Source: Methanomassiliicoccaceae archaeon
GTDB lineage: Archaea; Thermoplasmatota; Thermoplasmata; Methanomassiliicoccales; Methanomethylophilaceae
Direction of reading: 5' to 3'
Length of the DNA: 59,784 bases
Assembly (NCBI GenBank): GCA_034928305.1
Contig: JAYFOZ010000004.1
Coordinates: forward strand, 1 to 59,784
Part shown: positions 1 to 59,784 of the stretch, piece by piece
Position numbering within the stretch: the first letter of the stretch is position 1
Layout of the letters: every line of letters starts with the position of its first letter
Notes under the pieces: model-generated
Database searches by the model: none
Seen by the model: the letters and a program-made list of their open reading frames with translations, nothing else
Told to the model about the DNA's origin: nothing
Position numbers and translations under genes: made by a program

Positions 1-1
1 G

Positions 2-112
2 GACCGCGGCGTGAACGTGCGTTCCGAGAAGACCAAGCGCGTGAGGGAGATCTTCGAGGCGTTCGGGGTCGAAGACCCTGAGCACCTCGAGCTTGCCCCT
101 CAGAATTCATAA
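2..112 (+). CDS. C-terminal end of an unidentified protein (cut by window start)
   Basis: An open frame enters from the left edge and stops at TAA 110-112, giving 36 residues. It is rich in Arg, Lys and Glu and ends in LELAPQNS. The base composition is GC-rich like the core genes further right and unlike the AT-richer defence operon that follows, so the chromosomal backbone probably ends here and the island begins. The fragment is too short to assign a family. Confidence 0.55.
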   Translation, partial: DRGVNVRSEKTKRVREIFEAFGVEDPEHLELAPQNS

Positions 113-228
113 GGCATGTAGCTCAATTCCGGGGATTTCGGTGTATATGCATATGGCTCCCAAATGAGCTGTCTGACACCGGGCTAAACAACGCCTTCTA
201 ATTCCTTCTTTGTCAAGTATATTCAAAA

Positions 229-2304
229 TTACCCTTTGAATCCCTCTTCGCGCAACCGTTCGAGTATTTTCATCATTGAATTAGCCTGTTTGTCTGTTGG
301 CAACTTTCCGCCGAAACCAATACGGGTGCCGATATCAAGAATTGATTTTTCATATCCCGGCAACGTATTGTGTTCAATGCCCCATTCTATTGCCTTACTC
401 CATCCGCCGGCACCATAGTTGACAACGACGATACGGACACTCACGTCATTGCGCATCTTCTGATCGCGGGTCGCAATCCGCGTTACATAGTTTGAATGAA
501 TTTTGCTAACTAGGAATATACTCATATTTGGGTGCAATTCCACTGTTTTTGATTGAATTTTAATCCAACATTTCGGTTTTTTGCACCATTGTCCGACATT
601 CTCTTCCTCTTTGTCCCCTGTAATCGATGAATACACGATTTCTGCAATCTGTATCAATTGCGCCTCCAATGGTTCAGATAAAGATTGCGAATTCCATATT
701 TTCATTAAATCAAGTTCCCCCCCTAACTTTTTTATTTCATGAGACAACTTAGCTATGGTGTATGTGACAGTCTGCGCCCTATATCCCCCGTTGTACCAAG
801 GTTGGGCGGTCACAAGGTCCTGTACTCTCCGGAAAAGAATACAGAGAGCTACAGATTCTCTGAAGTAGGTTTCGTTGTACTTCTCCAGATGTTCCACATC
901 TATCGATTTAGCGAATTCATCAAGACTGTATTGCGCACCTTTGCTCACAATTTGCGGCTTCAGTTCATAGCTGTTACGGAATTTAGCAAGATCTGTTTTG
1001 GTGAACATCTGTCCTTTGGGATATTCTGCTTTGAATTTACTCGCTTCAGATCCCGAGCGCATGTTTATGTCCTGTTGATATTGCCCGCGTGTCCTCTCGT
1101 AATACCAACGCGTTGAATATGCCGTACCTTGAATCTGTGGTGCCCTAAGCCTGCGCGAATATTTCTCCATCTCTCTGTGGAAGGGGCTATTGGAGAAGAA
1201 ATCGGATTCGCTGACTTTGTTCTGGGTGTTGGCGGAACGAGATATCATAGGAACTATTTTTTGTGCCATTTCAATATCGGGTATGACAGATATTTTCATC
1301 GGAACCGATATTTTATCCATATCGGGCTTGTCGCGTGATTTTCCAACGGTGAAAAGCGTCACGGTCGTCTGCCCCCCATTGACTATCTGCAGAGAAGTAA
1401 TGTTCACAATCTTCAGAGCGTCGCCGTCCTTTCTCAATTCCAGGCCTGTCGCTGTGGCTGTAATACCGTTATTGTACGCGAAAAACATCTGTGGCTCCCT
1501 GAGAATCGTTCCTCTTATCGCTTTGTTGGTTTTCGTCGAAAGTTTTAAAAAAGAACGAACATTCGATTCGAGTAGCCTGCTGCCGTATTTTTCGTAGAAT
1601 TTCGCCACTAGTGCACCAGGTATTGCACATAGATATGCGTCGTATCCCGCATCGCCTTCATTCGCATATGTGCGGAGGCATGGTATTCCATCTTCTCCGA
1701 AATCGGACATATTGATTGTAATCTCATCGAATCCGTTCTTGGAAAGGCTAAGGTCATACAAGTTGCCGATATCCCACACTTTGAGGAGAATGCTCTTGTC
1801 CTCGATGTTCCCCACATCCAAGGATTTAATCCTATCACTTTTTTCCAAGTCTGAGAGAACGAAAATCCTGTATCTGTCTATGTTTTCACGGTTATTGTAT
1901 ATGAATTCCGCAAGCTCGTACGCCATCTCGCTTTCTTCGATGCTGTTCTGAACGGTCCTGTCCAGAGATCCGTCGATAAATCTTCTCGCGCGTTCGGCCA
2001 GGTCTTGAATTTCTGTCTTCGTCAGTTTGGAATCGGGTTTGCTGGTGCCGTCATACCTGCATGTTATTATGGAGAATGTTCCGTCGTATTCGTCGAGGTT
2101 GTACCCGTCGATTTCCACCTTTTTTCCTCTGTTGCCGATGAGGCCTTCATAGAAACACGGTGTAAACTCCGATATCTCTTCGGCTTCGATTAGCTCTGTC
2201 ATCACCGTATTGACGAACTCGGACCGGTTGAAATCCTGATTGACCTTGGATCCGATTTTTACGCTTTGAATATAATCTGTCCGATACTCGTTGATATCCA
2301 TCAT
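229..2304 (-). CDS. AIPR-family (abortive infection phage resistance) protein
   Basis: This 691-residue protein shows the AIPR core: NVRSFL at about 248-253, FAYNNGIT at 275-282 and QIVNGGQTT at 306-314. The N-terminal third lies where a divergent nuclease-like fold is often found in this family, but I cannot pick out its catalytic residues by eye. AIPR proteins are known from abortive-infection and restriction-linked operons. Its ATG overlaps the stop of the upstream nuclease gene in an ATGA arrangement, and it is the last of four coupled minus-strand genes (GHKL ATPase, Z1 ATPase, PD-(D/E)XK, AIPR). The composition is AT-rich, in keeping with transfer. Membership in the AIPR family is firm. 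The biochemical activity is not known from sequence. Confidence 0.85.
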   Translation of the reverse strand: MMDINEYRTDYIQSVKIGSKVNQDFNRSEFVNTVMTELIEAEEISEFTPCFYEGLIGNRGKKVEIDGYNLDEYDGTFSIITCRYDGTSKPDSKLTKTEIQDLAERARRFIDGSLDRTVQNSIEESEMAYELAEFIYNNRENIDRYRIFVLSDLEKSDRIKSLDVGNIEDKSILLKVWDIGNLYDLSLSKNGFDEITINMSDFGEDGIPCLRTYANEGDAGYDAYLCAIPGALVAKFYEKYGSRLLESNVRSFLKLSTKTNKAIRGTILREPQMFFAYNNGITATATGLELRKDGDALKIVNITSLQIVNGGQTTVTLFTVGKSRDKPDMDKISVPMKISVIPDIEMAQKIVPMISRSANTQNKVSESDFFSNSPFHREMEKYSRRLRAPQIQGTAYSTRWYYERTRGQYQQDINMRSGSEASKFKAEYPKGQMFTKTDLAKFRNSYELKPQIVSKGAQYSLDEFAKSIDVEHLEKYNETYFRESVALCILFRRVQDLVTAQPWYNGGYRAQTVTYTIAKLSHEIKKLGGELDLMKIWNSQSLSEPLEAQLIQIAEIVYSSITGDKEEENVGQWCKKPKCWIKIQSKTVELHPNMSIFLVSKIHSNYVTRIATRDQKMRNDVSVRIVVVNYGAGGWSKAIEWGIEHNTLPGYEKSILDIGTRIGFGGKLPTDKQANSMMKILERLREEGFKG

Positions 2305-3191
2305 TTCACCCTGTATTCAACAATTTTATTCAAAGAAATATCATACTCGCCACTCAGTATACCAGACATCACCTGGGATCGTCTCAGCCGGGGAAATCCC
2401 TCTCGGACATCGTATTCATCGATCCTCACCAGTTCGTAATTGATATTGTCATAGAACGCATCATCTTCATAGCCCGCGCAAAACAAAGTTTCCATGAATT
2501 CGTTTCTGGACTCCAGGGATTGGAGCGCGCTCATTATTCTGTCGCTGAGATTTTTCAAATTTATTTTTTCTGCGGATTCCTTGGACGTCCTGCGGAGCGA
2601 GACGACAACCACTCGTCCTGGGTCATCGCGATCTAGTTGCTCGAGCGAATTAACCCTCAGTGAACTCTTCCCGTCGATCAGAGCCTTGACCTCGTACCAG
2701 CAGTCGTTCTGAACGAAGTCCTGTTTACCCCTGATTTTGTTCGTCCACGATTTAATCGCAGATGCCTCTCCATATCTTTGAATGAATAGTTTCTCCAGTG
2801 CGAGCATCTCCCCTATGAGTCCTTCTACTGCAGTTTCATCAAGATATTCACTGCAGGGTTTGAACATGCGCATCCAATGTTTGTAGTGAGATAATACAAA
2901 TGCAACCCCATCTTCAGAGCTTACATTTTTACTTGATTCGATTGAATCTTCACAGAATTTGCAGAATGATTCCACATACTGCTCATCTTTGAGCACAAAT
3001 GCTATGTGAAATTCTCCATTGCTCTTTTCCCATGATTCGATACTCAATCCTTTTGTTCCCTTAATCGGAGGAGGCTTATTCGTCGAGCTGACGACCAGTG
3101 CGAATTTCGGATCGCCTTCGTTATATTGCCAATCAAGAGGGTGATAAGGATCTGCCAGAATAAATTTGCAGGTCAACAGCCTTGGATCCAT
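2301..3191 (-). CDS. PD-(D/E)XK nuclease of the DUF4420 family
   Basis: About 296 residues from the ATG at 3191; a TTG three codons upstream (3200) would overlap the Z1 stop codon and is the alternative start. A PD-(D/E)XK nuclease core can be read (299-residue numbering): GE at 130-131, DF at 161-162 and WYEVKA at 168-173, giving the E...D...ExK arrangement of metal-dependent nucleases. The order GE(x~30)DF(x8)ExK matches DUF4420 proteins, which recur beside Z1 and AIPR genes in restriction-type operons. It is probably the DNA-cleaving subunit of the four-gene system. It is coupled by overlap to both neighbours. Confidence 0.8.
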   Translation of the reverse strand: MDPRLLTCKFILADPYHPLDWQYNEGDPKFALVVSSTNKPPPIKGTKGLSIESWEKSNGEFHIAFVLKDEQYVESFCKFCEDSIESSKNVSSEDGVAFVLSHYKHWMRMFKPCSEYLDETAVEGLIGEMLALEKLFIQRYGEASAIKSWTNKIRGKQDFVQNDCWYEVKALIDGKSSLRVNSLEQLDRDDPGRVVVVSLRRTSKESAEKINLKNLSDRIMSALQSLESRNEFMETLFCAGYEDDAFYDNINYELVRIDEYDVREGFPRLRRSQVMSGILSGEYDISLNKIVEYRVK

Positions 3192-3196
3192 GCCAT

Positions 3197-6028
3197 TCAA
3201 TCCCCCTCTATTTCATCCAAATCTTCGTTGCCTCCCAGTCTGTCATAAATTACGGAGGTCCTGTATTTGATTGCGAGTCTGTCATTACCATTGTGGAAAT
3301 CGTATTTTGGGAATCCCATGGCGATGCCTATCGGGGTCCTTCCTTCGAGCATGGCTCTTACCCTTTCCTTATCTGGATCCTCTGTTCCATTCTTTTCATC
3401 ATATATATCTAGAACATAAATCAAGAATAACGGGCGACGTTTTTCAGTGTTGAGGTAGGCCTTTGCAGGGAAATTGAATTCTCCACCTTTGCTCTCGACC
3501 CTCTCTATTTCCTCCTTGGATAATGCAGATTTGTATTTCGATTCCAATTCTTCAATTTCAGCTCTCCATTCTCCTTTGGTTATTGTTCCTTCGCGTATGC
3601 TATCGATGCATATGCCCTCGCGTAGGTTGTGTGGTGTGATCAAGCTTGAACTGTTGAATCTTATGGTGCCCTCTTCCTTCGGTATGAAACTAGTGCGACG
3701 GGCGGTTTTGATGATACCTAATCCAGCAGACTCAAGAGTTTTTGAGACCGTTCCTGTGCCGTGTTGGATGGCTACGTCCCAATTGCTGTCAAGCTGCCCA
3801 TCCCTTATCATCCGTATGACTGCTTCGTGATCAAAAAGCACGTTTCCTAACTTTGGATATTTGTATATTTCGAGGAAACTGGCGATTAAATCTCCCGGGA
3901 CGTTGGGCCATACTCTGTTGCCGCCCATGAATTCGTTGACCAATGGCGTGCTCAGATCATTGAGGCGCTTTATCCATTCCTGTAGGGCCATATTATTCTC
4001 ATCGACTATGCGCGGATCCACATACACTTTCGAAGTCCAAATCAGGCTTCCGTTCAAACTTTTTGTAATGTATGCCTCTCCTGCGCTCCTCATCTTATTG
4101 CGAGCAGTAATCAAGAGTCCATTTATGTCGTTCCTAACTCTGAATCCAAAATCATCTGGTGTTTTATTGAGGTCGCGCATGAGGTGGAATTCATCTTTCA
4201 GCTCTTCTGTGGCTTCGGAAATCTGATCATACCAATCAATGCTATCCTGCGTCATCCATACTCTACACAATTTGCCATAGTCATCACGATAGCCGAACCA
4301 TCTCCCCATCTGCATGAGTGTATCGTAGTTGCTGGATACTCTGTAGAAGTAGCTTTGGCTCAATCCCTCTAGCGTCAGACCCCTAGAAAGACTGTTACCG
4401 CCCACAGCAATGACTCGAAGGCCGTCAGGATTATCGCTGTAGTTGAGATTCTTCGGTCCGTTTTTCTGATTGACCGATCTCACAGCAATAGGTTTCACCG
4501 CACCCTCGAGTCTCATCTGGATATCTATCCATTCGTACCCGACGTCTTTGTATTCTCTGATCCATGTGTTCTTTATCGAGCAGATATTTTTATCTTTCAG
4601 AGAATCCGATTCTGGAAGTTTGGAGTTGAGCTCCAATGAAGATTTAACTCCGAAAATATAATTGGCAATGAGCTCTCTGGCAGATTCCTGGACATTTGTG
4701 AATCTACTGACATTCACCAGCATCGACATATGACTCTTACCATATCCCTGCATCTCGCGAATAGTACAAGAAATCAAGAAGCAGTTTATCGCTTCGATAA
4801 GAGAGTCTGGCAGGATTTTTATCTTGAAATCCTTTCCGTGTTTGTATGGGATTTCCGGAAGGCCTATGTCGACCCCATCATGGATGACAGTTTCAATTTT
4901 TCTCAGCATGAACCGGTGATTTCCGTTTTCATCATACATGCTGGACGGGCCGATGTAATTGTTGGCGGCCCTGAGACAATAGATAAATTCATGCGGGTAT
5001 AGGTCCTCCTTTTCGTCCGGATTGATGAATATGTTAGCATAGGGAGTGGCTGTGAAACCAACGTAAGTCGATTTGGTGAATAAGTTCAATATCTTGCGTA
5101 TGCCTCTGTTTATTGCAGTTATCTCATCAGGATCTGAAGAAGTGTTGATCGAAGCATTATCCGCTTCATCGTCGATAAGGAGCAGAGGTGCTTCCAGTAC
5201 CATATTTGGGCCACTACGGGTTCTCAGCCAATCGCTTAAGTTGTTCAGAATTTTTTTATTCTTTTTAACGACAAGCAACACGGGAATCTGAAGATCTGTT
5301 ATCGGAACGTTGACCTGCGAGGCTATTGTGCTCTTGAAGTCGTTGTCGGTGGATGTGAAGACTGCGAACGGGAGATAATTGATTTTCCCAACTCCGATTG
5401 GTTTCCGCGCAGTGTCTGCTTTGATCAGTATGGCGCTTTCGGAACCGACAAGCCCCTCATCGAGCCGTCTTTGAGTCTGCTGACGTAATATCTCCAATGT
5501 CCCAGTAAGAAGAATTATGACCTTATATCCCACGTCGGCGGCCTTGCAACTCAATGTTGTGTACGTATTGGTTTTTCCAGATTGCACATCTCCCATAACC
5601 AATCCACGAACGGAAAATGGCCCCGATTTAGGGTCTCCGAATCCATCCATAATCTCATTCGTAATATCGTTAAGTTTGGATACGATGTCTGGAGATAATC
5701 CACGTTCACTTTGAAGATATTGTAGGTTACGTTCCGTATACTGCATCGGCGTATCCCTTGTTCTTGCTAGGTACCATGCCTTATGTTCGGAGTTCATTAT
5801 CATGGATCCGACATCCAAGGTATGACCATAGATCGAAAGGATTTTTTTCTTCACCCTTTCAGCGACCACATCATCGAAATAACGAATGGTGCGGACGTCT
5901 TTTATGCACCTGTCGATTGTTGAGTCGTCTACAACTGATTCATTGTCAAGAAGAGACCTCACAATCATCATGTACGAATCGATTTCCTTCTCGTCTGGAG
6001 TTTCATCTGCTTTCATTGTATTCCTCAA
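3197..6028 (-). CDS. Z1-domain superfamily II-like ATPase
   Basis: A 943-residue protein with helicase-type motifs: Walker A GDVQSGKT at 146-153, Walker B-like IDDEAD at 285-290, motif III-like GFTATPYAN at 324-332. In the second half come the Z1 signatures GGNSLSRGLTLEGL and QMGRWFGYR, the latter carrying a motif VI-type arginine. Z1 proteins are thought to be DNA-translocating or remodelling ATPases in restriction-modification-like operons with GHKL ATPases. The start is either the first ATG (6028) or the fifth codon ATG (6016); both overlap the end of the GHKL gene. Its stop overlaps the nuclease start. It is predicted to be the motor of the complex. Confidence 0.87.
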   Translation of the reverse strand: MRNTMKADETPDEKEIDSYMMIVRSLLDNESVVDDSTIDRCIKDVRTIRYFDDVVAERVKKKILSIYGHTLDVGSMIMNSEHKAWYLARTRDTPMQYTERNLQYLQSERGLSPDIVSKLNDITNEIMDGFGDPKSGPFSVRGLVMGDVQSGKTNTYTTLSCKAADVGYKVIILLTGTLEILRQQTQRRLDEGLVGSESAILIKADTARKPIGVGKINYLPFAVFTSTDNDFKSTIASQVNVPITDLQIPVLLVVKKNKKILNNLSDWLRTRSGPNMVLEAPLLLIDDEADNASINTSSDPDEITAINRGIRKILNLFTKSTYVGFTATPYANIFINPDEKEDLYPHEFIYCLRAANNYIGPSSMYDENGNHRFMLRKIETVIHDGVDIGLPEIPYKHGKDFKIKILPDSLIEAINCFLISCTIREMQGYGKSHMSMLVNVSRFTNVQESARELIANYIFGVKSSLELNSKLPESDSLKDKNICSIKNTWIREYKDVGYEWIDIQMRLEGAVKPIAVRSVNQKNGPKNLNYSDNPDGLRVIAVGGNSLSRGLTLEGLSQSYFYRVSSNYDTLMQMGRWFGYRDDYGKLCRVWMTQDSIDWYDQISEATEELKDEFHLMRDLNKTPDDFGFRVRNDINGLLITARNKMRSAGEAYITKSLNGSLIWTSKVYVDPRIVDENNMALQEWIKRLNDLSTPLVNEFMGGNRVWPNVPGDLIASFLEIYKYPKLGNVLFDHEAVIRMIRDGQLDSNWDVAIQHGTGTVSKTLESAGLGIIKTARRTSFIPKEEGTIRFNSSSLITPHNLREGICIDSIREGTITKGEWRAEIEELESKYKSALSKEEIERVESKGGEFNFPAKAYLNTEKRRPLFLIYVLDIYDEKNGTEDPDKERVRAMLEGRTPIGIAMGFPKYDFHNGNDRLAIKYRTSVIYDRLGGNEDLDEIEGD

Positions 6029-7433
6029 GTTTTCTGATTACATTTGGATTGTTCATGAACGGCTCGGTGAAACGAAGTATGTCCATGGCAACGCCTTTTT
6101 CCAACAGTCGAATTCCCTGACCGATGTATTCCTCCTCATCGTCGGCATCTTCCGTTATAACGAGTTTAGACTCACCCATTGTGCAGAATATGTCATTGTA
6201 AGGTATTGATTTCGCGACAAGTTTCATCACATCGCGGAACCAGGTTTTGGCATCATCTTCAAGCTTATCGTACCCTTCTTTGATCACAGGGTGCTCCATG
6301 TTCAATTCGTATGTGTAGGACTTGTTGAGCGCCACTTTGTTCCAAACGTAATTCTTCGACGAGTCTGACTCCTTTCTTCCTCGAAATGTGTACTTACGTT
6401 CGCTTTTTGATATGACCCTTTCCAATACATTTTCGAATTCTTTCCTGAATTGATCAGGGACGGAAGCGGATGACTTTTTGACATCTATGTCCCATATCGA
6501 ATCCATGCTGTTCGGTATTTCGACACGGACACGAGCTAATTTAGTGAGTTCCTTGCTTCTGCTCAGTTTGAACCATGTTCCTGGAATGATCAATCTTCTA
6601 TTGCGATAAACCCAAAAGCCCTGAAGATTTCGTTGTGCGCCACCGATTTTGGCAATATCCTGGGGAGTCATCTTAGATTCAGGAGGTAGGACATAAGGAG
6701 TCACAACGACCTTTTGCCCATTAATTTCGACCGTCTGAGATGGCATGATGGATGTTAACGTGTTATCACTGAGGAATGGATCCAAAGGTTCCAGCTTGTT
6801 GTTGTTCATGAAGATGTTCACAGGATTCTTCTTTGAACTCATGTACATGTGGAAGTGCAAGCACAGATGACTCCTGCAGGAAACGAGTGTTTCATTCATA
6901 GACTCCTGAAGGTCGACAGCTCTCCCTCTGATTTTGTCCAAATTCTCCCAGATCACGAGCGTCCCATGTTCCAGTGTTTTAAGCATGAACATCTGGGGAC
7001 AGTTATCGACCTCCTCCAGAGAAGGCAATTGTAATGTCCACTGGTCTGTTTCTATGACTCTGTCTAGGTCCCATCTGCAAGCTGCGAACCCAGCATCCGT
7101 TTTAGAAACCACAGTTAGCTTTCTGCATTGGGAGAGGGAGGCCATCTTCATGCCGAGTCCGAAACGCCCAAGATCATCCTCGGTTCGAACCATATTCGGG
7201 TCTGCACCATACCTCATGGCTATCTGCAAATCTTCTTGTTTCAAACCTTCTCCATCATCGAGTATAGCGACATAGGGGTCCTCGCTAGGGAGTGAGGTTA
7301 TCCATATCCTCTTCGCCGATGCGCTGATGCTGTTATCGATAATGTCCGATATGGCCGATTCGAACGAATAACCGATTGATCGTGTAGATTCCATTAACGC
7401 GGCGGCGGTTGGAGGAGAGTCGATTTCCTTCAT
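6003..7433 (-). CDS. GHKL ATPase, MORC/MutL-like (paraMORC) defence protein
   Basis: A 476-residue protein with a complete GHKL (Bergerat) ATP site near the N terminus: the N-box around SAISDIIDNS (26-35), the G1 box DDGEGL (59-64) and the G2 box GRFGLGMK (89-96). The middle of the protein would correspond to the S5-like transducer domain, with WVYRNRR-type sequence and a basic patch. Prokaryotic MORC-type GHKL proteins have been described as partners of superfamily II helicases and nucleases in restriction systems, which is the context seen here. It is the first gene of the four-gene operon. ATP-driven dimer clamping on DNA is the likely role by family analogy. Confidence 0.85.
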   Translation of the reverse strand: MKEIDSPPTAAALMESTRSIGYSFESAISDIIDNSISASAKRIWITSLPSEDPYVAILDDGEGLKQEDLQIAMRYGADPNMVRTEDDLGRFGLGMKMASLSQCRKLTVVSKTDAGFAACRWDLDRVIETDQWTLQLPSLEEVDNCPQMFMLKTLEHGTLVIWENLDKIRGRAVDLQESMNETLVSCRSHLCLHFHMYMSSKKNPVNIFMNNNKLEPLDPFLSDNTLTSIMPSQTVEINGQKVVVTPYVLPPESKMTPQDIAKIGGAQRNLQGFWVYRNRRLIIPGTWFKLSRSKELTKLARVRVEIPNSMDSIWDIDVKKSSASVPDQFRKEFENVLERVISKSERKYTFRGRKESDSSKNYVWNKVALNKSYTYELNMEHPVIKEGYDKLEDDAKTWFRDVMKLVAKSIPYNDIFCTMGESKLVITEDADDEEEYIGQGIRLLEKGVAMDILRFTEPFMNNPNVIRKLEEYNESR

Positions 7434-7833
7434 ATGTGATTACCTCAACGCGCGTGTTTCTGCAGAAGGCTGTCGCGCGATATGCATGGGATATTTTCGC
7501 ATGGTAATGTGTTTATAATACTTGTCCAATTTTTCATCCCGAATGCCGCTCTATTCTTCTTCAATGAACAGATTCTTTCTACAGCCCAACATGTTTTATT
7601 GACTTTCTTTGGTGTTGGACGCTTTTTAATGAAACGGCGTGTTTCCAAAATTTTTGTTTGCATAATTTTAAATATTGATTTAAAAACCACTAGTGTACTG
7701 ACATCTGACGTGCAAAGCAAAACCAATTAATAAGGATTGAATTCGCAAACATTTCCATGACCGGTGGCGATAACGGCATCATCTGGGTCAAATAATTGAG
7801 CTAAATATGGATTATACATTTCTCTGGATATGG
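7434..7833. other. AT-rich intergenic stretch between two defence modules
   Basis: About 400 bases with no convincing gene. Short open frames exist on both strands but their composition is not protein-like. The stretch holds the probable promoter of the GHKL-Z1 operon and marks a junction between that operon and the Sau3AI-type restriction module, so it may be an insertion boundary. Confidence 0.5.
7511..7520 (-). promoter_or_regulatory. Candidate TATA box for the GHKL-Z1-nuclease-AIPR operon
   Basis: Read on the minus strand the segment is TATTATAAAC, an archaeal TATA-like element about 80 bases before the GHKL start codon. No other equally good element lies closer. Assigned by eye. Confidence 0.35.
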
Positions 7834-9195
7834 TTACGCCGTTTCAATGACCTTTGACATGACCTCTCTGATTGCGTTCAATACATATCCTCTGTTGAAC
7901 CAAAAACACATTTTCTTGTGCATTTTACCATCGGGCCCCATGGTCAGGTCGCCGGAGTCCCTTCCGTGCGGCCTTACATGAGATATCTTGTCGGCCGAAA
8001 TGGGGATGAAATTTTCATAATCTCCTTCTTTGATCTTTTCAACCGTGTCCTGCCACACCGAACGTACGGTCTCCAGGTCTTCTTCGCCCATCGACCAGAA
8101 CTTTATGCCTTTGAAAATAGTCGATCTTCCGTCAGGTCCTTTCTGGTAGACCACGAAAAGGAAGCGATTCGTCATTATGTCGTACAGTTCGGATTCTTCC
8201 CAGATTTCGTTGACGATCTCCTTGTATCTGATATGAGGGAAGGACATGCTCTCTTTGAGATTTCCATTATTCTCTAAACGTACCGTCTTCATCTGGATGC
8301 CGGCCTTCTCGAATTCTTCTATTCTCTTCTTTTTGATGCCGAGCATCGCCCTGGCCATGGACGCATATCTGTCCTTACTATTACTTGGCGTTGTTCCGGT
8401 CTTTTTAATTATCTCATCTGTGCTCATTCCGACATATTGAAAAAAGATGTCAGCAACGACGTCTTCTATGTGCCTGTTCTTCAAATCTGAAATGTCCTTT
8501 ATGACAGGTTCTGATTCTTTCAAAGAATCGAAGATCACTCGAAGATATTTGTTTTTCAGGCCGAACGCGCGTTGTTTGGCAGGAATGTCGCAGAAGGGCT
8601 GCCTGCGCAGGTCCCTTTCATGACCGACGCCTTTCGGCATCGCCTCCAAATAGAATGTCATGCCTCCAGATATCTCGTGGGCGAGCCCGTTCACCACCAT
8701 TTCACGGATATTGTTCCAGTCTCTTTTGATGATTTCAAGGTCTACATCTGGAAACACCCATTCTGTGGTGTTCAGAATTGAATATTCGAGCGGGGTTTTT
8801 TCCTTCTCGTAGAGAAAGAACACTATCAGAAGGTCCTTATTCTTGGCCATGAAAGACTCTTCGAAGGTCTGGCCCACTATCTCCTCGTAGTTGATTATTC
8901 CTAGTGCCAGCCTCTCTTTTGGAGAATAACCGCCGAATTTCAATTTGCGCATAGGGCTAGATTTTAGCTCTATGCCGGCCTCTTCAAAATCCGGGACAGG
9001 GTCGTTGTTGTTCTCGATATGAAAATAACCGGACTCCAACACCTGGCCGAACCCGCCTTTGTTGTTCTCGTTTATTTCGCCTGAAGTGACAAAACTGCCC
9101 AGGGTCCGTCCTTTCAGCCTCTTTGCGTATTCTAAAATGGATCCTTTACTTTTCGGATCGTATGCGACCCCTTCTCTTATTTTGGGCACGCCCAT
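7834..9195 (-). CDS. Type II restriction endonuclease, Sau3AI/MutH family
   Basis: A 453-residue protein, close to the Sau3AI length of about 490. The N-terminal half carries the MutH/Sau3AI active site: GGFGQVLE at 47-54 (Glu54), Asp69, and IELKS with Glu76 and Lys78, matching the D...ExK triad of MutH. The C-terminal half has the second MutH-like domain with the SHVRPHGRDSGD and KMCFWFNRGYV signatures typical of Sau3AI, where it acts as a DNA-binding effector domain. Sau3AI cuts GATC; the same site is plausible here but is inference. It is transcribed away from the Vsr and methyltransferase genes, with about 40 bases between the divergent starts. Confidence 0.88.
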   Translation of the reverse strand: MGVPKIREGVAYDPKSKGSILEYAKRLKGRTLGSFVTSGEINENNKGGFGQVLESGYFHIENNNDPVPDFEEAGIELKSSPMRKLKFGGYSPKERLALGIINYEEIVGQTFEESFMAKNKDLLIVFFLYEKEKTPLEYSILNTTEWVFPDVDLEIIKRDWNNIREMVVNGLAHEISGGMTFYLEAMPKGVGHERDLRRQPFCDIPAKQRAFGLKNKYLRVIFDSLKESEPVIKDISDLKNRHIEDVVADIFFQYVGMSTDEIIKKTGTTPSNSKDRYASMARAMLGIKKKRIEEFEKAGIQMKTVRLENNGNLKESMSFPHIRYKEIVNEIWEESELYDIMTNRFLFVVYQKGPDGRSTIFKGIKFWSMGEEDLETVRSVWQDTVEKIKEGDYENFIPISADKISHVRPHGRDSGDLTMGPDGKMHKKMCFWFNRGYVLNAIREVMSKVIETA

Positions 9196-9236
9196 CGATG
9201 GTAAACCATATTAATGAATATGTCCACTATTGATCC

Positions 9237-9677
9237 GTGGTTTCAGAATATCTGCGGGACGGCAGGTCGCCTTTGCCCGAAAATGAGGCCGTATCGCGCT
9301 CCATGCGCTCCAACAAAAGCAGGAACACATCGCCCGAACTGGTGCTTCGAAGTGCGCTCCGTGCCCTTGGCCATACGGGATACCGTCTGAATTGGAAAAA
9401 GGCGCCAGGAAGTCCCGATATATGTTTTGTAGGCAAGAAAGTGGCGATATTTGTCAACGGTTGCTTCTGGCACAGATGTCCGAGATGCGGCCTCCCATTA
9501 CCGAAGACGCACGTCGACTACTGGTCTGCCAAGTTCGAGCGTAACACGGAAAGGGACAGGTGCAGCGAGGAGTCCTTAAGGGCCGCAGGTTGGACTGTCA
9601 TCACGGTTTGGGAGTGCGAGGTCAAGAACGATCCTAAAGATGTAGCAGAAAGGATATCGATCGTTTTAAACCATTAA
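9237..9677 (+). CDS. vsr: Very short patch repair (Vsr) mismatch endonuclease
   Basis: A 146-residue protein with the Vsr layout: RSNKSRNTSPE near residue 24-34, the catalytic SPD (Asp61), VNGCFWHRCPRC at 73-84 with zinc-ligand cysteines and the conserved His79, ERNTERDR, and the C-terminal GWTVITVWECE. Vsr nicks next to T:G mismatches produced when 5-methylcytosine deaminates. It pairs here with the adjacent C5 methyltransferase. The GTG start at 9237 is set by an in-frame stop two codons upstream (9231). An internal ATG at 9303 would cut into the conserved N-terminal helix. Confidence 0.92.
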   Translation: MVSEYLRDGRSPLPENEAVSRSMRSNKSRNTSPELVLRSALRALGHTGYRLNWKKAPGSPDICFVGKKVAIFVNGCFWHRCPRCGLPLPKTHVDYWSAKFERNTERDRCSEESLRAAGWTVITVWECEVKNDPKDVAERISIVLNH

Positions 9678-9696
9678 ACCAGATGTGCCGTTGAAG

Positions 9697-10932
9697 ATGT
9701 CTGAGAAGGTTATTTCTGTTGTAGAACTGTTTGCAGGAGTGGGCGGCTTCAGGCACGGCCTCGAGATTGCTTCCGAACGTTTTGAGACCTTATGGTCGAA
9801 CCAATGGGAGCCAGGAAGAAAGAATCAATTCGCTTTCGATTGTTACGAAAGCCACTATGGGAACAGCGGATCCATAAACGTGAACGAAGACATTGCGACG
9901 GTTCAGGACGACATTCCGGAGCACGACCTACTGGTGGGCGGTTTTCCTTGTCAGGACTATTCGGTCGCCGCAACAAACGCCAAAGGCATCACAGGGAAGA
10001 AGGGGGTGCTTTGGTGGAACATCGACCATATAATTGACAAAAAGCGACCGCAGTTCGTCCTTTTGGAGAACGTGGACCGCCTCCTCAGATCCCCGAGCGC
10101 ACAACGTGGCCGTGACTTCGGCATAATACTGCGCTGCCTGCATGACCAGGGATATGATGCGGAATGGCGTGTCATCAATGCCGCAGAATATGGCGAGGTC
10201 CAACGCAGAAGGCGCGTCTTCATATTCGCGTCCAAACGCGGAAACAACGGTTATGAAAAATCCCTGGGGGGATCTGGATTAAGAGAGATAGTTAACAAAA
10301 ATGGTTTTTTTACAAGTGCTTTCCCAATAAAGGACGCCTTTAAAGGAGAAAAAGAATCGGAGTTCGCTATTGACGGGACCGAGTACCTGGACCTGGTCTC
10401 CATATCCGATCGCTTTGCTGAAAACTTCTACCGTGCCGGCTCTATGAAAGAAGGCAAAATCTATACGAGAGATTATTCCAGCGCCTGGGAGCCCGAAGAA
10501 GACAATGCATCAAAGACGCTCAGGTCCATACTTTTGGAGGACGTGGACGAGAAATACTTTGTCGACGACGAAAACGACATCGAGAAATGGAAATTTATGA
10601 AGGGGCCTAAAAAGCTGGTGCGCAAAAAAAGAGGCACGGACTTCGAATACCTTTATTCCGAGGGGGGCATCCCGTTCCCGGACGTCCTCGATTCGCCCAG
10701 CAGGACGATCCTGACCTCGGAGGGCTCGACGAACCGCAGCTCGCATTTTATCCTGGACCCGGCAACAGGGAGATACAGGATATTGACACCAGTGGAGTGT
10801 GAACGGCTCAATGGTTTCCCCTCGGGCTGGACGGAAGGGATGGCTGAAAGAAACCGCTATTTTGCAATGGGAAATGCCCTTGTTGTGCCTTTGATTACAA
10901 AAATGGGGACTCAAATCCTGAAGTACTGCTGA
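9697..10932 (+). CDS. DNA (cytosine-5) methyltransferase
   Basis: Carries the ordered C5-methyltransferase motifs: VELFAGVGG (motif I), GGFPCQDYS with the catalytic cysteine (motif IV), LLENVDRLL (VI), QRRRRVFIF (VIII), then a target-recognition region, ILTPVECERLNGFPSGW (IX) and AMGNALVVPLI (X). All are complete, so it should be active. The ATG at 9697 is preferred; a GTG at 9685 would add four residues. It begins about 20 bases after vsr and is probably cotranscribed. With the Sau3AI-like nuclease it makes a full type II system; methylation of the C in GATC is the natural prediction. Confidence 0.92.
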   Translation: MSEKVISVVELFAGVGGFRHGLEIASERFETLWSNQWEPGRKNQFAFDCYESHYGNSGSINVNEDIATVQDDIPEHDLLVGGFPCQDYSVAATNAKGITGKKGVLWWNIDHIIDKKRPQFVLLENVDRLLRSPSAQRGRDFGIILRCLHDQGYDAEWRVINAAEYGEVQRRRRVFIFASKRGNNGYEKSLGGSGLREIVNKNGFFTSAFPIKDAFKGEKESEFAIDGTEYLDLVSISDRFAENFYRAGSMKEGKIYTRDYSSAWEPEEDNASKTLRSILLEDVDEKYFVDDENDIEKWKFMKGPKKLVRKKRGTDFEYLYSEGGIPFPDVLDSPSRTILTSEGSTNRSSHFILDPATGRYRILTPVECERLNGFPSGWTEGMAERNRYFAMGNALVVPLITKMGTQILKYC

Positions 10933-10960
10933 TAAAGCCTATCCGAATCAGAACATAATT

Positions 10961-11027
10961 GTCCCAACCGTGACTACATCGAATTCCATAACAAACGTGT
11001 ATTTTGGGACGCGTATGATCTTTTTTT
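10961..11027 (+). terminator. Inverted repeat and T-tract after the methyltransferase gene
   Basis: GTCCCAA (10961-10967) is matched by TTGGGAC (11004-11010), with a run of seven T at 11021-11027. Archaeal termination mainly needs the T-tract, so this is a fair candidate for ending the vsr-methyltransferase transcript. Confidence 0.4.
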
Positions 11028-11051
11028 CTACTCTGCCTGTATCTTCGTAAT

Positions 11052-11243
11052 ATGAGATATGCAATAATCACCACCGAAGGCACCACGACATCTCCAAATG
11101 GCAGCGACGTCGAAAACGTCCAAGTGCTTGCGTTTATCGAAGCCGCCGACGGTTTTTCAGCTATGTCTGAATTTAAAGAATTTTATTCGCAGACAGTAGA
11201 AGATCTGGGATTTACAAAGTATAGTTGTTTCCCCGAAGACTGA
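11052..11243 (+). CDS. Small acidic protein of unknown function
   Basis: A 63-residue open frame beginning at ATG with normal amino-acid composition. It starts MRYAIITTEG, a beta-strand-like opening, followed by a segment VQVLAFIEAADGF and an acidic C terminus. No membrane segment and no family recognised. It lies alone between the restriction module and the SDR gene, with AT-rich sequence in front. It could be a small antidote or regulator of the restriction module, but nothing in the sequence shows this. Confidence 0.45.
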   Translation: MRYAIITTEGTTTSPNGSDVENVQVLAFIEAADGFSAMSEFKEFYSQTVEDLGFTKYSCFPED

Positions 11244-11326
11244 TTCTGTACGATCGCCCGCTGTATCGTCCGTTTCACGTAATATGATATTTCCCGCTTT
11301 TTTGAACAAAGAAAAACTTGTCTGAG

Positions 11327-12310
11327 ATGTCTGGGGAGAACGATTATCTAAACCTCGATCATTTAACCCACATGGCTGAAAAATGGGATTGGCATAACGA
11401 TGTTGTGCCCCGCATAGACGGGAAACGCGTTGTGGTGACCGGGGGCGCATCGGGACTGGGCGCATACATCGCCGAAGCTCTCTGCGCCAAAGGGGCATCT
11501 GTCGTATTGGCCGACAGGGATGTAAAAGGCGCGGAAACTGTTGCCGGGAAGATCGCCTCCTCTGTGCCCCGAGCCGATGTTTCCGTCCGTTTTCTTGACT
11601 TGGCAGACCCTGTTACGATAGAGGATTTCGCAACCTGGTACATGTCCGAATACAGCACTTTGGACATACTCGTGAACAACGCCGGGATCATGACGCCGCC
11701 CTACGGCAAGACCGTCAAAGGATTCGAATCCCAGTTGGGAGTCAACCATCTGGGACATTTCACTCTCGCATACCACCTTCTGCCTGTCCTGGCCTCGACT
11801 CCCGGGTCCCGCCTCGTCACCCAGACCTCCATCGTGCACCGCGGAGGAAAAATCAATTTCAAAGATATCAATTCCGAGAGATCGTACAGTCCCTGGAAGG
11901 CGTACAAGCAGAGCAAGCTGGCCACGCTGCTCTTCTCCCGGGAGCTTGACAGACGCCTAAGGTCTCTGGGAATGGAGGCTCCGGTCAGCGTAGCCAGCCA
12001 CCCCGGCCTGGTCGACACCCAGTTGTACCGGAACAGAGAGAGGATGAGAAGATGGCTCAAACCGTTCATGCACGAACTGGAGGCCGGCGCAATGCCGGCC
12101 CTCCGCGCGGCCCTGGACCCGGAGGCCCGGGGAGGCCAGCTCTACGGCACCGACGGTTGGATGGAGTTCAAGGGCCGGGCCATTCTGGTACGGCCTCACG
12201 GAAAGGGGAAAAACACGGACCTGGCCTCCAAGGTGTGGGAGCTTTCCGAAAATATGACCGGACTGGACTTCTCGGCCCGTCTGCGTGAGTGCGCGTCGGG
12301 CGATCGGTGA
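11327..12310 (+). CDS. Short-chain dehydrogenase/reductase, retinol-dehydrogenase-like subgroup
   Basis: About 327 residues from the ATG at 11327 (a TTG at 11318 would add three). It has the SDR cofactor motif TGGASGLG, NNAGIM, the catalytic Ser/Tyr/Lys region with YKQSKLA, and SVASHPGLVDT. The middle segment FESQLGVNHLGHF and the position of YxxSKLA followed by LFSRELDRRL resemble the RDH11-14-like branch more than ordinary fatty-acid or sugar SDRs. It probably reduces or oxidises a hydrophobic carbonyl/alcohol with NAD(P)H. It lies 1.3 kb before a heliorhodopsin gene, which raises the possibility of a retinoid substrate. That link is speculation. Confidence 0.82.
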   Translation: MSGENDYLNLDHLTHMAEKWDWHNDVVPRIDGKRVVVTGGASGLGAYIAEALCAKGASVVLADRDVKGAETVAGKIASSVPRADVSVRFLDLADPVTIEDFATWYMSEYSTLDILVNNAGIMTPPYGKTVKGFESQLGVNHLGHFTLAYHLLPVLASTPGSRLVTQTSIVHRGGKINFKDINSERSYSPWKAYKQSKLATLLFSRELDRRLRSLGMEAPVSVASHPGLVDTQLYRNRERMRRWLKPFMHELEAGAMPALRAALDPEARGGQLYGTDGWMEFKGRAILVRPHGKGKNTDLASKVWELSENMTGLDFSARLRECASGDR

Positions 12311-12347
12311 AGCATAATATCATTACAATAGACCGTAGTGCGGGTAC

Positions 12348-12635
12348 ATGGACCAGATAACCATCATAGGGCTGGCGGCAGGCCTGATCACCACAATGGG
12401 ATACGTACCTCAGGTGATCAAGGGATACCGCAGCGGGCGCATGGAGGACGTCTCTCTTTTCATGCCCGCGTTCCTCATGGTGGGCATGGGCCTCTGGCTC
12501 ATCTACGGCATCTTTCTCGGGGACCTTCCGATAATGCTCTGGAACGCCGTATCCGTGGCCCTCAACGCGGCGATGATAATAATGAAGGTCCGTTACGGCA
12601 AGAAAAGAAAAAATAAGGCGGAAGTCACTCGCTGA
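12348..12635 (+). CDS. SemiSWEET/PQ-loop family membrane protein
   Basis: A 95-residue protein with three hydrophobic segments and the PQ-loop signature in the first (MGYVPQVIKGY), as in SemiSWEET sugar carriers, which work as dimers. A basic C-terminal tail (RYGKKRKNKAE) would lie in the cytoplasm by the positive-inside rule. It starts 37 bases after the SDR gene on the same strand, so it may be cotranscribed. Its end overlaps the convergent QueG-like gene by 11 bases. The transported substrate cannot be told from sequence. Confidence 0.8.
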   Translation: MDQITIIGLAAGLITTMGYVPQVIKGYRSGRMEDVSLFMPAFLMVGMGLWLIYGIFLGDLPIMLWNAVSVALNAAMIIMKVRYGKKRKNKAEVTR

Positions 12636-13359
12636 GCCGAGAGAACGGGCAGACCGAGATACACCTTCCGCAGGCCCTCTCGGGCTTGCTGCCGTCGCCG
12701 ATCAGCTTTGCCTCGAACACTCCGCACTTCTTCCAATCTATGACCGCGTCCCGGCTCTCGGGGTGGTGGCCGAACTCGGTTTCTTTCAGAACCTTCATCG
12801 CGCACCGGTCGATGCATTCGGTGCATTCTCCGCATTTGCTGTCGACGAGCTTCGCCTTCCGTGTGACCGGCATGTCCGTGAGCACCGCGCCCATACGCTG
12901 TCTGGGCCCGTACTCGTCTGTGATGAACAGCCCGTTCTTGCCTATCCAGCCCATTCCGGACCTGGCCGCGATTGCCTTTTGTGATATAGGTCCGAGGAGA
13001 TTCTCCATGTCGATCCTCTGAGAGGGGTCGATGAACCTGGCCTTGTAGCCCTCGGCCGCCAGTATCTGCACTATCTTCTCTCCCGCCTCCTTGAGCTTCT
13101 TGTTGCACATCTTGTAGGCCGATCGTATCTCCTCGCTCGGTTTCTCCAAAGATGCCCGGGCCGCTTCCTTGGGTATCTCCACGGCGAATGTCACCGCATA
13201 AGGGAACTCGAAGACGGCGGCATCGCCGGCCGGCATGCCCTTGAGATCGGACATATCGGCGAATCCTATCAGGCATGAGCCCGATTCCAGTGCGGCGGCC
13301 TCGATCTTCTGATAAAGCGGTTCCAAAGTACCGGTGTGCGTCATGCGCGGAGGATGCAT
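12625..13359 (-). CDS. QueG-like protein with double [4Fe-4S] cluster domain
   Basis: 244 residues, much shorter than true epoxyqueuosine reductase (about 350-380). It keeps the segment RSGMGWIGKNGLF and the ferredoxin-like C terminus: CGECTECIDRC, then a lone Cys, then CGRCISVCPF, eight cysteines for two [4Fe-4S] clusters. The C-terminal HEAT-like part of QueG is missing. Family members are often labelled epoxyqueuosine reductase, but archaea make archaeosine rather than queuosine, so another corrinoid- or electron-transfer role is more likely. Known members use a cobalamin bound by the N-terminal domain; whether that is kept here I cannot tell. Confidence 0.78.
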   Translation of the reverse strand: MHPPRMTHTGTLEPLYQKIEAAALESGSCLIGFADMSDLKGMPAGDAAVFEFPYAVTFAVEIPKEAARASLEKPSEEIRSAYKMCNKKLKEAGEKIVQILAAEGYKARFIDPSQRIDMENLLGPISQKAIAARSGMGWIGKNGLFITDEYGPRQRMGAVLTDMPVTRKAKLVDSKCGECTECIDRCAMKVLKETEFGHHPESRDAVIDWKKCGVFEAKLIGDGSKPERACGRCISVCPFSRLSE

Positions 13360-13504
13360 GTGGCCGAAAATAAAGGTTGTTCTTTAAGTGCGACATTCAG
13401 GACGTCAAATTTTCTGAATTTGGACCGAGGCTTCTGTCTGAAGATGAAGCAGGCGGTACCTTTCGCATTGTTTTTCATTAAAAATATTACCGTGGTGAAA
13501 ACAG

Positions 13505-13524
13505 AGCCAGAACATGATCTGGCT
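13505..13524. promoter_or_regulatory. Perfect inverted repeat upstream of the heliorhodopsin gene
   Basis: AGCCAGA (13505-13511) and TCTGGCT (13518-13524) form a 7-bp perfect inverted repeat around a six-base centre, about 40 bases before the TATA box of the heliorhodopsin gene. It could be an activator site or a hairpin. No other copy was noticed nearby. Confidence 0.3.
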
Positions 13525-13565
13525 GGATGTTCCGCCCTACATAGAGGACATGGAACCCGGATAAG

Positions 13566-13576
13566 GATATATACGT
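13566..13576 (+). promoter_or_regulatory. TATA box of the heliorhodopsin gene
   Basis: GATATATACG lies about 28-37 bases before the ATG at 13603, the spacing expected for a leaderless archaeal transcript starting at or next to the start codon. This supports the ATG at 13603 (or the GTG at 13594) as the true start. Confidence 0.5.
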
Positions 13577-13602
13577 ATTAACGCCGTGCAACAGTGATCC
13601 AC

Positions 13603-14379
13603 ATGAACGACGCTGTATCAGACGATATAAAGTTCCAGAAGCTTAGACGGTTCAACCTGATAATGGGATTCTTCCATTTCATCCAGGCCGCCATAATGCT
13701 CGCGATAGCGAACTACGACGTGCAGATGAGTTTCACCACTTCGTACATCGACGCCACCGCCGGATTCCCTCCCGTCGGGCCCGGAGCCGCTCAAGTTTTA
13801 TTCAGCGTGCCCTTGGGACCGATGGTGGCCGTATTCCTGCTGATGTCGGCTATAGCCCATCTCTCGATCGCCACGTTCGGGTTCGACTGGTACGTTAAGA
13901 ACCTCAAGATGAACATGAACAAGGCCCGCTGGTTCGAGTACGCGTTGTCCTCTTCATTCATGTTGGTGGTGATAGCCTGGCTTTGCGGCATGTTCGACTT
14001 CGTATCCATCATAATGCTGTTCTCCCTGAACGCATGCATGAACCTGTTCGGCTACATGATGGAGGCGCACAACCAGAACACCAAGAAGACGGATTGGACC
14101 TCGTTCATATTCGGATGCTTCGCCGGGCTCGTCCCCTGGGTCGCGCTGATCATGTACTTCACCGGCGTCACCGGAGGCTCCCCTCCTGCGTTCGTCTACG
14201 GTATCATGGTCTCGATCGCTTTCTTCTTCAACATATTCGCGGTCAACATGATCCTGCAGTACAAGAAGGTCGGAAAGTGGAAGGACTACCTCTACGGCGA
14301 GAGGGTGTATATCATACTGAGCCTGGTGGCCAAGACCGCCCTGGCCTGGCAGGTGTTCGCCGGGACCATGGTCGGCTGA
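13603..14379 (+). CDS. Heliorhodopsin
   Basis: 258 residues (261 if the GTG at 13594 is used) with seven hydrophobic segments. It matches heliorhodopsin throughout: FNLIMGFFHFIQ in helix 1 with the conserved His, AIAHLS with the second conserved His, RWFEYALSSS in helix 3 where Glu is the Schiff-base counterion, the PW(V)ALIMY helix, LQYKKVGKW, and GERVYIILSLVAKTALAWQ in helix 7, where the Lys (codon 14332-14334) binds retinal. These are the residues that separate heliorhodopsins from type 1 rhodopsins. Members lie inverted in the membrane, do not pump ions, and are thought to signal or regulate a partner protein. A leaderless promoter precedes it and a hairpin follows. No carotenoid or retinal synthesis gene is in the window. 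Confidence 0.95.
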   Translation: MNDAVSDDIKFQKLRRFNLIMGFFHFIQAAIMLAIANYDVQMSFTTSYIDATAGFPPVGPGAAQVLFSVPLGPMVAVFLLMSAIAHLSIATFGFDWYVKNLKMNMNKARWFEYALSSSFMLVVIAWLCGMFDFVSIIMLFSLNACMNLFGYMMEAHNQNTKKTDWTSFIFGCFAGLVPWVALIMYFTGVTGGSPPAFVYGIMVSIAFFFNIFAVNMILQYKKVGKWKDYLYGERVYIILSLVAKTALAWQVFAGTMVG

Positions 14380-14426
14380 ACGCCGGCTAAACCCCTTCAA
14401 TAACTTTTTCTGCTGCGCGTCGGGCG

Positions 14427-14457
14427 TCTGCGGTCTTCGCGGACGGCCGACCGCAGA
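14427..14457. terminator. Hairpin between convergent heliorhodopsin and methyltransferase genes
   Basis: TCTGCGGTC (14427-14435) pairs perfectly with GACCGCAGA (14449-14457) over nine bases with a 13-base loop, followed by TCTTGATTTTG. It lies after the heliorhodopsin stop and before the end of the minus-strand methyltransferase, so it could serve either or both. Confidence 0.5.
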
Positions 14458-14578
14458 TCTTGATTTTGCATATTTGGGACTTCTTCGAACGAGGCGCTTC
14501 GCTTACGATCGATGACCAAAAGATGTTTTCATATGCCCGGCCCCGGCGGTTCCGTGAGGCATCTCCCGGACCTTGCGA

Positions 14579-15406
14579 TCATTGAGATGGGCGCCATATC
14601 AGAAGTCCCAGGCGGTTCATCTGCTCGGTACGGACCACGCCTTCCTCCGCATGCGAACCGACCACGTCTTCGATCGCCTTTGAAATCTCGCGTTCGTCCC
14701 TGTAGAGAAGGAATTTCCGCTTGTAGAATTCTGCGAGCCTGCCGGGTTCGCTCTCGCTGCAAGTCTCGATCTCAAATTTTTTTAAGATGGGTTCCCTGCC
14801 TATGGATTTCAGAAAACGTAAAGGAAAACCCGTGTCGTAACCCTCATAGGTGTATTCCCTGCCGAGCTCTCTCCAGATCTCGAAATAAATCGAATCCCTG
14901 TCTTTGGACATCGAAGAAATGTATATGCATGTATCGCTTGAGCACATCTCCATTTTAAGGATCGAGACAGAAGAATTTACCGGAGGGCAGAGCGAGGAGA
15001 AGGCAATGTCGTACTTCCTTTTCGGAACGTAAACATCCCAGTCCGCGCATTCGGTGCGGATGTTGGTTATCCCTTCGGTCCCGCATATGCCGTCGAGACG
15101 CTCCAGCATGCGTGCGGACTTGTCGATCGCAAGTATGCCTTTCACCGACGGCGATAACCTTAGGGAATACGTCCCGGGTCCGCATCCGATGTCCAGCAGG
15201 TCTTTGTTCCTGCTCACGTATCCTTCTGAGACGAGGAATTCCGTTATCATGTCGTGGATCTCCGAAAGCGTCCCGTCCCCGTACGTCTCGGCGGAATCAT
15301 CCCATATTTTATCGATGTCTTTCTCGGAAAGCCCCTCGGCGAAGAAGGGATGTCTGCACCTGGCATGTTCCCACTCTCTTATCACCGGAATAGGATCAGA
15401 CCGCAT
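14579..15406 (-). CDS. Class I SAM-dependent methyltransferase
   Basis: 275 residues with a clear Rossmann SAM site, LLDIGCGPGTYSLRL, followed by ILAIDKSARML as the acidic-loop strand and a DIAFSSLCP motif IV-like segment. The C-terminal part is variable and gives no substrate clue. Its start overlaps the end of the FecCD permease gene by 11 bases, so it is translationally coupled to the importer. A methyltransferase inside a chelate-import operon suggests modification of the imported cofactor or of a chelator; that is inference. Confidence 0.82.
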   Translation of the reverse strand: MRSDPIPVIREWEHARCRHPFFAEGLSEKDIDKIWDDSAETYGDGTLSEIHDMITEFLVSEGYVSRNKDLLDIGCGPGTYSLRLSPSVKGILAIDKSARMLERLDGICGTEGITNIRTECADWDVYVPKRKYDIAFSSLCPPVNSSVSILKMEMCSSDTCIYISSMSKDRDSIYFEIWRELGREYTYEGYDTGFPLRFLKSIGREPILKKFEIETCSESEPGRLAEFYKRKFLLYRDEREISKAIEDVVGSHAEEGVVRTEQMNRLGLLIWRPSQ

Positions 15407-16463
15407 TGTCGCTCTTCCTCCTAAGTAGCAGAAATAAAAGCAGCGGGCCGCCGACCATGGCGGTAATGGCGCCTACCGGGAGCATTATCGGTTCTGCCAA
15501 GACCTTTGCGCCCAGGTCTGCCAGGAGCAGGATCGCGGAACCGCACAGCGCGGATGCGGGTATAAGGTATCTCATGTCTCCGCCTACGAAGATCCGCGAG
15601 ATATGCGGCGCCAGCAGACATATGAAGCCTATGGAGCCTGTAAAGCATACCACCATCGCGGTGGAAAGACATGCGACGAGCAGAGTGACCGTTCTGACGG
15701 CCTCGGTGTTGACGCCCAGGCTTCGTGCGGTATCGTCGCCGAGCCTCATCGCGTTGATGTTCTTCGACAGGTAGGCCGAGGCGGCCAGGCACATCATCAG
15801 GGTTACAAGGACGAACGGGATGTGCCAGATGAAGATATTGTTGAGATCTCCCACCATCCAGAACACTACCGCCTTCACGGCGTTCGGTTCCCCGAAAAAC
15901 TGCAGGAGCGTGTTGGCCGCGCTGAATATGTATGAGATGGCGACACCGCAGAGTACCATGGTGGCCGGCGCCAGGTTTCTCATCCGTCCCGCCGTAAGGA
16001 TGATCGCTATCGGTATGAGTGCGAAGAAGAAGGAGTTCGCTATCACGCCTGCTATGTTCGAGGCCAGGGACATGCCCGTCAGTATCGCTATCGCCGCCCC
16101 GAAGCCCGCGCCCGACGACACGCCCAATGTATAGGGTGTCGCCAAAGGGTTCCTCAGTATGGACTGTGTGAGACATCCTCCTATTGCCAGGACCGCCCCG
16201 CCGATCAGGGCCATAAGTATCCGGGGGAGCCTGATGTCGATGATGATCATCCTCATCCTGTCGCTGATGTCGAAGGTTCCCGGCAGCAGGAAGTTTACAA
16301 GGGTCTTGTAGACGTCCGATACAGATATCTCAGCTGTGCCGACGGTGACCGAGTAGCAAAAGATGGAGATTACGGCGATGAGCAGGAATGATATGAACAG
16401 CAGCCTTTTCACAATAATAGTTCTGATCTTCTCTTCTTCGCAGCTGTTTTCATCGATATTCAA
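15396..16463 (-). CDS. FecCD/BtuC-family ABC importer permease
   Basis: 355 residues with roughly ten hydrophobic segments. It carries the family landmarks IRLPRILMALIGGAVLAIGG, QSILRNPLATPYTLGVSSGAGFG near the middle and CLLAPHISRIFVGGDMRYLIP near the C terminus. It is the membrane channel for iron-siderophore, cobalamin or similar metal-chelate import. It lies between its binding protein (upstream, same strand) and a coupled methyltransferase. The matching ATPase is divergent at 18012. An N-terminal hydrophilic extension of about 15 residues (MNIDENSCEEEK) precedes the first helix. Confidence 0.92.
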   Translation of the reverse strand: MNIDENSCEEEKIRTIIVKRLLFISFLLIAVISIFCYSVTVGTAEISVSDVYKTLVNFLLPGTFDISDRMRMIIIDIRLPRILMALIGGAVLAIGGCLTQSILRNPLATPYTLGVSSGAGFGAAIAILTGMSLASNIAGVIANSFFFALIPIAIILTAGRMRNLAPATMVLCGVAISYIFSAANTLLQFFGEPNAVKAVVFWMVGDLNNIFIWHIPFVLVTLMMCLAASAYLSKNINAMRLGDDTARSLGVNTEAVRTVTLLVACLSTAMVVCFTGSIGFICLLAPHISRIFVGGDMRYLIPASALCGSAILLLADLGAKVLAEPIMLPVGAITAMVGGPLLLFLLLRRKSDNAV

Positions 16464-16526
16464 TATATCCTCGCCCTTGAAATAAAAAATGAAAAGGTTT
16501 GTCCTGTCACATCACGGGACCGGCCG

Positions 16527-17921
16527 TCACACCGCAGGGCTGATGAACACGCCGTCCGTGCTGACGTCGTAATCGATGACCCCCAGCCACTCCGACACAT
16601 ACTCGTTGTGTATCGCCACGGCGTCAAAATCTGCAAACTCGTCCGGATAGATCGCCTTTGCGATATACGCCGCATGGAGTATCCCGCCGGTGGCCCCGTT
16701 CCTGAAGTCTCCGGCCATGATGTAGATGTTGCCGTCTTCCACGAAGTCCGTCAAGGGCCTTCCTGCCGCCAAGGCATGTGCGGCGTCCATCCCCGTGCCG
16801 TCGCCCGTGCCGTAACCGTGGTCGGGCGTGGACGTTACCACTGTGCCGCCGTACGTGTATTTCACGCAATGGCAGAATATGAAATCGATATCGGCGGTCA
16901 CTATAGGCTCGGAGCCTACCTTTGTACCGTAAAGCGTCCTGTCGGGCCCCCCGTTGTACTGTTCCTCGGTCAGTATGTCCTTTGCAACCGGATAACCGCC
17001 CGCAAGAAGAAGGGCCTGTACCTGGGGGTCGATCTTGGTATAGATGCTCCAATCGGTTATGCTATCGTCGGAGAAGTAGGAATTGGAATAGTTGGTCATG
17101 AGCACTTTGACCTTGTCCTCCTCCTCGATACCGCCGGATATCGATGCGATCTCATCTCTGATGTCGAGAAGCCGTTCCACGTAGGCTTCTGCCCTTTCTA
17201 CCCTGTCGAATATGTATCCGGCCTTCAGTATGCCCTGGATATACTCCGACTTTTCGGGCTCGAGGACGTCGGGCCTGTACATCCCGAGGTAGATGACGTC
17301 CACATCCTGGAGCATCTCCTGTTTGGCCTCCGTGCCGGCATATGAGAACGTGAGCAGTATGTCCAGGTCCAGCCCGGCCACGAACTCGTAGTTGGGGGCG
17401 TTCATGTTGACAAGATTGGTGATGCTGTCCCCCCTCTCCTCCCCGAAATAGAAGTCCCTCGTCTGATACGGCGCATTGTCCACGGCCACGACCTTGTCCT
17501 GAAGCCGGAGTATGCACATCAGCTCCGTGTTGCTGTAATATTCGGCACCTATCCTGCTTATGTCGAGACCTATTTTTTTGACATTGCCGTCCCCGTCGAC
17601 CAACCAAAGATATTCGGCGGTCCTGTCGATGACCGCTTGGACCTGCTCTACGTCGCTTGCATCGACGACGCCGTCCTGATTCGCGTCGGCATATGTTGTC
17701 CTGTCGCTGCTTCCGGAGATTATGCTGTTGAGGAAGTCGACGTCATCGCCGTCGAGCTTCCAATCTCCATTCGCGTTGCCGAAGATCTGAAGTTCGGTGT
17801 CTACCGAATATCCCTCTGGGGCGCTTTTCGTCAGCAGGAATATACCGGCTCCCGCGCCGGCCATCGCCAGTGTGGCAACCAACACTACGGCCGCGGTTTT
17901 AGTGTTCATTGCGGCAGGCAT
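16527..17921 (-). CDS. Membrane-anchored ABC substrate-binding protein with dockerin-like Ca-binding repeats
   Basis: 464 residues. Residues 8-30 are a hydrophobic signal/anchor. Two dockerin/EF-hand-like repeats follow: GNANGDWKLDGDDV (48-61) and DANQDGVVDASDV (79-91). The rest is a FecB/BtuF-type helical-backbone binding domain, with YEFVAGLDLDILLTFSY, LMTNYSNSYF and a C-terminal IAKAIYPDEF helix. It captures a metal chelate outside the cell and passes it to the FecCD permease. Dockerin repeats are unusual on an importer binding protein and may give calcium-dependent folding or docking to a surface partner. The first codon could also be the ATG at 17909. The AT-rich divergent promoter region lies at 17922-18011. 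Confidence 0.9.
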   Translation of the reverse strand: MPAAMNTKTAAVVLVATLAMAGAGAGIFLLTKSAPEGYSVDTELQIFGNANGDWKLDGDDVDFLNSIISGSSDRTTYADANQDGVVDASDVEQVQAVIDRTAEYLWLVDGDGNVKKIGLDISRIGAEYYSNTELMCILRLQDKVVAVDNAPYQTRDFYFGEERGDSITNLVNMNAPNYEFVAGLDLDILLTFSYAGTEAKQEMLQDVDVIYLGMYRPDVLEPEKSEYIQGILKAGYIFDRVERAEAYVERLLDIRDEIASISGGIEEEDKVKVLMTNYSNSYFSDDSITDWSIYTKIDPQVQALLLAGGYPVAKDILTEEQYNGGPDRTLYGTKVGSEPIVTADIDFIFCHCVKYTYGGTVVTSTPDHGYGTGDGTGMDAAHALAAGRPLTDFVEDGNIYIMAGDFRNGATGGILHAAYIAKAIYPDEFADFDAVAIHNEYVSEWLGVIDYDVSTDGVFISPAV

Positions 17922-18011
17922 ACGTATTTTTAATATTTAACACTAATTATAATTACAGTAACACTAAACACATCAATAATAAATATTAATATGTAATTTG
18001 TATCAACCGAA

Positions 18012-18773
18012 GTGAACTTACAGGCAGAGGATATCGAATTTTCATACGGGAGGTCCCAAATTCTTAAGGGCATCGGATTCGAGCTCAGACCGGGCGAGGT
18101 GCTCGGGATAATCGGGCCGAACGGTTCGGGGAAGACCACGCTGATAAAATGCATCAACAGGATACTGGAACCTTCCCAGGGCAAGGTCACCATAGATTCC
18201 CGGGATGTCCTTTCGATGAAGGTGCGCGACGTCGCACGCATCATGGGCTACGTGCCGCAGGCATCTCTTGACGACCTTGCATCGCCGACGGTGTTCGAGG
18301 TCGTCATGATGGGCAGGATGCCTTATTCTTCATGGCAGTCCAATAAGAACGACCAGGAATTGACGTGGAAGGCCCTTGAGGACGTGGATATGAAAAGATT
18401 CGCCTCTGTCCCGTTCCGCCAGCTCAGCAGCGGCCAGATGCAGAGGGTGCTCATCGCAAGGGCCCTGGCCCAGGAGGCGAGGATCCTGCTGCTGGACGAG
18501 CCCACCAGCAACCTGGACATCAAATTCCAGAGAGAGATCATGGATGTCATCATCGGGCTGGTGAGGACCAAGAACGTCAGCGCATGCATGATACTCCATG
18601 ATATGGACGCCGCCATGAAATATTGCGACAAAGCGGTCATAGTGGACGGGGGGGCCGTTACGGCCGCGGGCGATACCGAAGAAGTGCTGACCGCCGAAAA
18701 TATCATGAGGACGTTCGGGGTAAAAGTCGCCATCGACCGCAACTACGGGCGCCCCCACATAATCGTCCTGTAA
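18012..18773 (+). CDS. FecE/BtuD-family ABC importer ATPase
   Basis: 253 residues with Walker A GPNGSGKTT, the Q-loop GYVPQAS, the signature LSSGQMQRV, Walker B ILLLDEPTSNLD and the H-loop LHDMD. It is the motor for the importer encoded divergently to the left. The GTG start at 18012 places MNLQAEDIEFSYG as a normal N terminus. It converges with the FmdE-like gene, three bases apart. Confidence 0.93.
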   Translation: MNLQAEDIEFSYGRSQILKGIGFELRPGEVLGIIGPNGSGKTTLIKCINRILEPSQGKVTIDSRDVLSMKVRDVARIMGYVPQASLDDLASPTVFEVVMMGRMPYSSWQSNKNDQELTWKALEDVDMKRFASVPFRQLSSGQMQRVLIARALAQEARILLLDEPTSNLDIKFQREIMDVIIGLVRTKNVSACMILHDMDAAMKYCDKAVIVDGGAVTAAGDTEEVLTAENIMRTFGVKVAIDRNYGRPHIIVL

Positions 18774-18776
18774 TTT

Positions 18777-19310
18777 TCAGAAATAATTCCTGCTGTAGTC
18801 TCTGAAGCAGTCCAGACATACCTGTTTCCCGTCCTGCCAGCGGACCTTGTCCTCTCTGGCCAGCTCTCCGCAGGATTCGCACCTCACGCTGTAGAATATC
18901 TTGGCCGTCTCCGGGATGTCGAACACCGGGGTTTTCACTTTCACTACCTCCTCTTCCGGCGCGGTGAGGATGTGGTTCATTAAATCTTCCCTGCACATTT
19001 CGCCGAAGTCCCCGTCGATCAGTACCCTGACCTTCTTCCCCGACCTCCTGTCGAAAAAGGAATAGGCCTGCTTGCCGGTTATTCTGAACAGCAGGTTCCC
19101 TTTCCCGGCGGTGCACGAATAGATCGCCTGCACCGCATCTATGCCGCACGCGTCGTTTTCGACGACACATACGATCTCTTCGTCTCGGACTTTTTCCAAC
19201 GGGACCCCGAGCGTCTCTGCGGCCACCTCGGACGCTCTGAATCCCATGGCCAATCCGGGACATGCATGTCCGTGGAATCTTACGCATTCGTTCCAGAGCT
19301 CTTCGTTCAC
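18777..19310 (-). CDS. FmdE-family protein with C-terminal zinc-ribbon
   Basis: 177 residues. The N terminus has the FmdE motif RFHGHACPGLAMGFRAS, with cysteines and histidines placed for metal or cluster binding, and ENDACGIDAVQ further on. The C terminus ends in a zinc ribbon, RCESCGEL...VCLDCF. FmdE was first found with tungsten/molybdenum formylmethanofuran dehydrogenase, though many homologues sit near metal importers with unknown roles. Its place directly beside a chelate importer hints that the importer and this protein serve the same metal or cofactor. Confidence 0.87.
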   Translation of the reverse strand: MNEELWNECVRFHGHACPGLAMGFRASEVAAETLGVPLEKVRDEEIVCVVENDACGIDAVQAIYSCTAGKGNLLFRITGKQAYSFFDRRSGKKVRVLIDGDFGEMCREDLMNHILTAPEEEVVKVKTPVFDIPETAKIFYSVRCESCGELAREDKVRWQDGKQVCLDCFRDYSRNYF

Positions 19311-19416
19311 AATCGGAGACCCTCGTGAGACTATTCAATTATTTGTCTTACGCACACTTAATTTTATGATCGTTGTTCTAAAGCGGATGTGGGCCCCTCC
19401 TGCCGCCCTTCCGATA

Positions 19417-19452
19417 GATATAAATTACATTGTCGGTTATTGACATATGTCA
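19417..19452 (+). promoter_or_regulatory. Promoter and palindromic operator of the ORP-like operon
   Basis: AGATATAAATT (19417-19427) is a good TATA box. A perfect 12-bp palindrome, TGACATATGTCA (19441-19452), sits about 25 bases downstream, over the expected transcription start. That is the place where a repressor would block initiation. The first gene of the operon, 70 bases on, is the DUF134 DNA-binding protein, the obvious candidate to bind it. Confidence 0.5.
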
Positions 19453-19521
19453 GAAACTATCGCGTATCTTGCGTTAAGCGGCCCTACGACGATGGTTCAG
19501 TACCGCAGATGGTGATATCGA

Positions 19522-19908
19522 ATGCCGCGTCCGAAGAAATGGAGGAACGTATGCTGCCTTCCCGAAAGCAGGGAATACGGTCCGCTCGACAGGGTCCCGT
19601 GTACCGCAGAGACCATCAGGATGACGGTCGAGGAATACGAGGCCTTCCGTCTCATAGATCATGTCGGGATGACACAGGAGGAATGCGCCGAGCGCATGTG
19701 CGTCTCACGCACAACGGTGCAGGACATTTACAGCAAGGCCCGGCGGAAGTTGGCTTGCTCCCTTGTTGAGGGGGCCCCTCTGATCATCGAGGGCGGACAG
19801 TACCGCATATGCGAGCACAACGAGGGCTGCTGCAGGCGCAAGGCGTGCAGACACGCCTGCAGGAGCGTAACGTTAGTATTATCAGAAGAACAGGAGGCGA
19901 AAAAATGA
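19522..19908 (+). CDS. DUF134 predicted DNA-binding regulator
   Basis: 128 residues. It starts [12 protein letters not shown], as is usual for the family. Residues 48-78 form a sigma-70-region-4-like helix-turn-helix ([19 protein letters not shown]). A cysteine-rich tail follows, Cys97, 103, 104, 109 and 113, with Cys11-Cys12 near the N terminus, which could hold a metal or iron-sulfur cluster and make the protein a redox or metal sensor. It overlaps the next gene by ATGA, so it is part of the operon it probably controls. Confidence 0.87.
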
Positions 19909-20270
19909 AGATAATCGTACCGGTCGAAGGAGCATCAGGAATTTCGGAGATCAGCGGATCCCTGGGAAGGGCACCGTATTATTTGTTTTACGATACAGAG
20001 GTGGGAGTTGCGACGTATCTTGAGAACCCCGTTGCGGACAGCCCCTCGGGGGCCGGCGTCGGGGCTGCGCAGACCATAACCGATGCAGGTGCGGACGTCC
20101 TTCTGACCCTCAGATGCGGCGACCGCGCTTACGAAGTGCTCAGGGAAGCGGGGATCAAGGTTTTTCTAGCCCCTTCCGGAGATGCGGGGTCCGGCATAGA
20201 AGCATACCTCCAAGGCCGTTTGTCCGAGCTGACAGACTTCCACGAGGGGCACCATCACGGGGCGGTATGA
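19905..20270 (+). CDS. NifX/NifB-like (MTH1175 family) cofactor-binding protein
   Basis: 121 residues from the ATG at 19905, which overlaps the DUF134 stop codon. The fold is the dinitrogenase iron-molybdenum cofactor domain: MKIIVPVE start, [34 protein letters not shown] and [10 protein letters not shown]. The C terminus HEGHHHGAV is histidine-rich and could bind metal. In sulfate reducers the orange protein, which binds a Mo-Cu sulfide cluster, belongs to this family and lies with MinD-ferredoxin genes as here. Confidence 0.88.
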
Positions 20271-20271
20271 A

Positions 20272-21117
20272 GTGAAGGTCGCGGTGCTCAGCGGCAAGGG
20301 AGGCACCGGTAAGACGATGTTGTCCGTGAACCTTGCGGCGGCCTCGGGACCGTCGACTTATGTCGACTGCGACGTCGAGGAGCCCAATGGCCATCTTTTT
20401 TTCAAGCCTGATGAATCATCCGAGGAGACGGTATCGGTACTCGTGCCAAGGGCCGATCGCAATGAATGCGACGGATGCATGGCATGCGTCCGATTCTGCA
20501 GATATCATGCACTTGCATACTCCCTCGACCGCCTGACTGTGTTCGACGACATGTGCCACTCTTGTGGCGGATGCGCCGAGATATGCCCCCGGAAAGCCAT
20601 AACCGAACACCCGAGGGAGGTGGGCGTCGTCAGGACGGGGAGGTCGGGAGACGTCTCCGTTTACACGGGGACCATGAACGTCGGCGAGGCGGCGGGACTG
20701 CCCGTGATTCGCAGGCTCCTGGAAATGACGGCATTGTCCTATGATGAAAATATATTCATCGACTGTCCGCCGGGGAGCTCCTGTTCTGTCATGGAATGCA
20801 TAAAGGATGCCGACTTCTGCGTTTTGGTAGCAGAGCCGACGATATTCGGAGCCCACAACCTGGAAATGGTATCCGAACTCGTCCGTGTATTCGGTAGGCC
20901 GTACGGGGTGGTCCTCAACAAGGTCATCGAAAATGAAAGAGATCCGTCCGAGGAATACTGTCTCGATAACGGCCTGCCGATACTGGGCAGGATTCCTTTC
21001 GACATCGGGCTCGGCAGGATATGTTCCGAGGCCGGGATCGCTTCGAGGGAGAATGTCGTATTCGAACGGATGTTCCGCGAGATTTATGAAAAGATGACGG
21101 AGATGGTCTCCCGATGA
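20272..21117 (+). CDS. MinD-family P-loop ATPase with inserted ferredoxin domain (first copy)
   Basis: 281 residues. The deviant Walker A SGKGGTGKT is at 6-14. Residues 60-110 hold an inserted two-[4Fe-4S] ferredoxin, CDGCMACVRFC and CHSCGGCAEICP. Then come FIDCPPGSSCSV (switch region) and the C-terminal GIPYDIG-like segment IPFDIGLG. Such proteins are thought to assemble or deliver metal clusters in an ATP-dependent way. The GTG start lies one base after the previous stop. It overlaps the next gene by ATGA. It probably forms a heterodimer with the next protein. Confidence 0.92.
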   Translation: MKVAVLSGKGGTGKTMLSVNLAAASGPSTYVDCDVEEPNGHLFFKPDESSEETVSVLVPRADRNECDGCMACVRFCRYHALAYSLDRLTVFDDMCHSCGGCAEICPRKAITEHPREVGVVRTGRSGDVSVYTGTMNVGEAAGLPVIRRLLEMTALSYDENIFIDCPPGSSCSVMECIKDADFCVLVAEPTIFGAHNLEMVSELVRVFGRPYGVVLNKVIENERDPSEEYCLDNGLPILGRIPFDIGLGRICSEAGIASRENVVFERMFREIYEKMTEMVSR

Positions 21118-21992
21118 AACAGCTTCTCATCCTGAGCGGCAAAGGCGGTACGGGAAAGACGACGGTGGCAAGTGCTATGATACGCATGTCCGAAGCGCCG
21201 GCATGCGCAGACTGCGACGTGGACGCGCCGAACCTCCACCTTGTGCTCGGATACGGCGAAGATGCGGAAAGGAAGGATTATTTCGGTCTTCCCAAGGCCC
21301 GCATCGACAAGGACCTCTGCACAATGTGCGGCATATGTTCCGACAAGTGCCGTTTCGGAGCTATCGATATGGGCGATCGCGCAGAGGTGAACCCCTATGC
21401 CTGCGAGGGATGCGGGCTCTGCAAGGCGGTGTGCCCGTCTGATGCCATCGAAATGCTCCCGTCAGTCGCCGGAGACCTGATGCTCTACTCGGACACGGAA
21501 AGGGGGATATTTTCGACGGCACGGCTGAGGATAGGCAACGGTACGACCGGGCTTCTGGTCACAGAGGTCAAGAAACAGATGAAAAAGGCCGCCGGAAATG
21601 CTCCTTTCGCCATTATAGACGGGTCGCCGGGGATAGGGTGCCCCGTTATCGCTTCGATCACGGGCGTACATACTGTGCTGGTCGTGGCCGAGCCCTCCCT
21701 GTCGGGCATCAGCGACATGGAGAGGGTGCTGGATACCGCCGACCGTCTGGGCCCCCGGACGGCCGTATGCGTCAACAGGTCCGACACGAATCCCGCCATG
21801 ACCGAACGGATAAGGTCGCTGTGCTCCGGAAGAGGCGTGCCCTACCTGGGAGAAATACCGTATGACCCCAAGGCAGTGGATGCCGTGAACAGGGGGCTTA
21901 CCCTGGCGGACGTGGAATGTCCTGCGGGAGAGGCCGTACGAACCATATTCGGAAAGATCGTGAAACTGATGGAAGGGGGGGAGGGCGTATGA
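21114..21992 (+). CDS. MinD-family P-loop ATPase with inserted ferredoxin domain (second copy)
   Basis: 292 residues with SGKGGTGKTT at 7-16, the inserted ferredoxin CTMCGICSDKC and CEGCGLCKAVCP, FAIIDGSPGIGCPV, and IPYDPKAVDAVNRG near the end. It is parallel to the first copy but clearly diverged, as in ORP operons where two such ATPases occur side by side. Both neighbours overlap it by four bases, which points to tightly balanced synthesis. Confidence 0.92.
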   Translation: MKQLLILSGKGGTGKTTVASAMIRMSEAPACADCDVDAPNLHLVLGYGEDAERKDYFGLPKARIDKDLCTMCGICSDKCRFGAIDMGDRAEVNPYACEGCGLCKAVCPSDAIEMLPSVAGDLMLYSDTERGIFSTARLRIGNGTTGLLVTEVKKQMKKAAGNAPFAIIDGSPGIGCPVIASITGVHTVLVVAEPSLSGISDMERVLDTADRLGPRTAVCVNRSDTNPAMTERIRSLCSGRGVPYLGEIPYDPKAVDAVNRGLTLADVECPAGEAVRTIFGKIVKLMEGGEGV

Positions 21993-22810
21993 AAGTCTTT
22001 GTTCTGGTCGAGAACACTTCGGGTCCGGGCGGGCCGGAGGGAGAGCACGGGCTCAGCCTTTACATAAAAATGAAGAAGACGGTCTTTCTTTTCGATACGG
22101 GGCAGAGCGACAGATTCGTCCGCAACGCGGAGATCCTGGGAGCAGACCTCCGGGAAGTCGATGCGGCCGTAATATCGCACGGCCACTACGACCACGGCGG
22201 CGGAATGGCCGCTTTCCTGGCGGCCAACGGGCACGCCCCGGTATACGTTCACAGAAGGGCGTTCGAAACCCATCTTTCCCTGAGGTCCGACGGAAGCTAT
22301 GCGGACATAGGTCTCGACCCGGGCCTCGAACACAACGGGCGCGTGGTCCTAACGGACGGGGAGACGAATATCTCCGAGGGAGCGGTGCTTTTCTGCGATG
22401 TGGGAAACGCGTGTCCGGTTCCGAGCGGCAACGGCAACCTTTTTTTGAAAATCGAAAACGACCTTCGCCCGGATGATTTCGCACACGAACAGAGCCTGAT
22501 CCTGGAGGAGGAAGGCAAGACCGTCCTGATCTCCGGATGTTCTCATCGCGGGATCGCAAACATCGTGGAGAAGGCACGGGATATCATGGGCAGGTATCCG
22601 GACACGGTGATCGGAGGCTTCCACCTCAAGACACGGTCCTGCGGTCCAGATGCCGGATCGGAGGCGCGTAGCGTTTCCGAGGTCCTTCTGAAGACCGGCG
22701 CCGATTTCTACACCGGCCACTGCACGGGCGAGACGGCATACGGGCACATGAAAGAGGCCCTGGGAGACCGCTTATCCGCACTGAAAACGGGAGACGTTCT
22801 TGAGATATGA
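21989..22810 (+). CDS. Metallo-beta-lactamase-fold protein (COG1237-like)
   Basis: 273 residues from the ATG that overlaps the previous stop. The metal-binding motif is SHGHYDHGGG, followed by VLISGCSHRGI and YTGHCTGE, the later ligand regions. Members of this branch resemble the enzyme named dihydropterin-ribofuranosylaminobenzene-phosphate synthase in methanogens, but many sit in ORP-type operons with unknown substrates. Here it probably acts in the same cofactor pathway as the ATPases and the NifX-like proteins. Confidence 0.85.
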   Translation: MKVFVLVENTSGPGGPEGEHGLSLYIKMKKTVFLFDTGQSDRFVRNAEILGADLREVDAAVISHGHYDHGGGMAAFLAANGHAPVYVHRRAFETHLSLRSDGSYADIGLDPGLEHNGRVVLTDGETNISEGAVLFCDVGNACPVPSGNGNLFLKIENDLRPDDFAHEQSLILEEEGKTVLISGCSHRGIANIVEKARDIMGRYPDTVIGGFHLKTRSCGPDAGSEARSVSEVLLKTGADFYTGHCTGETAYGHMKEALGDRLSALKTGDVLEI

Positions 22811-22870
22811 CGACCTCAAAGCGAAAGATATGAAGATAGACAACATGGAAAAAACAAAGGAGAAGAAAAA

Positions 22871-23227
22871 ATGAGAATAGTAGTAGCAAGCGACGGAGAG
22901 AATGTGACAGGACATTTCGGACACTGCGGATCGTTCAGGACGTTCGACGCGGAGAACGGCAAGATAACTGCGGCGGGCGCGATAGAAAATCCGGGGCACC
23001 GTCCCAATTTCCTTCCGATGTTCCTGAAAGAGAACGGAGCGGACGTGATCATATCGGGAGGGATGGGCGCGGCCGCCGTCGACCTGTTCAATAAAAACGG
23101 GATCGAAGTGATAATCGGCGCCGCGGGAGACGCCAGGACGGCGGCGGAGAGATATCTGAAGGGAGACCTCAAGTCCACCGGTTCGGTGTGCCACGAGCAC
23201 ATGCACCACGACGATTGCGGCGAATGA
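22871..23227 (+). CDS. NifX/NifB-like (MTH1175 family) cofactor-binding protein, second copy
   Basis: 118 residues: RIVVASDGENVTGHFGHCGSF at the start (one His-Gly-His-Cys region), VIISGGMGAAAVDLF in the middle and a histidine-rich tail HEHMHHDDCGE. It is the more typical MTH1175-like member of the two. GAGAAGAAAAA precedes the ATG, a reasonable ribosome site. It closes the operon; a strong hairpin follows at 23424. Confidence 0.9.
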   Translation: MRIVVASDGENVTGHFGHCGSFRTFDAENGKITAAGAIENPGHRPNFLPMFLKENGADVIISGGMGAAAVDLFNKNGIEVIIGAAGDARTAAERYLKGDLKSTGSVCHEHMHHDDCGE

Positions 23228-23423
23228 GACGCCGCCGAAACGGTAAAGCGAGCGGCGTCCGAACAGGGACCGGACGGTCTCCGTCCGTTGGTACGCCGCC
23301 TCAAATTTTTTACGCCACTATGGCGCAATCGGTGGCTTTCTCCGCCTTTCAGAGGCGTGCGAAACCGAATATGATGTCTTCGGTGAGGCGAAGAAGGCCG
23401 TTGCGTATGAGATAAGAAGGTTC

Positions 23424-23452
23424 CGGACGGCGGAACTTTGCGCCGCCGTCCG
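23424..23452. terminator. Strong hairpin between convergent genes
   Basis: CGGACGGCGG (23424-23433) pairs perfectly with CCGCCGTCCG (23443-23452) around a nine-base loop. It lies between the end of the ORP-like operon and the end of the ABC exporter operon and could act on both strands. The rest of 23228-23423 has no convincing gene. Confidence 0.5.
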
Positions 23453-23463
23453 TCATTGGCGTT

Positions 23464-25272
23464 TCAGTCCTCTCCCCCGTCCTCGAACTGGCTGTTGTAC
23501 ATCTCGCTGTAGAACGCTCCCGCGGCCAGAAGCTCGTCGTGGGTCCCCTGCTCGACTATGTTACCTCCCCTCATAAGAAGAATCAGGTCGGAGTTTTTGA
23601 TGGTGGAGAGGCGGTGCGCGATGACGAAGGACGTACGCCCCACGGTCATCTGGTCCATTGCGTTCTGGATCGCCCTCTCGGTCCTGGTGTCCACCGAGCT
23701 CGTCGCCTCGTCCAATATCAGGAGGGGCGCGTTCTCGACTATCGCACGGGCGATGGTGATCTGCTGCCTCTGTCCCACGGAAAGGGAGGTCGTGTTGTCC
23801 AGCATGGTATCGTATCCCTTGGGCAGGGTCTTTATGAAATGATGGATGCCCACGGCCTTGCATGCTTCCACGACCTGCTCGTCGGTCACTCCCTCCTTGC
23901 AATAGATGATGTTCTCCTTCACGGTCCCCTCGAAAATCCATGTGTCTTGGAGGACCATGCAGAACAGGTCGTGGACGTCGCTGCGCCTCATTTCTTTGAT
24001 CGACACGCCGTCTATCAGGATGTCTCCGCTGTCCGTGTCGTAGAACCTCATCAGCAGATTGACCATGGTGGTCTTTCCCGCACCGGTAGGTCCGACGATG
24101 GCTATCTTCTGACCAGGCTTGACTTCCGCCGAGAATCCGTGGATGACCTCTTTGCCGGGAATGTAGCTGAAGTGCACGTTCCTGAACTCGACATGCCCCT
24201 CGACCTTCTCGAGCTTGCGGGGCTTGTCGCTGTCTTCGGACTGCTCCTCCTCCTCGATGAACTCGAAGACGCGTTCCCCGGCCGCCGCGACGGACTGCAT
24301 GCCCGTGAAGGCCTGGGCCATCTGCGACAGGGGCTGCGTGAACAAACGTACGTAGATCATGAACGCTACGATCACACCGATCGAGATCTCCCCGTTTATG
24401 ACCATTGCCGCACCGACGATACATACCATGACGTACCCGAAGTTTCCGATGAAGTTCATCAGAGGCATCATAAGGCCCGACAGGAACTGAGACATGAACG
24501 CGCTGCTGGCCAGTTCCTCGTTTATCGAGTCGAACTTTTTAGCGGCCTCTTTCTGTCCGTTGTATACTTTGACCACGTTATGCGCCGAATAGATCTCTGC
24601 GACATGTCCGTTCATGTTTCCGAGATTTTCCTGCTGGATGCTGAAGTACTTCTGCGAGTGCTTCATGATCAATATCATAAGCACAAAACCGGCGACGCAG
24701 GACAGCACCGTGACGGCCATCATTACAAAATTGGTATACGCCATCATTACCAGAGAACCGAGAAGCATCGTCACCGAGGTGATCAGCAATCCGATGCTCT
24801 GGTTCATCGACTGGCCCAACGTATCCACGTCGTTCGTGGCACGGCTGAGGATGTCCCCGCTGCTGGAAGTATCGAAGTATCTGAGAGGAAGGCGATTGAT
24901 CTTCCTCGAGATATCGGTACGGAACTTCGAGGCCATCTTCTGCGATACCGTCGCCAGGATGTAGTTCTGAACGAACGTCAGTATTGTGCTGGCCGCATAG
25001 ACCGCTATGAGGAAGAATCCTATCTCCCAGACCGCATCCATGTCTATGTTGCCGGATACCAGGCCTTCGACGATCAGGTTCGTCAGATCCCTTAATTTGT
25101 TCGGTCCGACCAGGATCAGTGCGGTACCGACGATCGCGAATACGATCGATATCCAGACTGCTATCCTGTATCTGCCCATGTAGGAAAATATCTTCTTCCA
25201 GGCCTCTGTGAACGCCTTCGGCTTTTCTACAGTCATCCCGGGATGGTCCATCGGGCCCCTTTTCTCGCTCAT
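23464..25272 (-). CDS. Heterodimeric multidrug ABC exporter, consensus-ATPase subunit
   Basis: 602 residues from the ATG at 25272, which overlaps the stop of the partner gene; a longer upstream frame only runs through that gene. It has an N-terminal six-helix exporter domain and a nucleotide-binding domain with Walker A GPTGAGKTT, the signature LSVGQRQQ (Gly-to-Val-type departure from LSGGQ) and Walker B LLILDEATSSVD with the catalytic Glu. In TM287/288- and BmrCD-type exporters one site is degenerate; this subunit's altered signature faces the partner's altered Walker B, so both changes fall in the same site. Confidence 0.92.
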   Translation of the reverse strand: MSEKRGPMDHPGMTVEKPKAFTEAWKKIFSYMGRYRIAVWISIVFAIVGTALILVGPNKLRDLTNLIVEGLVSGNIDMDAVWEIGFFLIAVYAASTILTFVQNYILATVSQKMASKFRTDISRKINRLPLRYFDTSSSGDILSRATNDVDTLGQSMNQSIGLLITSVTMLLGSLVMMAYTNFVMMAVTVLSCVAGFVLMILIMKHSQKYFSIQQENLGNMNGHVAEIYSAHNVVKVYNGQKEAAKKFDSINEELASSAFMSQFLSGLMMPLMNFIGNFGYVMVCIVGAAMVINGEISIGVIVAFMIYVRLFTQPLSQMAQAFTGMQSVAAAGERVFEFIEEEEQSEDSDKPRKLEKVEGHVEFRNVHFSYIPGKEVIHGFSAEVKPGQKIAIVGPTGAGKTTMVNLLMRFYDTDSGDILIDGVSIKEMRRSDVHDLFCMVLQDTWIFEGTVKENIIYCKEGVTDEQVVEACKAVGIHHFIKTLPKGYDTMLDNTTSLSVGQRQQITIARAIVENAPLLILDEATSSVDTRTERAIQNAMDQMTVGRTSFVIAHRLSTIKNSDLILLMRGGNIVEQGTHDELLAAGAFYSEMYNSQFEDGGED

Positions 25273-27020
25273 TTCATCAACTCCTCTTCGGAAAGCTGTG
25301 AATAAGCGATCTCGCGGTACACTTCGCTGCTCTTCAGCAGATCGTCGTGCGTGCCTATGCCTGCGATATGGCCTTCGTCGAGTACGACGATCGTATCGGC
25401 ATCCATTATCGTGCCTATCCTCTGCGCCACGATCAGGCTGGTAACGCCCGAGGTCTCCTTTTTGAGCGCATCTCTGAGAACGCGGTCCGTCTTGTAGTCC
25501 AGAGCAGAGAACGAATCGTCGAAAACATAGAACTCCGGCTTCCTGCATACCGCACGTGCGATGGACAGACGCTGCTTCTGGCCTCCGGACAGGTTGGTGC
25601 CGCTTTCGGCGATCTTGCCTTCATATCCTCCGTCCATCTTCTCGACGAAGTCTTTACCCTGTGCGATGGCTACCGCTTTCTTGACGTCCTCCATCGTACG
25701 TTCGTCCGATGTGTCGCCGTAGTTCACGTTGCCGTATACGGTTCCCGAGAAGATCGTCGCCTTCTGCGGAATGTATCCGATCTTTCTGCGCAGCGCCTCC
25801 AATGTGTAGTCGCGGACATCCTCGCCGTCGACCAGGACCTGTCCTCCCGTCACATCGTAGAAACGCAGGACCAGGTTGATCAGTGTGCTCTTGCCGCTTC
25901 CGGTGGACCCGATGAACGCTATCGTCTCTCCCTTCCTAACCTTGAAACTTATGTCCTCGAGCACGCTCTCGGCGGCGCCCGGATATTTGAAGGAAACGTT
26001 CCTGAATTCTATCTCTCCCTCTTTACCTTCGGGAGAGGCCGTCTTTGTACCGTCTTTTATCGATGGCTCGGTGTTTATGACCTCCTCGATACGCTTGGCT
26101 GCAACGGTTGCACGCGGGAGTATCATGAAAATGAACACCAACATCATGAATGCAATTACGACCTGCATCGCATACGACGAGAACACGATCATGTCGGAGA
26201 ACAGGGTCAGCCTTTCTCCGACTCCGGCGGCGGCCGATATCAGTATCGCGCCGATGATGTATATCGACATTGACAGCAGGCTCATTATCGCCGTCATCAC
26301 TGGCAACAAGACCGCCAGGGAACGGTTTACGAAAAGGTTCGTCGACGTGAGGTCTTCGTTGGCCTTCTCGAACTTCTCCTCCTGATAGCTCTCTGCGTTG
26401 TACGCGCGGACGACCCTTACTCCGGACAGACCTTCTCCGGTGATCTGGTTAAGATTGTCCGTAAGTTTCTGGACCCTCTTGAAGCGCGGTACGACGAGGA
26501 CCATTATGATGCCTATGGTCACCATCATGACGATGACCGCCACGGCAGTGGCAAGCGTCCAATGCATATCCTTGTTGGAGATCTTTACGATCGCCCATAT
26601 CGCCATCACAGGTGCTTTTATGAGGATCTGCATGCCCATTGCAAAGGCCATCTGCACCTGGGTGATGTCGTTCGTCGAACGGGTGATCAGGCTGGCCAAT
26701 GAGAATCTGCCGATTTCTTCCATCGAGAACTTCTCGACATTGTCGAACTGCATCTTGCGGATGCGTTTTGAGAGGGATGCCGCGATGTATGCTGCGACCG
26801 CTCCGACCACGATCGCCGCCAGAAGGCTGCCGAACGCGCATGCCATCATAGGCCATCCTTCGTCCATAACCTGCCCGACCGTTCCGCCGGTGGTTAGCAA
26901 AGTCGTTATCTGGGACATATATCCCGGAATCTCAAGTTCCAGGTAGACCTGCAGGCATATCAGCACAAAACAGACCGCAACGAGGGACCATTCTTTTTTA
27001 CTTATATATTTGAGGATCAA
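25269..27020 (-). CDS. Heterodimeric multidrug ABC exporter, degenerate-site subunit
   Basis: 583 residues: six-helix exporter domain, then Walker A GSTGSGKST, a canonical signature LSGGQKQRL and Walker B FYVFDDSFSALD, where Asp stands in place of the catalytic Glu. This is the TM287/BmrC-type degenerate half. It is coupled by a four-base overlap to the MarR regulator upstream and by ATGA to the second exporter gene downstream. The operon MarR-ABC-ABC is the usual layout for drug or toxin efflux. Confidence 0.92.
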   Translation of the reverse strand: MILKYISKKEWSLVAVCFVLICLQVYLELEIPGYMSQITTLLTTGGTVGQVMDEGWPMMACAFGSLLAAIVVGAVAAYIAASLSKRIRKMQFDNVEKFSMEEIGRFSLASLITRSTNDITQVQMAFAMGMQILIKAPVMAIWAIVKISNKDMHWTLATAVAVIVMMVTIGIIMVLVVPRFKRVQKLTDNLNQITGEGLSGVRVVRAYNAESYQEEKFEKANEDLTSTNLFVNRSLAVLLPVMTAIMSLLSMSIYIIGAILISAAAGVGERLTLFSDMIVFSSYAMQVVIAFMMLVFIFMILPRATVAAKRIEEVINTEPSIKDGTKTASPEGKEGEIEFRNVSFKYPGAAESVLEDISFKVRKGETIAFIGSTGSGKSTLINLVLRFYDVTGGQVLVDGEDVRDYTLEALRRKIGYIPQKATIFSGTVYGNVNYGDTSDERTMEDVKKAVAIAQGKDFVEKMDGGYEGKIAESGTNLSGGQKQRLSIARAVCRKPEFYVFDDSFSALDYKTDRVLRDALKKETSGVTSLIVAQRIGTIMDADTIVVLDEGHIAGIGTHDDLLKSSEVYREIAYSQLSEEELMK

Positions 27021-27424
27021 TTCCGAGCCTCCTTAGGCTCACTGTATTCTTCGTTAAGTTTTGCATTTATTTTGGTGCATATAGACCTGAACGCCTTCCG
27101 TTCCTCATCTGTGAGGTCCGAAAGAATATCGTCCCATATTTCGCCGAACGATGCGTTGACCAATTCTACCGCCCGCTCGCCTTTATCCGTGAGCACGATG
27201 CTGTAGCGTCTGGGATCGTTGCTCTCGTTGATCGCGAATCCCATTTCCATCAATAAGCCGACGGTACGGGTAGTGATCGACTTATCTACCATCATATAAT
27301 TCGCGATCTCTTTCAGCGATGCCCCGCGATTCTGGGAGATCGCCAACAGGTAGATTCCATGAGAACCCTGTATTCCCAGATGCTCCAAGCGGACCGTCAG
27401 CTTACGGTCCATGTATTTTTTCAT
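27017..27424 (-). CDS. MarR-family repressor of the ABC exporter operon
   Basis: 135 residues with a winged helix: SLKEIANYMMVDKSITTRTV recognition region followed by the wing NESNDPRRYSIVLTDKG, which is diagnostic of MarR. It is the first gene of the exporter operon and overlaps the next gene by four bases. The palindrome at 27468-27483 lies just in front of it, so it probably represses its own operon and lets go when a ligand binds. Confidence 0.9.
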   Translation of the reverse strand: MKKYMDRKLTVRLEHLGIQGSHGIYLLAISQNRGASLKEIANYMMVDKSITTRTVGLLMEMGFAINESNDPRRYSIVLTDKGERAVELVNASFGEIWDDILSDLTDEERKAFRSICTKINAKLNEEYSEPKEARN

Positions 27425-27467
27425 CGTTGCCGGTACGATGCGTTCATTTGTGATCTATTTCACGAGC

Positions 27468-27493
27468 GGTTGACTTGTCAACCATGTATATAA
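27468..27493 (-). promoter_or_regulatory. TATA box and MarR-type operator
   Basis: GGTTGAC TT GTCAACC (27468-27483) is a perfect 7-bp inverted repeat. TTATATA (27487-27493, minus strand) is the TATA box directly upstream of it. The operator therefore covers the zone between TATA box and transcription start, a position suited to repression of the MarR-exporter operon. Confidence 0.6.
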
Positions 27494-27651
27494 GGATTAG
27501 CAGAACCCGAATCCCGGCATCGGAATCCCCGTAAACGGCAGCTTATTTTTTGGATGTTTGAGACGGTCCTTTTTCGTCCGTGAACCATATTGTATTTACC
27601 CGCGCAAACGATAAAGACATCGCAATCGATCATCGCCGGGAGTGCAGATAC

Positions 27652-28245
27652 ATGAATGTCGGAACTGAACTTAAAAAAACGATCGACGTCCCGGATGGCG
27701 TATTCCTCAACTATATCGAATTGGATCCTCTGGCGATAAAGGCGATAATGATCAACGAAGTCGTGCCGTCGGATCCCCTGCAGGATTTTTACGGCGGTTC
27801 CGACGCGGATTATCTTAGAACGACCATTCCTCTTCTACGGGAGGCCGGTGCCGCGGTCTCCTCGATCCGGGACGCGGTGCAAATGGGGATCTACATAACC
27901 AATGCTGTCAAAACTCCAAAATCAAAAAGCACGGTCGATAAGGCGGAGATTGAAATCAGCCTGCCATATTTGGAAAAGGAACTTGCTTTGTTTCCAAACG
28001 TCAAGGTCATAATGCTCATGGGCGACGTTGCAAAAAAAGCATTTAACATGATTGCCAAAAAGGTCTCAAATAAAACCGTGGTGCCCTCGATCCCCACCTA
28101 TAAGCTGAGAGGCAGTGAAATCCATTACGGGAGCATCAGGATCATTCCGTCCTACATCATGACAGGCAGAAACATCCTGATAGAGAAGTCTAAAGTACAG
28201 ATGGCGACGGAGGATGTCGCCATAATGTTGGACCTCATTGGATGA
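27652..28245 (+). CDS. Uracil-DNA-glycosylase-superfamily-like protein
   Basis: 197 residues from the ATG at 27652, chosen because GGGAG lies nine bases upstream; a GTG at 27580 would add 24 residues of unusual composition. The layout resembles the UDG fold: KAIMINEVVPSDP in place of motif A, GIYITNAVKTPKS as the conserved Asn-containing strand, VKVIMLMGDVAKKAF, and a C-terminal RIIPSYIMTGRN in place of motif B. The motifs are weak, so a catalytic glycosylase role is uncertain. It stands alone, divergent from the MarR operon. Confidence 0.5.
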   Translation: MNVGTELKKTIDVPDGVFLNYIELDPLAIKAIMINEVVPSDPLQDFYGGSDADYLRTTIPLLREAGAAVSSIRDAVQMGIYITNAVKTPKSKSTVDKAEIEISLPYLEKELALFPNVKVIMLMGDVAKKAFNMIAKKVSNKTVVPSIPTYKLRGSEIHYGSIRIIPSYIMTGRNILIEKSKVQMATEDVAIMLDLIG

Positions 28246-28424
28246 TCGGTTTTGAATACTAACGGAATTGTTTTCGATCCCGAGTATTTTACGTCTCTCC
28301 GTTCCTCCGATATGCTGTCTTGTAATCGGCATACGTATCCAACGGTCCTGTTTTTGGATCATGTCATTTATTCTCCCCGAAGCGACTCGACCGATGAGGC
28401 TGAAAGTCCTTCGAAGAAGAAACG

Positions 28425-28435
28425 AAATATATTAT
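28425..28435 (+). promoter_or_regulatory. TATA box of the ferritin-like gene
   Basis: AAATATATTAT lies about 35-45 bases before the ATG at 28470, with AGGTGA just ahead of the start codon as ribosome site. Transcription would begin near 28455-28460, leaving a short leader. Confidence 0.4.
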
Positions 28436-28469
28436 CTCAATAGCGCGATGCACCCCGCTAGGTGAAATC

Positions 28470-28790
28470 ATGCCGATATTTCCGGACCCATTCGCAGGTA
28501 ACGCCAGCAAAAAGATGACAGACCGCGAACTTGCCCAGGCCATAAGACTGGACATAGCCAGCGAGCTGGAGGCCATATTCCTCTACGACGCGCATGCGGC
28601 GGCCACAGATAATCCCGTGGCCAAGGCCGTTCTTAAAGATATACGCGACGAGGAGAAGGCCCACTTTGGTGAACTGGTCACCCTGATGAGATACCTCGAC
28701 CCCAAGGAGGCCGAACTTTTCGAGAGCGGGGCCGCGGAGGTCAGGGAAGTCATAGAGGAACTGGAAGAAGAGGGCGCAATAAAGAAGTAA
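28470..28790 (+). CDS. EncFtn-like (encapsulated ferritin-type) protein
   Basis: 106 residues, mostly helical. SELEAIFLYDAHAAAT (31-46) and DEEKAHFGEL (60-69) give Glu32, Glu34, Glu62 and His65, the same spacing as the ferroxidase ligands of encapsulated ferritin (Glu32, Glu62, His65 in the Rhodospirillum protein). Such half-ferritins assemble as ring decamers and oxidise iron inside encapsulin shells. No encapsulin gene is in the window and the C terminus (EEGAIKK) does not look like a typical shell-targeting peptide, so it may act alone or be packaged by a shell encoded elsewhere. Confidence 0.75.
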   Translation: MPIFPDPFAGNASKKMTDRELAQAIRLDIASELEAIFLYDAHAAATDNPVAKAVLKDIRDEEKAHFGELVTLMRYLDPKEAELFESGAAEVREVIEELEEEGAIKK

Positions 28791-28810
28791 AAATCCTTCT
28801 TCGACACTGT

Positions 28811-28834
28811 CCTTCCTGCCTTCCGGCAGGGAGG
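28811..28834. terminator. Bidirectional hairpin between convergent genes
   Basis: CCTTCCTGCC (28811-28820) pairs with GGCAGGGAGG (28825-28834) over ten bases with one G-U pair and a TTCC loop, followed by ACTTTCTCTTT. It separates the ferritin-like gene from the convergent acyl-CoA synthetase gene. Confidence 0.6.
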
Positions 28835-28850
28835 ACTTTCTCTTTCCCGC

Positions 28851-30596
28851 TCATACGTTATGCGCGGAACCGGGGGCGAAAGGATCGTACGGCTCCCCTA
28901 TTTCCGAGCAGAGCTTCTCCAATTCGACATGGTATATCTTGCCGAGCTTGGTGATCGGCATATCGTTCAGAAATTGTATCTGACGAGGCAGGGCGTACTT
29001 GAAAATTTTATCCCTGCACACCTCCATGATGCGTTCCTTTGTCTCGGGCGTAGGGGGCGTTCCCTCTCTGAGGACCACGAACACCTTCACCACCTGCGAG
29101 TAGATTGGATGCGGGATGCCTATGGCATAGCAGCTCCGGACCGACGGGATCGAATTTATGACGTTCTCGATCTGGCTCGGATATATGTTGTATCCCGAGC
29201 TGACGATCATCCTCTTGATCCTCTGCTTGAAATAGACATATCCGTCGCTGTCCATGCAGCCGATGTCCCCCGTATGCAGCCATTTAAGGCCATCGTCATG
29301 GACTCTGAGCGTCTCGGCGGTCTCCTCGGGCTCGTCGACATAGCCCATCATCACCGACGGGCCGGAGATGCATATCTCCCCGTCTTCCCCATAATGTGCG
29401 GTTTCGGTTGTTCCGACACGGACTATCTTGTACAGAGTGTCGGGGAACGGGACCCCGATACTTCCTTCGCGCTGCTTCCCCTCGGATTTCAGGGAGAGAC
29501 AGGACGCCGCTACGCACTCGGTGGCGCCGTAACCTTCCCTTATCGTCGTACGGCAGCCGTGCTCCTTCAAAAATGCGTCGACCCTCTTCTTCAGGTCCGC
29601 GTTGAGGGTGTCGCCACCGCAGAAAATGCCTTTCAGATGTGATAGATCGGCGTTCCTCATCCTCTTGTTCCTCAGCATCAGTTCGAAAAGGGACGGTACG
29701 CCGACGATGAAATTGGGCTTGTTCTTGATTATTATGTTGGCGTAGGACTTGGGGTCGAACTTCGGTATGAGAATACATGTGCGACCCATATACAGGACCA
29801 TATGCACGCAGATGCACAGGCCGAAGCCGTGGAAGACCGGCATTATTGCCAGCATTGTATCCCCTACCTCGCCTGACTCGCCCATATGCATTGTCTGGAC
29901 GGCGGCGGCGTTGATGTTCATGTTTGACAAGAGCACGCCCTTGCTGCGACCGGTGGTCCCGCCGCTGTACAGGATACAGGCGACGTCCTCTTTTCCGGAA
30001 GATATGGGGGGAAGTTCGACTTCCCTGCCTGTGCCCATCATATCGTTCCACCTGAGGACGTTCCCGTCGAACTTGGGCTTGGGGTCCTTCCTGCCTTGGA
30101 CGATCCGGTACAACAGTGCCTTGCCCGCCCCCAGCCCGTCCTTGATGCTCGTGACTATGACATTCTTAAGGGTCCCGGACCCGTCGACTGCCGGAAAGTT
30201 GGGGTAGAACATGTCCAGAACGATCGCCGTTTTGCTGCCAGAGTTCTCAAGATAGAATTTTATCTCCTCTCTGGCGGAAAGAGGGTGTATCATAGTGGCC
30301 ACCGCTCCGATCCTGTTGATCCCGTATATGGATATCAGAGCCTGGGGGCTGTTCGGGAGACAAACGAGGACCCGGTCGCCTTTCCGGATGCCGAGGCCGT
30401 GCAGGGCGCCGGCCATGGCGTCCACTTCCTCCATGAGCTCGGAATACCTCACCTTGCGGCCCATGAACTCGCATGCCACTGTATCCGGGCCCTCCGAGGC
30501 GGACCTCGAGAGGCATTCGTACATCGTCATGTCAGGGTACTCCAGATTTCTGGGAACATTTCCATATAGGTCGTACCAGGGCGTTTCAGCGGTCAA
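28851..30596 (-). CDS. AMP-forming acyl-CoA synthetase (ANL superfamily)
   Basis: 581 residues. The AMP-binding motif YSGGTTGRSKG, EGYGATEC, the hinge region WLHTGDIGCMDSDGYVYF, KRMIVSSGYNIYPSQIE and the C-terminal catalytic lysine in ITKLGKIY are all present, so it should activate a carboxylic acid to the acyl-adenylate and then the CoA thioester. The sequence looks nearer to medium/long-chain than to acetate enzymes, but the substrate cannot be fixed. Its start overlaps the stop of the E2-like acyltransferase by four bases, which suggests that its product feeds that enzyme. Confidence 0.9.
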   Translation of the reverse strand: MTAETPWYDLYGNVPRNLEYPDMTMYECLSRSASEGPDTVACEFMGRKVRYSELMEEVDAMAGALHGLGIRKGDRVLVCLPNSPQALISIYGINRIGAVATMIHPLSAREEIKFYLENSGSKTAIVLDMFYPNFPAVDGSGTLKNVIVTSIKDGLGAGKALLYRIVQGRKDPKPKFDGNVLRWNDMMGTGREVELPPISSGKEDVACILYSGGTTGRSKGVLLSNMNINAAAVQTMHMGESGEVGDTMLAIMPVFHGFGLCICVHMVLYMGRTCILIPKFDPKSYANIIIKNKPNFIVGVPSLFELMLRNKRMRNADLSHLKGIFCGGDTLNADLKKRVDAFLKEHGCRTTIREGYGATECVAASCLSLKSEGKQREGSIGVPFPDTLYKIVRVGTTETAHYGEDGEICISGPSVMMGYVDEPEETAETLRVHDDGLKWLHTGDIGCMDSDGYVYFKQRIKRMIVSSGYNIYPSQIENVINSIPSVRSCYAIGIPHPIYSQVVKVFVVLREGTPPTPETKERIMEVCRDKIFKYALPRQIQFLNDMPITKLGKIYHVELEKLCSEIGEPYDPFAPGSAHNV

Positions 30597-31531
30597 GTAG
30601 GCACCTCTCTCCCGGAAAATGGTTTCTCCAGCACTTCCGGGTTCAGGATGATCTCCCTGAAAACATCGAGTGTCCTGGCGAAATAGTATCCGTCGGATAT
30701 CCTCTCGTCCACCGTGAACGCGAAATCGATGTACTGCCTGCTTACGACCTTGCCGTCTTCCATGCAGAGTTTTTCGTACATTTTACCAATGCAAAGGAAT
30801 ACCGAATTGGTCCCCCACTCGTTGAGATGGTGAAACGGGGCGCCGGCCTGTATGCTGCCCATGTTCGATATGAATATAGATGAGAAATTCGGGTCCGAAG
30901 AACTGATACTTTCCGGAACCTTCCCGTAATAGTTCAGGAACCTAAGGAATCTGGCTATGAACCTCTTCATAAAACGGGGGAGCTTGGCGACCTTTTCGAC
31001 CACTCCGTCCGAACCGACGCTTCCCCCTTCTCTTACTCCATGCACCTGGGAGTAGATCTTGTCGGTGACCTCGAAGATGTCGGCGCCCTTTTCGAAGGGG
31101 ATTTTTATGGCCGACTCCTCGGCTTCGTCTCCGAAGTATTTTTTAGCTATGAACCCCACATCGACGGTCTTCCTCTCGTACATTCTCTGCCCGCAGATGA
31201 ACCTGTTCAACGCGGGCCTGATCGTCGCCGTTCGCACAGCCGTTGCCACGAAGACGGAGAAGAGCGTTATGTTGCTGCCCTCGCTTTTCTTGAGCTCGAT
31301 GTATGCCAGCAGATTGGTCATATCGATGCTCTCGCAGAAAAAGACCTCGCATTCGGTTCTACGCGGCATCAAAAAAGGCATGATCTTATGATAGCTGTCA
31401 ACGTCTCTCAGAAGGACGCCGTCCTTTCTGTCGCCTCTCTTTCTTTTGTCTGCCATGGAAAACGAACCGATGCCGGGTATCTGGAAGAAGGTTTTGCTGA
31501 TATGCACCATCTTTGTTCTATTTAATTCCAT
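30593..31531 (-). CDS. E2/chloramphenicol-acetyltransferase-fold protein lacking the catalytic histidine
   Basis: 312 residues. The C-terminal part IDFAFTVDERISDGYYFAR aligns with the E2 (2-oxoacid dehydrogenase acyltransferase) end, where the motif is normally DHRxxDG. Here it is DERISDG, with Glu276 where the general-base His should be. No lipoyl domain is present, and no E1 or E3 gene lies nearby. The N terminus has a short DUF-like region, KRGDRKDGVLLRDVDSYHKIMPF. It is followed by and coupled to an acyl-CoA synthetase, so it may transfer acyl groups by a changed mechanism or only bind acyl-CoA. The ATG at 31510 is an alternative start. Confidence 0.75.
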   Translation of the reverse strand: MELNRTKMVHISKTFFQIPGIGSFSMADKRKRGDRKDGVLLRDVDSYHKIMPFLMPRRTECEVFFCESIDMTNLLAYIELKKSEGSNITLFSVFVATAVRTATIRPALNRFICGQRMYERKTVDVGFIAKKYFGDEAEESAIKIPFEKGADIFEVTDKIYSQVHGVREGGSVGSDGVVEKVAKLPRFMKRFIARFLRFLNYYGKVPESISSSDPNFSSIFISNMGSIQAGAPFHHLNEWGTNSVFLCIGKMYEKLCMEDGKVVSRQYIDFAFTVDERISDGYYFARTLDVFREIILNPEVLEKPFSGREVPT

Positions 31532-31674
31532 GATAAAGTTGATCGGGGGATCTCTCTGGCAGATCTTTGGGTTTCGCTTCTATGAAGAGTGTCAGGGGAA
31601 TCGATAGGTCGCATTATGTCGGCGGCCGCTGTTTTTATTACTTCTGGCAACGCTGTTTAATGTATCATAATCGG

Positions 31675-31683
31675 CTATATATT
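31675..31683 (+). promoter_or_regulatory. TATA box of the DoxX gene
   Basis: CTATATATT lies about 22-30 bases before the ATG at 31705, as in leaderless transcripts. This argues against the longer open frame that begins at 31567, since that would place the TATA box inside the gene. Confidence 0.45.
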
Positions 31684-31704
31684 CCGAGATGGCTGTTTCA
31701 GGTC

Positions 31705-32202
31705 ATGACCATATTGGATTCGGTTAAATCCTACGGCGCAGTACTGCCTCTGGCTATACTCAGGATATTGCTTGGCTTCGTGTTCCTCTGGGCCTTCTTC
31801 GACAAAATGTTCGGGCTGGGCTACAGCACAACTTCCCAAAATGCAATGATAAACGGCGGGTCCCCCACACGCGGTTTCCTCCAATACGGATCTGAAACTT
31901 TGAGCGCCCTCGGCGATTTCTTCGCTGTCACCGACGTGATCATAATGGCGGCCTTCCTGCTTCTGGGCCTGGCCCTGATCCTGGGAATAGGCATGAAGAT
32001 CGCCACGATCGGAGGGACACTGCTCCTGATCATGATGTACATAGGGGTCTTCCCGCCCGATACCAACCCCCTGATCGATTACCACATAATCTATATCTTC
32101 CTCCTTCTGGCCATATGCCTTGCCAACGCCGGGGACTTCCTGGGAATGGGAAAGCAGTGGAAGGAGATGGAGATAGTGAAGAAACTCCCGATTTTGGAGT
32201 AA
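31705..32202 (+). CDS. DoxX-family integral membrane protein
   Basis: 165 residues from the promoter-supported ATG. Four hydrophobic segments: LPLAILRILLGFVFLWAFFD near the N terminus with the family's LRxxxGxxFLxxxxDK pattern, IIMAAFLLLGLALILGIG, IATIGGTLLLIMMYIG, and IIYIFLLLAICLANAG. DoxX proteins take part in membrane redox chemistry in some species (thiosulfate:quinone reductase, thiol stress), but most are of unknown role. It is monocistronic. The GC-rich end GGGGGCCGGAG lies between it and the next gene. Confidence 0.82.
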   Translation: MTILDSVKSYGAVLPLAILRILLGFVFLWAFFDKMFGLGYSTTSQNAMINGGSPTRGFLQYGSETLSALGDFFAVTDVIIMAAFLLLGLALILGIGMKIATIGGTLLLIMMYIGVFPPDTNPLIDYHIIYIFLLLAICLANAGDFLGMGKQWKEMEIVKKLPILE

Positions 32203-32346
32203 CCCGGAATCGACCGAACACCGGAGGGGGGCCGGAGTGCCCCTCTCCTTATTTTTATGCGCTGCCCATATTTTTTCAGGGCATTGCTTATAAACGTCAC
32301 AGATGTACTATATTTGCGCCTGTGGCTCGTTCATAGGGGGATAGTT

Positions 32347-33906
32347 ATGAAAAAAGACGATAGATTGCCCCTTTATGGTTTTAACAACCTGGCCAAGACA
32401 TTGGACCTCAATCTCTACACCGTAGAACGAACAGTTACAGATGACGAAAAGAAAAGATTCATATCCCATATTGATGGCCGCTACAGCTCTTCCAAGCTCA
32501 GGGCAATAATGGAAGAAATCTGCAGAGATATCGATGCGAACATCCTGGACGTTTCAACTTATGACTATGAACCTCACGGCGCCTCGGCGCTGATACTTCT
32601 GGCCGAGGAGGACACCAACCTCCATATGAAGACTGTGGCACATCTCGACAAGAGCCACATATCCCTGCATACCTATCCGGAACGTCACGACTCCATCGGC
32701 ATTTCTACATTCAGGGTGGACATCGCACTGTCGACCTGCGGCAACATCTCGCCCCTATCTATCGTAGATAAGATATTCGATTTCTTCTCTCCGGACATAG
32801 CCATATTGGACTTTAACGTGAGAGGATACACTCGGGACACCGACGGAAGAAAGATCTTCATGGACAGGAAGGTCGATTCCCTGCAGGAGTGTTTCGACAA
32901 AGAAGCCCTTGAAAAGTACGTTGCAGAGGATTTCAACTTCCCCGAGCTGAGGTCCTATTACACCCGTATGATGAGGAAAGACCTCCTAGAACTCAAGAAA
33001 GAGGGAGAAGAAATATGGAAAGAAGTTGAGGATATCTACCTGGAGAGTTCCTCAGGAGAGAATAAATCAAAATCCTGGCACATAGAAAAGCAGTCGGAGG
33101 GTGCCGACCTCAGGATAAGGAAGGAAGAAATTCTGTATCATGGCATAAGCGAATTCCAGGAGATAGAGATCTTCGATTCGAAGACGTACGGAAAAATAAT
33201 GGTCATAGACGGCTACATAATGCTCACCGAAAAAGACGAATTCATCTATCACGAGATGATGGTCCATGTTCCGATGTCCATCCTTAAAAATCCAAAAAAG
33301 GTGCTGGTCATCGGAGGGGGCGACGGAGGCTCCGTGAGGGAGCTGGTGAAGCACGGATGCCTAGAAAAGATCGATTTCGTAGAGATCGACGGTGACGTTA
33401 TAGAAGCGTCGAAAAGGTTCTTCCCTTCGTTGACATGCGGTCTGGGAGATACCAGGGTCAGGACCGTTGTGGGTGACGGTATAAAGTTCGTATCCGAGAC
33501 AGAGGAGACATACGATCTGATAATAGTGGACTCCACCGATCCGTATTCTGGCCCGGGAGAGGGCCTTTTTACTTCAAGCTTCTACAGAGACTGCTCGCGT
33601 ATCCTCAGCGACGGTGGGATATTGGTCAATCAGCACGAGAGCCCATACTATGACGAAGATGCCGCATTGGCGAGAAAGATGCACCTCATGATGAGGGACA
33701 TATTCCCGGTCTGCACGGCATATCAGGCTTTCATCCCCACATATCCATCGGGCCACTGGCTCTTCGGTTTCGCATCCAAGGGCGCCGACCCTCTCGCGGA
33801 CGCTGTGCCTGGACGCATGGATTCCATAGATACGAAATACTACAACGACGAGGTACGCAGAGCATCCTTCGCCCTTCCCAACTATGTCAAGATGCTTCTG
33901 AAGTGA
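32347..33906 (+). CDS. speDE: Fused S-adenosylmethionine decarboxylase-spermidine synthase
   Basis: 519 residues from the ATG at 32347, which has AGGGGG seven bases upstream. Residues 1-235 match E. coli-type (class 1A) SpeD: LYGFNNLAKTLDLNLY, YDYEPHGASALIL, HLDKSHISLHTYPE with Ser103 as the self-cleaving pyruvoyl serine, STCGNISPL with Cys131. Residues from about 250 form a SpeE-type aminopropyltransferase: ILYHGISEFQEIEIF, IYHEMMVHVP, VIGGGDGGS, DLIIVDSTDPYSGPGEGLF. The two steps, decarboxylated SAM formation and its use to make spermidine from putrescine, are therefore joined in one chain. The SpeD half is bacterial in type, which suggests transfer. Confidence 0.93.
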   Translation: MKKDDRLPLYGFNNLAKTLDLNLYTVERTVTDDEKKRFISHIDGRYSSSKLRAIMEEICRDIDANILDVSTYDYEPHGASALILLAEEDTNLHMKTVAHLDKSHISLHTYPERHDSIGISTFRVDIALSTCGNISPLSIVDKIFDFFSPDIAILDFNVRGYTRDTDGRKIFMDRKVDSLQECFDKEALEKYVAEDFNFPELRSYYTRMMRKDLLELKKEGEEIWKEVEDIYLESSSGENKSKSWHIEKQSEGADLRIRKEEILYHGISEFQEIEIFDSKTYGKIMVIDGYIMLTEKDEFIYHEMMVHVPMSILKNPKKVLVIGGGDGGSVRELVKHGCLEKIDFVEIDGDVIEASKRFFPSLTCGLGDTRVRTVVGDGIKFVSETEETYDLIIVDSTDPYSGPGEGLFTSSFYRDCSRILSDGGILVNQHESPYYDEDAALARKMHLMMRDIFPVCTAYQAFIPTYPSGHWLFGFASKGADPLADAVPGRMDSIDTKYYNDEVRRASFALPNYVKMLLK

Positions 33907-33943
33907 ACGAGCCGATTATAATCCTCTATCGTGATTACGGTGT

Positions 33944-34873
33944 ATGAATACGGTGTATCTTGCGGGCGGTTGTTTCTGGGGCGTCGAGAAGTATCTGTCG
34001 ATGATACGCGGAGTCGTAAGCACCCGCACGGGATATGCGAACGGCGGTTCCGATAAGACTGACTACAGGTCCGTCTGCTCGGGCTCAGGGCATGCCGAAG
34101 CCGTGGAAGTCGTCTACGACAAGGAAACGGTCTCCCTGGAAAAACTTCTTGGCATATTCTACAGATGCATAGATCCGCTGAGCATCAACAAACAAGGTAA
34201 CGACCGTGGAATACAGTACCGCACCGGCGTCTACTACACCGACCCGGAGGACGAGCATGCCATAAGGGCGTCGGTCTCCGAACTCGAAAAAACACTGGGA
34301 AAGAAGACCGCCATCGAAGTCCTTCCTCTGAAGAACTGGTGCACGGCCGAAGAATACCACCAGAAATATCTCGACAGGACCCCGGGAGGATACTGTCACA
34401 TCTCCCCTTCCCTATTCTCGGAAGCCGAGATGGCAAATCCGATACCGATATATGAGCTGTCACCGGACTCCTCCCTTACTGACTTGCAGTATTCTGTAAC
34501 GAGGAAAAACGGCACCGAAGCGCCGTTCACCGGCGAATACTGGGACTTTTTCGGAAAGGGAATTTATGTGGACGTGACCACAGGCGAGCCCCTATTCCTT
34601 TCGAAGGACAAATTCGAAAGCAGATGCGGGTGGCCGAGCTTCTCTTCTCCCGTATCGCCGGAGATCGTCGTAGAGAAGGATGACCGTACCCACGGAATGA
34701 AGAGGACGGAGATACGCAGCAGGTCCGGCGATGCGCATCTGGGACATGTGTTCCCCGACGGCCCGAAGCAGAAGGGCGGCCTGAGATATTGCATCAACAG
34801 CGCCGCTCTGCGTTTCGTTCCGTACGAGAAAATGGAAGAGGAAGGGTACGGATGGCTGATGGGCTCCCTCTGA
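33944..34873 (+). CDS. msrAB: Fused methionine sulfoxide reductase MsrA-MsrB
   Basis: 309 residues. The MsrA domain is at the N terminus with [12 protein letters not shown] (catalytic Cys in GCFWG), RTGYANGG and [10 protein letters not shown]. The MsrB domain follows from about residue 170: [24 protein letters not shown] and [13 protein letters not shown], ending with [14 protein letters not shown], where YCIN holds the catalytic cysteine. It repairs both S and R epimers of oxidised methionine. It begins 37 bases after speDE. GGTGT precedes the ATG with no strong ribosome site. Confidence 0.94.
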
Positions 34874-34928
34874 CCCGATGTTCCGCCCGGTCCGCAACCC
34901 TTCTTTTATTCGGTCAGGAGACTTCCGT

Positions 34929-35684
34929 TCACCGTCTGAAAGCCCTCAGATGCTTAAGAACGTCTGCGTCCTTTTCGGTCCACTCGGGAGTGAACCCTTG
35001 TTTGACATACTCGTTGTACCAGTCGACGCATTCCTTCATGTACCCGCTCATTTCCAGCTTGTCCTTCACCACGAAGAACGTATTATTCTCGTCTGGAACC
35101 CACTGTTTAGGTCTGGTGTAATCGCTTTCTTCGAGGAACCCCACGAGGAAGACGACCTTGTCGAGTTTGGAGAGCTCCGCATACAGCGAGGCCTGCAACA
35201 TATAGTGCATCGGAACGTCCGTATAGCCTCCGGAGCCGTCCTCCCATGACTCTCTCGAGTTGGAGGTCTTGATCTCCAGGATGGCCTTCCTGGAACCGTT
35301 TGCGAGCACATATCCGTCGACCATGCCCCCGAACAGCTTCTCGTTGTGGAAATGGTCGTAACCGCACTTGTCCGCAGGTACCGGCTCTTCCACCTTCACA
35401 GGACTGTCGCAGCCGATTTTACCGGAGATATCTCCGGCTTTGACGGCGGCATATCTTCTGAGGACTGGCTCTATTACATTTCCCGCATCGATGTACTTAT
35501 TTGGCTTATCTCCCGGATATAGTCCTGCGATCTCGCAGGCGACCTTGAAGGGGGTAGAGAACTCGCTGATGCCGAGTATCGGACCTATCCGGGTACCGGT
35601 GATCTTCTTAAGCTTGTAAGTGTCGAAATAGACGATTTTGTTTCCATCGTCTATCTCGACTATGGCGCGCCTTCCGTCGAACAT
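34929..35684 (-). CDS. YqaJ-type PD-(D/E)XK nuclease
   Basis: 251 residues. GTRIGPILGISEFSTPFKV near residue 31 is the YqaJ-family opening. The nuclease core is GGMVDGYV (Asp), AILEIKTSN (ExK) and MLQASLYAEL (Gln), the usual order for lambda-exonuclease-like and Cas4-like enzymes. No ATPase partner of the RecT/RecE type is next to it. It is the last gene of a three-gene minus-strand operon (NYN, coiled-coil, YqaJ), 16 bases behind the coiled-coil gene, with GAGGGG before the ATG. The likely activity is DNA end processing or cleavage. Confidence 0.85.
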   Translation of the reverse strand: MFDGRRAIVEIDDGNKIVYFDTYKLKKITGTRIGPILGISEFSTPFKVACEIAGLYPGDKPNKYIDAGNVIEPVLRRYAAVKAGDISGKIGCDSPVKVEEPVPADKCGYDHFHNEKLFGGMVDGYVLANGSRKAILEIKTSNSRESWEDGSGGYTDVPMHYMLQASLYAELSKLDKVVFLVGFLEESDYTRPKQWVPDENNTFFVVKDKLEMSGYMKECVDWYNEYVKQGFTPEWTEKDADVLKHLRAFRR

Positions 35685-35700
35685 GTCCAGTCGATCCCCC

Positions 35701-36798
35701 TCAGATACTTATCTCCACTGTTTTATCATCGACCATCGCCCAGTTAAGCTCTCCTATGCGGTTGCCGAGGGCTTCGATGCTGTTCAGGCCCGGGACCGCG
35801 ATTATGCCGTTGCGGCATATTGCAAAACCCATGTTGTCATAGGTGAACCTGATCTTCGTCATCTCGGAGTTTATCCTCACAGAGTAGCGTCCTTCTTTGA
35901 AGATCGGGCTCTTGAACTCGTTGCCCGATATCCTCAGCAGATATGCGTCGGAAGAGGTTCTTTCGACCGCTTTCCGGTCCGAGTCATCTTTGCAGACGGC
36001 CCCCGCCCTCAGTTTTGACAGTTCAAAACTAAGATTTTCCGCCTTTTTCCTGAGGTCGTGGTTTTGCGATTCGTAATAGCTCATCATGGCGCTCTTCTCA
36101 TTGATGAGCTTCTCTTCCCTGAACTTTACGGCGTTAAGTTTTTCCTGGAGCTCGAACGCCATCTTTTCATATCTCTCCCTGAGGTCCTTCTCGGAGTTTT
36201 CGAGCCTCTCCTCCATCTCGAATGTCCGGTTCCTCTCCCGATGTTCCAGCATGGATTCTATAGATTCGATCCTGGATGATTTGGCCTGGTATTCCGCCTC
36301 CAAAGCGGACCTCCTGCCCTCATACTCCTCCTCCAGGGCAGATTGCTTCCTCCCGTACTCTTCCTCGGAGCCTGCCACCCTCTCTTTGACCATTTGCTCC
36401 ACGGTGGAATCTACCTCGGGTGCAAGATATTCCAGGACCTCCTTCTTCTTCCTGGACCATATATTGTTTGCAATCGCCTGCATATCGCCGGACATGGCCA
36501 TTATCTCGGAGACCTCTATCTTCCTCACTGGTTCGGCATAGCCTAAGAAGTTTGTCTTCATAGTCACCTTGCATATCCATATCTCTTTCTCCAGAACGGT
36601 AATCTTGCTGTTCCAGTCAAGAGAGATCTTCTTTGTTCCGGTGTTGCACGAAAACTTACCGTCCGTACCCGTCTCGAAAAGCAGCACCATGAGCTTGCTT
36701 AGGACGTTTCCATCTTCCTCTGCAACACCGTTCTCCTCCAGGAATTTTTTTTGCACGTCGATGAAGTCCATCTTGGCCCCTCTCCTCACCTCGACCAT
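35701..36798 (-). CDS. Coiled-coil protein of unknown function in the NYN-YqaJ operon
   Basis: 365 residues, no family recognised. Residues 10-120 form a mixed globular region. Residues 120-270 are a long charged coiled coil, rich in EEEYEGRR-type heptads. Residues 280-365 form a small beta-rich domain (GNEFKSPIFKEGRYSVRINSE). The ATG follows the NYN stop codon directly (TGAATG), so translation is coupled. A coiled coil between two nucleases suggests a scaffold or sensor. A second possible start is ATG at 36771. Confidence 0.7.
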   Translation of the reverse strand: MVEVRRGAKMDFIDVQKKFLEENGVAEEDGNVLSKLMVLLFETGTDGKFSCNTGTKKISLDWNSKITVLEKEIWICKVTMKTNFLGYAEPVRKIEVSEIMAMSGDMQAIANNIWSRKKKEVLEYLAPEVDSTVEQMVKERVAGSEEEYGRKQSALEEEYEGRRSALEAEYQAKSSRIESIESMLEHRERNRTFEMEERLENSEKDLRERYEKMAFELQEKLNAVKFREEKLINEKSAMMSYYESQNHDLRKKAENLSFELSKLRAGAVCKDDSDRKAVERTSSDAYLLRISGNEFKSPIFKEGRYSVRINSEMTKIRFTYDNMGFAICRNGIIAVPGLNSIEALGNRIGELNWAMVDDKTVEISI

Positions 36799-37410
36799 TC
36801 ATTCCGCCCCCGGGCACTCTTTTTCCGCCTCGATAAGAGCAAATACGTCTGTGAATCCTTCGTCGGCGTCCTTCGGCACATCGCAGGTCTCCTTTGCACA
36901 GGTTACGCAGTAATCTACGATCGGCAAGGTCCCCACATCCACGTATTTATCCGAGACTTCGACCACTTTGGAGGAGGTGCATTTCGAGAACGAGGCTACC
37001 TCCACTCTCTTGCCGAGAGACTGGACCATGCTGATGGCAGGTATGAAATCCCTGTCGCCGCTTATCACGATGGCCACATCGTAATGGTCTCTCACCGCAT
37101 GTATGATCATCTCCGCGGCCATCGCCACATCGACCTCCTTCTGCTTGTCGTCTTCCATGTGGCCGCATACGATCTTATATCCGATCTTCGAAAGGTATTT
37201 CGCGTTCGAATACTTGCTGTTGAAGTACTGGATCGTGTCGAAGACTATTGCTCCGGCGACCTTGCGCCCGTCGATTAGAGTCGTTGCGAGCAGTTCATGA
37301 TCTATCGTGCTGTTTTCCAGCCCCTCATGGTCCAAAAGTCCGTAACTGATGTTGGCCAGGTCCAAGAATATCATCACTCTGTCTTCTTTGTCGGTAGTTC
37401 TGAAACTCAT
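36799..37410 (-). CDS. NYN-domain (PIN-like, LabA/DUF88) nuclease
   Basis: 203 residues from the ATG at 37410, which has AGGTGA seven bases upstream; a longer frame to 37434 lacks this. The PIN-like acidic residues are visible: MIFLDLANIS (Asp, Asn), KEVDVAMAAEMI (Asp), and VISGDRDFIPAI (Asp-x-Asp). The fold is typical of NYN RNases and of LabA/DUF88 proteins. A C-terminal CVTCAKETC cysteine group may bind zinc. It is the first gene of the operon and is divergent from a CARF-type regulator. Confidence 0.85.
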   Translation of the reverse strand: MSFRTTDKEDRVMIFLDLANISYGLLDHEGLENSTIDHELLATTLIDGRKVAGAIVFDTIQYFNSKYSNAKYLSKIGYKIVCGHMEDDKQKEVDVAMAAEMIIHAVRDHYDVAIVISGDRDFIPAISMVQSLGKRVEVASFSKCTSSKVVEVSDKYVDVGTLPIVDYCVTCAKETCDVPKDADEGFTDVFALIEAEKECPGAE

Positions 37411-37480
37411 TTTTTCACCTGCGCATGTGCGCATGATTACATGGCCGGTCGGGCATATATATGAAATAACGTTATAGAGG

Positions 37481-37495
37481 TTATATCTGATATAA
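37481..37495. promoter_or_regulatory. Palindrome in the CARF/NYN divergent promoter
   Basis: TTATATC T GATATAA is a perfect 7-bp inverted repeat. A related half-site GATATATCTG follows at about 37506-37515. Both lie in the 128 bases between the divergent NYN operon and the CARF-winged-helix gene, whose product is the likely binder. The elements overlap TATA-like sequences for both directions. Confidence 0.45.
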
Positions 37496-37538
37496 GTGTT
37501 ACAATGATATATCTGAAAAGCGTATTCTGCTGTGGAAT

Positions 37539-38423
37539 ATGCCCCGCGACGACAACAAAAGCAAACGGATCGATAGAATAGTCATATCGTGCGTCACTTT
37601 CGATACCGTCATGGTGACCGACCCCATAGAGCATTACGACGCCACTAAGGCCTACCTTGTCCACTACTCAAAAAAAGACGATGATGAATACAACGAATGC
37701 TTCAAACGTGTTCTGGAGATTTTGGAAGAGGGCTTCAACACCGTAGTTTTGGATTACGGTATGTCCGAGTTCGGATATGACTCCGGCTCGATCGGCGCCG
37801 AGATTAAAAAACAGAAGAATCTGACCGTCATCGACGTAAAATGCGAAAAGGTCTATGTGTTCCAGGATATGCTTAGAGTGCTGTTCTCCATAATACGTAA
37901 GGAACGGTCGATCTCTTCGAAGAACCCCATATATGTTAACGTATCCGCCGGCACTTCCGAGTTCTCGGCCGCCGCACTTATAGTCTCGATGATGTTCGAA
38001 AATGTCGAGGCGTTTTCCGTAGGCACGATGGAATACACCATCGTAGGGCTGGACCCATACAAGGACAGGGAGACGGGCAAGTTCATAGGTATTTCCAAAG
38101 CAGTGCATCCGCCCCGGGCTATCAACGGTTTCAAGGTGTCCCAACCTGAAAAGAATTTCACACTGGCACTTCGTCTGTATAAAGAGATGGGCTTCCCCTC
38201 CGCAACGAAGATGATCCGCGCCCTAAAGGACAGCGGGCTGTGGAATTCGCCTGACGGCGACCTGCCCAATGAGAAGATGCGTTACCAGAGACGGTACATC
38301 GACGAGTGGCTGAAAGACGGCCTCATCGAAAAAAACGGACGCGGCAAATATTCGCTTACGCCCCAGGGCCAGTTCGCAATAGAGACGTACTACACGGAAG
38401 TCGAATTACTCAGCATTGTTTGA
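37539..38423 (+). CDS. CARF-like domain winged-helix transcription regulator (HFX_2341/DUF6293-like)
   Basis: 294 residues. The N-terminal 190 residues read as a Rossmann-like CARF domain: VISCVTFDTVMVTD, LVHYSKKDDDEY, and the ligand-loop IYVNVSAGTSEFSAAALIV, the position where Csa3-type proteins bind cyclic oligonucleotides. Residues 200-294 form a winged helix ending in DEWLKDGLIEKNGRGKYSLTPQGQ. It resembles the archaeal HFX_2341 (DUF6293) group, relatives of Csa3. It is divergent from the NYN-coiled-coil-YqaJ operon and probably senses a nucleotide signal to switch that operon. Confidence 0.75.
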   Translation: MPRDDNKSKRIDRIVISCVTFDTVMVTDPIEHYDATKAYLVHYSKKDDDEYNECFKRVLEILEEGFNTVVLDYGMSEFGYDSGSIGAEIKKQKNLTVIDVKCEKVYVFQDMLRVLFSIIRKERSISSKNPIYVNVSAGTSEFSAAALIVSMMFENVEAFSVGTMEYTIVGLDPYKDRETGKFIGISKAVHPPRAINGFKVSQPEKNFTLALRLYKEMGFPSATKMIRALKDSGLWNSPDGDLPNEKMRYQRRYIDEWLKDGLIEKNGRGKYSLTPQGQFAIETYYTEVELLSIV

Positions 38424-38671
38424 AACGTTTGTTACGGCCTTGTGATAGATGTTGTTCGATTGCATGAAAAACATCCATCATCGATGAAAATAGTTGATCT
38501 GGCCATTAAGATTTTCTGATAAAAAATTATTTTTTTTTACATCTTTTGGAATGCTATGCATCCATTAAAATGTATCGATGTACATTAATATACATTATTA
38601 TTTTAGATATATTAATTTAATATGTTAAGTTATCACATATATTATAATAGGTATGATACTAGGCAGGCCGT

Positions 38672-39913
38672 TCAGAGAATTATCGAATGAACTGCCAGCT
38701 GCAGCAATATCGTAACGACGGTTACCGGAATTCCGATGGCCATGAACTTCCAGAAGTCGATCTTTATCCCTTTTGCAGCCGCCTTCTCCGCGACTATTAT
38801 ATTGCACGCTGAACCGAGCAGGGTCGCGTTCCCCGCCAAAGTGGACGAGGCCGCCAATGTATACCAAAACGCATCCGTCTGAGGTATCATGCCGCTCAAC
38901 AGCATGACTGCTGGTACATTGCTCACAAGGTTTGATATTATTGCTGAAAATCCGGCAGTGGCGATCAATGTCGGCGACTCTCCGGAACCGAACCCTGGAA
39001 CAATTTCCGCAATATTGCCCAGCAGCCCGGAGGCCTGTACTCCCTTCATTAGAACGAACAGTCCGACAAAGAAAAGCAGAATGGACCAATCTATCCTGTG
39101 CAGAACCCACTTGCCTCTTTTGACATCCTTTGACAGTATTACTGCCACTGCGATGGCCCCTGCGATAAGCGCAGGCACGCATATCATGATGCCCAACGTA
39201 CCGCTCACCGCAAACCCGATGAAGGCTAACAATGCAACACCCATGAGGATGCCCAGGCGCGTTTTGTCCACTGCTATGTGCTCTTCATCATCCAAATCTG
39301 TAACGACGGTCGCTGCAAGCCTCTTGCGGAAGAATATCAGCAGCATAACATATGCGACGGGGAGACATACCAGCGCCACAGGGAGCTGGTTGGCCAGGAA
39401 CTGCATGAAAGATATCCCGGACTCCGACACGATATAAGCGTTCTGCGGGTTGCCGATCGCGGTGGCGACGCTTCCGATGTTCGCAGAGATCATCGTTCCT
39501 ACAAGATAGGGGACGGGGTCGGCCTTAAGGGATGCGCAGCATCTGATTACGATAGGCGTGAACAGCAGAACGACCGCATCGTTCAGCACCAATGCCGCCA
39601 ATAATGCATTGAGACACATGATCACTCCCAATAATTTGGGCCCGGCATGATACCTGGACATGAGCCAGTCCGAAATTATCTCAAAAAGGCCGCAATATTC
39701 CAGGCCTGCAACCAGGGCCATCATCCCCAGCAATAGCAAGATGACGTTATAATTGATGGAACCGACGGCCATCATCGGACTGACGACGCTGAATATGATC
39801 ATCGCCGCGGCACCCAATAGAGCGGCCCCGGTACGGCTTATCTTCAATTTGCGATTGCCGCGCACCGAAATCAGCGCGTAAGTAATCACAAAGATCAGCA
39901 GTGCGGTAATCAT
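38672..39913 (-). CDS. ArsB/NhaD (ion transporter) superfamily permease
   Basis: 413 residues with about eleven hydrophobic segments arranged as two halves. Landmarks are LNDAVVLLFTPIVI and IGNPQNAYIVSES in the first half and ISNLVSNVPAVML and GNATLLGSACNIIVAEKA in the second, the paired re-entrant motifs of this superfamily (ArsB, NhaD, P protein). The substrate is not clear; a Na+/H+ or organic-anion exchange role is possible. It stands alone. The AT-rich stretch 38424-38671 separates it from the CARF gene. Confidence 0.88.
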   Translation of the reverse strand: MITALLIFVITYALISVRGNRKLKISRTGAALLGAAAMIIFSVVSPMMAVGSINYNVILLLLGMMALVAGLEYCGLFEIISDWLMSRYHAGPKLLGVIMCLNALLAALVLNDAVVLLFTPIVIRCCASLKADPVPYLVGTMISANIGSVATAIGNPQNAYIVSESGISFMQFLANQLPVALVCLPVAYVMLLIFFRKRLAATVVTDLDDEEHIAVDKTRLGILMGVALLAFIGFAVSGTLGIMICVPALIAGAIAVAVILSKDVKRGKWVLHRIDWSILLFFVGLFVLMKGVQASGLLGNIAEIVPGFGSGESPTLIATAGFSAIISNLVSNVPAVMLLSGMIPQTDAFWYTLAASSTLAGNATLLGSACNIIVAEKAAAKGIKIDFWKFMAIGIPVTVVTILLQLAVHSIIL

Positions 39914-40029
39914 GGGTCGCCAGAGGTCAGGAACTGCGATTACGGATTTAACGCTTGGTCACACGATAAGGCGCATATGTATCGAGGCTGACATTCATAT
40001 CCTGTTTTGTAAAAAGAAGCTCTGTTGCT

Positions 40030-40075
40030 AAATCTCCGAAAAAGTTAAAGTGAAATCTCCGAAAAGGTTAAAATG
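40030..40075. repeat. Two tandem copies of a 23-bp repeat before the DUF4143 ATPase gene
   Basis: AAATCTCCGAAAAAGTTAAAGTG (read as 20+3 bases, 40030-40052) is followed directly by a near copy at 40053-40075 that differs at two or three positions. It ends about 50 bases before the ATPase start and may be part of its control region. Confidence 0.6.
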
Positions 40076-40128
40076 GAGTAATATAATTTTCAGCTGGCAC
40101 AATACCTGCAAATGCCAAGGATTATTTT

Positions 40129-41415
40129 ATGATACTTAGAAAAAACGGATACGTCCAGAGAATTGCGGACGAAAGACTGGAAAAGATGCTTAATTCATTC
40201 GGGGCCGTTTGCATCGAAGGTCCAAAATGGTGCGGTAAAACCTGGACCGGCCTTAATCATTCTAACAGCGTCATCTACATAAAAGATCCATCGGGCGATT
40301 TTCAAAATCGAAGACTAGCGGAGATCGATCCGGAACTTATATTGAAAGGAGAAGGGCCGCGGCTCATTGATGAATGGCAGGAGGTGCCTCAAATATGGGA
40401 TGCCGTAAAACATAAGGTAGATATGATTTCAGACAGGGGGCATTTTATCCTCACCGGTTCCGCAACACCGAATAATGACGGAATCATGCATAGCGGCGCT
40501 GGACGCATCGAAAGAATCAGAATGCATACGATGTCGTTATACGAATCCGGAGATTCTTCAGGGGAAGTCTCTTTGCTCGAGCTATTCGATAAACCTTGGA
40601 ATGAAAACCTTTTCACGAACGAAGTGCGGCTGGAACACCTTATCGACCTTACCGTACGCGGCGGATGGCCGGGGATTCTGGGTTTAAGGACCGAAGACGC
40701 CATGGAAGTATCGAAAAGTTATCTTGATGCCATAATCAATAGGGATATTCAGACGATAGATGATAAGAAACGTGACATAACGAAAATGCGTATGTTGCTG
40801 AGGTCCCTGGCCAGGAATGAAAGCACCATAGTGAATAAAAGTACGCTTGCCCGTGATATATCGGATTCAAACGATGGGGCCATCTCGTTTCCCACATTGT
40901 CGGACTACCTCGATGTGCTCGGCAGGCTGTACATTATCGAAGAACAACCTGCATTCGATCCCAATATGCGTTCATCCATAAGGGTTGGAAAAGCACCTAA
41001 AAGACGCTTTACCGACCCGTCCTTGGCCGTTGCCACATTGGGTGCTACTCCCAAGATGATGATGGGGGACCTGAACACCTATGGATTGATGTTCGAATCC
41101 ATGTGTATCCGAGATCTCGAAATATATGCAGAATCGTTCGGTGGCAGAGTATATCATTATCGCGACGGGGAGGGCAGAGAGATAGATGCCGTCATAGAAC
41201 TTCCCGACGGGCGTTGGGGGGCGTTCGAGATCAAGCTGGGAGCAGACCGTATAGACAAAGCGGCCGAAAAGCTCCTTAAAATCGATGAAATGGCTTCCGA
41301 GGGCCGCGATTCAAAAAGACCATCCGTCCTCTGCGTGATTTGTGGCCTGTCTTCCGCAGCATACAGACGTGATGACGGCGTATTCGTTATACCGATTACC
41401 GCACTGAAAAATTGA
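40129..41415 (+). CDS. AAA-family ATPase with DUF4143 domain
   Basis: 428 residues. Walker A GPKWCGKTWT (31-40), Walker B LIDEWQEVPQIWD, and sensor FILTGSATPN sit in the first third. The C-terminal half is the DUF4143 domain, with DYLDVLGRLYIIEEQ and a nuclease-like core REIDAVIELP...GAFEIKLG (ExK). Such proteins are widespread in archaea and bacteria, often in many copies and in mobile or defence regions; their role is unknown. A remnant of a second copy's 3' end lies at 42059-42120. Confidence 0.88.
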   Translation: MILRKNGYVQRIADERLEKMLNSFGAVCIEGPKWCGKTWTGLNHSNSVIYIKDPSGDFQNRRLAEIDPELILKGEGPRLIDEWQEVPQIWDAVKHKVDMISDRGHFILTGSATPNNDGIMHSGAGRIERIRMHTMSLYESGDSSGEVSLLELFDKPWNENLFTNEVRLEHLIDLTVRGGWPGILGLRTEDAMEVSKSYLDAIINRDIQTIDDKKRDITKMRMLLRSLARNESTIVNKSTLARDISDSNDGAISFPTLSDYLDVLGRLYIIEEQPAFDPNMRSSIRVGKAPKRRFTDPSLAVATLGATPKMMMGDLNTYGLMFESMCIRDLEIYAESFGGRVYHYRDGEGREIDAVIELPDGRWGAFEIKLGADRIDKAAEKLLKIDEMASEGRDSKRPSVLCVICGLSSAAYRRDDGVFVIPITALKN

Positions 41416-41551
41416 ACAGAATCGATGATGCGTATCCGATTGCATTCTTGAAGTGCACCCTGAATAGGGAATGTTCTTGGCGAACTCGAGGCGCCAATAG
41501 TTCTTTTTAGAGTAGATATACTGGCCCGCAACAGTTTGAAAGCGGACTTCT

Positions 41552-41827
41552 TCAATGTTTGCTGTCATACCTTCCTCTAAAGTATGGAATGAACGAAGCG
41601 ACGATCAATGAGGCGCACAACGTAAGAATCACTATGCTGACCGTTGCTCCGATCTCTGGGTCCCTCACCGTTATCGCAATGACGATCCCTGCAATAAATC
41701 CGACCACAGCTATTGCCGAGAATAATTTCCATCCGCCATACTTTGCTATTTGCTCCTTTGTAATGTAAATTAGTCTTATGCTGATAACCAAACACAACGC
41801 TACCGAAACTGCCGCCGAGATGTTCAT
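41552..41827 (-). CDS. Small membrane protein with three hydrophobic segments
   Basis: 91 residues with hydrophobic stretches at about 4-20, 35-53 and 64-82 (VALCLVISIRLIYI, LFSAIAVVGFIAGIVIAIT, IVILTLCASLIVASFIP) and a charged C terminus RGRYDSKH. No family recognised. It converges with the DUF4143 ATPase gene across 136 bases. Normal composition and clean hydropathy suggest a real gene. Confidence 0.6.
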   Translation of the reverse strand: MNISAAVSVALCLVISIRLIYITKEQIAKYGGWKLFSAIAVVGFIAGIVIAITVRDPEIGATVSIVILTLCASLIVASFIPYFRGRYDSKH

Positions 41828-42058
41828 TTTTAATCACTGACCGCGGATATTCCAAACATACGCAATGGGAGATCGTTATGCCTTAGTCTAACTAATTTCC
41901 GCGCCATTGTACAGTACCGATTCGCAAACAGATAATATGTCGTTTTGTAAATCGCATCCGGCACGAGAGAACGCTGGCGGACGTCGTGTGCATCACCGGC
42001 ACAGGATTTAGCATAGTCACAAAGGGCCGTCAGTTTTTGTGTGACATATTGGCCATCC

Positions 42059-42120
42059 TCCACAGCTCACAGACGCTAGGTGGCGTATTTGTGATTATGA
42101 TAACTGCGCTGAAGAATTGA
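42059..42120 (+). pseudogene. 3' remnant of a second DUF4143 ATPase gene
   Basis: The DNA from about 42059 to the TGA at 42118-42120 closely matches the last 60 bases of the ATPase gene ending at 41415; the peptides are GVFVIMITALKN here and GVFVIPITALKN there, both ending in a stop. Nothing upstream continues the gene. It points to a past duplication or rearrangement between 41416 and 42120. The remaining bases 41828-42058 show no convincing gene. Confidence 0.7.
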
Positions 42121-42197
42121 GAAGAATTCATGTTGCATGAATCATTTTTTAACTTTTTTACATTTTTTGAATTAATATAGCTAATTGCTTAATATGA

Positions 42198-42345
42198 TAT
42201 ATTTTTATCAACTTATCGAATCGGAGTAAAATTAACTCCGTTTAATATTTCACAGCATAAATATATTAACAGTGTTTATTTTTGGAAATTCGAAACATTG
42301 TAAATAATAAATGTAATTTAGCTATTACATATATTATTCTTCTAT
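42198..42345. repeat. 148-bp AT-rich direct repeat, first copy
   Basis: Nearly identical to 42370-42517 (offset 172). It contains the inverted pairs TGTAAT...ATTACA and GGAGT...ACTCC. No coding potential. AT-rich duplicated blocks like this may be a replication, partition or recombination site, or a decayed element. Confidence 0.85.
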
Positions 42346-42369
42346 CATCAAGATTTATGATCAATCCAC

Positions 42370-42517
42370 TATATTTTTATCAACTTATCGATTCGAAGTA
42401 AAATTAACTCCGTTTAATATTTTACAGCGTAAATATATTAACAGTGTTTATTTTTGGAAATTCGGAGCGTTGTAAATAATAAATGTAATTTAGCTATTAC
42501 ATATATTATTCTTTTAT
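42370..42517. repeat. 148-bp AT-rich direct repeat, second copy
   Basis: Second copy of the block at 42198, with about eight differences, mostly transitions around the GGAGT and CATTGT segments. The TGTAAT...ATTACA inverted pair is kept while the GGAGT arm has changed to GAAGT, so the first of the two pairs is the better candidate for a conserved site. Confidence 0.85.
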
Positions 42518-42866
42518 AATCAAAATAATGAAAAATACAGCGTAACCGTGTATATTTTATTAATTTTACTAAAATATGTAATTTTTATCAAAAATAATCG
42601 TTATTTTCAAAAACCACTTCTTTCTTGTCCACGACGGTTCCCCGAATATCAACTTGGGAATGTGTTTTTGACACTGAAAAGGCTAGACTAAACGATGAAA
42701 AAACACCGAACATATTCTTCCAGACGAAAAAGAAGACAATTTACGGCTTATGCACAGGTCTGACGCATAGAATAGTCGGATACGGATGAAAAAGAGAGCT
42801 TAGTTCGCAGATTTTGAAATACGAGCGATTTTGTGTTACAAATTAGATTTATGATTAAAATATTGA
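42518..42866. other. AT-rich stretch with no clear gene, possible degraded coding segment
   Basis: 349 bases. A plus-strand frame ending at a TGA near 42789 has a protein-like end (DEKTPNIFFQTKKK, then YGLCTGLTHRIVGYG) but no start and no known match. It may be a transposase or other gene remnant. The rest is low-complexity AT-rich DNA. Confidence 0.3.
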
Positions 42867-42886
42867 GGGCCCGCTTCCGCGGGCCC
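42867..42886 (-). terminator. Hairpin terminator of the first BspA-like gene
   Basis: GGGCCCGC (42867-42874) pairs with GCGGGCCC (42879-42886) around a TTCC loop, 12 bases after the stop codon on the minus strand and followed there by TCAATATTTTAATC. A near copy occurs at 50592 after a decayed gene of the same type. Confidence 0.65.
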
Positions 42887-42898
42887 CGTTCATGAAGT

Positions 42899-45478
42899 TT
42901 AGAGGGCAACCCTTCTTCCATAAAGGACGGCGACCATGACTATGACGATGGTTACTATGAGAGCTCCGACGATGCTTACGGTCCCGTCCGTTACATCAAT
43001 AGTCTCCCAGATCGCAGTCAGTGTGACGTCGGACGTTCCCATGATATATTCGTCGCCTGCTTTGTAGACGTTTATTCCATCGGTCCATCCCCCGAACGTG
43101 TATCCATCCTTGGTGCCGTCGTAATCCGCGATGATGAACGAACGTCCCTCAGACAAAGCTGATTGTACAGGTGCAGAAGCGGATCCTCCGTCCACACTAT
43201 ATGTTACCGTATAGGCGACCCTTATCATACTTTCATATGTTCCTGCAAAACGGTAGCCGCTCAAATTTTCGAAGGTGTGTTCCAGTATAGTGGTTCCGTC
43301 TTCTGCAACGAAGGTCAGGCCGTAGAACGCATCGATGCCGATGGACGTCACGCTTGCAGGTATCGTAACTGATGTGAGACCGGTGCAGTAGTAGAACGCA
43401 TAGTGAGCGATTGACGTTACGCCTTCAGGTATCGTCACAGACGTGAGACCGGTGCAGCCGGAGAATACAGACTGATCGATTGACGTTACGCCTTCAGGTA
43501 TCGTCACGGACGTAAGGCCTGTGCAACCTGAGAATGCATAGTAGCTGATCGACGTCACGCTTGCGGGCATTGTGACGGACGTAAGGCCTGTGCAGCCGGA
43601 GAACGCAGATCCGCCGATCGACGTGACGCCCTCCGATATAGTAACGGACGTCAGGCCGGTACAGTTCCTGAACGCCGAGTCGGAGATAGAAGTGACGCTT
43701 GAAGGTATCGTCACTGACGTGAGACCGGTGCAGCCATAGAACGCGTACCAGCTGATGGACGTGACGCTGTCGGGTATCGTCACCGACGTGAGACCGGTGC
43801 AGCCTGAGAACGCATAATTGCTGATGGACGTGACGCTATCGGGAATAACGACATTTCCTTCGTATCCTCCGGGGCACTGTATCAAAGACGTCCTGCCCTT
43901 GTTGTACAGGATGCCCTGGCCGTCGTTCGAATAGTTAGCATTATGAACGGAAACGAAGAATTCCGTAAGATCTGTGCAGCCAGAGAACGCATAACTGCCG
44001 ATGGACGTGACGCTTGCGGGTATCGTCACTGACGTCAGTCCGATGCAGCCAGAGAACGCAGATCCGCCGATCGACGTGACGCTGTCGGGTATGACGATGC
44101 CCCCCTCGTATCCTCCGGGACACTGTATCAAAGATGTCTTGTCCTTGTTGTAGAGGATGCCCTGGCCGTCGTTCGAATAGTTGGCATTGCCAGCTGAAAC
44201 AACGAATTCCATGAGACCTGTGCAGCCCGAGAAAGCATTGAAGCCGATCGACGTGACATTGTTTGGTATGGTTAGAGAAGTTAGACCAGAGCATTCAGAG
44301 AATGCGTAGCCCCCGATCGACGTGACATTGTTTGGTATGGTTAGAGAAGTTAGACCAGAGCATCTGCAAAACGCATTGCTGCCGATCGACGTTACGCTGT
44401 CAGGTATCGTCACGGACGTTAGGCCGGTGCATCCGTAGAACACATTGTTCTCGATTGACGTTATGCCATCTAGTATCGTAACGGACGTGAGACCTGTGCA
44501 GAATAAGAACGCGCCGCCTCCGATGGACGCTACGCTTGCGGGTATCGTAACGGACGTGAGGCCTATGCAGTTGGAAAACGCATAGTCGCCGATGGACGTT
44601 ATGCCATCCAGTATAGTAACGGACGTGAGGCCGGTGCAGCTTTCGAAAGCGGACTGGTCGATATACGTTACGCTTGCGGGTATCGTCACGGACGTTAGGC
44701 CTGCGCAGTTGGAAAACGCGTACCAACCGATCGACGTGACGCCTTCAGGTATCGTAACTGATGTGAGACCGGTGCAGTAGTAGAACGCATAGTTGCCGAT
44801 GGACGTGACGCTTGAAGGTATCGTCAATGACGTGAGGCCGATGCAGTAGTAGAAAGTACCTTCGCCGATGGACGTGACGCTTGAAGGTATCGTCACTGAC
44901 GTGAGACCGGTGCAGTTGTAGAATGCCAGGTCGCCGATGGACGTGACGCTGTCGGGTATGACGACATCTCCTCCGTATCCTTCGGGGCACTGTATCAAAG
45001 ACGTCTTGTCCTTGTTGTAGAGGATGCCCCGACCGTCGTTCGAATAGTTGGCATTGTCAGTTGAAACAACGAATTCCGTGAGGCCGGTGCAGCCGAAGAA
45101 CACATATCTTCCGATGGACGTGACGCTTGCGGGTATCGTCAAGGACGTCAGGCCGGTGCAGTTGTAGAATGCTAGGTCGCCGATGGACGTGACGCTGTAC
45201 GATACGCCTTCGTATGTGACCGTGGCTGGTATCGAGATCTCGGCCAGCAGCATGCCTGCGCTGCTGACGTCCGTGACCGTGGCGATGTTGTTGTCAGGGT
45301 CGGAATCGCCCATGTCGTCAAGATCGTAGACAAGGTCGTCTATCGTTACGTCGTACGATGCCGCATATGCTTCATCGGTTCCGTACAGCACCGCGAAAGA
45401 AGATATCAGAACTACTGTGAGCGCCAAAGCGACCGCGATTTTTCCTTTGTTATCGGATATGACTGGAAGAAGGGACAT
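42899..45478 (-). CDS. BspA-like leucine-rich-repeat surface protein
   Basis: 859 residues from the ATG at 45478, chosen because it places the signal segment (IAVALALTVVLISSFAVLYG) 12 residues in; a longer frame to 45526 adds nothing recognisable. About 25 LRR_5-type repeats of 23 residues (TSIGDYAFSGCTGLTSVTIP type) fill most of the protein. Three are interrupted by a longer block with NANYSNDGRGILYNKDKTS. An InlB/Listeria-Bacteroides repeat (DGYTFGGWTDG) and a C-terminal membrane helix (IVGALIVTIVIVMVAVLYG) follow, so it is anchored outside the cell. BspA-type proteins bind host or microbial surfaces. Confidence 0.93.
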   Translation of the reverse strand: MSLLPVISDNKGKIAVALALTVVLISSFAVLYGTDEAYAASYDVTIDDLVYDLDDMGDSDPDNNIATVTDVSSAGMLLAEISIPATVTYEGVSYSVTSIGDLAFYNCTGLTSLTIPASVTSIGRYVFFGCTGLTEFVVSTDNANYSNDGRGILYNKDKTSLIQCPEGYGGDVVIPDSVTSIGDLAFYNCTGLTSVTIPSSVTSIGEGTFYYCIGLTSLTIPSSVTSIGNYAFYYCTGLTSVTIPEGVTSIGWYAFSNCAGLTSVTIPASVTYIDQSAFESCTGLTSVTILDGITSIGDYAFSNCIGLTSVTIPASVASIGGGAFLFCTGLTSVTILDGITSIENNVFYGCTGLTSVTIPDSVTSIGSNAFCRCSGLTSLTIPNNVTSIGGYAFSECSGLTSLTIPNNVTSIGFNAFSGCTGLMEFVVSAGNANYSNDGQGILYNKDKTSLIQCPGGYEGGIVIPDSVTSIGGSAFSGCIGLTSVTIPASVTSIGSYAFSGCTDLTEFFVSVHNANYSNDGQGILYNKGRTSLIQCPGGYEGNVVIPDSVTSISNYAFSGCTGLTSVTIPDSVTSISWYAFYGCTGLTSVTIPSSVTSISDSAFRNCTGLTSVTISEGVTSIGGSAFSGCTGLTSVTMPASVTSISYYAFSGCTGLTSVTIPEGVTSIDQSVFSGCTGLTSVTIPEGVTSIAHYAFYYCTGLTSVTIPASVTSIGIDAFYGLTFVAEDGTTILEHTFENLSGYRFAGTYESMIRVAYTVTYSVDGGSASAPVQSALSEGRSFIIADYDGTKDGYTFGGWTDGINVYKAGDEYIMGTSDVTLTAIWETIDVTDGTVSIVGALIVTIVIVMVAVLYGRRVAL

Positions 45479-45888
45479 GTTATATCCAGAGTATTTTGTG
45501 CCCGTTATTAATATTTCCGCCAGCATTTTTATGACCTATTATGATAATTATCCGCATGATCTCCGGCTGAAAAAGAGGGTCCTTCCGAGAGCTGTATTAA
45601 GAACTGTTAAACAGGATTAAATACTGGATGCGCTCAACCCCCGGAACCATGTCCGTATGATGATACCAACGGTTTCCCTGCAGCTTACCGTTTTGTATAC
45701 TGAGGCCTGCCCGCCCTAAATGGCACCTGCGTAGATGACGTCGCAATGATGAAAATATAAAAGAAACACAGTATGCCGCCGGGCGGCTCGGCAGATCATG
45801 AGATCCGATGCGATACGGCTCAGGGGTGCGATCCACTGAAACGCTTCCTATGGCTATAGAGGGTGTGCCCGATTATCGCCCTGACCTC
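45479..45888. other. Intergenic stretch upstream of the first BspA-like gene
   Basis: 410 bases with the promoter region of the minus-strand BspA gene at its left end. An AT-rich run with TTATTAATATTTCC lies at about 45507-45520. The rest holds no convincing open frame on either strand. Confidence 0.4.
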
Positions 45889-46030
45889 TTAGGACCCGGT
45901 GACTTCGTCCACGGCCGTCTCCTTTTTCTCCAGGGTATTGTAGACCATGAAGAAGTGGGCCATCCCGTTGAATATGTGCTCGGGAAGCTCCGATATGTCC
46001 CTGAGCAGATTGTACAAGTAAAATGTCTGC
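45889..46030 (-). pseudogene. C-terminal remnant of a family I inorganic pyrophosphatase gene
   Basis: A minus-strand frame ends at TAA 45889-45891 and reads YLYNLLRDISELPEHIFNG, then MAHFFMVYNTLEKKETAVDE, which matches the C terminus of soluble pyrophosphatase (the LP...HFF..YK.LE.K.T pattern). There is no start and nothing upstream belongs to the protein; the frame begins inside the hairpin at 46031-46055. It is a broken gene end left beside the BspA genes. Confidence 0.55.
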
Positions 46031-46055
46031 TCCCCGCCACAGCCTGTGGCGGGGA
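46031..46055 (-). terminator. Strong hairpin after the second BspA-like gene
   Basis: TCCCCGCCACA (46031-46041) pairs perfectly with TGTGGCGGGGA (46045-46055), 11 base pairs with a three-base loop, 33 bases beyond the stop of the minus-strand BspA gene. It also forms the upstream border of the pyrophosphatase remnant. Confidence 0.6.
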
Positions 46056-46088
46056 CTTTCGGTTTCGGTAAACGGGTTTCTTCCGGCC

Positions 46089-49000
46089 TCAGTGTCTCCT
46101 GATGACGATCGCCGCTACGGCTATTATCGCGATCGCCGCGGCCGCTATTCCGATGTACAGCATTGTGTTGTCGTCCTCCTCGGGAGACGGCTCGGCGAGG
46201 ACGTACGAGGAGCAGTGGGTGAGGTCGAACGTCACCTTGCCGTCCGTTACGGTCACGTCCTGTCCCTGGTCTTCCAGCTGCTTCGTCTCCTCGTTGTAGA
46301 AGAACAATGTCAACACCGTGCCGTCCGCGTAGTCGTCGCCGACATAGTATGTGACGGATGCGTTGATCGGAAGCTCTCCGCTCGCCGCGAAGTTCAGGAC
46401 GAGAGGATTCTGCACCTTGGTGGAACCTATCGCATTCTCGAGCTCTGCGTCCGGAACGGCCTTGGATATGTCCGCCTTGAATGTTCCTGCGCCTTCCTTG
46501 TAATCTCCGGCGAAGGACCAGGAATACTGCACCTGTCCTTCGTCGTCGACCACGTCGATGGTCAGGGTCTTATCGCCGAGACCTTCGAAAAGCGTATTGT
46601 CCAGCGTCGTTCCGGTGACGTTTCCGCCTATCTGCAGGACGGGTTCGTCATTCTGTTGGATGATATCGTCCAGCTCCTCCGTGGGCGGCACTTCGGAATA
46701 TGTTATGATGTTCCACGCCGCGTAGAGCGTTACGTTCCCGGTCACGGTGTGTTGTGTGATGGGAGTCCCTGAAGATGTAAGAGACCATCCGCCGAACGTG
46801 TATCCTGCCCTCGTCATGCCGTCACCCGCGGGAAGCGTAAGGGCGGCCCCGTAGCCCAAGGAGGCCGAAGACGGTGCTGTGCCCATCCCCTTGTTGATGT
46901 TGTAGGTCACAGTGTAGTTTCTCAGGACCTCGTCGAAGACCGCCGTGTATGTCACATCGCCTGTCACAGCGACCGGCTCGACGTCCCAGTTCGCAAACGT
47001 GTACGTGTACTGGGCCGTCGCTACCTTCGTCGGCGTTCCCGAATATTCCGGTACTGTTCCATATGGGACGGATGCGGACGATGATGTTCCGTCTATGACC
47101 CACGTTATTGTATATTCGTTAACGGTCGAAGTGTACTCTGCAGTATACGTCTGATCACCTGTGACGGCCATGATTTCCGGGGACCATCCCGCGAACACGT
47201 ACGTATATTGGGCTGTGGCCATCTTGTCGGTGGAACCATTGAATGCCGGAGTGGCTCCATATTCATAATCCTCCGATATATCGGATCCGTCCACGGACCA
47301 GGTTATCGTGTACGTGTCAGGTATCCAGACGGCGAACAACGTCTCATTGTTGGCCGTCACCGTGTAGGGGGTCAGCAAAGTTGCGCCGCCCGCATGATGG
47401 GACCATCCGCCGAACGTGTGGCCGGTCTTGGCGAGGTCACCGGCGCTGGGCAGGTCCACGGCCGAGCCGTAGTCGGCGGCGATGGCGGCGGGCGCACTTC
47501 CCGTGCCGCCGTTGGCGTTGAAAGATATGATTTTTGGCGTGGATATGAACTCCGATGCACCGGTGAAGTTTGTCGCCCTCACACCGAAGAAATACGTTGT
47601 GTCCGGATCCAGACCTGTGACGGTACAATTGAGCAGGTCTCCGGTCCAGTACAATGACCAGGTGCTGCTGTCATCCACTGTGCCGTACCATACCTCGTAA
47701 CCGTCTATCTTGCCCCCGTTGTAGACCGGGGCGGTCCAAGAGAGCGCCGTCTCCCCCGCGTTTACGGAAGATGATATACTCGACGGCGGGTCGGGGACGG
47801 TCACTCCGACGGCCCTTATCCCGCCTAATTTTGTTCCGAAGCCGGTTGCGTCTTGATAGTGATATGCTGTTGTGGAAGCGTTGTTGGTATTCGCCCATTG
47901 GATGCTTACGGTCGGCGCACTGCCCAAGAAAACTATGCTGGTAAGATTAATACATTTGTCGAACGCGTACCAGCCGATAGACTTGACACTTGAAGGTATC
48001 GTAACTGACGTAAGACCAATGCACTGACTGAACGCATAGTCTCCGATGGACGTGACGCTCGAAGGTATCGTAACTGACGTGAGGCCGGTGCACTGACTGA
48101 ACGCCGAGTCGCCGATTGACGTGACGCTCGAAGGTATAGTAACTGACGTGAGACCAATGCACTGACTGAACGCCGAGTCGCCGATGGACGTGACGCTCGA
48201 AGGTATCGTAACTGACGTGAGACCGGTGCAGAAGGAGAACGCATAGTGGCCGATCGACGTGACGCCTTCGGGTATCGTCACTGACGTGAGGCGGGTGCAG
48301 TATCTGAACGCCGAGTCGCCGATCGACGTGACGCCTTCGGGTATCGTCACTGACGTGAGGCCGGTGCAGTTGTAGAACGCATAGTTACCGATGGACGTGA
48401 CGCTGTCGGGTATGACGACGCCCCCTTTGTATCCTCCGGGGCACTGTATCAAAGACGTCTTGTCCTTGTTGTAGAGGATGCCCTGACCGTCGTTCGAATA
48501 GTTGGCATTGTCAGCTGAAACAACGAATGCCGTGAGGATCGTGCAACCTGAGAACGCATAGTTTCCGATGGACGTGACGCTTGCGGGTATCGTCACAGAC
48601 GTCAGGCCAGTGCAGCCGTAGAACGCAGATCCGCCGATGGACGTGACGCTTGCGGGTATCGTCACAGACGTGAGGCCGGTGCAGCCGTAGAACGCAGATC
48701 CGCCGATGGACGTTACGCCTTCCGATATCGTGACCGAGATCGTTTTGGAACGGCTCTCGTACCACGGCGTTTTTCCGTAATCGTACTCAGTGTAGGAAGC
48801 GCCTTTGCCGGTCTGACCCTCTGTCAGGACGACCGACGTGACTCTGATGCAACCAGAGAACGCAGATACAGTGAACTTGATGTCGATGGGCACGGTAAGC
48901 GACGTGAGGCCGGTGCAGTCGGAGAACGCATAGCCGCCGATGGACGTGACACTCGAAGGTATCGTAACTAACGTGAGGCCGGTGCAGTTGTAGAACGCAT

Positions 49001-49337
49001 AGTTTCCGATGGACATTACGCCTTCAGGTATCGTCACAGACGTGAGGCCGGTGCAGCCGTAGAACGCAGAGTTGCCGATGGACGTCACGTCATATGTCGC
49101 CGAATCGTAAGTCACGGAAGACGGGATCGTCAGTTCCGTTATGCTCGAATCGTCGAGACCGGTGATTTCCACGGTGCCGTTGGCCTTTATCATATATTCC
49201 AAGCCACCCTCCGAGAAGGGCGTTCCAGCTCCTGCGCCCTCCGCAGAATCGGATTCGGAAACGACCATATATGACGAAACGACGGCCAGTGCAAAAATCG
49301 TAAACAAAGACGCTTTCAAAACAGAAGACACAGACAT
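46089..49337 (-). CDS. Large BspA-like leucine-rich-repeat surface protein with FN3 and InlB repeats
   Basis: 1082 residues from the ATG at 49337; a longer frame to 49376 only adds 13 residues before the signal. The signal helix is VLKASLFTIFALAVVSSYMVV. About 18 LRR_5 repeats (SIGNYAFYNCTGLTSVTIP type) occupy residues 70-510. A fibronectin type III domain follows (PDPPSSISSSVN, then GLDPDTTYFFGVRATN). Then come four InlB-type repeats (GHTFGGWSHH, YVFAGWSPE, YTFANWDVE, YTFGGWSLT), a beta-rich stalk and a C-terminal membrane helix with RRH tail. It is a cell-surface adhesin-like protein. A plus-strand shadow frame is not a gene. Confidence 0.94.
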   Translation of the reverse strand: MSVSSVLKASLFTIFALAVVSSYMVVSESDSAEGAGAGTPFSEGGLEYMIKANGTVEITGLDDSSITELTIPSSVTYDSATYDVTSIGNSAFYGCTGLTSVTIPEGVMSIGNYAFYNCTGLTLVTIPSSVTSIGGYAFSDCTGLTSLTVPIDIKFTVSAFSGCIRVTSVVLTEGQTGKGASYTEYDYGKTPWYESRSKTISVTISEGVTSIGGSAFYGCTGLTSVTIPASVTSIGGSAFYGCTGLTSVTIPASVTSIGNYAFSGCTILTAFVVSADNANYSNDGQGILYNKDKTSLIQCPGGYKGGVVIPDSVTSIGNYAFYNCTGLTSVTIPEGVTSIGDSAFRYCTRLTSVTIPEGVTSIGHYAFSFCTGLTSVTIPSSVTSIGDSAFSQCIGLTSVTIPSSVTSIGDSAFSQCTGLTSVTIPSSVTSIGDYAFSQCIGLTSVTIPSSVKSIGWYAFDKCINLTSIVFLGSAPTVSIQWANTNNASTTAYHYQDATGFGTKLGGIRAVGVTVPDPPSSISSSVNAGETALSWTAPVYNGGKIDGYEVWYGTVDDSSTWSLYWTGDLLNCTVTGLDPDTTYFFGVRATNFTGASEFISTPKIISFNANGGTGSAPAAIAADYGSAVDLPSAGDLAKTGHTFGGWSHHAGGATLLTPYTVTANNETLFAVWIPDTYTITWSVDGSDISEDYEYGATPAFNGSTDKMATAQYTYVFAGWSPEIMAVTGDQTYTAEYTSTVNEYTITWVIDGTSSSASVPYGTVPEYSGTPTKVATAQYTYTFANWDVEPVAVTGDVTYTAVFDEVLRNYTVTYNINKGMGTAPSSASLGYGAALTLPAGDGMTRAGYTFGGWSLTSSGTPITQHTVTGNVTLYAAWNIITYSEVPPTEELDDIIQQNDEPVLQIGGNVTGTTLDNTLFEGLGDKTLTIDVVDDEGQVQYSWSFAGDYKEGAGTFKADISKAVPDAELENAIGSTKVQNPLVLNFAASGELPINASVTYYVGDDYADGTVLTLFFYNEETKQLEDQGQDVTVTDGKVTFDLTHCSSYVLAEPSPEEDDNTMLYIGIAAAAIAIIAVAAIVIRRH

Positions 49338-49724
49338 TATTCTCACAACCTCTCCGATGATGCTGAGTAAAGACAATACTCCGACACCTTTTGGGATCTG
49401 ACAGTTTTATCTGGCTCTGAGCATGTGCGGTTCCTCATCGACGTAGTTTTTTAAATAAATACTTTTTGTTTAAATCGTCTCAAAAAATTACTGCCAGCAC
49501 GTTGATGAAAACAGATTTGAGCAACATCGTCTGATAACCGGATTTTCAATGAAATCCTTCTATAGATTAAGCAAATATGAAGAAATGCAAAAGCATGATA
49601 GTATTTCTTGAAGTGGACGCACTGTGGCCGGAACTGAACCGGTTGGTCATTTTAATTGCAACCTATAGCGTTTCTACTGAGATATATATGTAAATATTAA
49701 ATCCGAACACTTGGATGAAGTGCC
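49338..49724. other. Divergent promoter region of the large BspA-like gene and the DUF998 gene
   Basis: 387 bases, AT-rich. On the minus strand TATTTATTTAAAAA (about 49449-49462) is a TATA candidate for the BspA gene, which would leave a leader of about 90 bases. On the plus strand GAGATATATATG near 49680 serves DUF998. No gene seen in between. Confidence 0.4.
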
Positions 49725-50315
49725 ATGTTTCCGTCCGGAACTAAAATCCCCTCGGTTATCCTGATGATAGGAATAGCACTGTTCGCGTTCTGTTGGATGG
49801 GGGCCGTACTGCTGGACCCGTCTTGGACGTTCGGCGTCAACACCATGAGCGAGCTGGGTATTTCGAAAACGAATGCCAGATACCTATTTCTGATCGGTTG
49901 TTTAGGAACAGGGATATGCACCTGCATATACGGAGCGCTGATGGCATACTCCCTGAAACCCATGCTCCTGCGCTCTGTTTTCATCATATTATCGGTCGCA
50001 GGGATATTCCTCATGGGTGTTGGATTCTTTACGATGGATACGGACCTGCATATCGTATTCACAGCCGCGTTCTTCATCTCGGTCGCGCTGTGTATGGTGA
50101 TTTACGCCCTGTATGTTGCATTTGCCGAAGAAAATTACCTGCTCGGCATCTATACTGCTGTACTGATCGTAGTGAACGTTCTGTTGCTTCTGCTAACGCC
50201 GCTGGCATTCGTAGAGCCCGTGGCGGTCATCCTGTTTATGATATGGATCTTGAGCATCAACCACAGTTTCTTTTGGAACGAAGATAAGTGGTTCATTATT
50301 AATTACGGCAGATAA
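49725..50315 (+). CDS. DUF998-family membrane protein
   Basis: 196 residues with six hydrophobic segments. The N-terminal LLDPSWTFGVNTMSELGIS is the DUF998 signature loop. The rest alternates helices (LFLIGCLGTGICTCIYG, VFIILSVAGIFLMGVG, VFTAAFFISVALCMVIYAL) with a C-terminal NHSFFWNEDKWF. The function is unknown. A TATA box lies about 40 bases upstream. It stands alone. Confidence 0.85.
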   Translation: MFPSGTKIPSVILMIGIALFAFCWMGAVLLDPSWTFGVNTMSELGISKTNARYLFLIGCLGTGICTCIYGALMAYSLKPMLLRSVFIILSVAGIFLMGVGFFTMDTDLHIVFTAAFFISVALCMVIYALYVAFAEENYLLGIYTAVLIVVNVLLLLLTPLAFVEPVAVILFMIWILSINHSFFWNEDKWFIINYGR

Positions 50316-50341
50316 GCTTCTGTCTTAATTAATAATGGATC

Positions 50342-50449
50342 TCAACTCCATCCGTCATAATACATCGCAACGGCGGTGACGAAGACCGCGCCCACCATGA
50401 GCAGAATGATTCCCCAGGATACGATTTTGATCTTGGTTTGCTTTTTCAC
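50342..50449 (-). CDS. Very short single-helix membrane protein
   Basis: 35 residues from a GTG at 50449: a basic start MKKQTKIKIVSW, one hydrophobic helix GIILLMVGAVFVTAVAM and a short outside tail YYDGWS. The positive-inside pattern and clean hydropathy suggest a small membrane protein. It converges with the DUF998 gene. No ribosome site of note is visible before the GTG, so confidence is modest. Confidence 0.4.
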   Translation of the reverse strand: MKKQTKIKIVSWGIILLMVGAVFVTAVAMYYDGWS

Positions 50450-50591
50450 AGGGGGCCATCGTCGGTGCAGATAATAACTTTTAGCCGGAACGATTCGATA
50501 TCAATAGTTCCGGACCGATGATCTTCGTTGGTCGAATATAATTCCTGCGCCCGCTTACGCTGGGAAATATGTTCAAGGTGAAAAACACGGA

Positions 50592-50612
50592 GGGCCCGCA
50601 CGAGCGGGGCCC
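50592..50612 (-). terminator. Hairpin resembling the BspA-gene terminator, after a decayed gene
   Basis: GGGCCCGC (50592-50599) pairs with GCGGGGCCC (50604-50612) with one bulged base and a four-base loop ACGA. It looks like the terminator at 42867 and lies downstream (minus strand) of an InlB-repeat remnant, so both probably come from an old BspA-type gene. Confidence 0.45.
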
Positions 50613-50747
50613 GATGCTCGGATCTGAAAGCGGCCCTTCTTAGTAAGCCCATAATGCGACCGGAACTACGGCCATGCGGTTACGATGCCTGCGATCATCT
50701 CGTTGAGGCCTTTGAATTCTTGCCTGCTCGGGCAAATTAGCAGCTTC

Positions 50748-50915
50748 CACAATGAAACGGAATGAAAAATTTTGGGCGTGCCAGAACATGTTACCGTCAT
50801 CGGACCTCTGTCCTCCGAATGCATATCCGGCCTTCGTTCCGGAATAGGATGCGGCAATGAATATCGATCCCTCGCGATAACTTAAGGAAATGGAGTGAAC
50901 TGTCGACGGGATGCT
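50748..50915 (-). pseudogene. Remnant of a BspA/InlB-repeat surface protein
   Basis: A minus-strand frame without start reads SISLSYREGSIFIAASYSG then TKAGYAFGGQRSDDGNMF. It matches the InlB repeat region of the BspA-like protein ending at 42899 (SFIIADYDGTKDGYTFGGW). An in-frame stop lies upstream at 50916-50918, and a frame change is needed to reach the C-terminal helix. Nothing clear lies between the remnant and 51216 apart from AT-rich DNA. Confidence 0.65.
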
Positions 50916-51216
50916 CTATGTCCGAGGCGATCTTATCTTACAGGAGGCCTCGATGGGAGGTCATGCCATTCCTGTAGAAAATTATCTCTGAATCAGGTTT
51001 TGGCCCGCATACATCCTATCGATCGGGATTTCGTATTTTTCCCGCGATAACCATTCTTTAAAAATCTGGCACATTTAATATGCTGTCTTAAAAGCAGTTA
51101 TTGGTAAGATAAAAAAAACTGCAATACAGGAACATCGGCAACCATCGGGCCGTTTCCCGCCGGGGCGACCCCGCAGAGTTACGACGACCTTTCGGATGAA
51201 TGAATAAAAAGATTTG

Positions 51217-51237
51217 ACCCCTCCCGGAGGAGGGGGT
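51217..51237 (-). terminator. Hairpin terminator of the acetate-transporter-like gene
   Basis: ACCCCTCC (51217-51224) pairs with GGAGGGG (51229-51235) around CGGA, 12 bases after the stop of the minus-strand gene, followed there by CAAATCTTTTTATTC. Confidence 0.6.
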
Positions 51238-51249
51238 TTGGTTTAACTT

Positions 51250-51771
51250 TTATGCACACTTGCCGTCGCACTCTGCCTTCACGAGTGTGAATGCAAGGTA
51301 CAGGGTCAGTATGAAGTTTGCAGTAGCGGCGATTCCCTTCAGGAGCACCCAGATATCAGTGCCCTCGGCCGCCGCGACTCCGCCGAATATGAATATCAGC
51401 GCCGTGGTGATCAGAATGGTCGTCAGCACGGACGGGTTCTTTGCCATATAAGACCATACGAATGCTACAAGGTACAATACTCCGAGCGCAATGTTTGTGT
51501 ATATGTCTCCACCGGCCCATCCAGCGTAGAATACACCCGCTGCCACTAGTCCGAACACGGTGGCTCCAAAGTTGGATCCAGCCCTGTACGCACCGATGGC
51601 TGCGAGCAGTATGAATACACCGCAAATCATGACGAACCTGCCAAGCTGTTCGGCTGCAAGTCCGTAAGTGCTGTCCGCATATGTTACGAAGCATATCATC
51701 GCTATAGGTAGCGACACCAACGCCACGAAGAACAGCCCGAAAGCGGTTGTGTCTATGCATTTTTCTGTCAT
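51250..51771 (-). CDS. GPR1/FUN34/YaaH (AceTr)-family transporter
   Basis: 173 residues with six hydrophobic segments. TTAFGLFFVALVSLP at the start and GSNFGATVFGLVAAGVFYAGW in the third helix region resemble the NPAPLGL and GNTF..TAF.SYG.FW motifs of SatP/YaaH acetate channels, though NPxPLGL itself is not kept. The C terminus has a short cysteine-bearing tail, KAECDGKCA. Archaeal members are linked to acetate or small-molecule uptake. A perfect inverted repeat precedes it at 51823. Confidence 0.65.
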   Translation of the reverse strand: MTEKCIDTTAFGLFFVALVSLPIAMICFVTYADSTYGLAAEQLGRFVMICGVFILLAAIGAYRAGSNFGATVFGLVAAGVFYAGWAGGDIYTNIALGVLYLVAFVWSYMAKNPSVLTTILITTALIFIFGGVAAAEGTDIWVLLKGIAATANFILTLYLAFTLVKAECDGKCA

Positions 51772-51822
51772 TTGTTTTTCCTCCAGGACATTAGTCCCGT
51801 TTACGAATCTGACTTGCTCATA

Positions 51823-51839
51823 TTAAAGGTTTCCTTTAA
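51823..51839 (-). promoter_or_regulatory. Inverted repeat in the promoter of the AceTr-like gene
   Basis: TTAAAGG TTT CCTTTAA is a perfect 7-bp inverted repeat. On the minus strand an AT-rich TATA-like run (TAAATATTTAATG, 51838-51850) lies just upstream, so the repeat covers the likely transcription start and would suit a repressor. The distance to the ATG is about 50 bases. Confidence 0.45.
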
Positions 51840-51968
51840 CATTAAATATTTATTTTTAACGAAGTATCCAGCATGTCAAATAATGTAGCATTTGACCCCC
51901 GTAATCCGGGACGATTTTCACATCCGAAAACCGCCCTTGCGCTTGGTCCCCGCGCTCGCTTTTTTACA

Positions 51969-52835
51969 TTAATACTGCTCGCCTATCACCGGTACGAGAA
52001 GGACGCCCCTCTTGGAGGGGTCCTTTACTTTGGACGACATCATTTCCTGCACCTTGTTGAAAAGCCCGGGCGATACGGCCGTGTGGGCCTCGTGACGTAT
52101 AAGGACATCTTCCCATCTCATGTATCCCGCATAGACCGGATTGTGGAGTATGTTGCTCAGGTTGAACTTGTTCCAGATGTTGCCTTTCCGGGTGAGGGTT
52201 TCTTCCTCGTTGAGATTCCTGCATATCTCGTCGATCGTCCTCCCGTCATAATATTGGAAAAATATGTTCTCGATCACGTCGAGCTCGTCTCCGACGGCTT
52301 CGAGGGCTCCGTTGTTGAGACGATACCCGAAGGGGGGATTGAATCCCATCGTCTTCTTTTCGGATTCGTCGTTCTCGAGATTCTCGGCCTTCTCGCGCAT
52401 GCCCATGTAGGTGCGCTCACCGATCTGTTCGCTTTCAAGCTGGGCTATGCGCTGGATCATGTCCACTACAAAACGTCCGAGCGCATTGGTCGTGTCTAGC
52501 GCCTCGGTGGAAGAGACGAACATCTTGCCTTTTGAGCTTAATTCCTCCATCATCTCCATGAAATTGCGGCTGTTCCTGTGGATACGGTCCATCTTTACGA
52601 CCAGCATCACATCCCAGAGATCCAATTCATCGACCATTTGCGTGTATCCGGGACGTTTGGCGGTACGTCCAGAATAACCGTCGTCCTCGTACACCTTCGC
52701 AATGTTCCAGCTCTGAGAAATACAATAGTTGACGAGCATCTCCTTTTGCGCATCGAGCGAATATCCTTCCTGCGCCTGCTCGTCTGTAGACACACGCACG
52801 TAGATTGCGGCCCGGAGATTCTCTTTTTCATCCAT
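51969..52835 (-). CDS. Serine recombinase, second of a tandem pair
   Basis: 288 residues. Resolvase domain: AAIYVRVSTDEQAQEGYSLD with the catalytic Ser, YSGRTAKRPGY, VVKMDRIHRN and IAQLESEQIGERT. The pfam07508 recombinase domain follows, PPFGYRLNNG and NILHNPVYAGYMRW. The zinc-ribbon and long coiled-coil end of large serine integrases is missing, so the protein is short. Its start overlaps the previous recombinase gene by eight bases. It was probably made together with its partner and may act as a heteromer at unlike half-sites. Confidence 0.92.
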   Translation of the reverse strand: MDEKENLRAAIYVRVSTDEQAQEGYSLDAQKEMLVNYCISQSWNIAKVYEDDGYSGRTAKRPGYTQMVDELDLWDVMLVVKMDRIHRNSRNFMEMMEELSSKGKMFVSSTEALDTTNALGRFVVDMIQRIAQLESEQIGERTYMGMREKAENLENDESEKKTMGFNPPFGYRLNNGALEAVGDELDVIENIFFQYYDGRTIDEICRNLNEEETLTRKGNIWNKFNLSNILHNPVYAGYMRWEDVLIRHEAHTAVSPGLFNKVQEMMSSKVKDPSKRGVLLVPVIGEQY

Positions 52836-53598
52836 TGAAAGGCCCGTTTACTGCCTCATAGGCTTCTTTATCTATTATCGCCATGTGACCGCCTTCTCTG
52901 ACGATACCGTCCCATTCTATGTATCCCGTATAAATCGGGTTGTGGAGGATGTTGCATATCGACTGCCTGTTCCAGGCACCGCCCTTTTTGGCAGGGATCC
53001 TTGCCCGGTTGAGCGATTCGGCGATCTCCTCCATCGTGGAACCTTCGTTGTACAGACGATATATCGCCTTGACCGTGTAAGCCTCGTCCTCGATGACCTC
53101 GAGCGTTCCCTTCGAATAGACATAACCGTAAGGGTGTCCGGAACCCATTGGGCCTGTGCCGAACTGCGCCTTCTGCGTCATTCCGAATTTAACCCTCTCC
53201 CCTATCTGCTCGCTTTCGAGTTGTGCGATACGTTGCATTATGTCCATTACGAAACGGCCCATGGCGGTGGTGGTATCGAACTTCTCCTGCATCGAGTTGA
53301 ATTCCTTCCCGTGCTTCCTGAGCTCGTCCATCATCAGAGTAAAATTAACGCTGTTCCTGTGTATACGATCCATTTTGAGGACCAGCAAAACGTCCCAGCA
53401 ATCTGATTCGGCGAACATCCGGCGGTACTCGGGACGGTCGGTATCCCTGCCGGAGCAGCCCTCGTCCCTGTATTTCCCCTTTATATCCCATCCTCTGACC
53501 TGGCAGTAGGCCTCCAGCCGCTTCATCTGAGCGTCAAGGGAGTAACCTTCTTTGGCCTGGTCTTCAGTAGATACCCTAGTATAAAGTGCAGCCCGCAT
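52828..53598 (-). CDS. Serine recombinase, first of a tandem pair
   Basis: 256 residues. Catalytic ALYTRVSTEDQAKEGYSLD, CSGRDTDRPEY, LVLKMDRIHRN and IAQLESEQIGERV; recombinase domain with HPYGYVYSKG and NILHNPIYTGYIEW. It ends right after this domain (IDKEAYEAVNGPFNG), about where long integrases go on with zinc ribbon and coiled coil. It is clearly a relative of the second recombinase but not a recent copy. The inverted repeat at 53645-53660 lies 47 bases before the start. Confidence 0.92.
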   Translation of the reverse strand: MRAALYTRVSTEDQAKEGYSLDAQMKRLEAYCQVRGWDIKGKYRDEGCSGRDTDRPEYRRMFAESDCWDVLLVLKMDRIHRNSVNFTLMMDELRKHGKEFNSMQEKFDTTTAMGRFVMDIMQRIAQLESEQIGERVKFGMTQKAQFGTGPMGSGHPYGYVYSKGTLEVIEDEAYTVKAIYRLYNEGSTMEEIAESLNRARIPAKKGGAWNRQSICNILHNPIYTGYIEWDGIVREGGHMAIIDKEAYEAVNGPFNG

Positions 53599-53644
53599 GC
53601 GATCCCATCGGTATTAGGATAGGTCTGACAGATATTTAATTTTA

Positions 53645-53660
53645 TCAGACAGTTGTCTGA
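53645..53660. promoter_or_regulatory. Inverted repeat upstream of the recombinase pair (operator or crossover site)
   Basis: TCAGACA GT TGTCTGA is a perfect 7-bp inverted repeat with a two-base centre; another GTCTGACA half lies at 53623-53630, with AT-rich sequence between. Two-base centres are typical of serine-recombinase crossover sites, and repeats in front of a resolvase gene often serve both recombination and autorepression. Confidence 0.5.
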
Positions 53661-53818
53661 CAATAAAAATTTCCATGAAAAAGATGAATATGACATGGAA
53701 CTTCGAAAAGTAAATGTCCCATTAAAGAGCCAGCATAAAAAAACTGGAATCGATGTGATTTTTTAAAACCCGTAAGACGGAATTGCGATCGGGCGATATT
53801 CGATTAAAAATGGTATGC

Positions 53819-53836
53819 GAGGGGGTTACCCCCCTC
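53819..53836 (-). terminator. Hairpin terminator of the thermosome gene
   Basis: GAGGGGG (53819-53825) pairs with CCCCCTC (53830-53836) around TTAC, 10 bases after the stop, followed on the minus strand by GCATACCATTTTTAATC. Confidence 0.65.
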
Positions 53837-53846
53837 ATTAATGGTT

Positions 53847-55469
53847 TTACATCATTCCCGGAGGCATGCCGCCCATTCCGCCCTGTCCCGGAGGGGACTG
53901 GGACCTGCGAGCGGTTATGACGTCGTCGATCCTGAGGATCATGTTGGCGACTTCGCAAGCGGCGCTTATGGCCTGCTTTTTCACCCTGAGGGGCTCCACA
54001 ACGTTCTTCTCGAGCATGTTCACGGCCTCGCCGCTGTCGAGATCGATACCGTAGACGGCACCGTTCTTGTGGTCCTTGTGGGCCTTCTTCAGCTTGATGA
54101 TGCTGTCGATCGGATCGATACCGGCGTTCTCGGAGAGGGTCCAAGGGATTATCTCCAAGGCCTTCGCGAACTTCTCGATAGCCAGCTGCTCCCTTCCGCC
54201 GACGCTTGAGGCGTAAGCTGCCATCCTTATTCCGACCTCTATCTCGGGCGCACCTGCTCCGGCGACGACCTTACCGTCCTCGATGGCGACTCCGACTACG
54301 CGGATAGCATCGTTGAGGGATCTCTCGACCTCTTCTATTACGTGCTCTGTGCCTCCGCGGGCGAACAGCGTAACTGCCTTGGGGTTCTTGCAGCCGGTGA
54401 TGAATACCATTCCATCCTCTCCGATCTGCTTCTCCTCGACGACTCCGGCTATTCCGAGGTCCGAGGCGTTGATCTCCGCGGTGTTACCGACGACCGTTCC
54501 GCCGGTCGCCATTGCGATCGCTTCGAGGTCGCTCTGCTTGAGCCTTCTGCATGCGAATATGCCTGCTTTGGCAAGGTAGTGCTGAGCGAGATCGTCTATT
54601 CCCTTCTGGGAAAGAACGACGTTTGCTCCGGACTTCTTTATGTTTTCGACCATCGCCTTAAGGCTGTTCTCTTCCTCCTCGAGGAACGAGTTCATCTTGC
54701 TTGGGTCGGTGATCTGTATCTGTGCGTCGAACTCGGTTTTCTTGACCTCGAGGGCGCAAGAGAAAAGTGCGATCTTTGCCTTTTCGACCTTCTTGGCCAT
54801 GCGGGGGTGCACGCGTTCTTTGTCGATAACGATGCCCTTTATCATGCAGGTGCTGCCGATATTGTCACCGATCTTCTTCTGGATATGGATGTTGTCGGTG
54901 TCGACCTTTCCGTCCTCTTCAACGGACCTGCAGGCCTGCACGACGATCTTCGCCAGTTTTTCCTCTTCCTCTCCGACGGATTTGCCGGTGAGTGCAGTCG
55001 ACGCAACTTTCTCCAGGAGCTCGTCGCTGTCGACGGGCACCGCGATCTCGTCCAGGATCTCTGCTGCCTTCTCGGCCGCGAGCCTGAACCCGTTGGTGAT
55101 GACTGTCGAGTGGACATTGGAGTTGATGAGCTCCTCGGACTGCTTCAGCAGCTCGCCGGCTATGACGACGGACGTTGTTGTTCCGTCTCCGCATTCGGCG
55201 TCCTGCGTCTTTGCGACCTCGACAACCATTTTGGCTGCGGGGTGCTGCACGTCGATCTCTTTCAAGATGGTAACACCGTCGTTGGTGATTACTACGTCAC
55301 CGATGGTGTTGACCAACATTTTGTCCATTCCTTTAGGTCCTAGAGTGGACCTGACAGCGTCGGCCACCGCTTTGGCGGCCGCTATGTTGTTGAATTGCGC
55401 TTCCTTGTCTCTGTTTCTTTCAGTGCCTTCTCTGAGCACTATTATAGGCTGATTTCCAGAACCATACAT
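53847..55469 (-). CDS. Thermosome (group II chaperonin) subunit
   Basis: 540 residues, the normal thermosome length. [11 protein letters not shown] (43-53), NDGVTILKE, the ATP-site GDGTTTSVV (94-102), [14 protein letters not shown] near 390 and the Met/Gly-rich tail [11 protein letters not shown] are all present. It forms an eight- or nine-membered double ring that folds proteins with a built-in lid. AGGAGGAT precedes the ATG, a strong ribosome site. Only one subunit is in the window, so others may be elsewhere. The long plus-strand frames opposite this gene are shadows. Confidence 0.97.
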
Positions 55470-55582
55470 TGGATTATCCTCCTTTGTCTTGGTTACGATA
55501 AATTTGTTCTTCTATATTAACTATTCGTTTTTGACCAGCATTTATTTTATTCGCGACGGCCTCGTTTTATCCAAGCATAAGG

Positions 55583-55590
55583 ATATATAT
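55583..55590 (+). promoter_or_regulatory. TATA box of the small membrane-protein gene
   Basis: ATATATAT lies 23-30 bases before the ATG at 55613, which fits a leaderless transcript. An inverted pair AGATAT...ATATCT (55591-55607) lies between it and the start codon and could be an operator. Confidence 0.45.
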
Positions 55591-55612
55591 AGATATGCAA
55601 AATATCTGATAA

Positions 55613-56020
55613 ATGCGCGCCTTTAAGATCAACTACGACTCGATGGAGGGGATGTGGTTGGTCTATCTCGGAGTTTGCTTTTGGGGAGCGTCGCTCCTCT
55701 ATCCTGCTTTCTTCATAAGCAAATGGCCTTTTCCGCCTCTCACCTACGTCGCTTTCCTTCTGAGCTTTTTGGTGGGCGGCGGCATTGTCTGCATAGGATA
55801 CATGAACCGCGGAGGTGAAGTGCAGGTCCGCGTCTCGCACCTGACCGCGGGCATGATACTGTATCTTACTTGGTATGTGCTCTACATAAGGCTGACCGCC
55901 TACGGTTCCACGAACGGGACGGCCCTTACGGTGCTCACCGTGCCCCTGGCGGTCTCCCTGCTGATGTTCCTTTATGCATTGTCTGTCAAAGACAAGCTCA
56001 CTTTCAAAATACGTCGGTGA
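55613..56020 (+). CDS. Four-helix membrane protein of unknown function
   Basis: 135 residues with hydrophobic segments at about 14-34, 43-62, 75-95 and 103-122 (WLVYLGVCFWGASLLYPAFF, YVAFLLSFLVGGGIVCIGYM, AGMILYLTWYVLYIRL, VLTVPLAVSLLMFLYAL), ending in KDKLTFKIRR. No family recognised. It overlaps the convergent radical SAM gene by 17 bases. Confidence 0.7.
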   Translation: MRAFKINYDSMEGMWLVYLGVCFWGASLLYPAFFISKWPFPPLTYVAFLLSFLVGGGIVCIGYMNRGGEVQVRVSHLTAGMILYLTWYVLYIRLTAYGSTNGTALTVLTVPLAVSLLMFLYALSVKDKLTFKIRR

Positions 56021-56735
56021 CCCTGATCCCCGCATCCTCGGCAAGACGACGTATTTTTTCCAGCGCCGCGACCGACCCGGTTATTCCCATGCGGTCCATC
56101 CTCGCCGACAGCTCCGGCCGCATGTTGAGGCGGTCGATGCACATTCGTCCCGTACCGGTGGATACGATCGCATCCACGAAACTCTCCTCTCTGCCTTCGA
56201 GGAACTTGAGCACGGGCCCCACCAGGGCATAGGTGTCGACTCCCGCGTCGGTCAGTTTCTCCATGGCATCTAGCCTCCTCGCGGGAAGCGGGGCCCCCGG
56301 CTCCGTTATGTGGGATATGTTATCATCCAGGGTCGTGACGGTTATCCCGACCTCCCCCCTCATTCCGGCGATTATGTCCAGGTCGCGCAGTACGAGGTCC
56401 GATTTGGTGTGTATGTGTATCCTCAGCCCGGCGGACCTGAGGACCTCCAGGCACTGGCAGGTGAGCTTGAACCTCTTTTCCGCATACTGGTAGGGGTCTG
56501 TCACCGTCCCTATGCCGACCGTCCCGTCTATGTTCACGGCCTCCTTCGCAAGCCTCTCTGCTATGTTGCTTCTTACACGTACGATGCGCCATTCCCTGAG
56601 ATCGGTATGGGTCACCTCCGGCGCGTAGCAGTAAACGCAACCGTGCTCGCAGCCGCCGTAGGGGTTCAGAGCATAGTCGATGCCGGGAAGACCTGACGGA
56701 GATAACGCCCGTTTGCATTTCACTGTCTCGAACAC
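56004..56735 (-). CDS. SplB-like radical SAM protein (COG1533)
   Basis: 243 residues from the GTG at 56735. GIDYALNPYGGCEHGCVYCYAP carries the cluster cysteines 29, 33 and 36 (CxxxCxxC); VGIGTVTDPYQYAEKRF and VGITVTTLD follow. It belongs with the spore-photoproduct-lyase-like COG1533 group, often called DNA repair photolyase, though no archaeal member is proven to repair DNA. It lies 37 bases after nreA on the same strand, so a repair or nucleic-acid link is plausible. It is shorter than SplB. Confidence 0.87.
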   Translation of the reverse strand: MFETVKCKRALSPSGLPGIDYALNPYGGCEHGCVYCYAPEVTHTDLREWRIVRVRSNIAERLAKEAVNIDGTVGIGTVTDPYQYAEKRFKLTCQCLEVLRSAGLRIHIHTKSDLVLRDLDIIAGMRGEVGITVTTLDDNISHITEPGAPLPARRLDAMEKLTDAGVDTYALVGPVLKFLEGREESFVDAIVSTGTGRMCIDRLNMRPELSARMDRMGITGSVAALEKIRRLAEDAGIRVTDVF

Positions 56736-56772
56736 TCCGTCCCACTCGTCTGTCGGCGTAAAGTCGAAGAGG

Positions 56773-58047
56773 TCAGTAATAGTCCTCGATCCTCCTTTGG
56801 GTGTACCAGTCCTTCAGGACGCCGGAATTTTCGATCCATGTTTTCTTGGGGATGTCCATCACTCTGCCCACGTGGTCCATGGCCCTGTCGAGGGTGTCGT
56901 AACTGTAAGGTTTGGTACGCAGGGCCTCCCTGACGTTCTCTCTGACGTTCCACACGCCCACGGGCATGACATAGCCGGGGTGCGCCTCGCGGAATATCAC
57001 TGCGCCGGCGGTCCGCCTTTCCTTTATCAGAAGTTCGTTGACCGCCATTCTTGCCGCATAATAGCACCCTCCTATGTGCGCATATTCCTTGCGGCCTTCG
57101 AAGAACTCGTGGTCGCTGATTATGTCGATGGTGCGTCCGGTCGGGTTCCAGGTCGTGTTGGGGTACCACGCCTCGATCAGCTCGTACCTCCACGTGCACG
57201 GCATCATGAGGATGCACCAGCGGTTGTCCAGCTGCTCCCACTGGTATATGCGGTAGTCATCGATGGTGTTGTTGAATTTCGTTGTCTCGAGCAGGTCCTT
57301 GCCTATTATGTCGTCAACGGCGGTGATGCTCCATCTTGTGGGGACGAATCTGCGCCTCTTATCGACCCCCATGGTCCCTACCGAGAATGCCTTCTCAATC
57401 TCTGATATGAGGGTTCCGTTGCGGTAGGACGATACCACTGCATCCACTGCTTTCATGTCGGTGTCGTAGAAGTTGCGCTCGAGATTCCTTTCGAACCTTC
57501 CGTTACTCTTCCTCATGGACGTCATCCTCGCCGACGGACCGAAAGGCTGCACCTCGTCGTCCATGATGACACGCCCTTTGGGCTTATGCGAGAACTCTGC
57601 CTCGATGTCCAATGGACGCTCGGTCAGCGCGATCTCCTGTATGTCGTCCACCACTTTGCCCGATTTTTTAAAATCATAAGCGTCGATCCTGATCTTTCCG
57701 CGGACCAGCTTGAATCTGAAATCGACGATCTCGTCGATGCTCTTGCCTACCCAGCGTTCGGGGGTGTCCATTATCGAAGTGTCGCCGAACTCCGGAGGTA
57801 TGAGCGGGCCCACATCCACCTTGGGATATCCGAACCTGCCCACGAACACGGCCGGAGGGCTGCTGCCCGCCAGGTCCTTGGCGTCTATCATCGGCAGCGT
57901 CTTCTGCTGGGAGTAGAACTTGATCATAAGCGGGCATCTGTCTTTTCCGCACAACCTGCGGGACCCCTTGCATATGGAGCACAGCCCCGACTTTATCTCG
58001 GTGTTGTTCAACTCCGCCATCGAATCGAAGAACTTCTGTTCGCTCAT
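56773..58047 (-). CDS. nreA: NreA-type archaeal DNA repair protein with PIP box
   Basis: 424 residues from the ATG at 58047, which overlaps the larB stop by ATGA; a longer frame to 58377 only runs through larB. The N terminus has a zinc finger, CSICKGSRRLCGKDRCP (Cys23, 26, 33, 38). PPAVFVGRFGYPKV, RPLDIEAEF and WNPTGRTIDIISDHE are family segments. The last eight residues QRRIEDYY fit the PCNA-interacting box QxxIxxYY exactly. NreA in Haloferax takes part in mitomycin-type damage repair with UvrABC. It is followed by the radical SAM gene. Confidence 0.92.
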   Translation of the reverse strand: MSEQKFFDSMAELNNTEIKSGLCSICKGSRRLCGKDRCPLMIKFYSQQKTLPMIDAKDLAGSSPPAVFVGRFGYPKVDVGPLIPPEFGDTSIMDTPERWVGKSIDEIVDFRFKLVRGKIRIDAYDFKKSGKVVDDIQEIALTERPLDIEAEFSHKPKGRVIMDDEVQPFGPSARMTSMRKSNGRFERNLERNFYDTDMKAVDAVVSSYRNGTLISEIEKAFSVGTMGVDKRRRFVPTRWSITAVDDIIGKDLLETTKFNNTIDDYRIYQWEQLDNRWCILMMPCTWRYELIEAWYPNTTWNPTGRTIDIISDHEFFEGRKEYAHIGGCYYAARMAVNELLIKERRTAGAVIFREAHPGYVMPVGVWNVRENVREALRTKPYSYDTLDRAMDHVGRVMDIPKKTWIENSGVLKDWYTQRRIEDYY

Positions 58048-58790
58048 CTCTCGGAGACCCTGCCCCTGGCTATCATCGCAGCCACCGCTCCTGCGCCTAT
58101 CCCGTTGTCGATGTTCACCACGCTCAGGCCCGGAGAGCAGGACTGCAGCATGCCCATGAGCGCGGCGATGCCGTCGCCCCCCATTCCGTAACCGGTCGAC
58201 GTGGGCACTCCGACCACCGGCACAGGAGAAAGGGACGAGATGAGCGTGGGCAGCGCCCCTTCCATGCCGGCTACCGCGACGACGGCCGCGGCGTCCCTTG
58301 ATATGACGTCCTTCATCGGAGAGATCAGGCGATGAAGGCCTGATACTCCGATATCGAAGTGTTCTATGCACGAGCATCCCATCATGCGGGCCATCAGCAC
58401 GGCCTCCTTAGCAACTGGTATGTCGGACGTGCCCGCGGTGATAACGGCCACCGGCCCGTACTTCTCTTCGGGGAATCCCCCGATCACGATACATCCGCAT
58501 TCTCTGTGTAACTCCGCCCCTTCGATACCCTCGGCCGCTTTGAAATGACCCTCCGTCGCCCCTGACACCAAAAGCCTCCGCTTAGAGCTTCGCAGTATCT
58601 TCTCCACGGTCTCCGGCGTCTTTGCCCTTGCGTAGACGACCTCGGGCGTTCCTTTCCTGATCTCTCTGCCCAGGTCCATGTTGACATCGTTTCCTATCGA
58701 CTCGATATAGTCGGCGCGGAGCGACCTCTCCGCCTCCGCCACGTCGATCCTGCCCGCCTTGTAGGATTCCAACACTTCTCTGATGTCCAT
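58044..58790 (-). CDS. larB: LarB, pyridinium-3,5-biscarboxylate mononucleotide synthase (nickel-pincer cofactor)
   Basis: 248 residues. The N-terminal helical part (LESYKAGRIDVAEAERSL) is followed by a PurE-like domain: VVYARAKTPETVEKIL, VITAGTSDIPVAKEA, MEGALPTLISSL, VVGVPTSTGYGMGGDGIAAL and NIDNGIGAGAVAAM. LarB carboxylates and hydrolyses nicotinic acid adenine dinucleotide as the first step of nickel-pincer nucleotide synthesis. It is divergent from larE and overlaps nreA by four bases. No larC lies in the window. Confidence 0.95.
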   Translation of the reverse strand: MDIREVLESYKAGRIDVAEAERSLRADYIESIGNDVNMDLGREIRKGTPEVVYARAKTPETVEKILRSSKRRLLVSGATEGHFKAAEGIEGAELHRECGCIVIGGFPEEKYGPVAVITAGTSDIPVAKEAVLMARMMGCSCIEHFDIGVSGLHRLISPMKDVISRDAAAVVAVAGMEGALPTLISSLSPVPVVGVPTSTGYGMGGDGIAALMGMLQSCSPGLSVVNIDNGIGAGAVAAMIARGRVSER

Positions 58791-58845
58791 ACGACTTGTA
58801 TATGGGCAAAGGGTTAAAGATATTCGCGGAAATGATATTTTCGAT

Positions 58846-59610
58846 ATGGACCGTTTCAGAGAAGTCTGCGATTACCTGAAAAAAATGGACTCTGCGGTGC
58901 TGGCATTCTCCGGAGGATTCGACAGCTCCTATCTGGCCGATGCCTGCGTGAATTCCATCGACGATGTTACGGCTGTTTTTGTGGACACGCCCATCGTCAG
59001 CAGAAGGCAGAGATTCGAGGCCGAAAGGATCGCGAGGTCTATCGGCATTCCCTTCAAGGCCATAGAACTGGGCTGGGACGACCTGCCTGAAGTGGATGCG
59101 AACAGGGCGGACCGCTGCTACCACTGCAAAAGGGCCTTGTACTCGGCCGTCAGGACCGCGGGCGTCGAACTGGGGACGGGGAACTGCATATGCGGGGACA
59201 ACTACGACGACCTTTCTCAGGACCGCCCCGGTCACAGGGCCGCCGTCGAGCTCTTCATCTTCAGACCGCTCGAGACGCTGAGGATCGGCCGGAAAGACAT
59301 AGTGGAGCATGTGCTTTCCAAAGAGTGGTCCTACGGCCTTATCAAAGACACATGCCTTGCAACCCGTATACCCTGCGGCACCGTCATTACCGAAGAAAAG
59401 ATGAGGGACGTCGAGGAATGGGAGGCCTTTATCCGCAAGGTATCGGGCGTTAAACAGGTGAGGTTCCGCCATTACGGAAAAAGCGCGCTGGTGCAGACCT
59501 CGCCGGAGGAGATCGGAATACTCCGCGGAACGTGGGCCGAACTCGAGAAGAAAGCCGAAGAAAAGGGGATATCCCTCAGGATCGATCCCGAGGGATATAA
59601 GGGATTTTAA
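58846..59610 (+). CDS. larE: LarE, ATP-dependent sulfur transferase (nickel-pincer cofactor)
   Basis: 254 residues from the ATG at 58846; a start at 58783 would lie inside larB and adds nothing conserved. The PP-loop SGGFDSS is at 22-28. RCYHCKRAL gives Cys91 and Cys94, CICGDNYDD follows, and DTCLATRIPCG holds Cys170, the place of the sacrificial cysteine of Lactobacillus LarE, plus Cys177. LarE adds sulfur to the pincer precursor after adenylation. The extra cysteines suggest the cluster-bearing type that can use an outside sulfur source; this is inference. It is divergent from larB with 55 bases between starts. Confidence 0.94.
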   Translation: MDRFREVCDYLKKMDSAVLAFSGGFDSSYLADACVNSIDDVTAVFVDTPIVSRRQRFEAERIARSIGIPFKAIELGWDDLPEVDANRADRCYHCKRALYSAVRTAGVELGTGNCICGDNYDDLSQDRPGHRAAVELFIFRPLETLRIGRKDIVEHVLSKEWSYGLIKDTCLATRIPCGTVITEEKMRDVEEWEAFIRKVSGVKQVRFRHYGKSALVQTSPEEIGILRGTWAELEKKAEEKGISLRIDPEGYKGF

Positions 59611-59662
59611 AGCGGGAAACGGACGTTAATCCATGCAAGGGGTATCCCGCTTCTGGGATTAA
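59610..59662 (+). other. Possible RNA pseudoknot directly after larE
   Basis: AAGCGGGA (59610-59617) can pair with TCCCGCTT (59645-59652), and TTAATCC (59626-59632) can pair with GGATTAA (59656-59662). The two helices are interleaved, the layout of an H-type pseudoknot. A further hairpin GGTTC..GAACC and a GTCGTCGGG..CCCGGACGAC stem follow before the window ends. No gene is seen after 59610. Confidence 0.35.
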
Positions 59663-59784
59663 GATTACTTTGCCTCGATTTAATGGTTCCTAGCGAACCG
59701 TCGCGGATGAAAACGTATATGGTCGTCGGGCCCGGTCGAAAGGAACCCGGACGACGGTCATTTTACTTCCGGGACCTAGATCTT

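Follow-up and report, generated by a model that had tools for sequence, protein, structure and literature searches.

A methanogen of the order Methanomassiliicoccales encodes a genuine, full-length heliorhodopsin (HeR) with its hallmarks intact. The gene lies in a window of 59,784 nucleotides, the whole stretch of DNA that was analyzed (contig JAYFOZ010000004.1 of assembly GCA_034928305.1). Because the protein family has already been described, the novelty lies in the host and not in the type of protein. We favor, with moderate confidence, the view that this HeR functions as a slow light sensor in a strictly anaerobic methanogen, where it would be loaded with scavenged retinal and would signal to a partner. 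Retinal binding, scavenging, and a sensory role are what we infer for the window HeR, as is the role considered below for a neighboring short-chain dehydrogenase (SDR).

The HeR open reading frame runs from an ATG start to a TGA stop at 14377–14379, and an alternative in-frame GTG at 13594, upstream of the ATG, would yield a protein of 261 residues. Its product matches PF18761 across the entire profile (positions 1–242 of 242; 334 bits, E 5e-100) and the NCBIfam equivalog NF038020 with 328 bits (cut-off, 100), and both matches are far above chance. Alignments to solved structures gave E values of 2e-78 for TaHeR (6IS6) and 2e-60 for 48C12 (6SU3). An AlphaFold2 model (pLDDT 86) has a TM score of 0.90 to TaHeR 6IS6, and the ten best PDB matches of this model are all heliorhodopsins (TM 0.85–0.90). 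In a tree of 70 HeRs, which includes TaHeR and carries no type-1 rhodopsin outgroup, the window protein joins the other HeRs of Methanomassiliicoccales. Homology to TaHeR and 48C12 further predicts an inverted topology, wherein the N terminus is cytoplasmic.

Table 1. Features at and upstream of the heliorhodopsin locus (window coordinates)
Feature	Coordinates	Strand	Basis
RDH-like short-chain dehydrogenase (SDR, PRK06197 subfamily)	11369..12310	+	PF00106 and NF004846 above cut-off; TGGASGLG, YKQSK
Small SemiSWEET transporter (PQ-loop), located between SDR and HeR	12348..12635	+	NF037968, PF04193; synteny
QueG-like protein (double 4Fe-4S), oriented divergently from HeR	12628..13359	-	partial TIGR00276 match below cut-off; Fer4 matches
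TATA-type archaeal promoter	13560..13580	+	TATATA at 13568-13573; box at kept distance from ATG in five species
Heliorhodopsin (HeR) gene	13603..14379	+	encodes a seven-helix retinal protein of 258 residues (retinal lysine K244; counterion E112; H25 and H86)

The residues expected to form the retinal pocket and proton network were assessed by aligning the window HeR to 48C12 and TaHeR, using the residue roles given for 48C12 in PMC9726877. None of the 15 checked residues is altered (N18, H25, Q28, S82, H86, Y97, R109, E112, Y113, S116, E154, E233, S240, K244, and W249). The SxxxK motif of TM7 is represented by S240-L-V-A-K244, the counterpart of S237/K241 in 48C12, the TM3 counterion E112 aligns with E107, and H25 and H86 align with H23 and H80. 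Across a 33-sequence alignment, K244, E112, S240, R109, E154, and W249 are invariant. The first-pass annotation had placed the retinal lysine within SLVAKTALAWQ and had named a counterion glutamate and two conserved histidines as marks of an intact heliorhodopsin, and the profile matches and residue alignment bear out each of these assignments. It had also credited the gene with its own leaderless promoter. The TATATA sequence lies about 30 bases 5′ of the HeR ATG, and a AAGGATATATACG-type box with the same spacing to the ATG is present in five species of two genera (the window, UBA421, UBA370, UBA381, and RumEn M2), while the sequence flanking this box has diverged between the two genera. The promoter itself is thus upheld by a conserved box, whereas a leaderless or near-leaderless transcript is plausible, given that box and spacing persist in diverged surroundings in a manner suggestive of a 5′ leader that is very short or missing.

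Conservation of the retinal site bears on the alternative that fares best against the favored reading, in which the protein would be an apo-opsin, or would hold another ligand such as a non-retinal aldehyde or a lipid, and would not sense light. A chromophore source was not found in the genome, and habitats may be dark, that of the window genome included; the RumEn M2 HeR is 84% identical to that of the window, and PMC7824343 lists this strain among enrichment-grown ones whose sources were kitchen waste or the guts of animals or humans. However, if the use of retinal had been lost, the sites that serve it would be expected to relax, and no change is seen in K244, E112, S240, or any part of the proton network. 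Moreover, pairwise dN/dS values (NG86) among HeRs of the clade that holds the window protein (clade A) are 0.04–0.17, indicating that the gene is under strong purifying selection. We therefore regard an apo-opsin as unlikely.

The host is a methanogen of the order Methanomassiliicoccales, as the first-pass annotation had supposed to be probable. Its genome (1.34 Mb, 98.9% complete) encodes McrA (PF02249, E 3e-60), and a McrA tree of the window genome and 106 others places it with a support of 99 in a monophyletic family, here called f1. The closest HeR loci are those of Methanomassiliicoccaceae UBA421 and UBA370. The same annotation was right that HeRs are known in Thermoplasmatota, but it overstated the case in calling one unexpected in an anaerobe, since Firmicutes that are strict anaerobes and Thermoplasmatales archaea were already known to carry HeRs (PMC8612252), as were sediment Bathyarchaeota (PMC7110647). 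The question that it raised about the origin of retinal is nonetheless a real one, because the genome search that it called for, carried out for crtB and Brp/Blh and extended here to RPE65, recovered homologs of none of the three from the window genome.

Specifically, phytoene synthase (PSY, crtB) was not found in the window genome by a search whose control was positive in seven well-known genomes. BCD (Brp/Blh) was likewise not found there and exceeded the cut-off in none of the 147 genomes of Methanomassiliicoccales, while of 390 genomes searched across the phylum, 14 exceeded it with the same model, all from another family, which serves as the positive control. RPE65-type dioxygenases were not found in the 147 genomes of the order, that of the window included, with two positives in the control search. 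Ten genomes of the order gave BCD matches below the cut-off. The two that were inspected (L116 and L117) overlap FlaJ/TadC-like membrane proteins or their antisense strand, and these below-cut-off matches were therefore set aside. PSY is present in 11 genomes of the order, 10 of which also carry HeR, although the association was not significant after phylogenetic correction, with few independent events. In nine of these 11 genomes PSY sits in a crtI-crtB-UbiA-type prenyltransferase cluster (L157-L165). Such clusters resemble those for C50 carotenoid synthesis, with a putative lycopene elongase, and are not a known route to retinal. We rejected them as a source of retinal because the gene set suggests C50 carotenoids and not beta-carotene, and because the window genome has no PSY. 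Hence, the PSY, BCD, and RPE65 searches recognized no route to retinal in the order, though 39 of its 147 genomes carry HeR.

A strict anaerobe would not be expected to use oxygen-dependent cleavage, and the retention of HeR in many genomes that have no known pathway could mean that the cell makes retinal by an unrecognized oxygen-independent or non-homologous route. Such a route seems improbable to us. With PSY missing from the window genome, the C40 precursor itself is probably absent, and the gene sets of those relatives that do have PSY resemble C50 carotenoid synthesis.

HeR is distributed patchily in the order. It occurs in 39 genomes (38 over the cut-off; 22 of the 74 high-quality genomes), its distribution shows 18 changes on the McrA tree, and single-gene neighborhoods vary between families. 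These features are what would be expected of a horizontally acquired passenger, or of a binning artefact, that has no function in the methanogen. In contrast, the HeR locus and its gene order are common to the independent assemblies UBA421, UBA370, UBA381, and RumEn M2, which makes misbinning unlikely, and the strong purifying selection and the conserved promoter argue against a functionless gene. We accordingly give this explanation little weight.

Horizontal acquisition as such is well supported. The HeR tree resolves several lineages in the order, and clade A comprises sequences from two genera of f1 and several genera of a second family, f6. Clade-A HeRs of f1 and f6 are 62–86% identical, mostly 77–86% (the window HeR reaches 86% with those of f6), while the McrA proteins are 70–75% identical. 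The f1 clade-A sequences are nested within those of f6, and vertical descent is disfavored, since a tree that unites the f6 clade-A HeRs yields an AU p of 0.04. From this nesting and test, together with the monophyly of f1 on the McrA tree, we infer that clade-A HeR has moved between families; the donor of the f1 gene was probably a relative of f6. The two f1 genera may have acquired the gene once or twice, the relevant support being 44/10. Two f6 genomes, G137 (L123:7784-9488) and G145 (L228:1993-3781), carry two HeRs of different lineages arranged head to tail, and these are about 85% and 48–50% identical to the window HeR.

The first-pass annotation had missed both this HeR clade, common to families of the order, and a gene that tracks it. 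An RDH-like SDR lies 1.3 kb upstream of the window HeR and has the TGxxxGxG and YxxxK motifs of the SDR fold. Its subfamily is presumably related to animal retinol dehydrogenases. However, PRK06197-type SDRs form a broad family, which counts against assigning the predicted retinoid role to this member, and the nearest solved relative (3RD5) is an entry with a code name and no named function. The SDR and SemiSWEET genes precede HeR on the same strand in each of the five f1 species with a clade-A HeR; in the window, the QueG-like gene intervenes on the opposite strand. Among f6 genomes, homologs of the SDR and the QueG-like protein, each at about 75% identity, are encoded side by side in G139; in G145 both genes lie no more than about 8 kb from the HeRs (QueG-like, 70% identity). 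In the SDR tree the window SDRs group with that of G139 (100/100) and then with that of G145. Because this pattern is like that of the HeR tree, the gene set was probably transferred as one. In RumEn M2, the SDR upstream of HeR (L007:3500-4472) is split over two frames, which may reflect a sequencing error or a broken gene.

When the SDR was counted as present at an identity of at least 49%, it occurred in 10 of 10 HeR-bearing genomes of f1 and in one of the 92 that have no HeR, the exception being G108, which is 68% complete. In genera g11 and g4 the SDR and HeR genes reside on different contigs, and close linkage is thus no explanation for their co-occurrence there; the linked co-occurrence in two f1 genera could be hitch-hiking. 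For the whole order, the SDR was present in 13 of 39 genomes with HeR versus 2 of 108 without it (Fisher 4e-7). Significance was not reached, however, when independent pairs were tested on the McrA tree, with few independent events, and most f6 hosts of HeR have no SDR of the window type. The co-occurrence is best treated as a lead, not proof.

We rejected a fixed operon partner for HeR across the order, because neighbors vary by family. The f6 HeRs have a gene for an ArsA-type ATPase on one side and an ACT/metallo-lactamase gene on the other, adjacency of SDR among 80 HeR loci extended beyond the window's clade as two weak matches only, and no histidine kinase was recognized among annotated HeR neighbors. 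Downstream of the window HeR, a methyltransferase gene (14579-15406, minus strand) shows a weak likeness to CpaM (corrinoid-associated; 34 bits, well below the cut-off). Farther on, a minus-strand gene (16527-17921), next to genes for an iron transporter of the FecCD type (15396-16463) and for an ABC ATPase (18012-18773), encodes a protein with two N-terminal DxNxDGxxD-like repeats that are dockerin-like and with no Pfam match at E 0.001.

On the favored reading, HeR would be a light sensor; it would sit in the cytoplasmic membrane of the strictly anaerobic methanogen and would bind all-trans retinal, or a close analog, taken from the surroundings, since the known retinal-making enzymes are absent from the cell. 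A fenestration in TaHeR has been proposed as the entry for exogenous retinal (PMC9385722), and rhodopsins of Saccharibacteria take up added retinal (PMC9296517). Light would then isomerize the chromophore, the Schiff-base proton would pass to E112 and on to H86/H25, and the resulting change in the shape of HeR might be relayed to a partner protein. Signaling through a partner is proposed by analogy with HeRs that work via partner proteins, namely the HeR-glutamine synthetase and HeR-ABC transporter cases reported in PMC9529153 and PMC11109279. The best local candidate would be the SDR just upstream, which might be regulated by light as the partner of HeR or might load the opsin by converting retinol to retinal and back. 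A more elaborate version, which we consider doubtful, is a mobile two-part system for retinal salvage and sensing, wherein the SDR would turn environmental retinol, or another retinoid, into retinal and so load HeR in cells devoid of carotenoid and retinal synthesis, and the pair would spread between methanogen families. A light-driven ion transporter like viral V2HeR3 is very improbable, for although a viral HeR transports protons (PMC9448325), a survey states that ion pumping had not been demonstrated for HeRs (PMC8612252), and the closest solved structure is that of the archaeal TaHeR and not of the viral type.

The native role and the chromophore source of prokaryotic HeRs are general questions that bear on the window protein, and here many members of an order of strict anaerobes keep HeR under selection without a known retinal-forming enzyme. 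The SDR that tracks the opsin offers a concrete candidate for a partner, and with RumEn M2 listed among enrichment-grown strains, chromophore scavenging and effects of light in methanogens are directly testable. That HeRs occur in anaerobes, and that some of their hosts have no retinal synthesis, is already known. Four points appear new as far as checked: methanogens as hosts, the absence of retinal enzymes throughout the order, inter-family transfer, and the link to the SDR. Titles, abstracts, and passages of the literature yielded no discussion of HeR in methanogens; supplementary tables of surveys may list such genomes.

Several known systems resemble the one described here in part. An SDR gene in the HeR operon is one of ten frequent neighbor groups in PMC11109279, and the window likewise has an SDR neighbor, the two groups being likened by description only; unlike in that group, a separate promoter probably serves the window HeR, and co-occurrence of the SDR with HeR extends to genomes in which the two are unlinked. 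The Bathyarchaeota HeRs, as portrayed in passages of PMC7110647, come from sediment archaea that likewise lack a complete retinal pathway and for which exogenous retinal was proposed, and RDH-type genes occur in seven MAGs of that HeR study. However, these archaea belong to another phylum, and those passages report no test of RDH linkage or co-occurrence such as that performed here. The bacterial 48C12 (6SU3, 6UH3) is more distant at about 44–45% identity, yet it shares the 15 checked network residues. The nearest likeness is to TaHeR from Thermoplasmatales archaeon SG8-52-1 (6IS6, 7U55), which falls in another clade of the HeR tree and whose host is not described as a methanogen in PMC9385722. 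Nevertheless, TaHeR is about 52% identical to the window HeR, has the same retinal lysine, counterion, and histidines, and comes from a host that, like that of the window, is said to be without retinal synthesis (PMC9385722).
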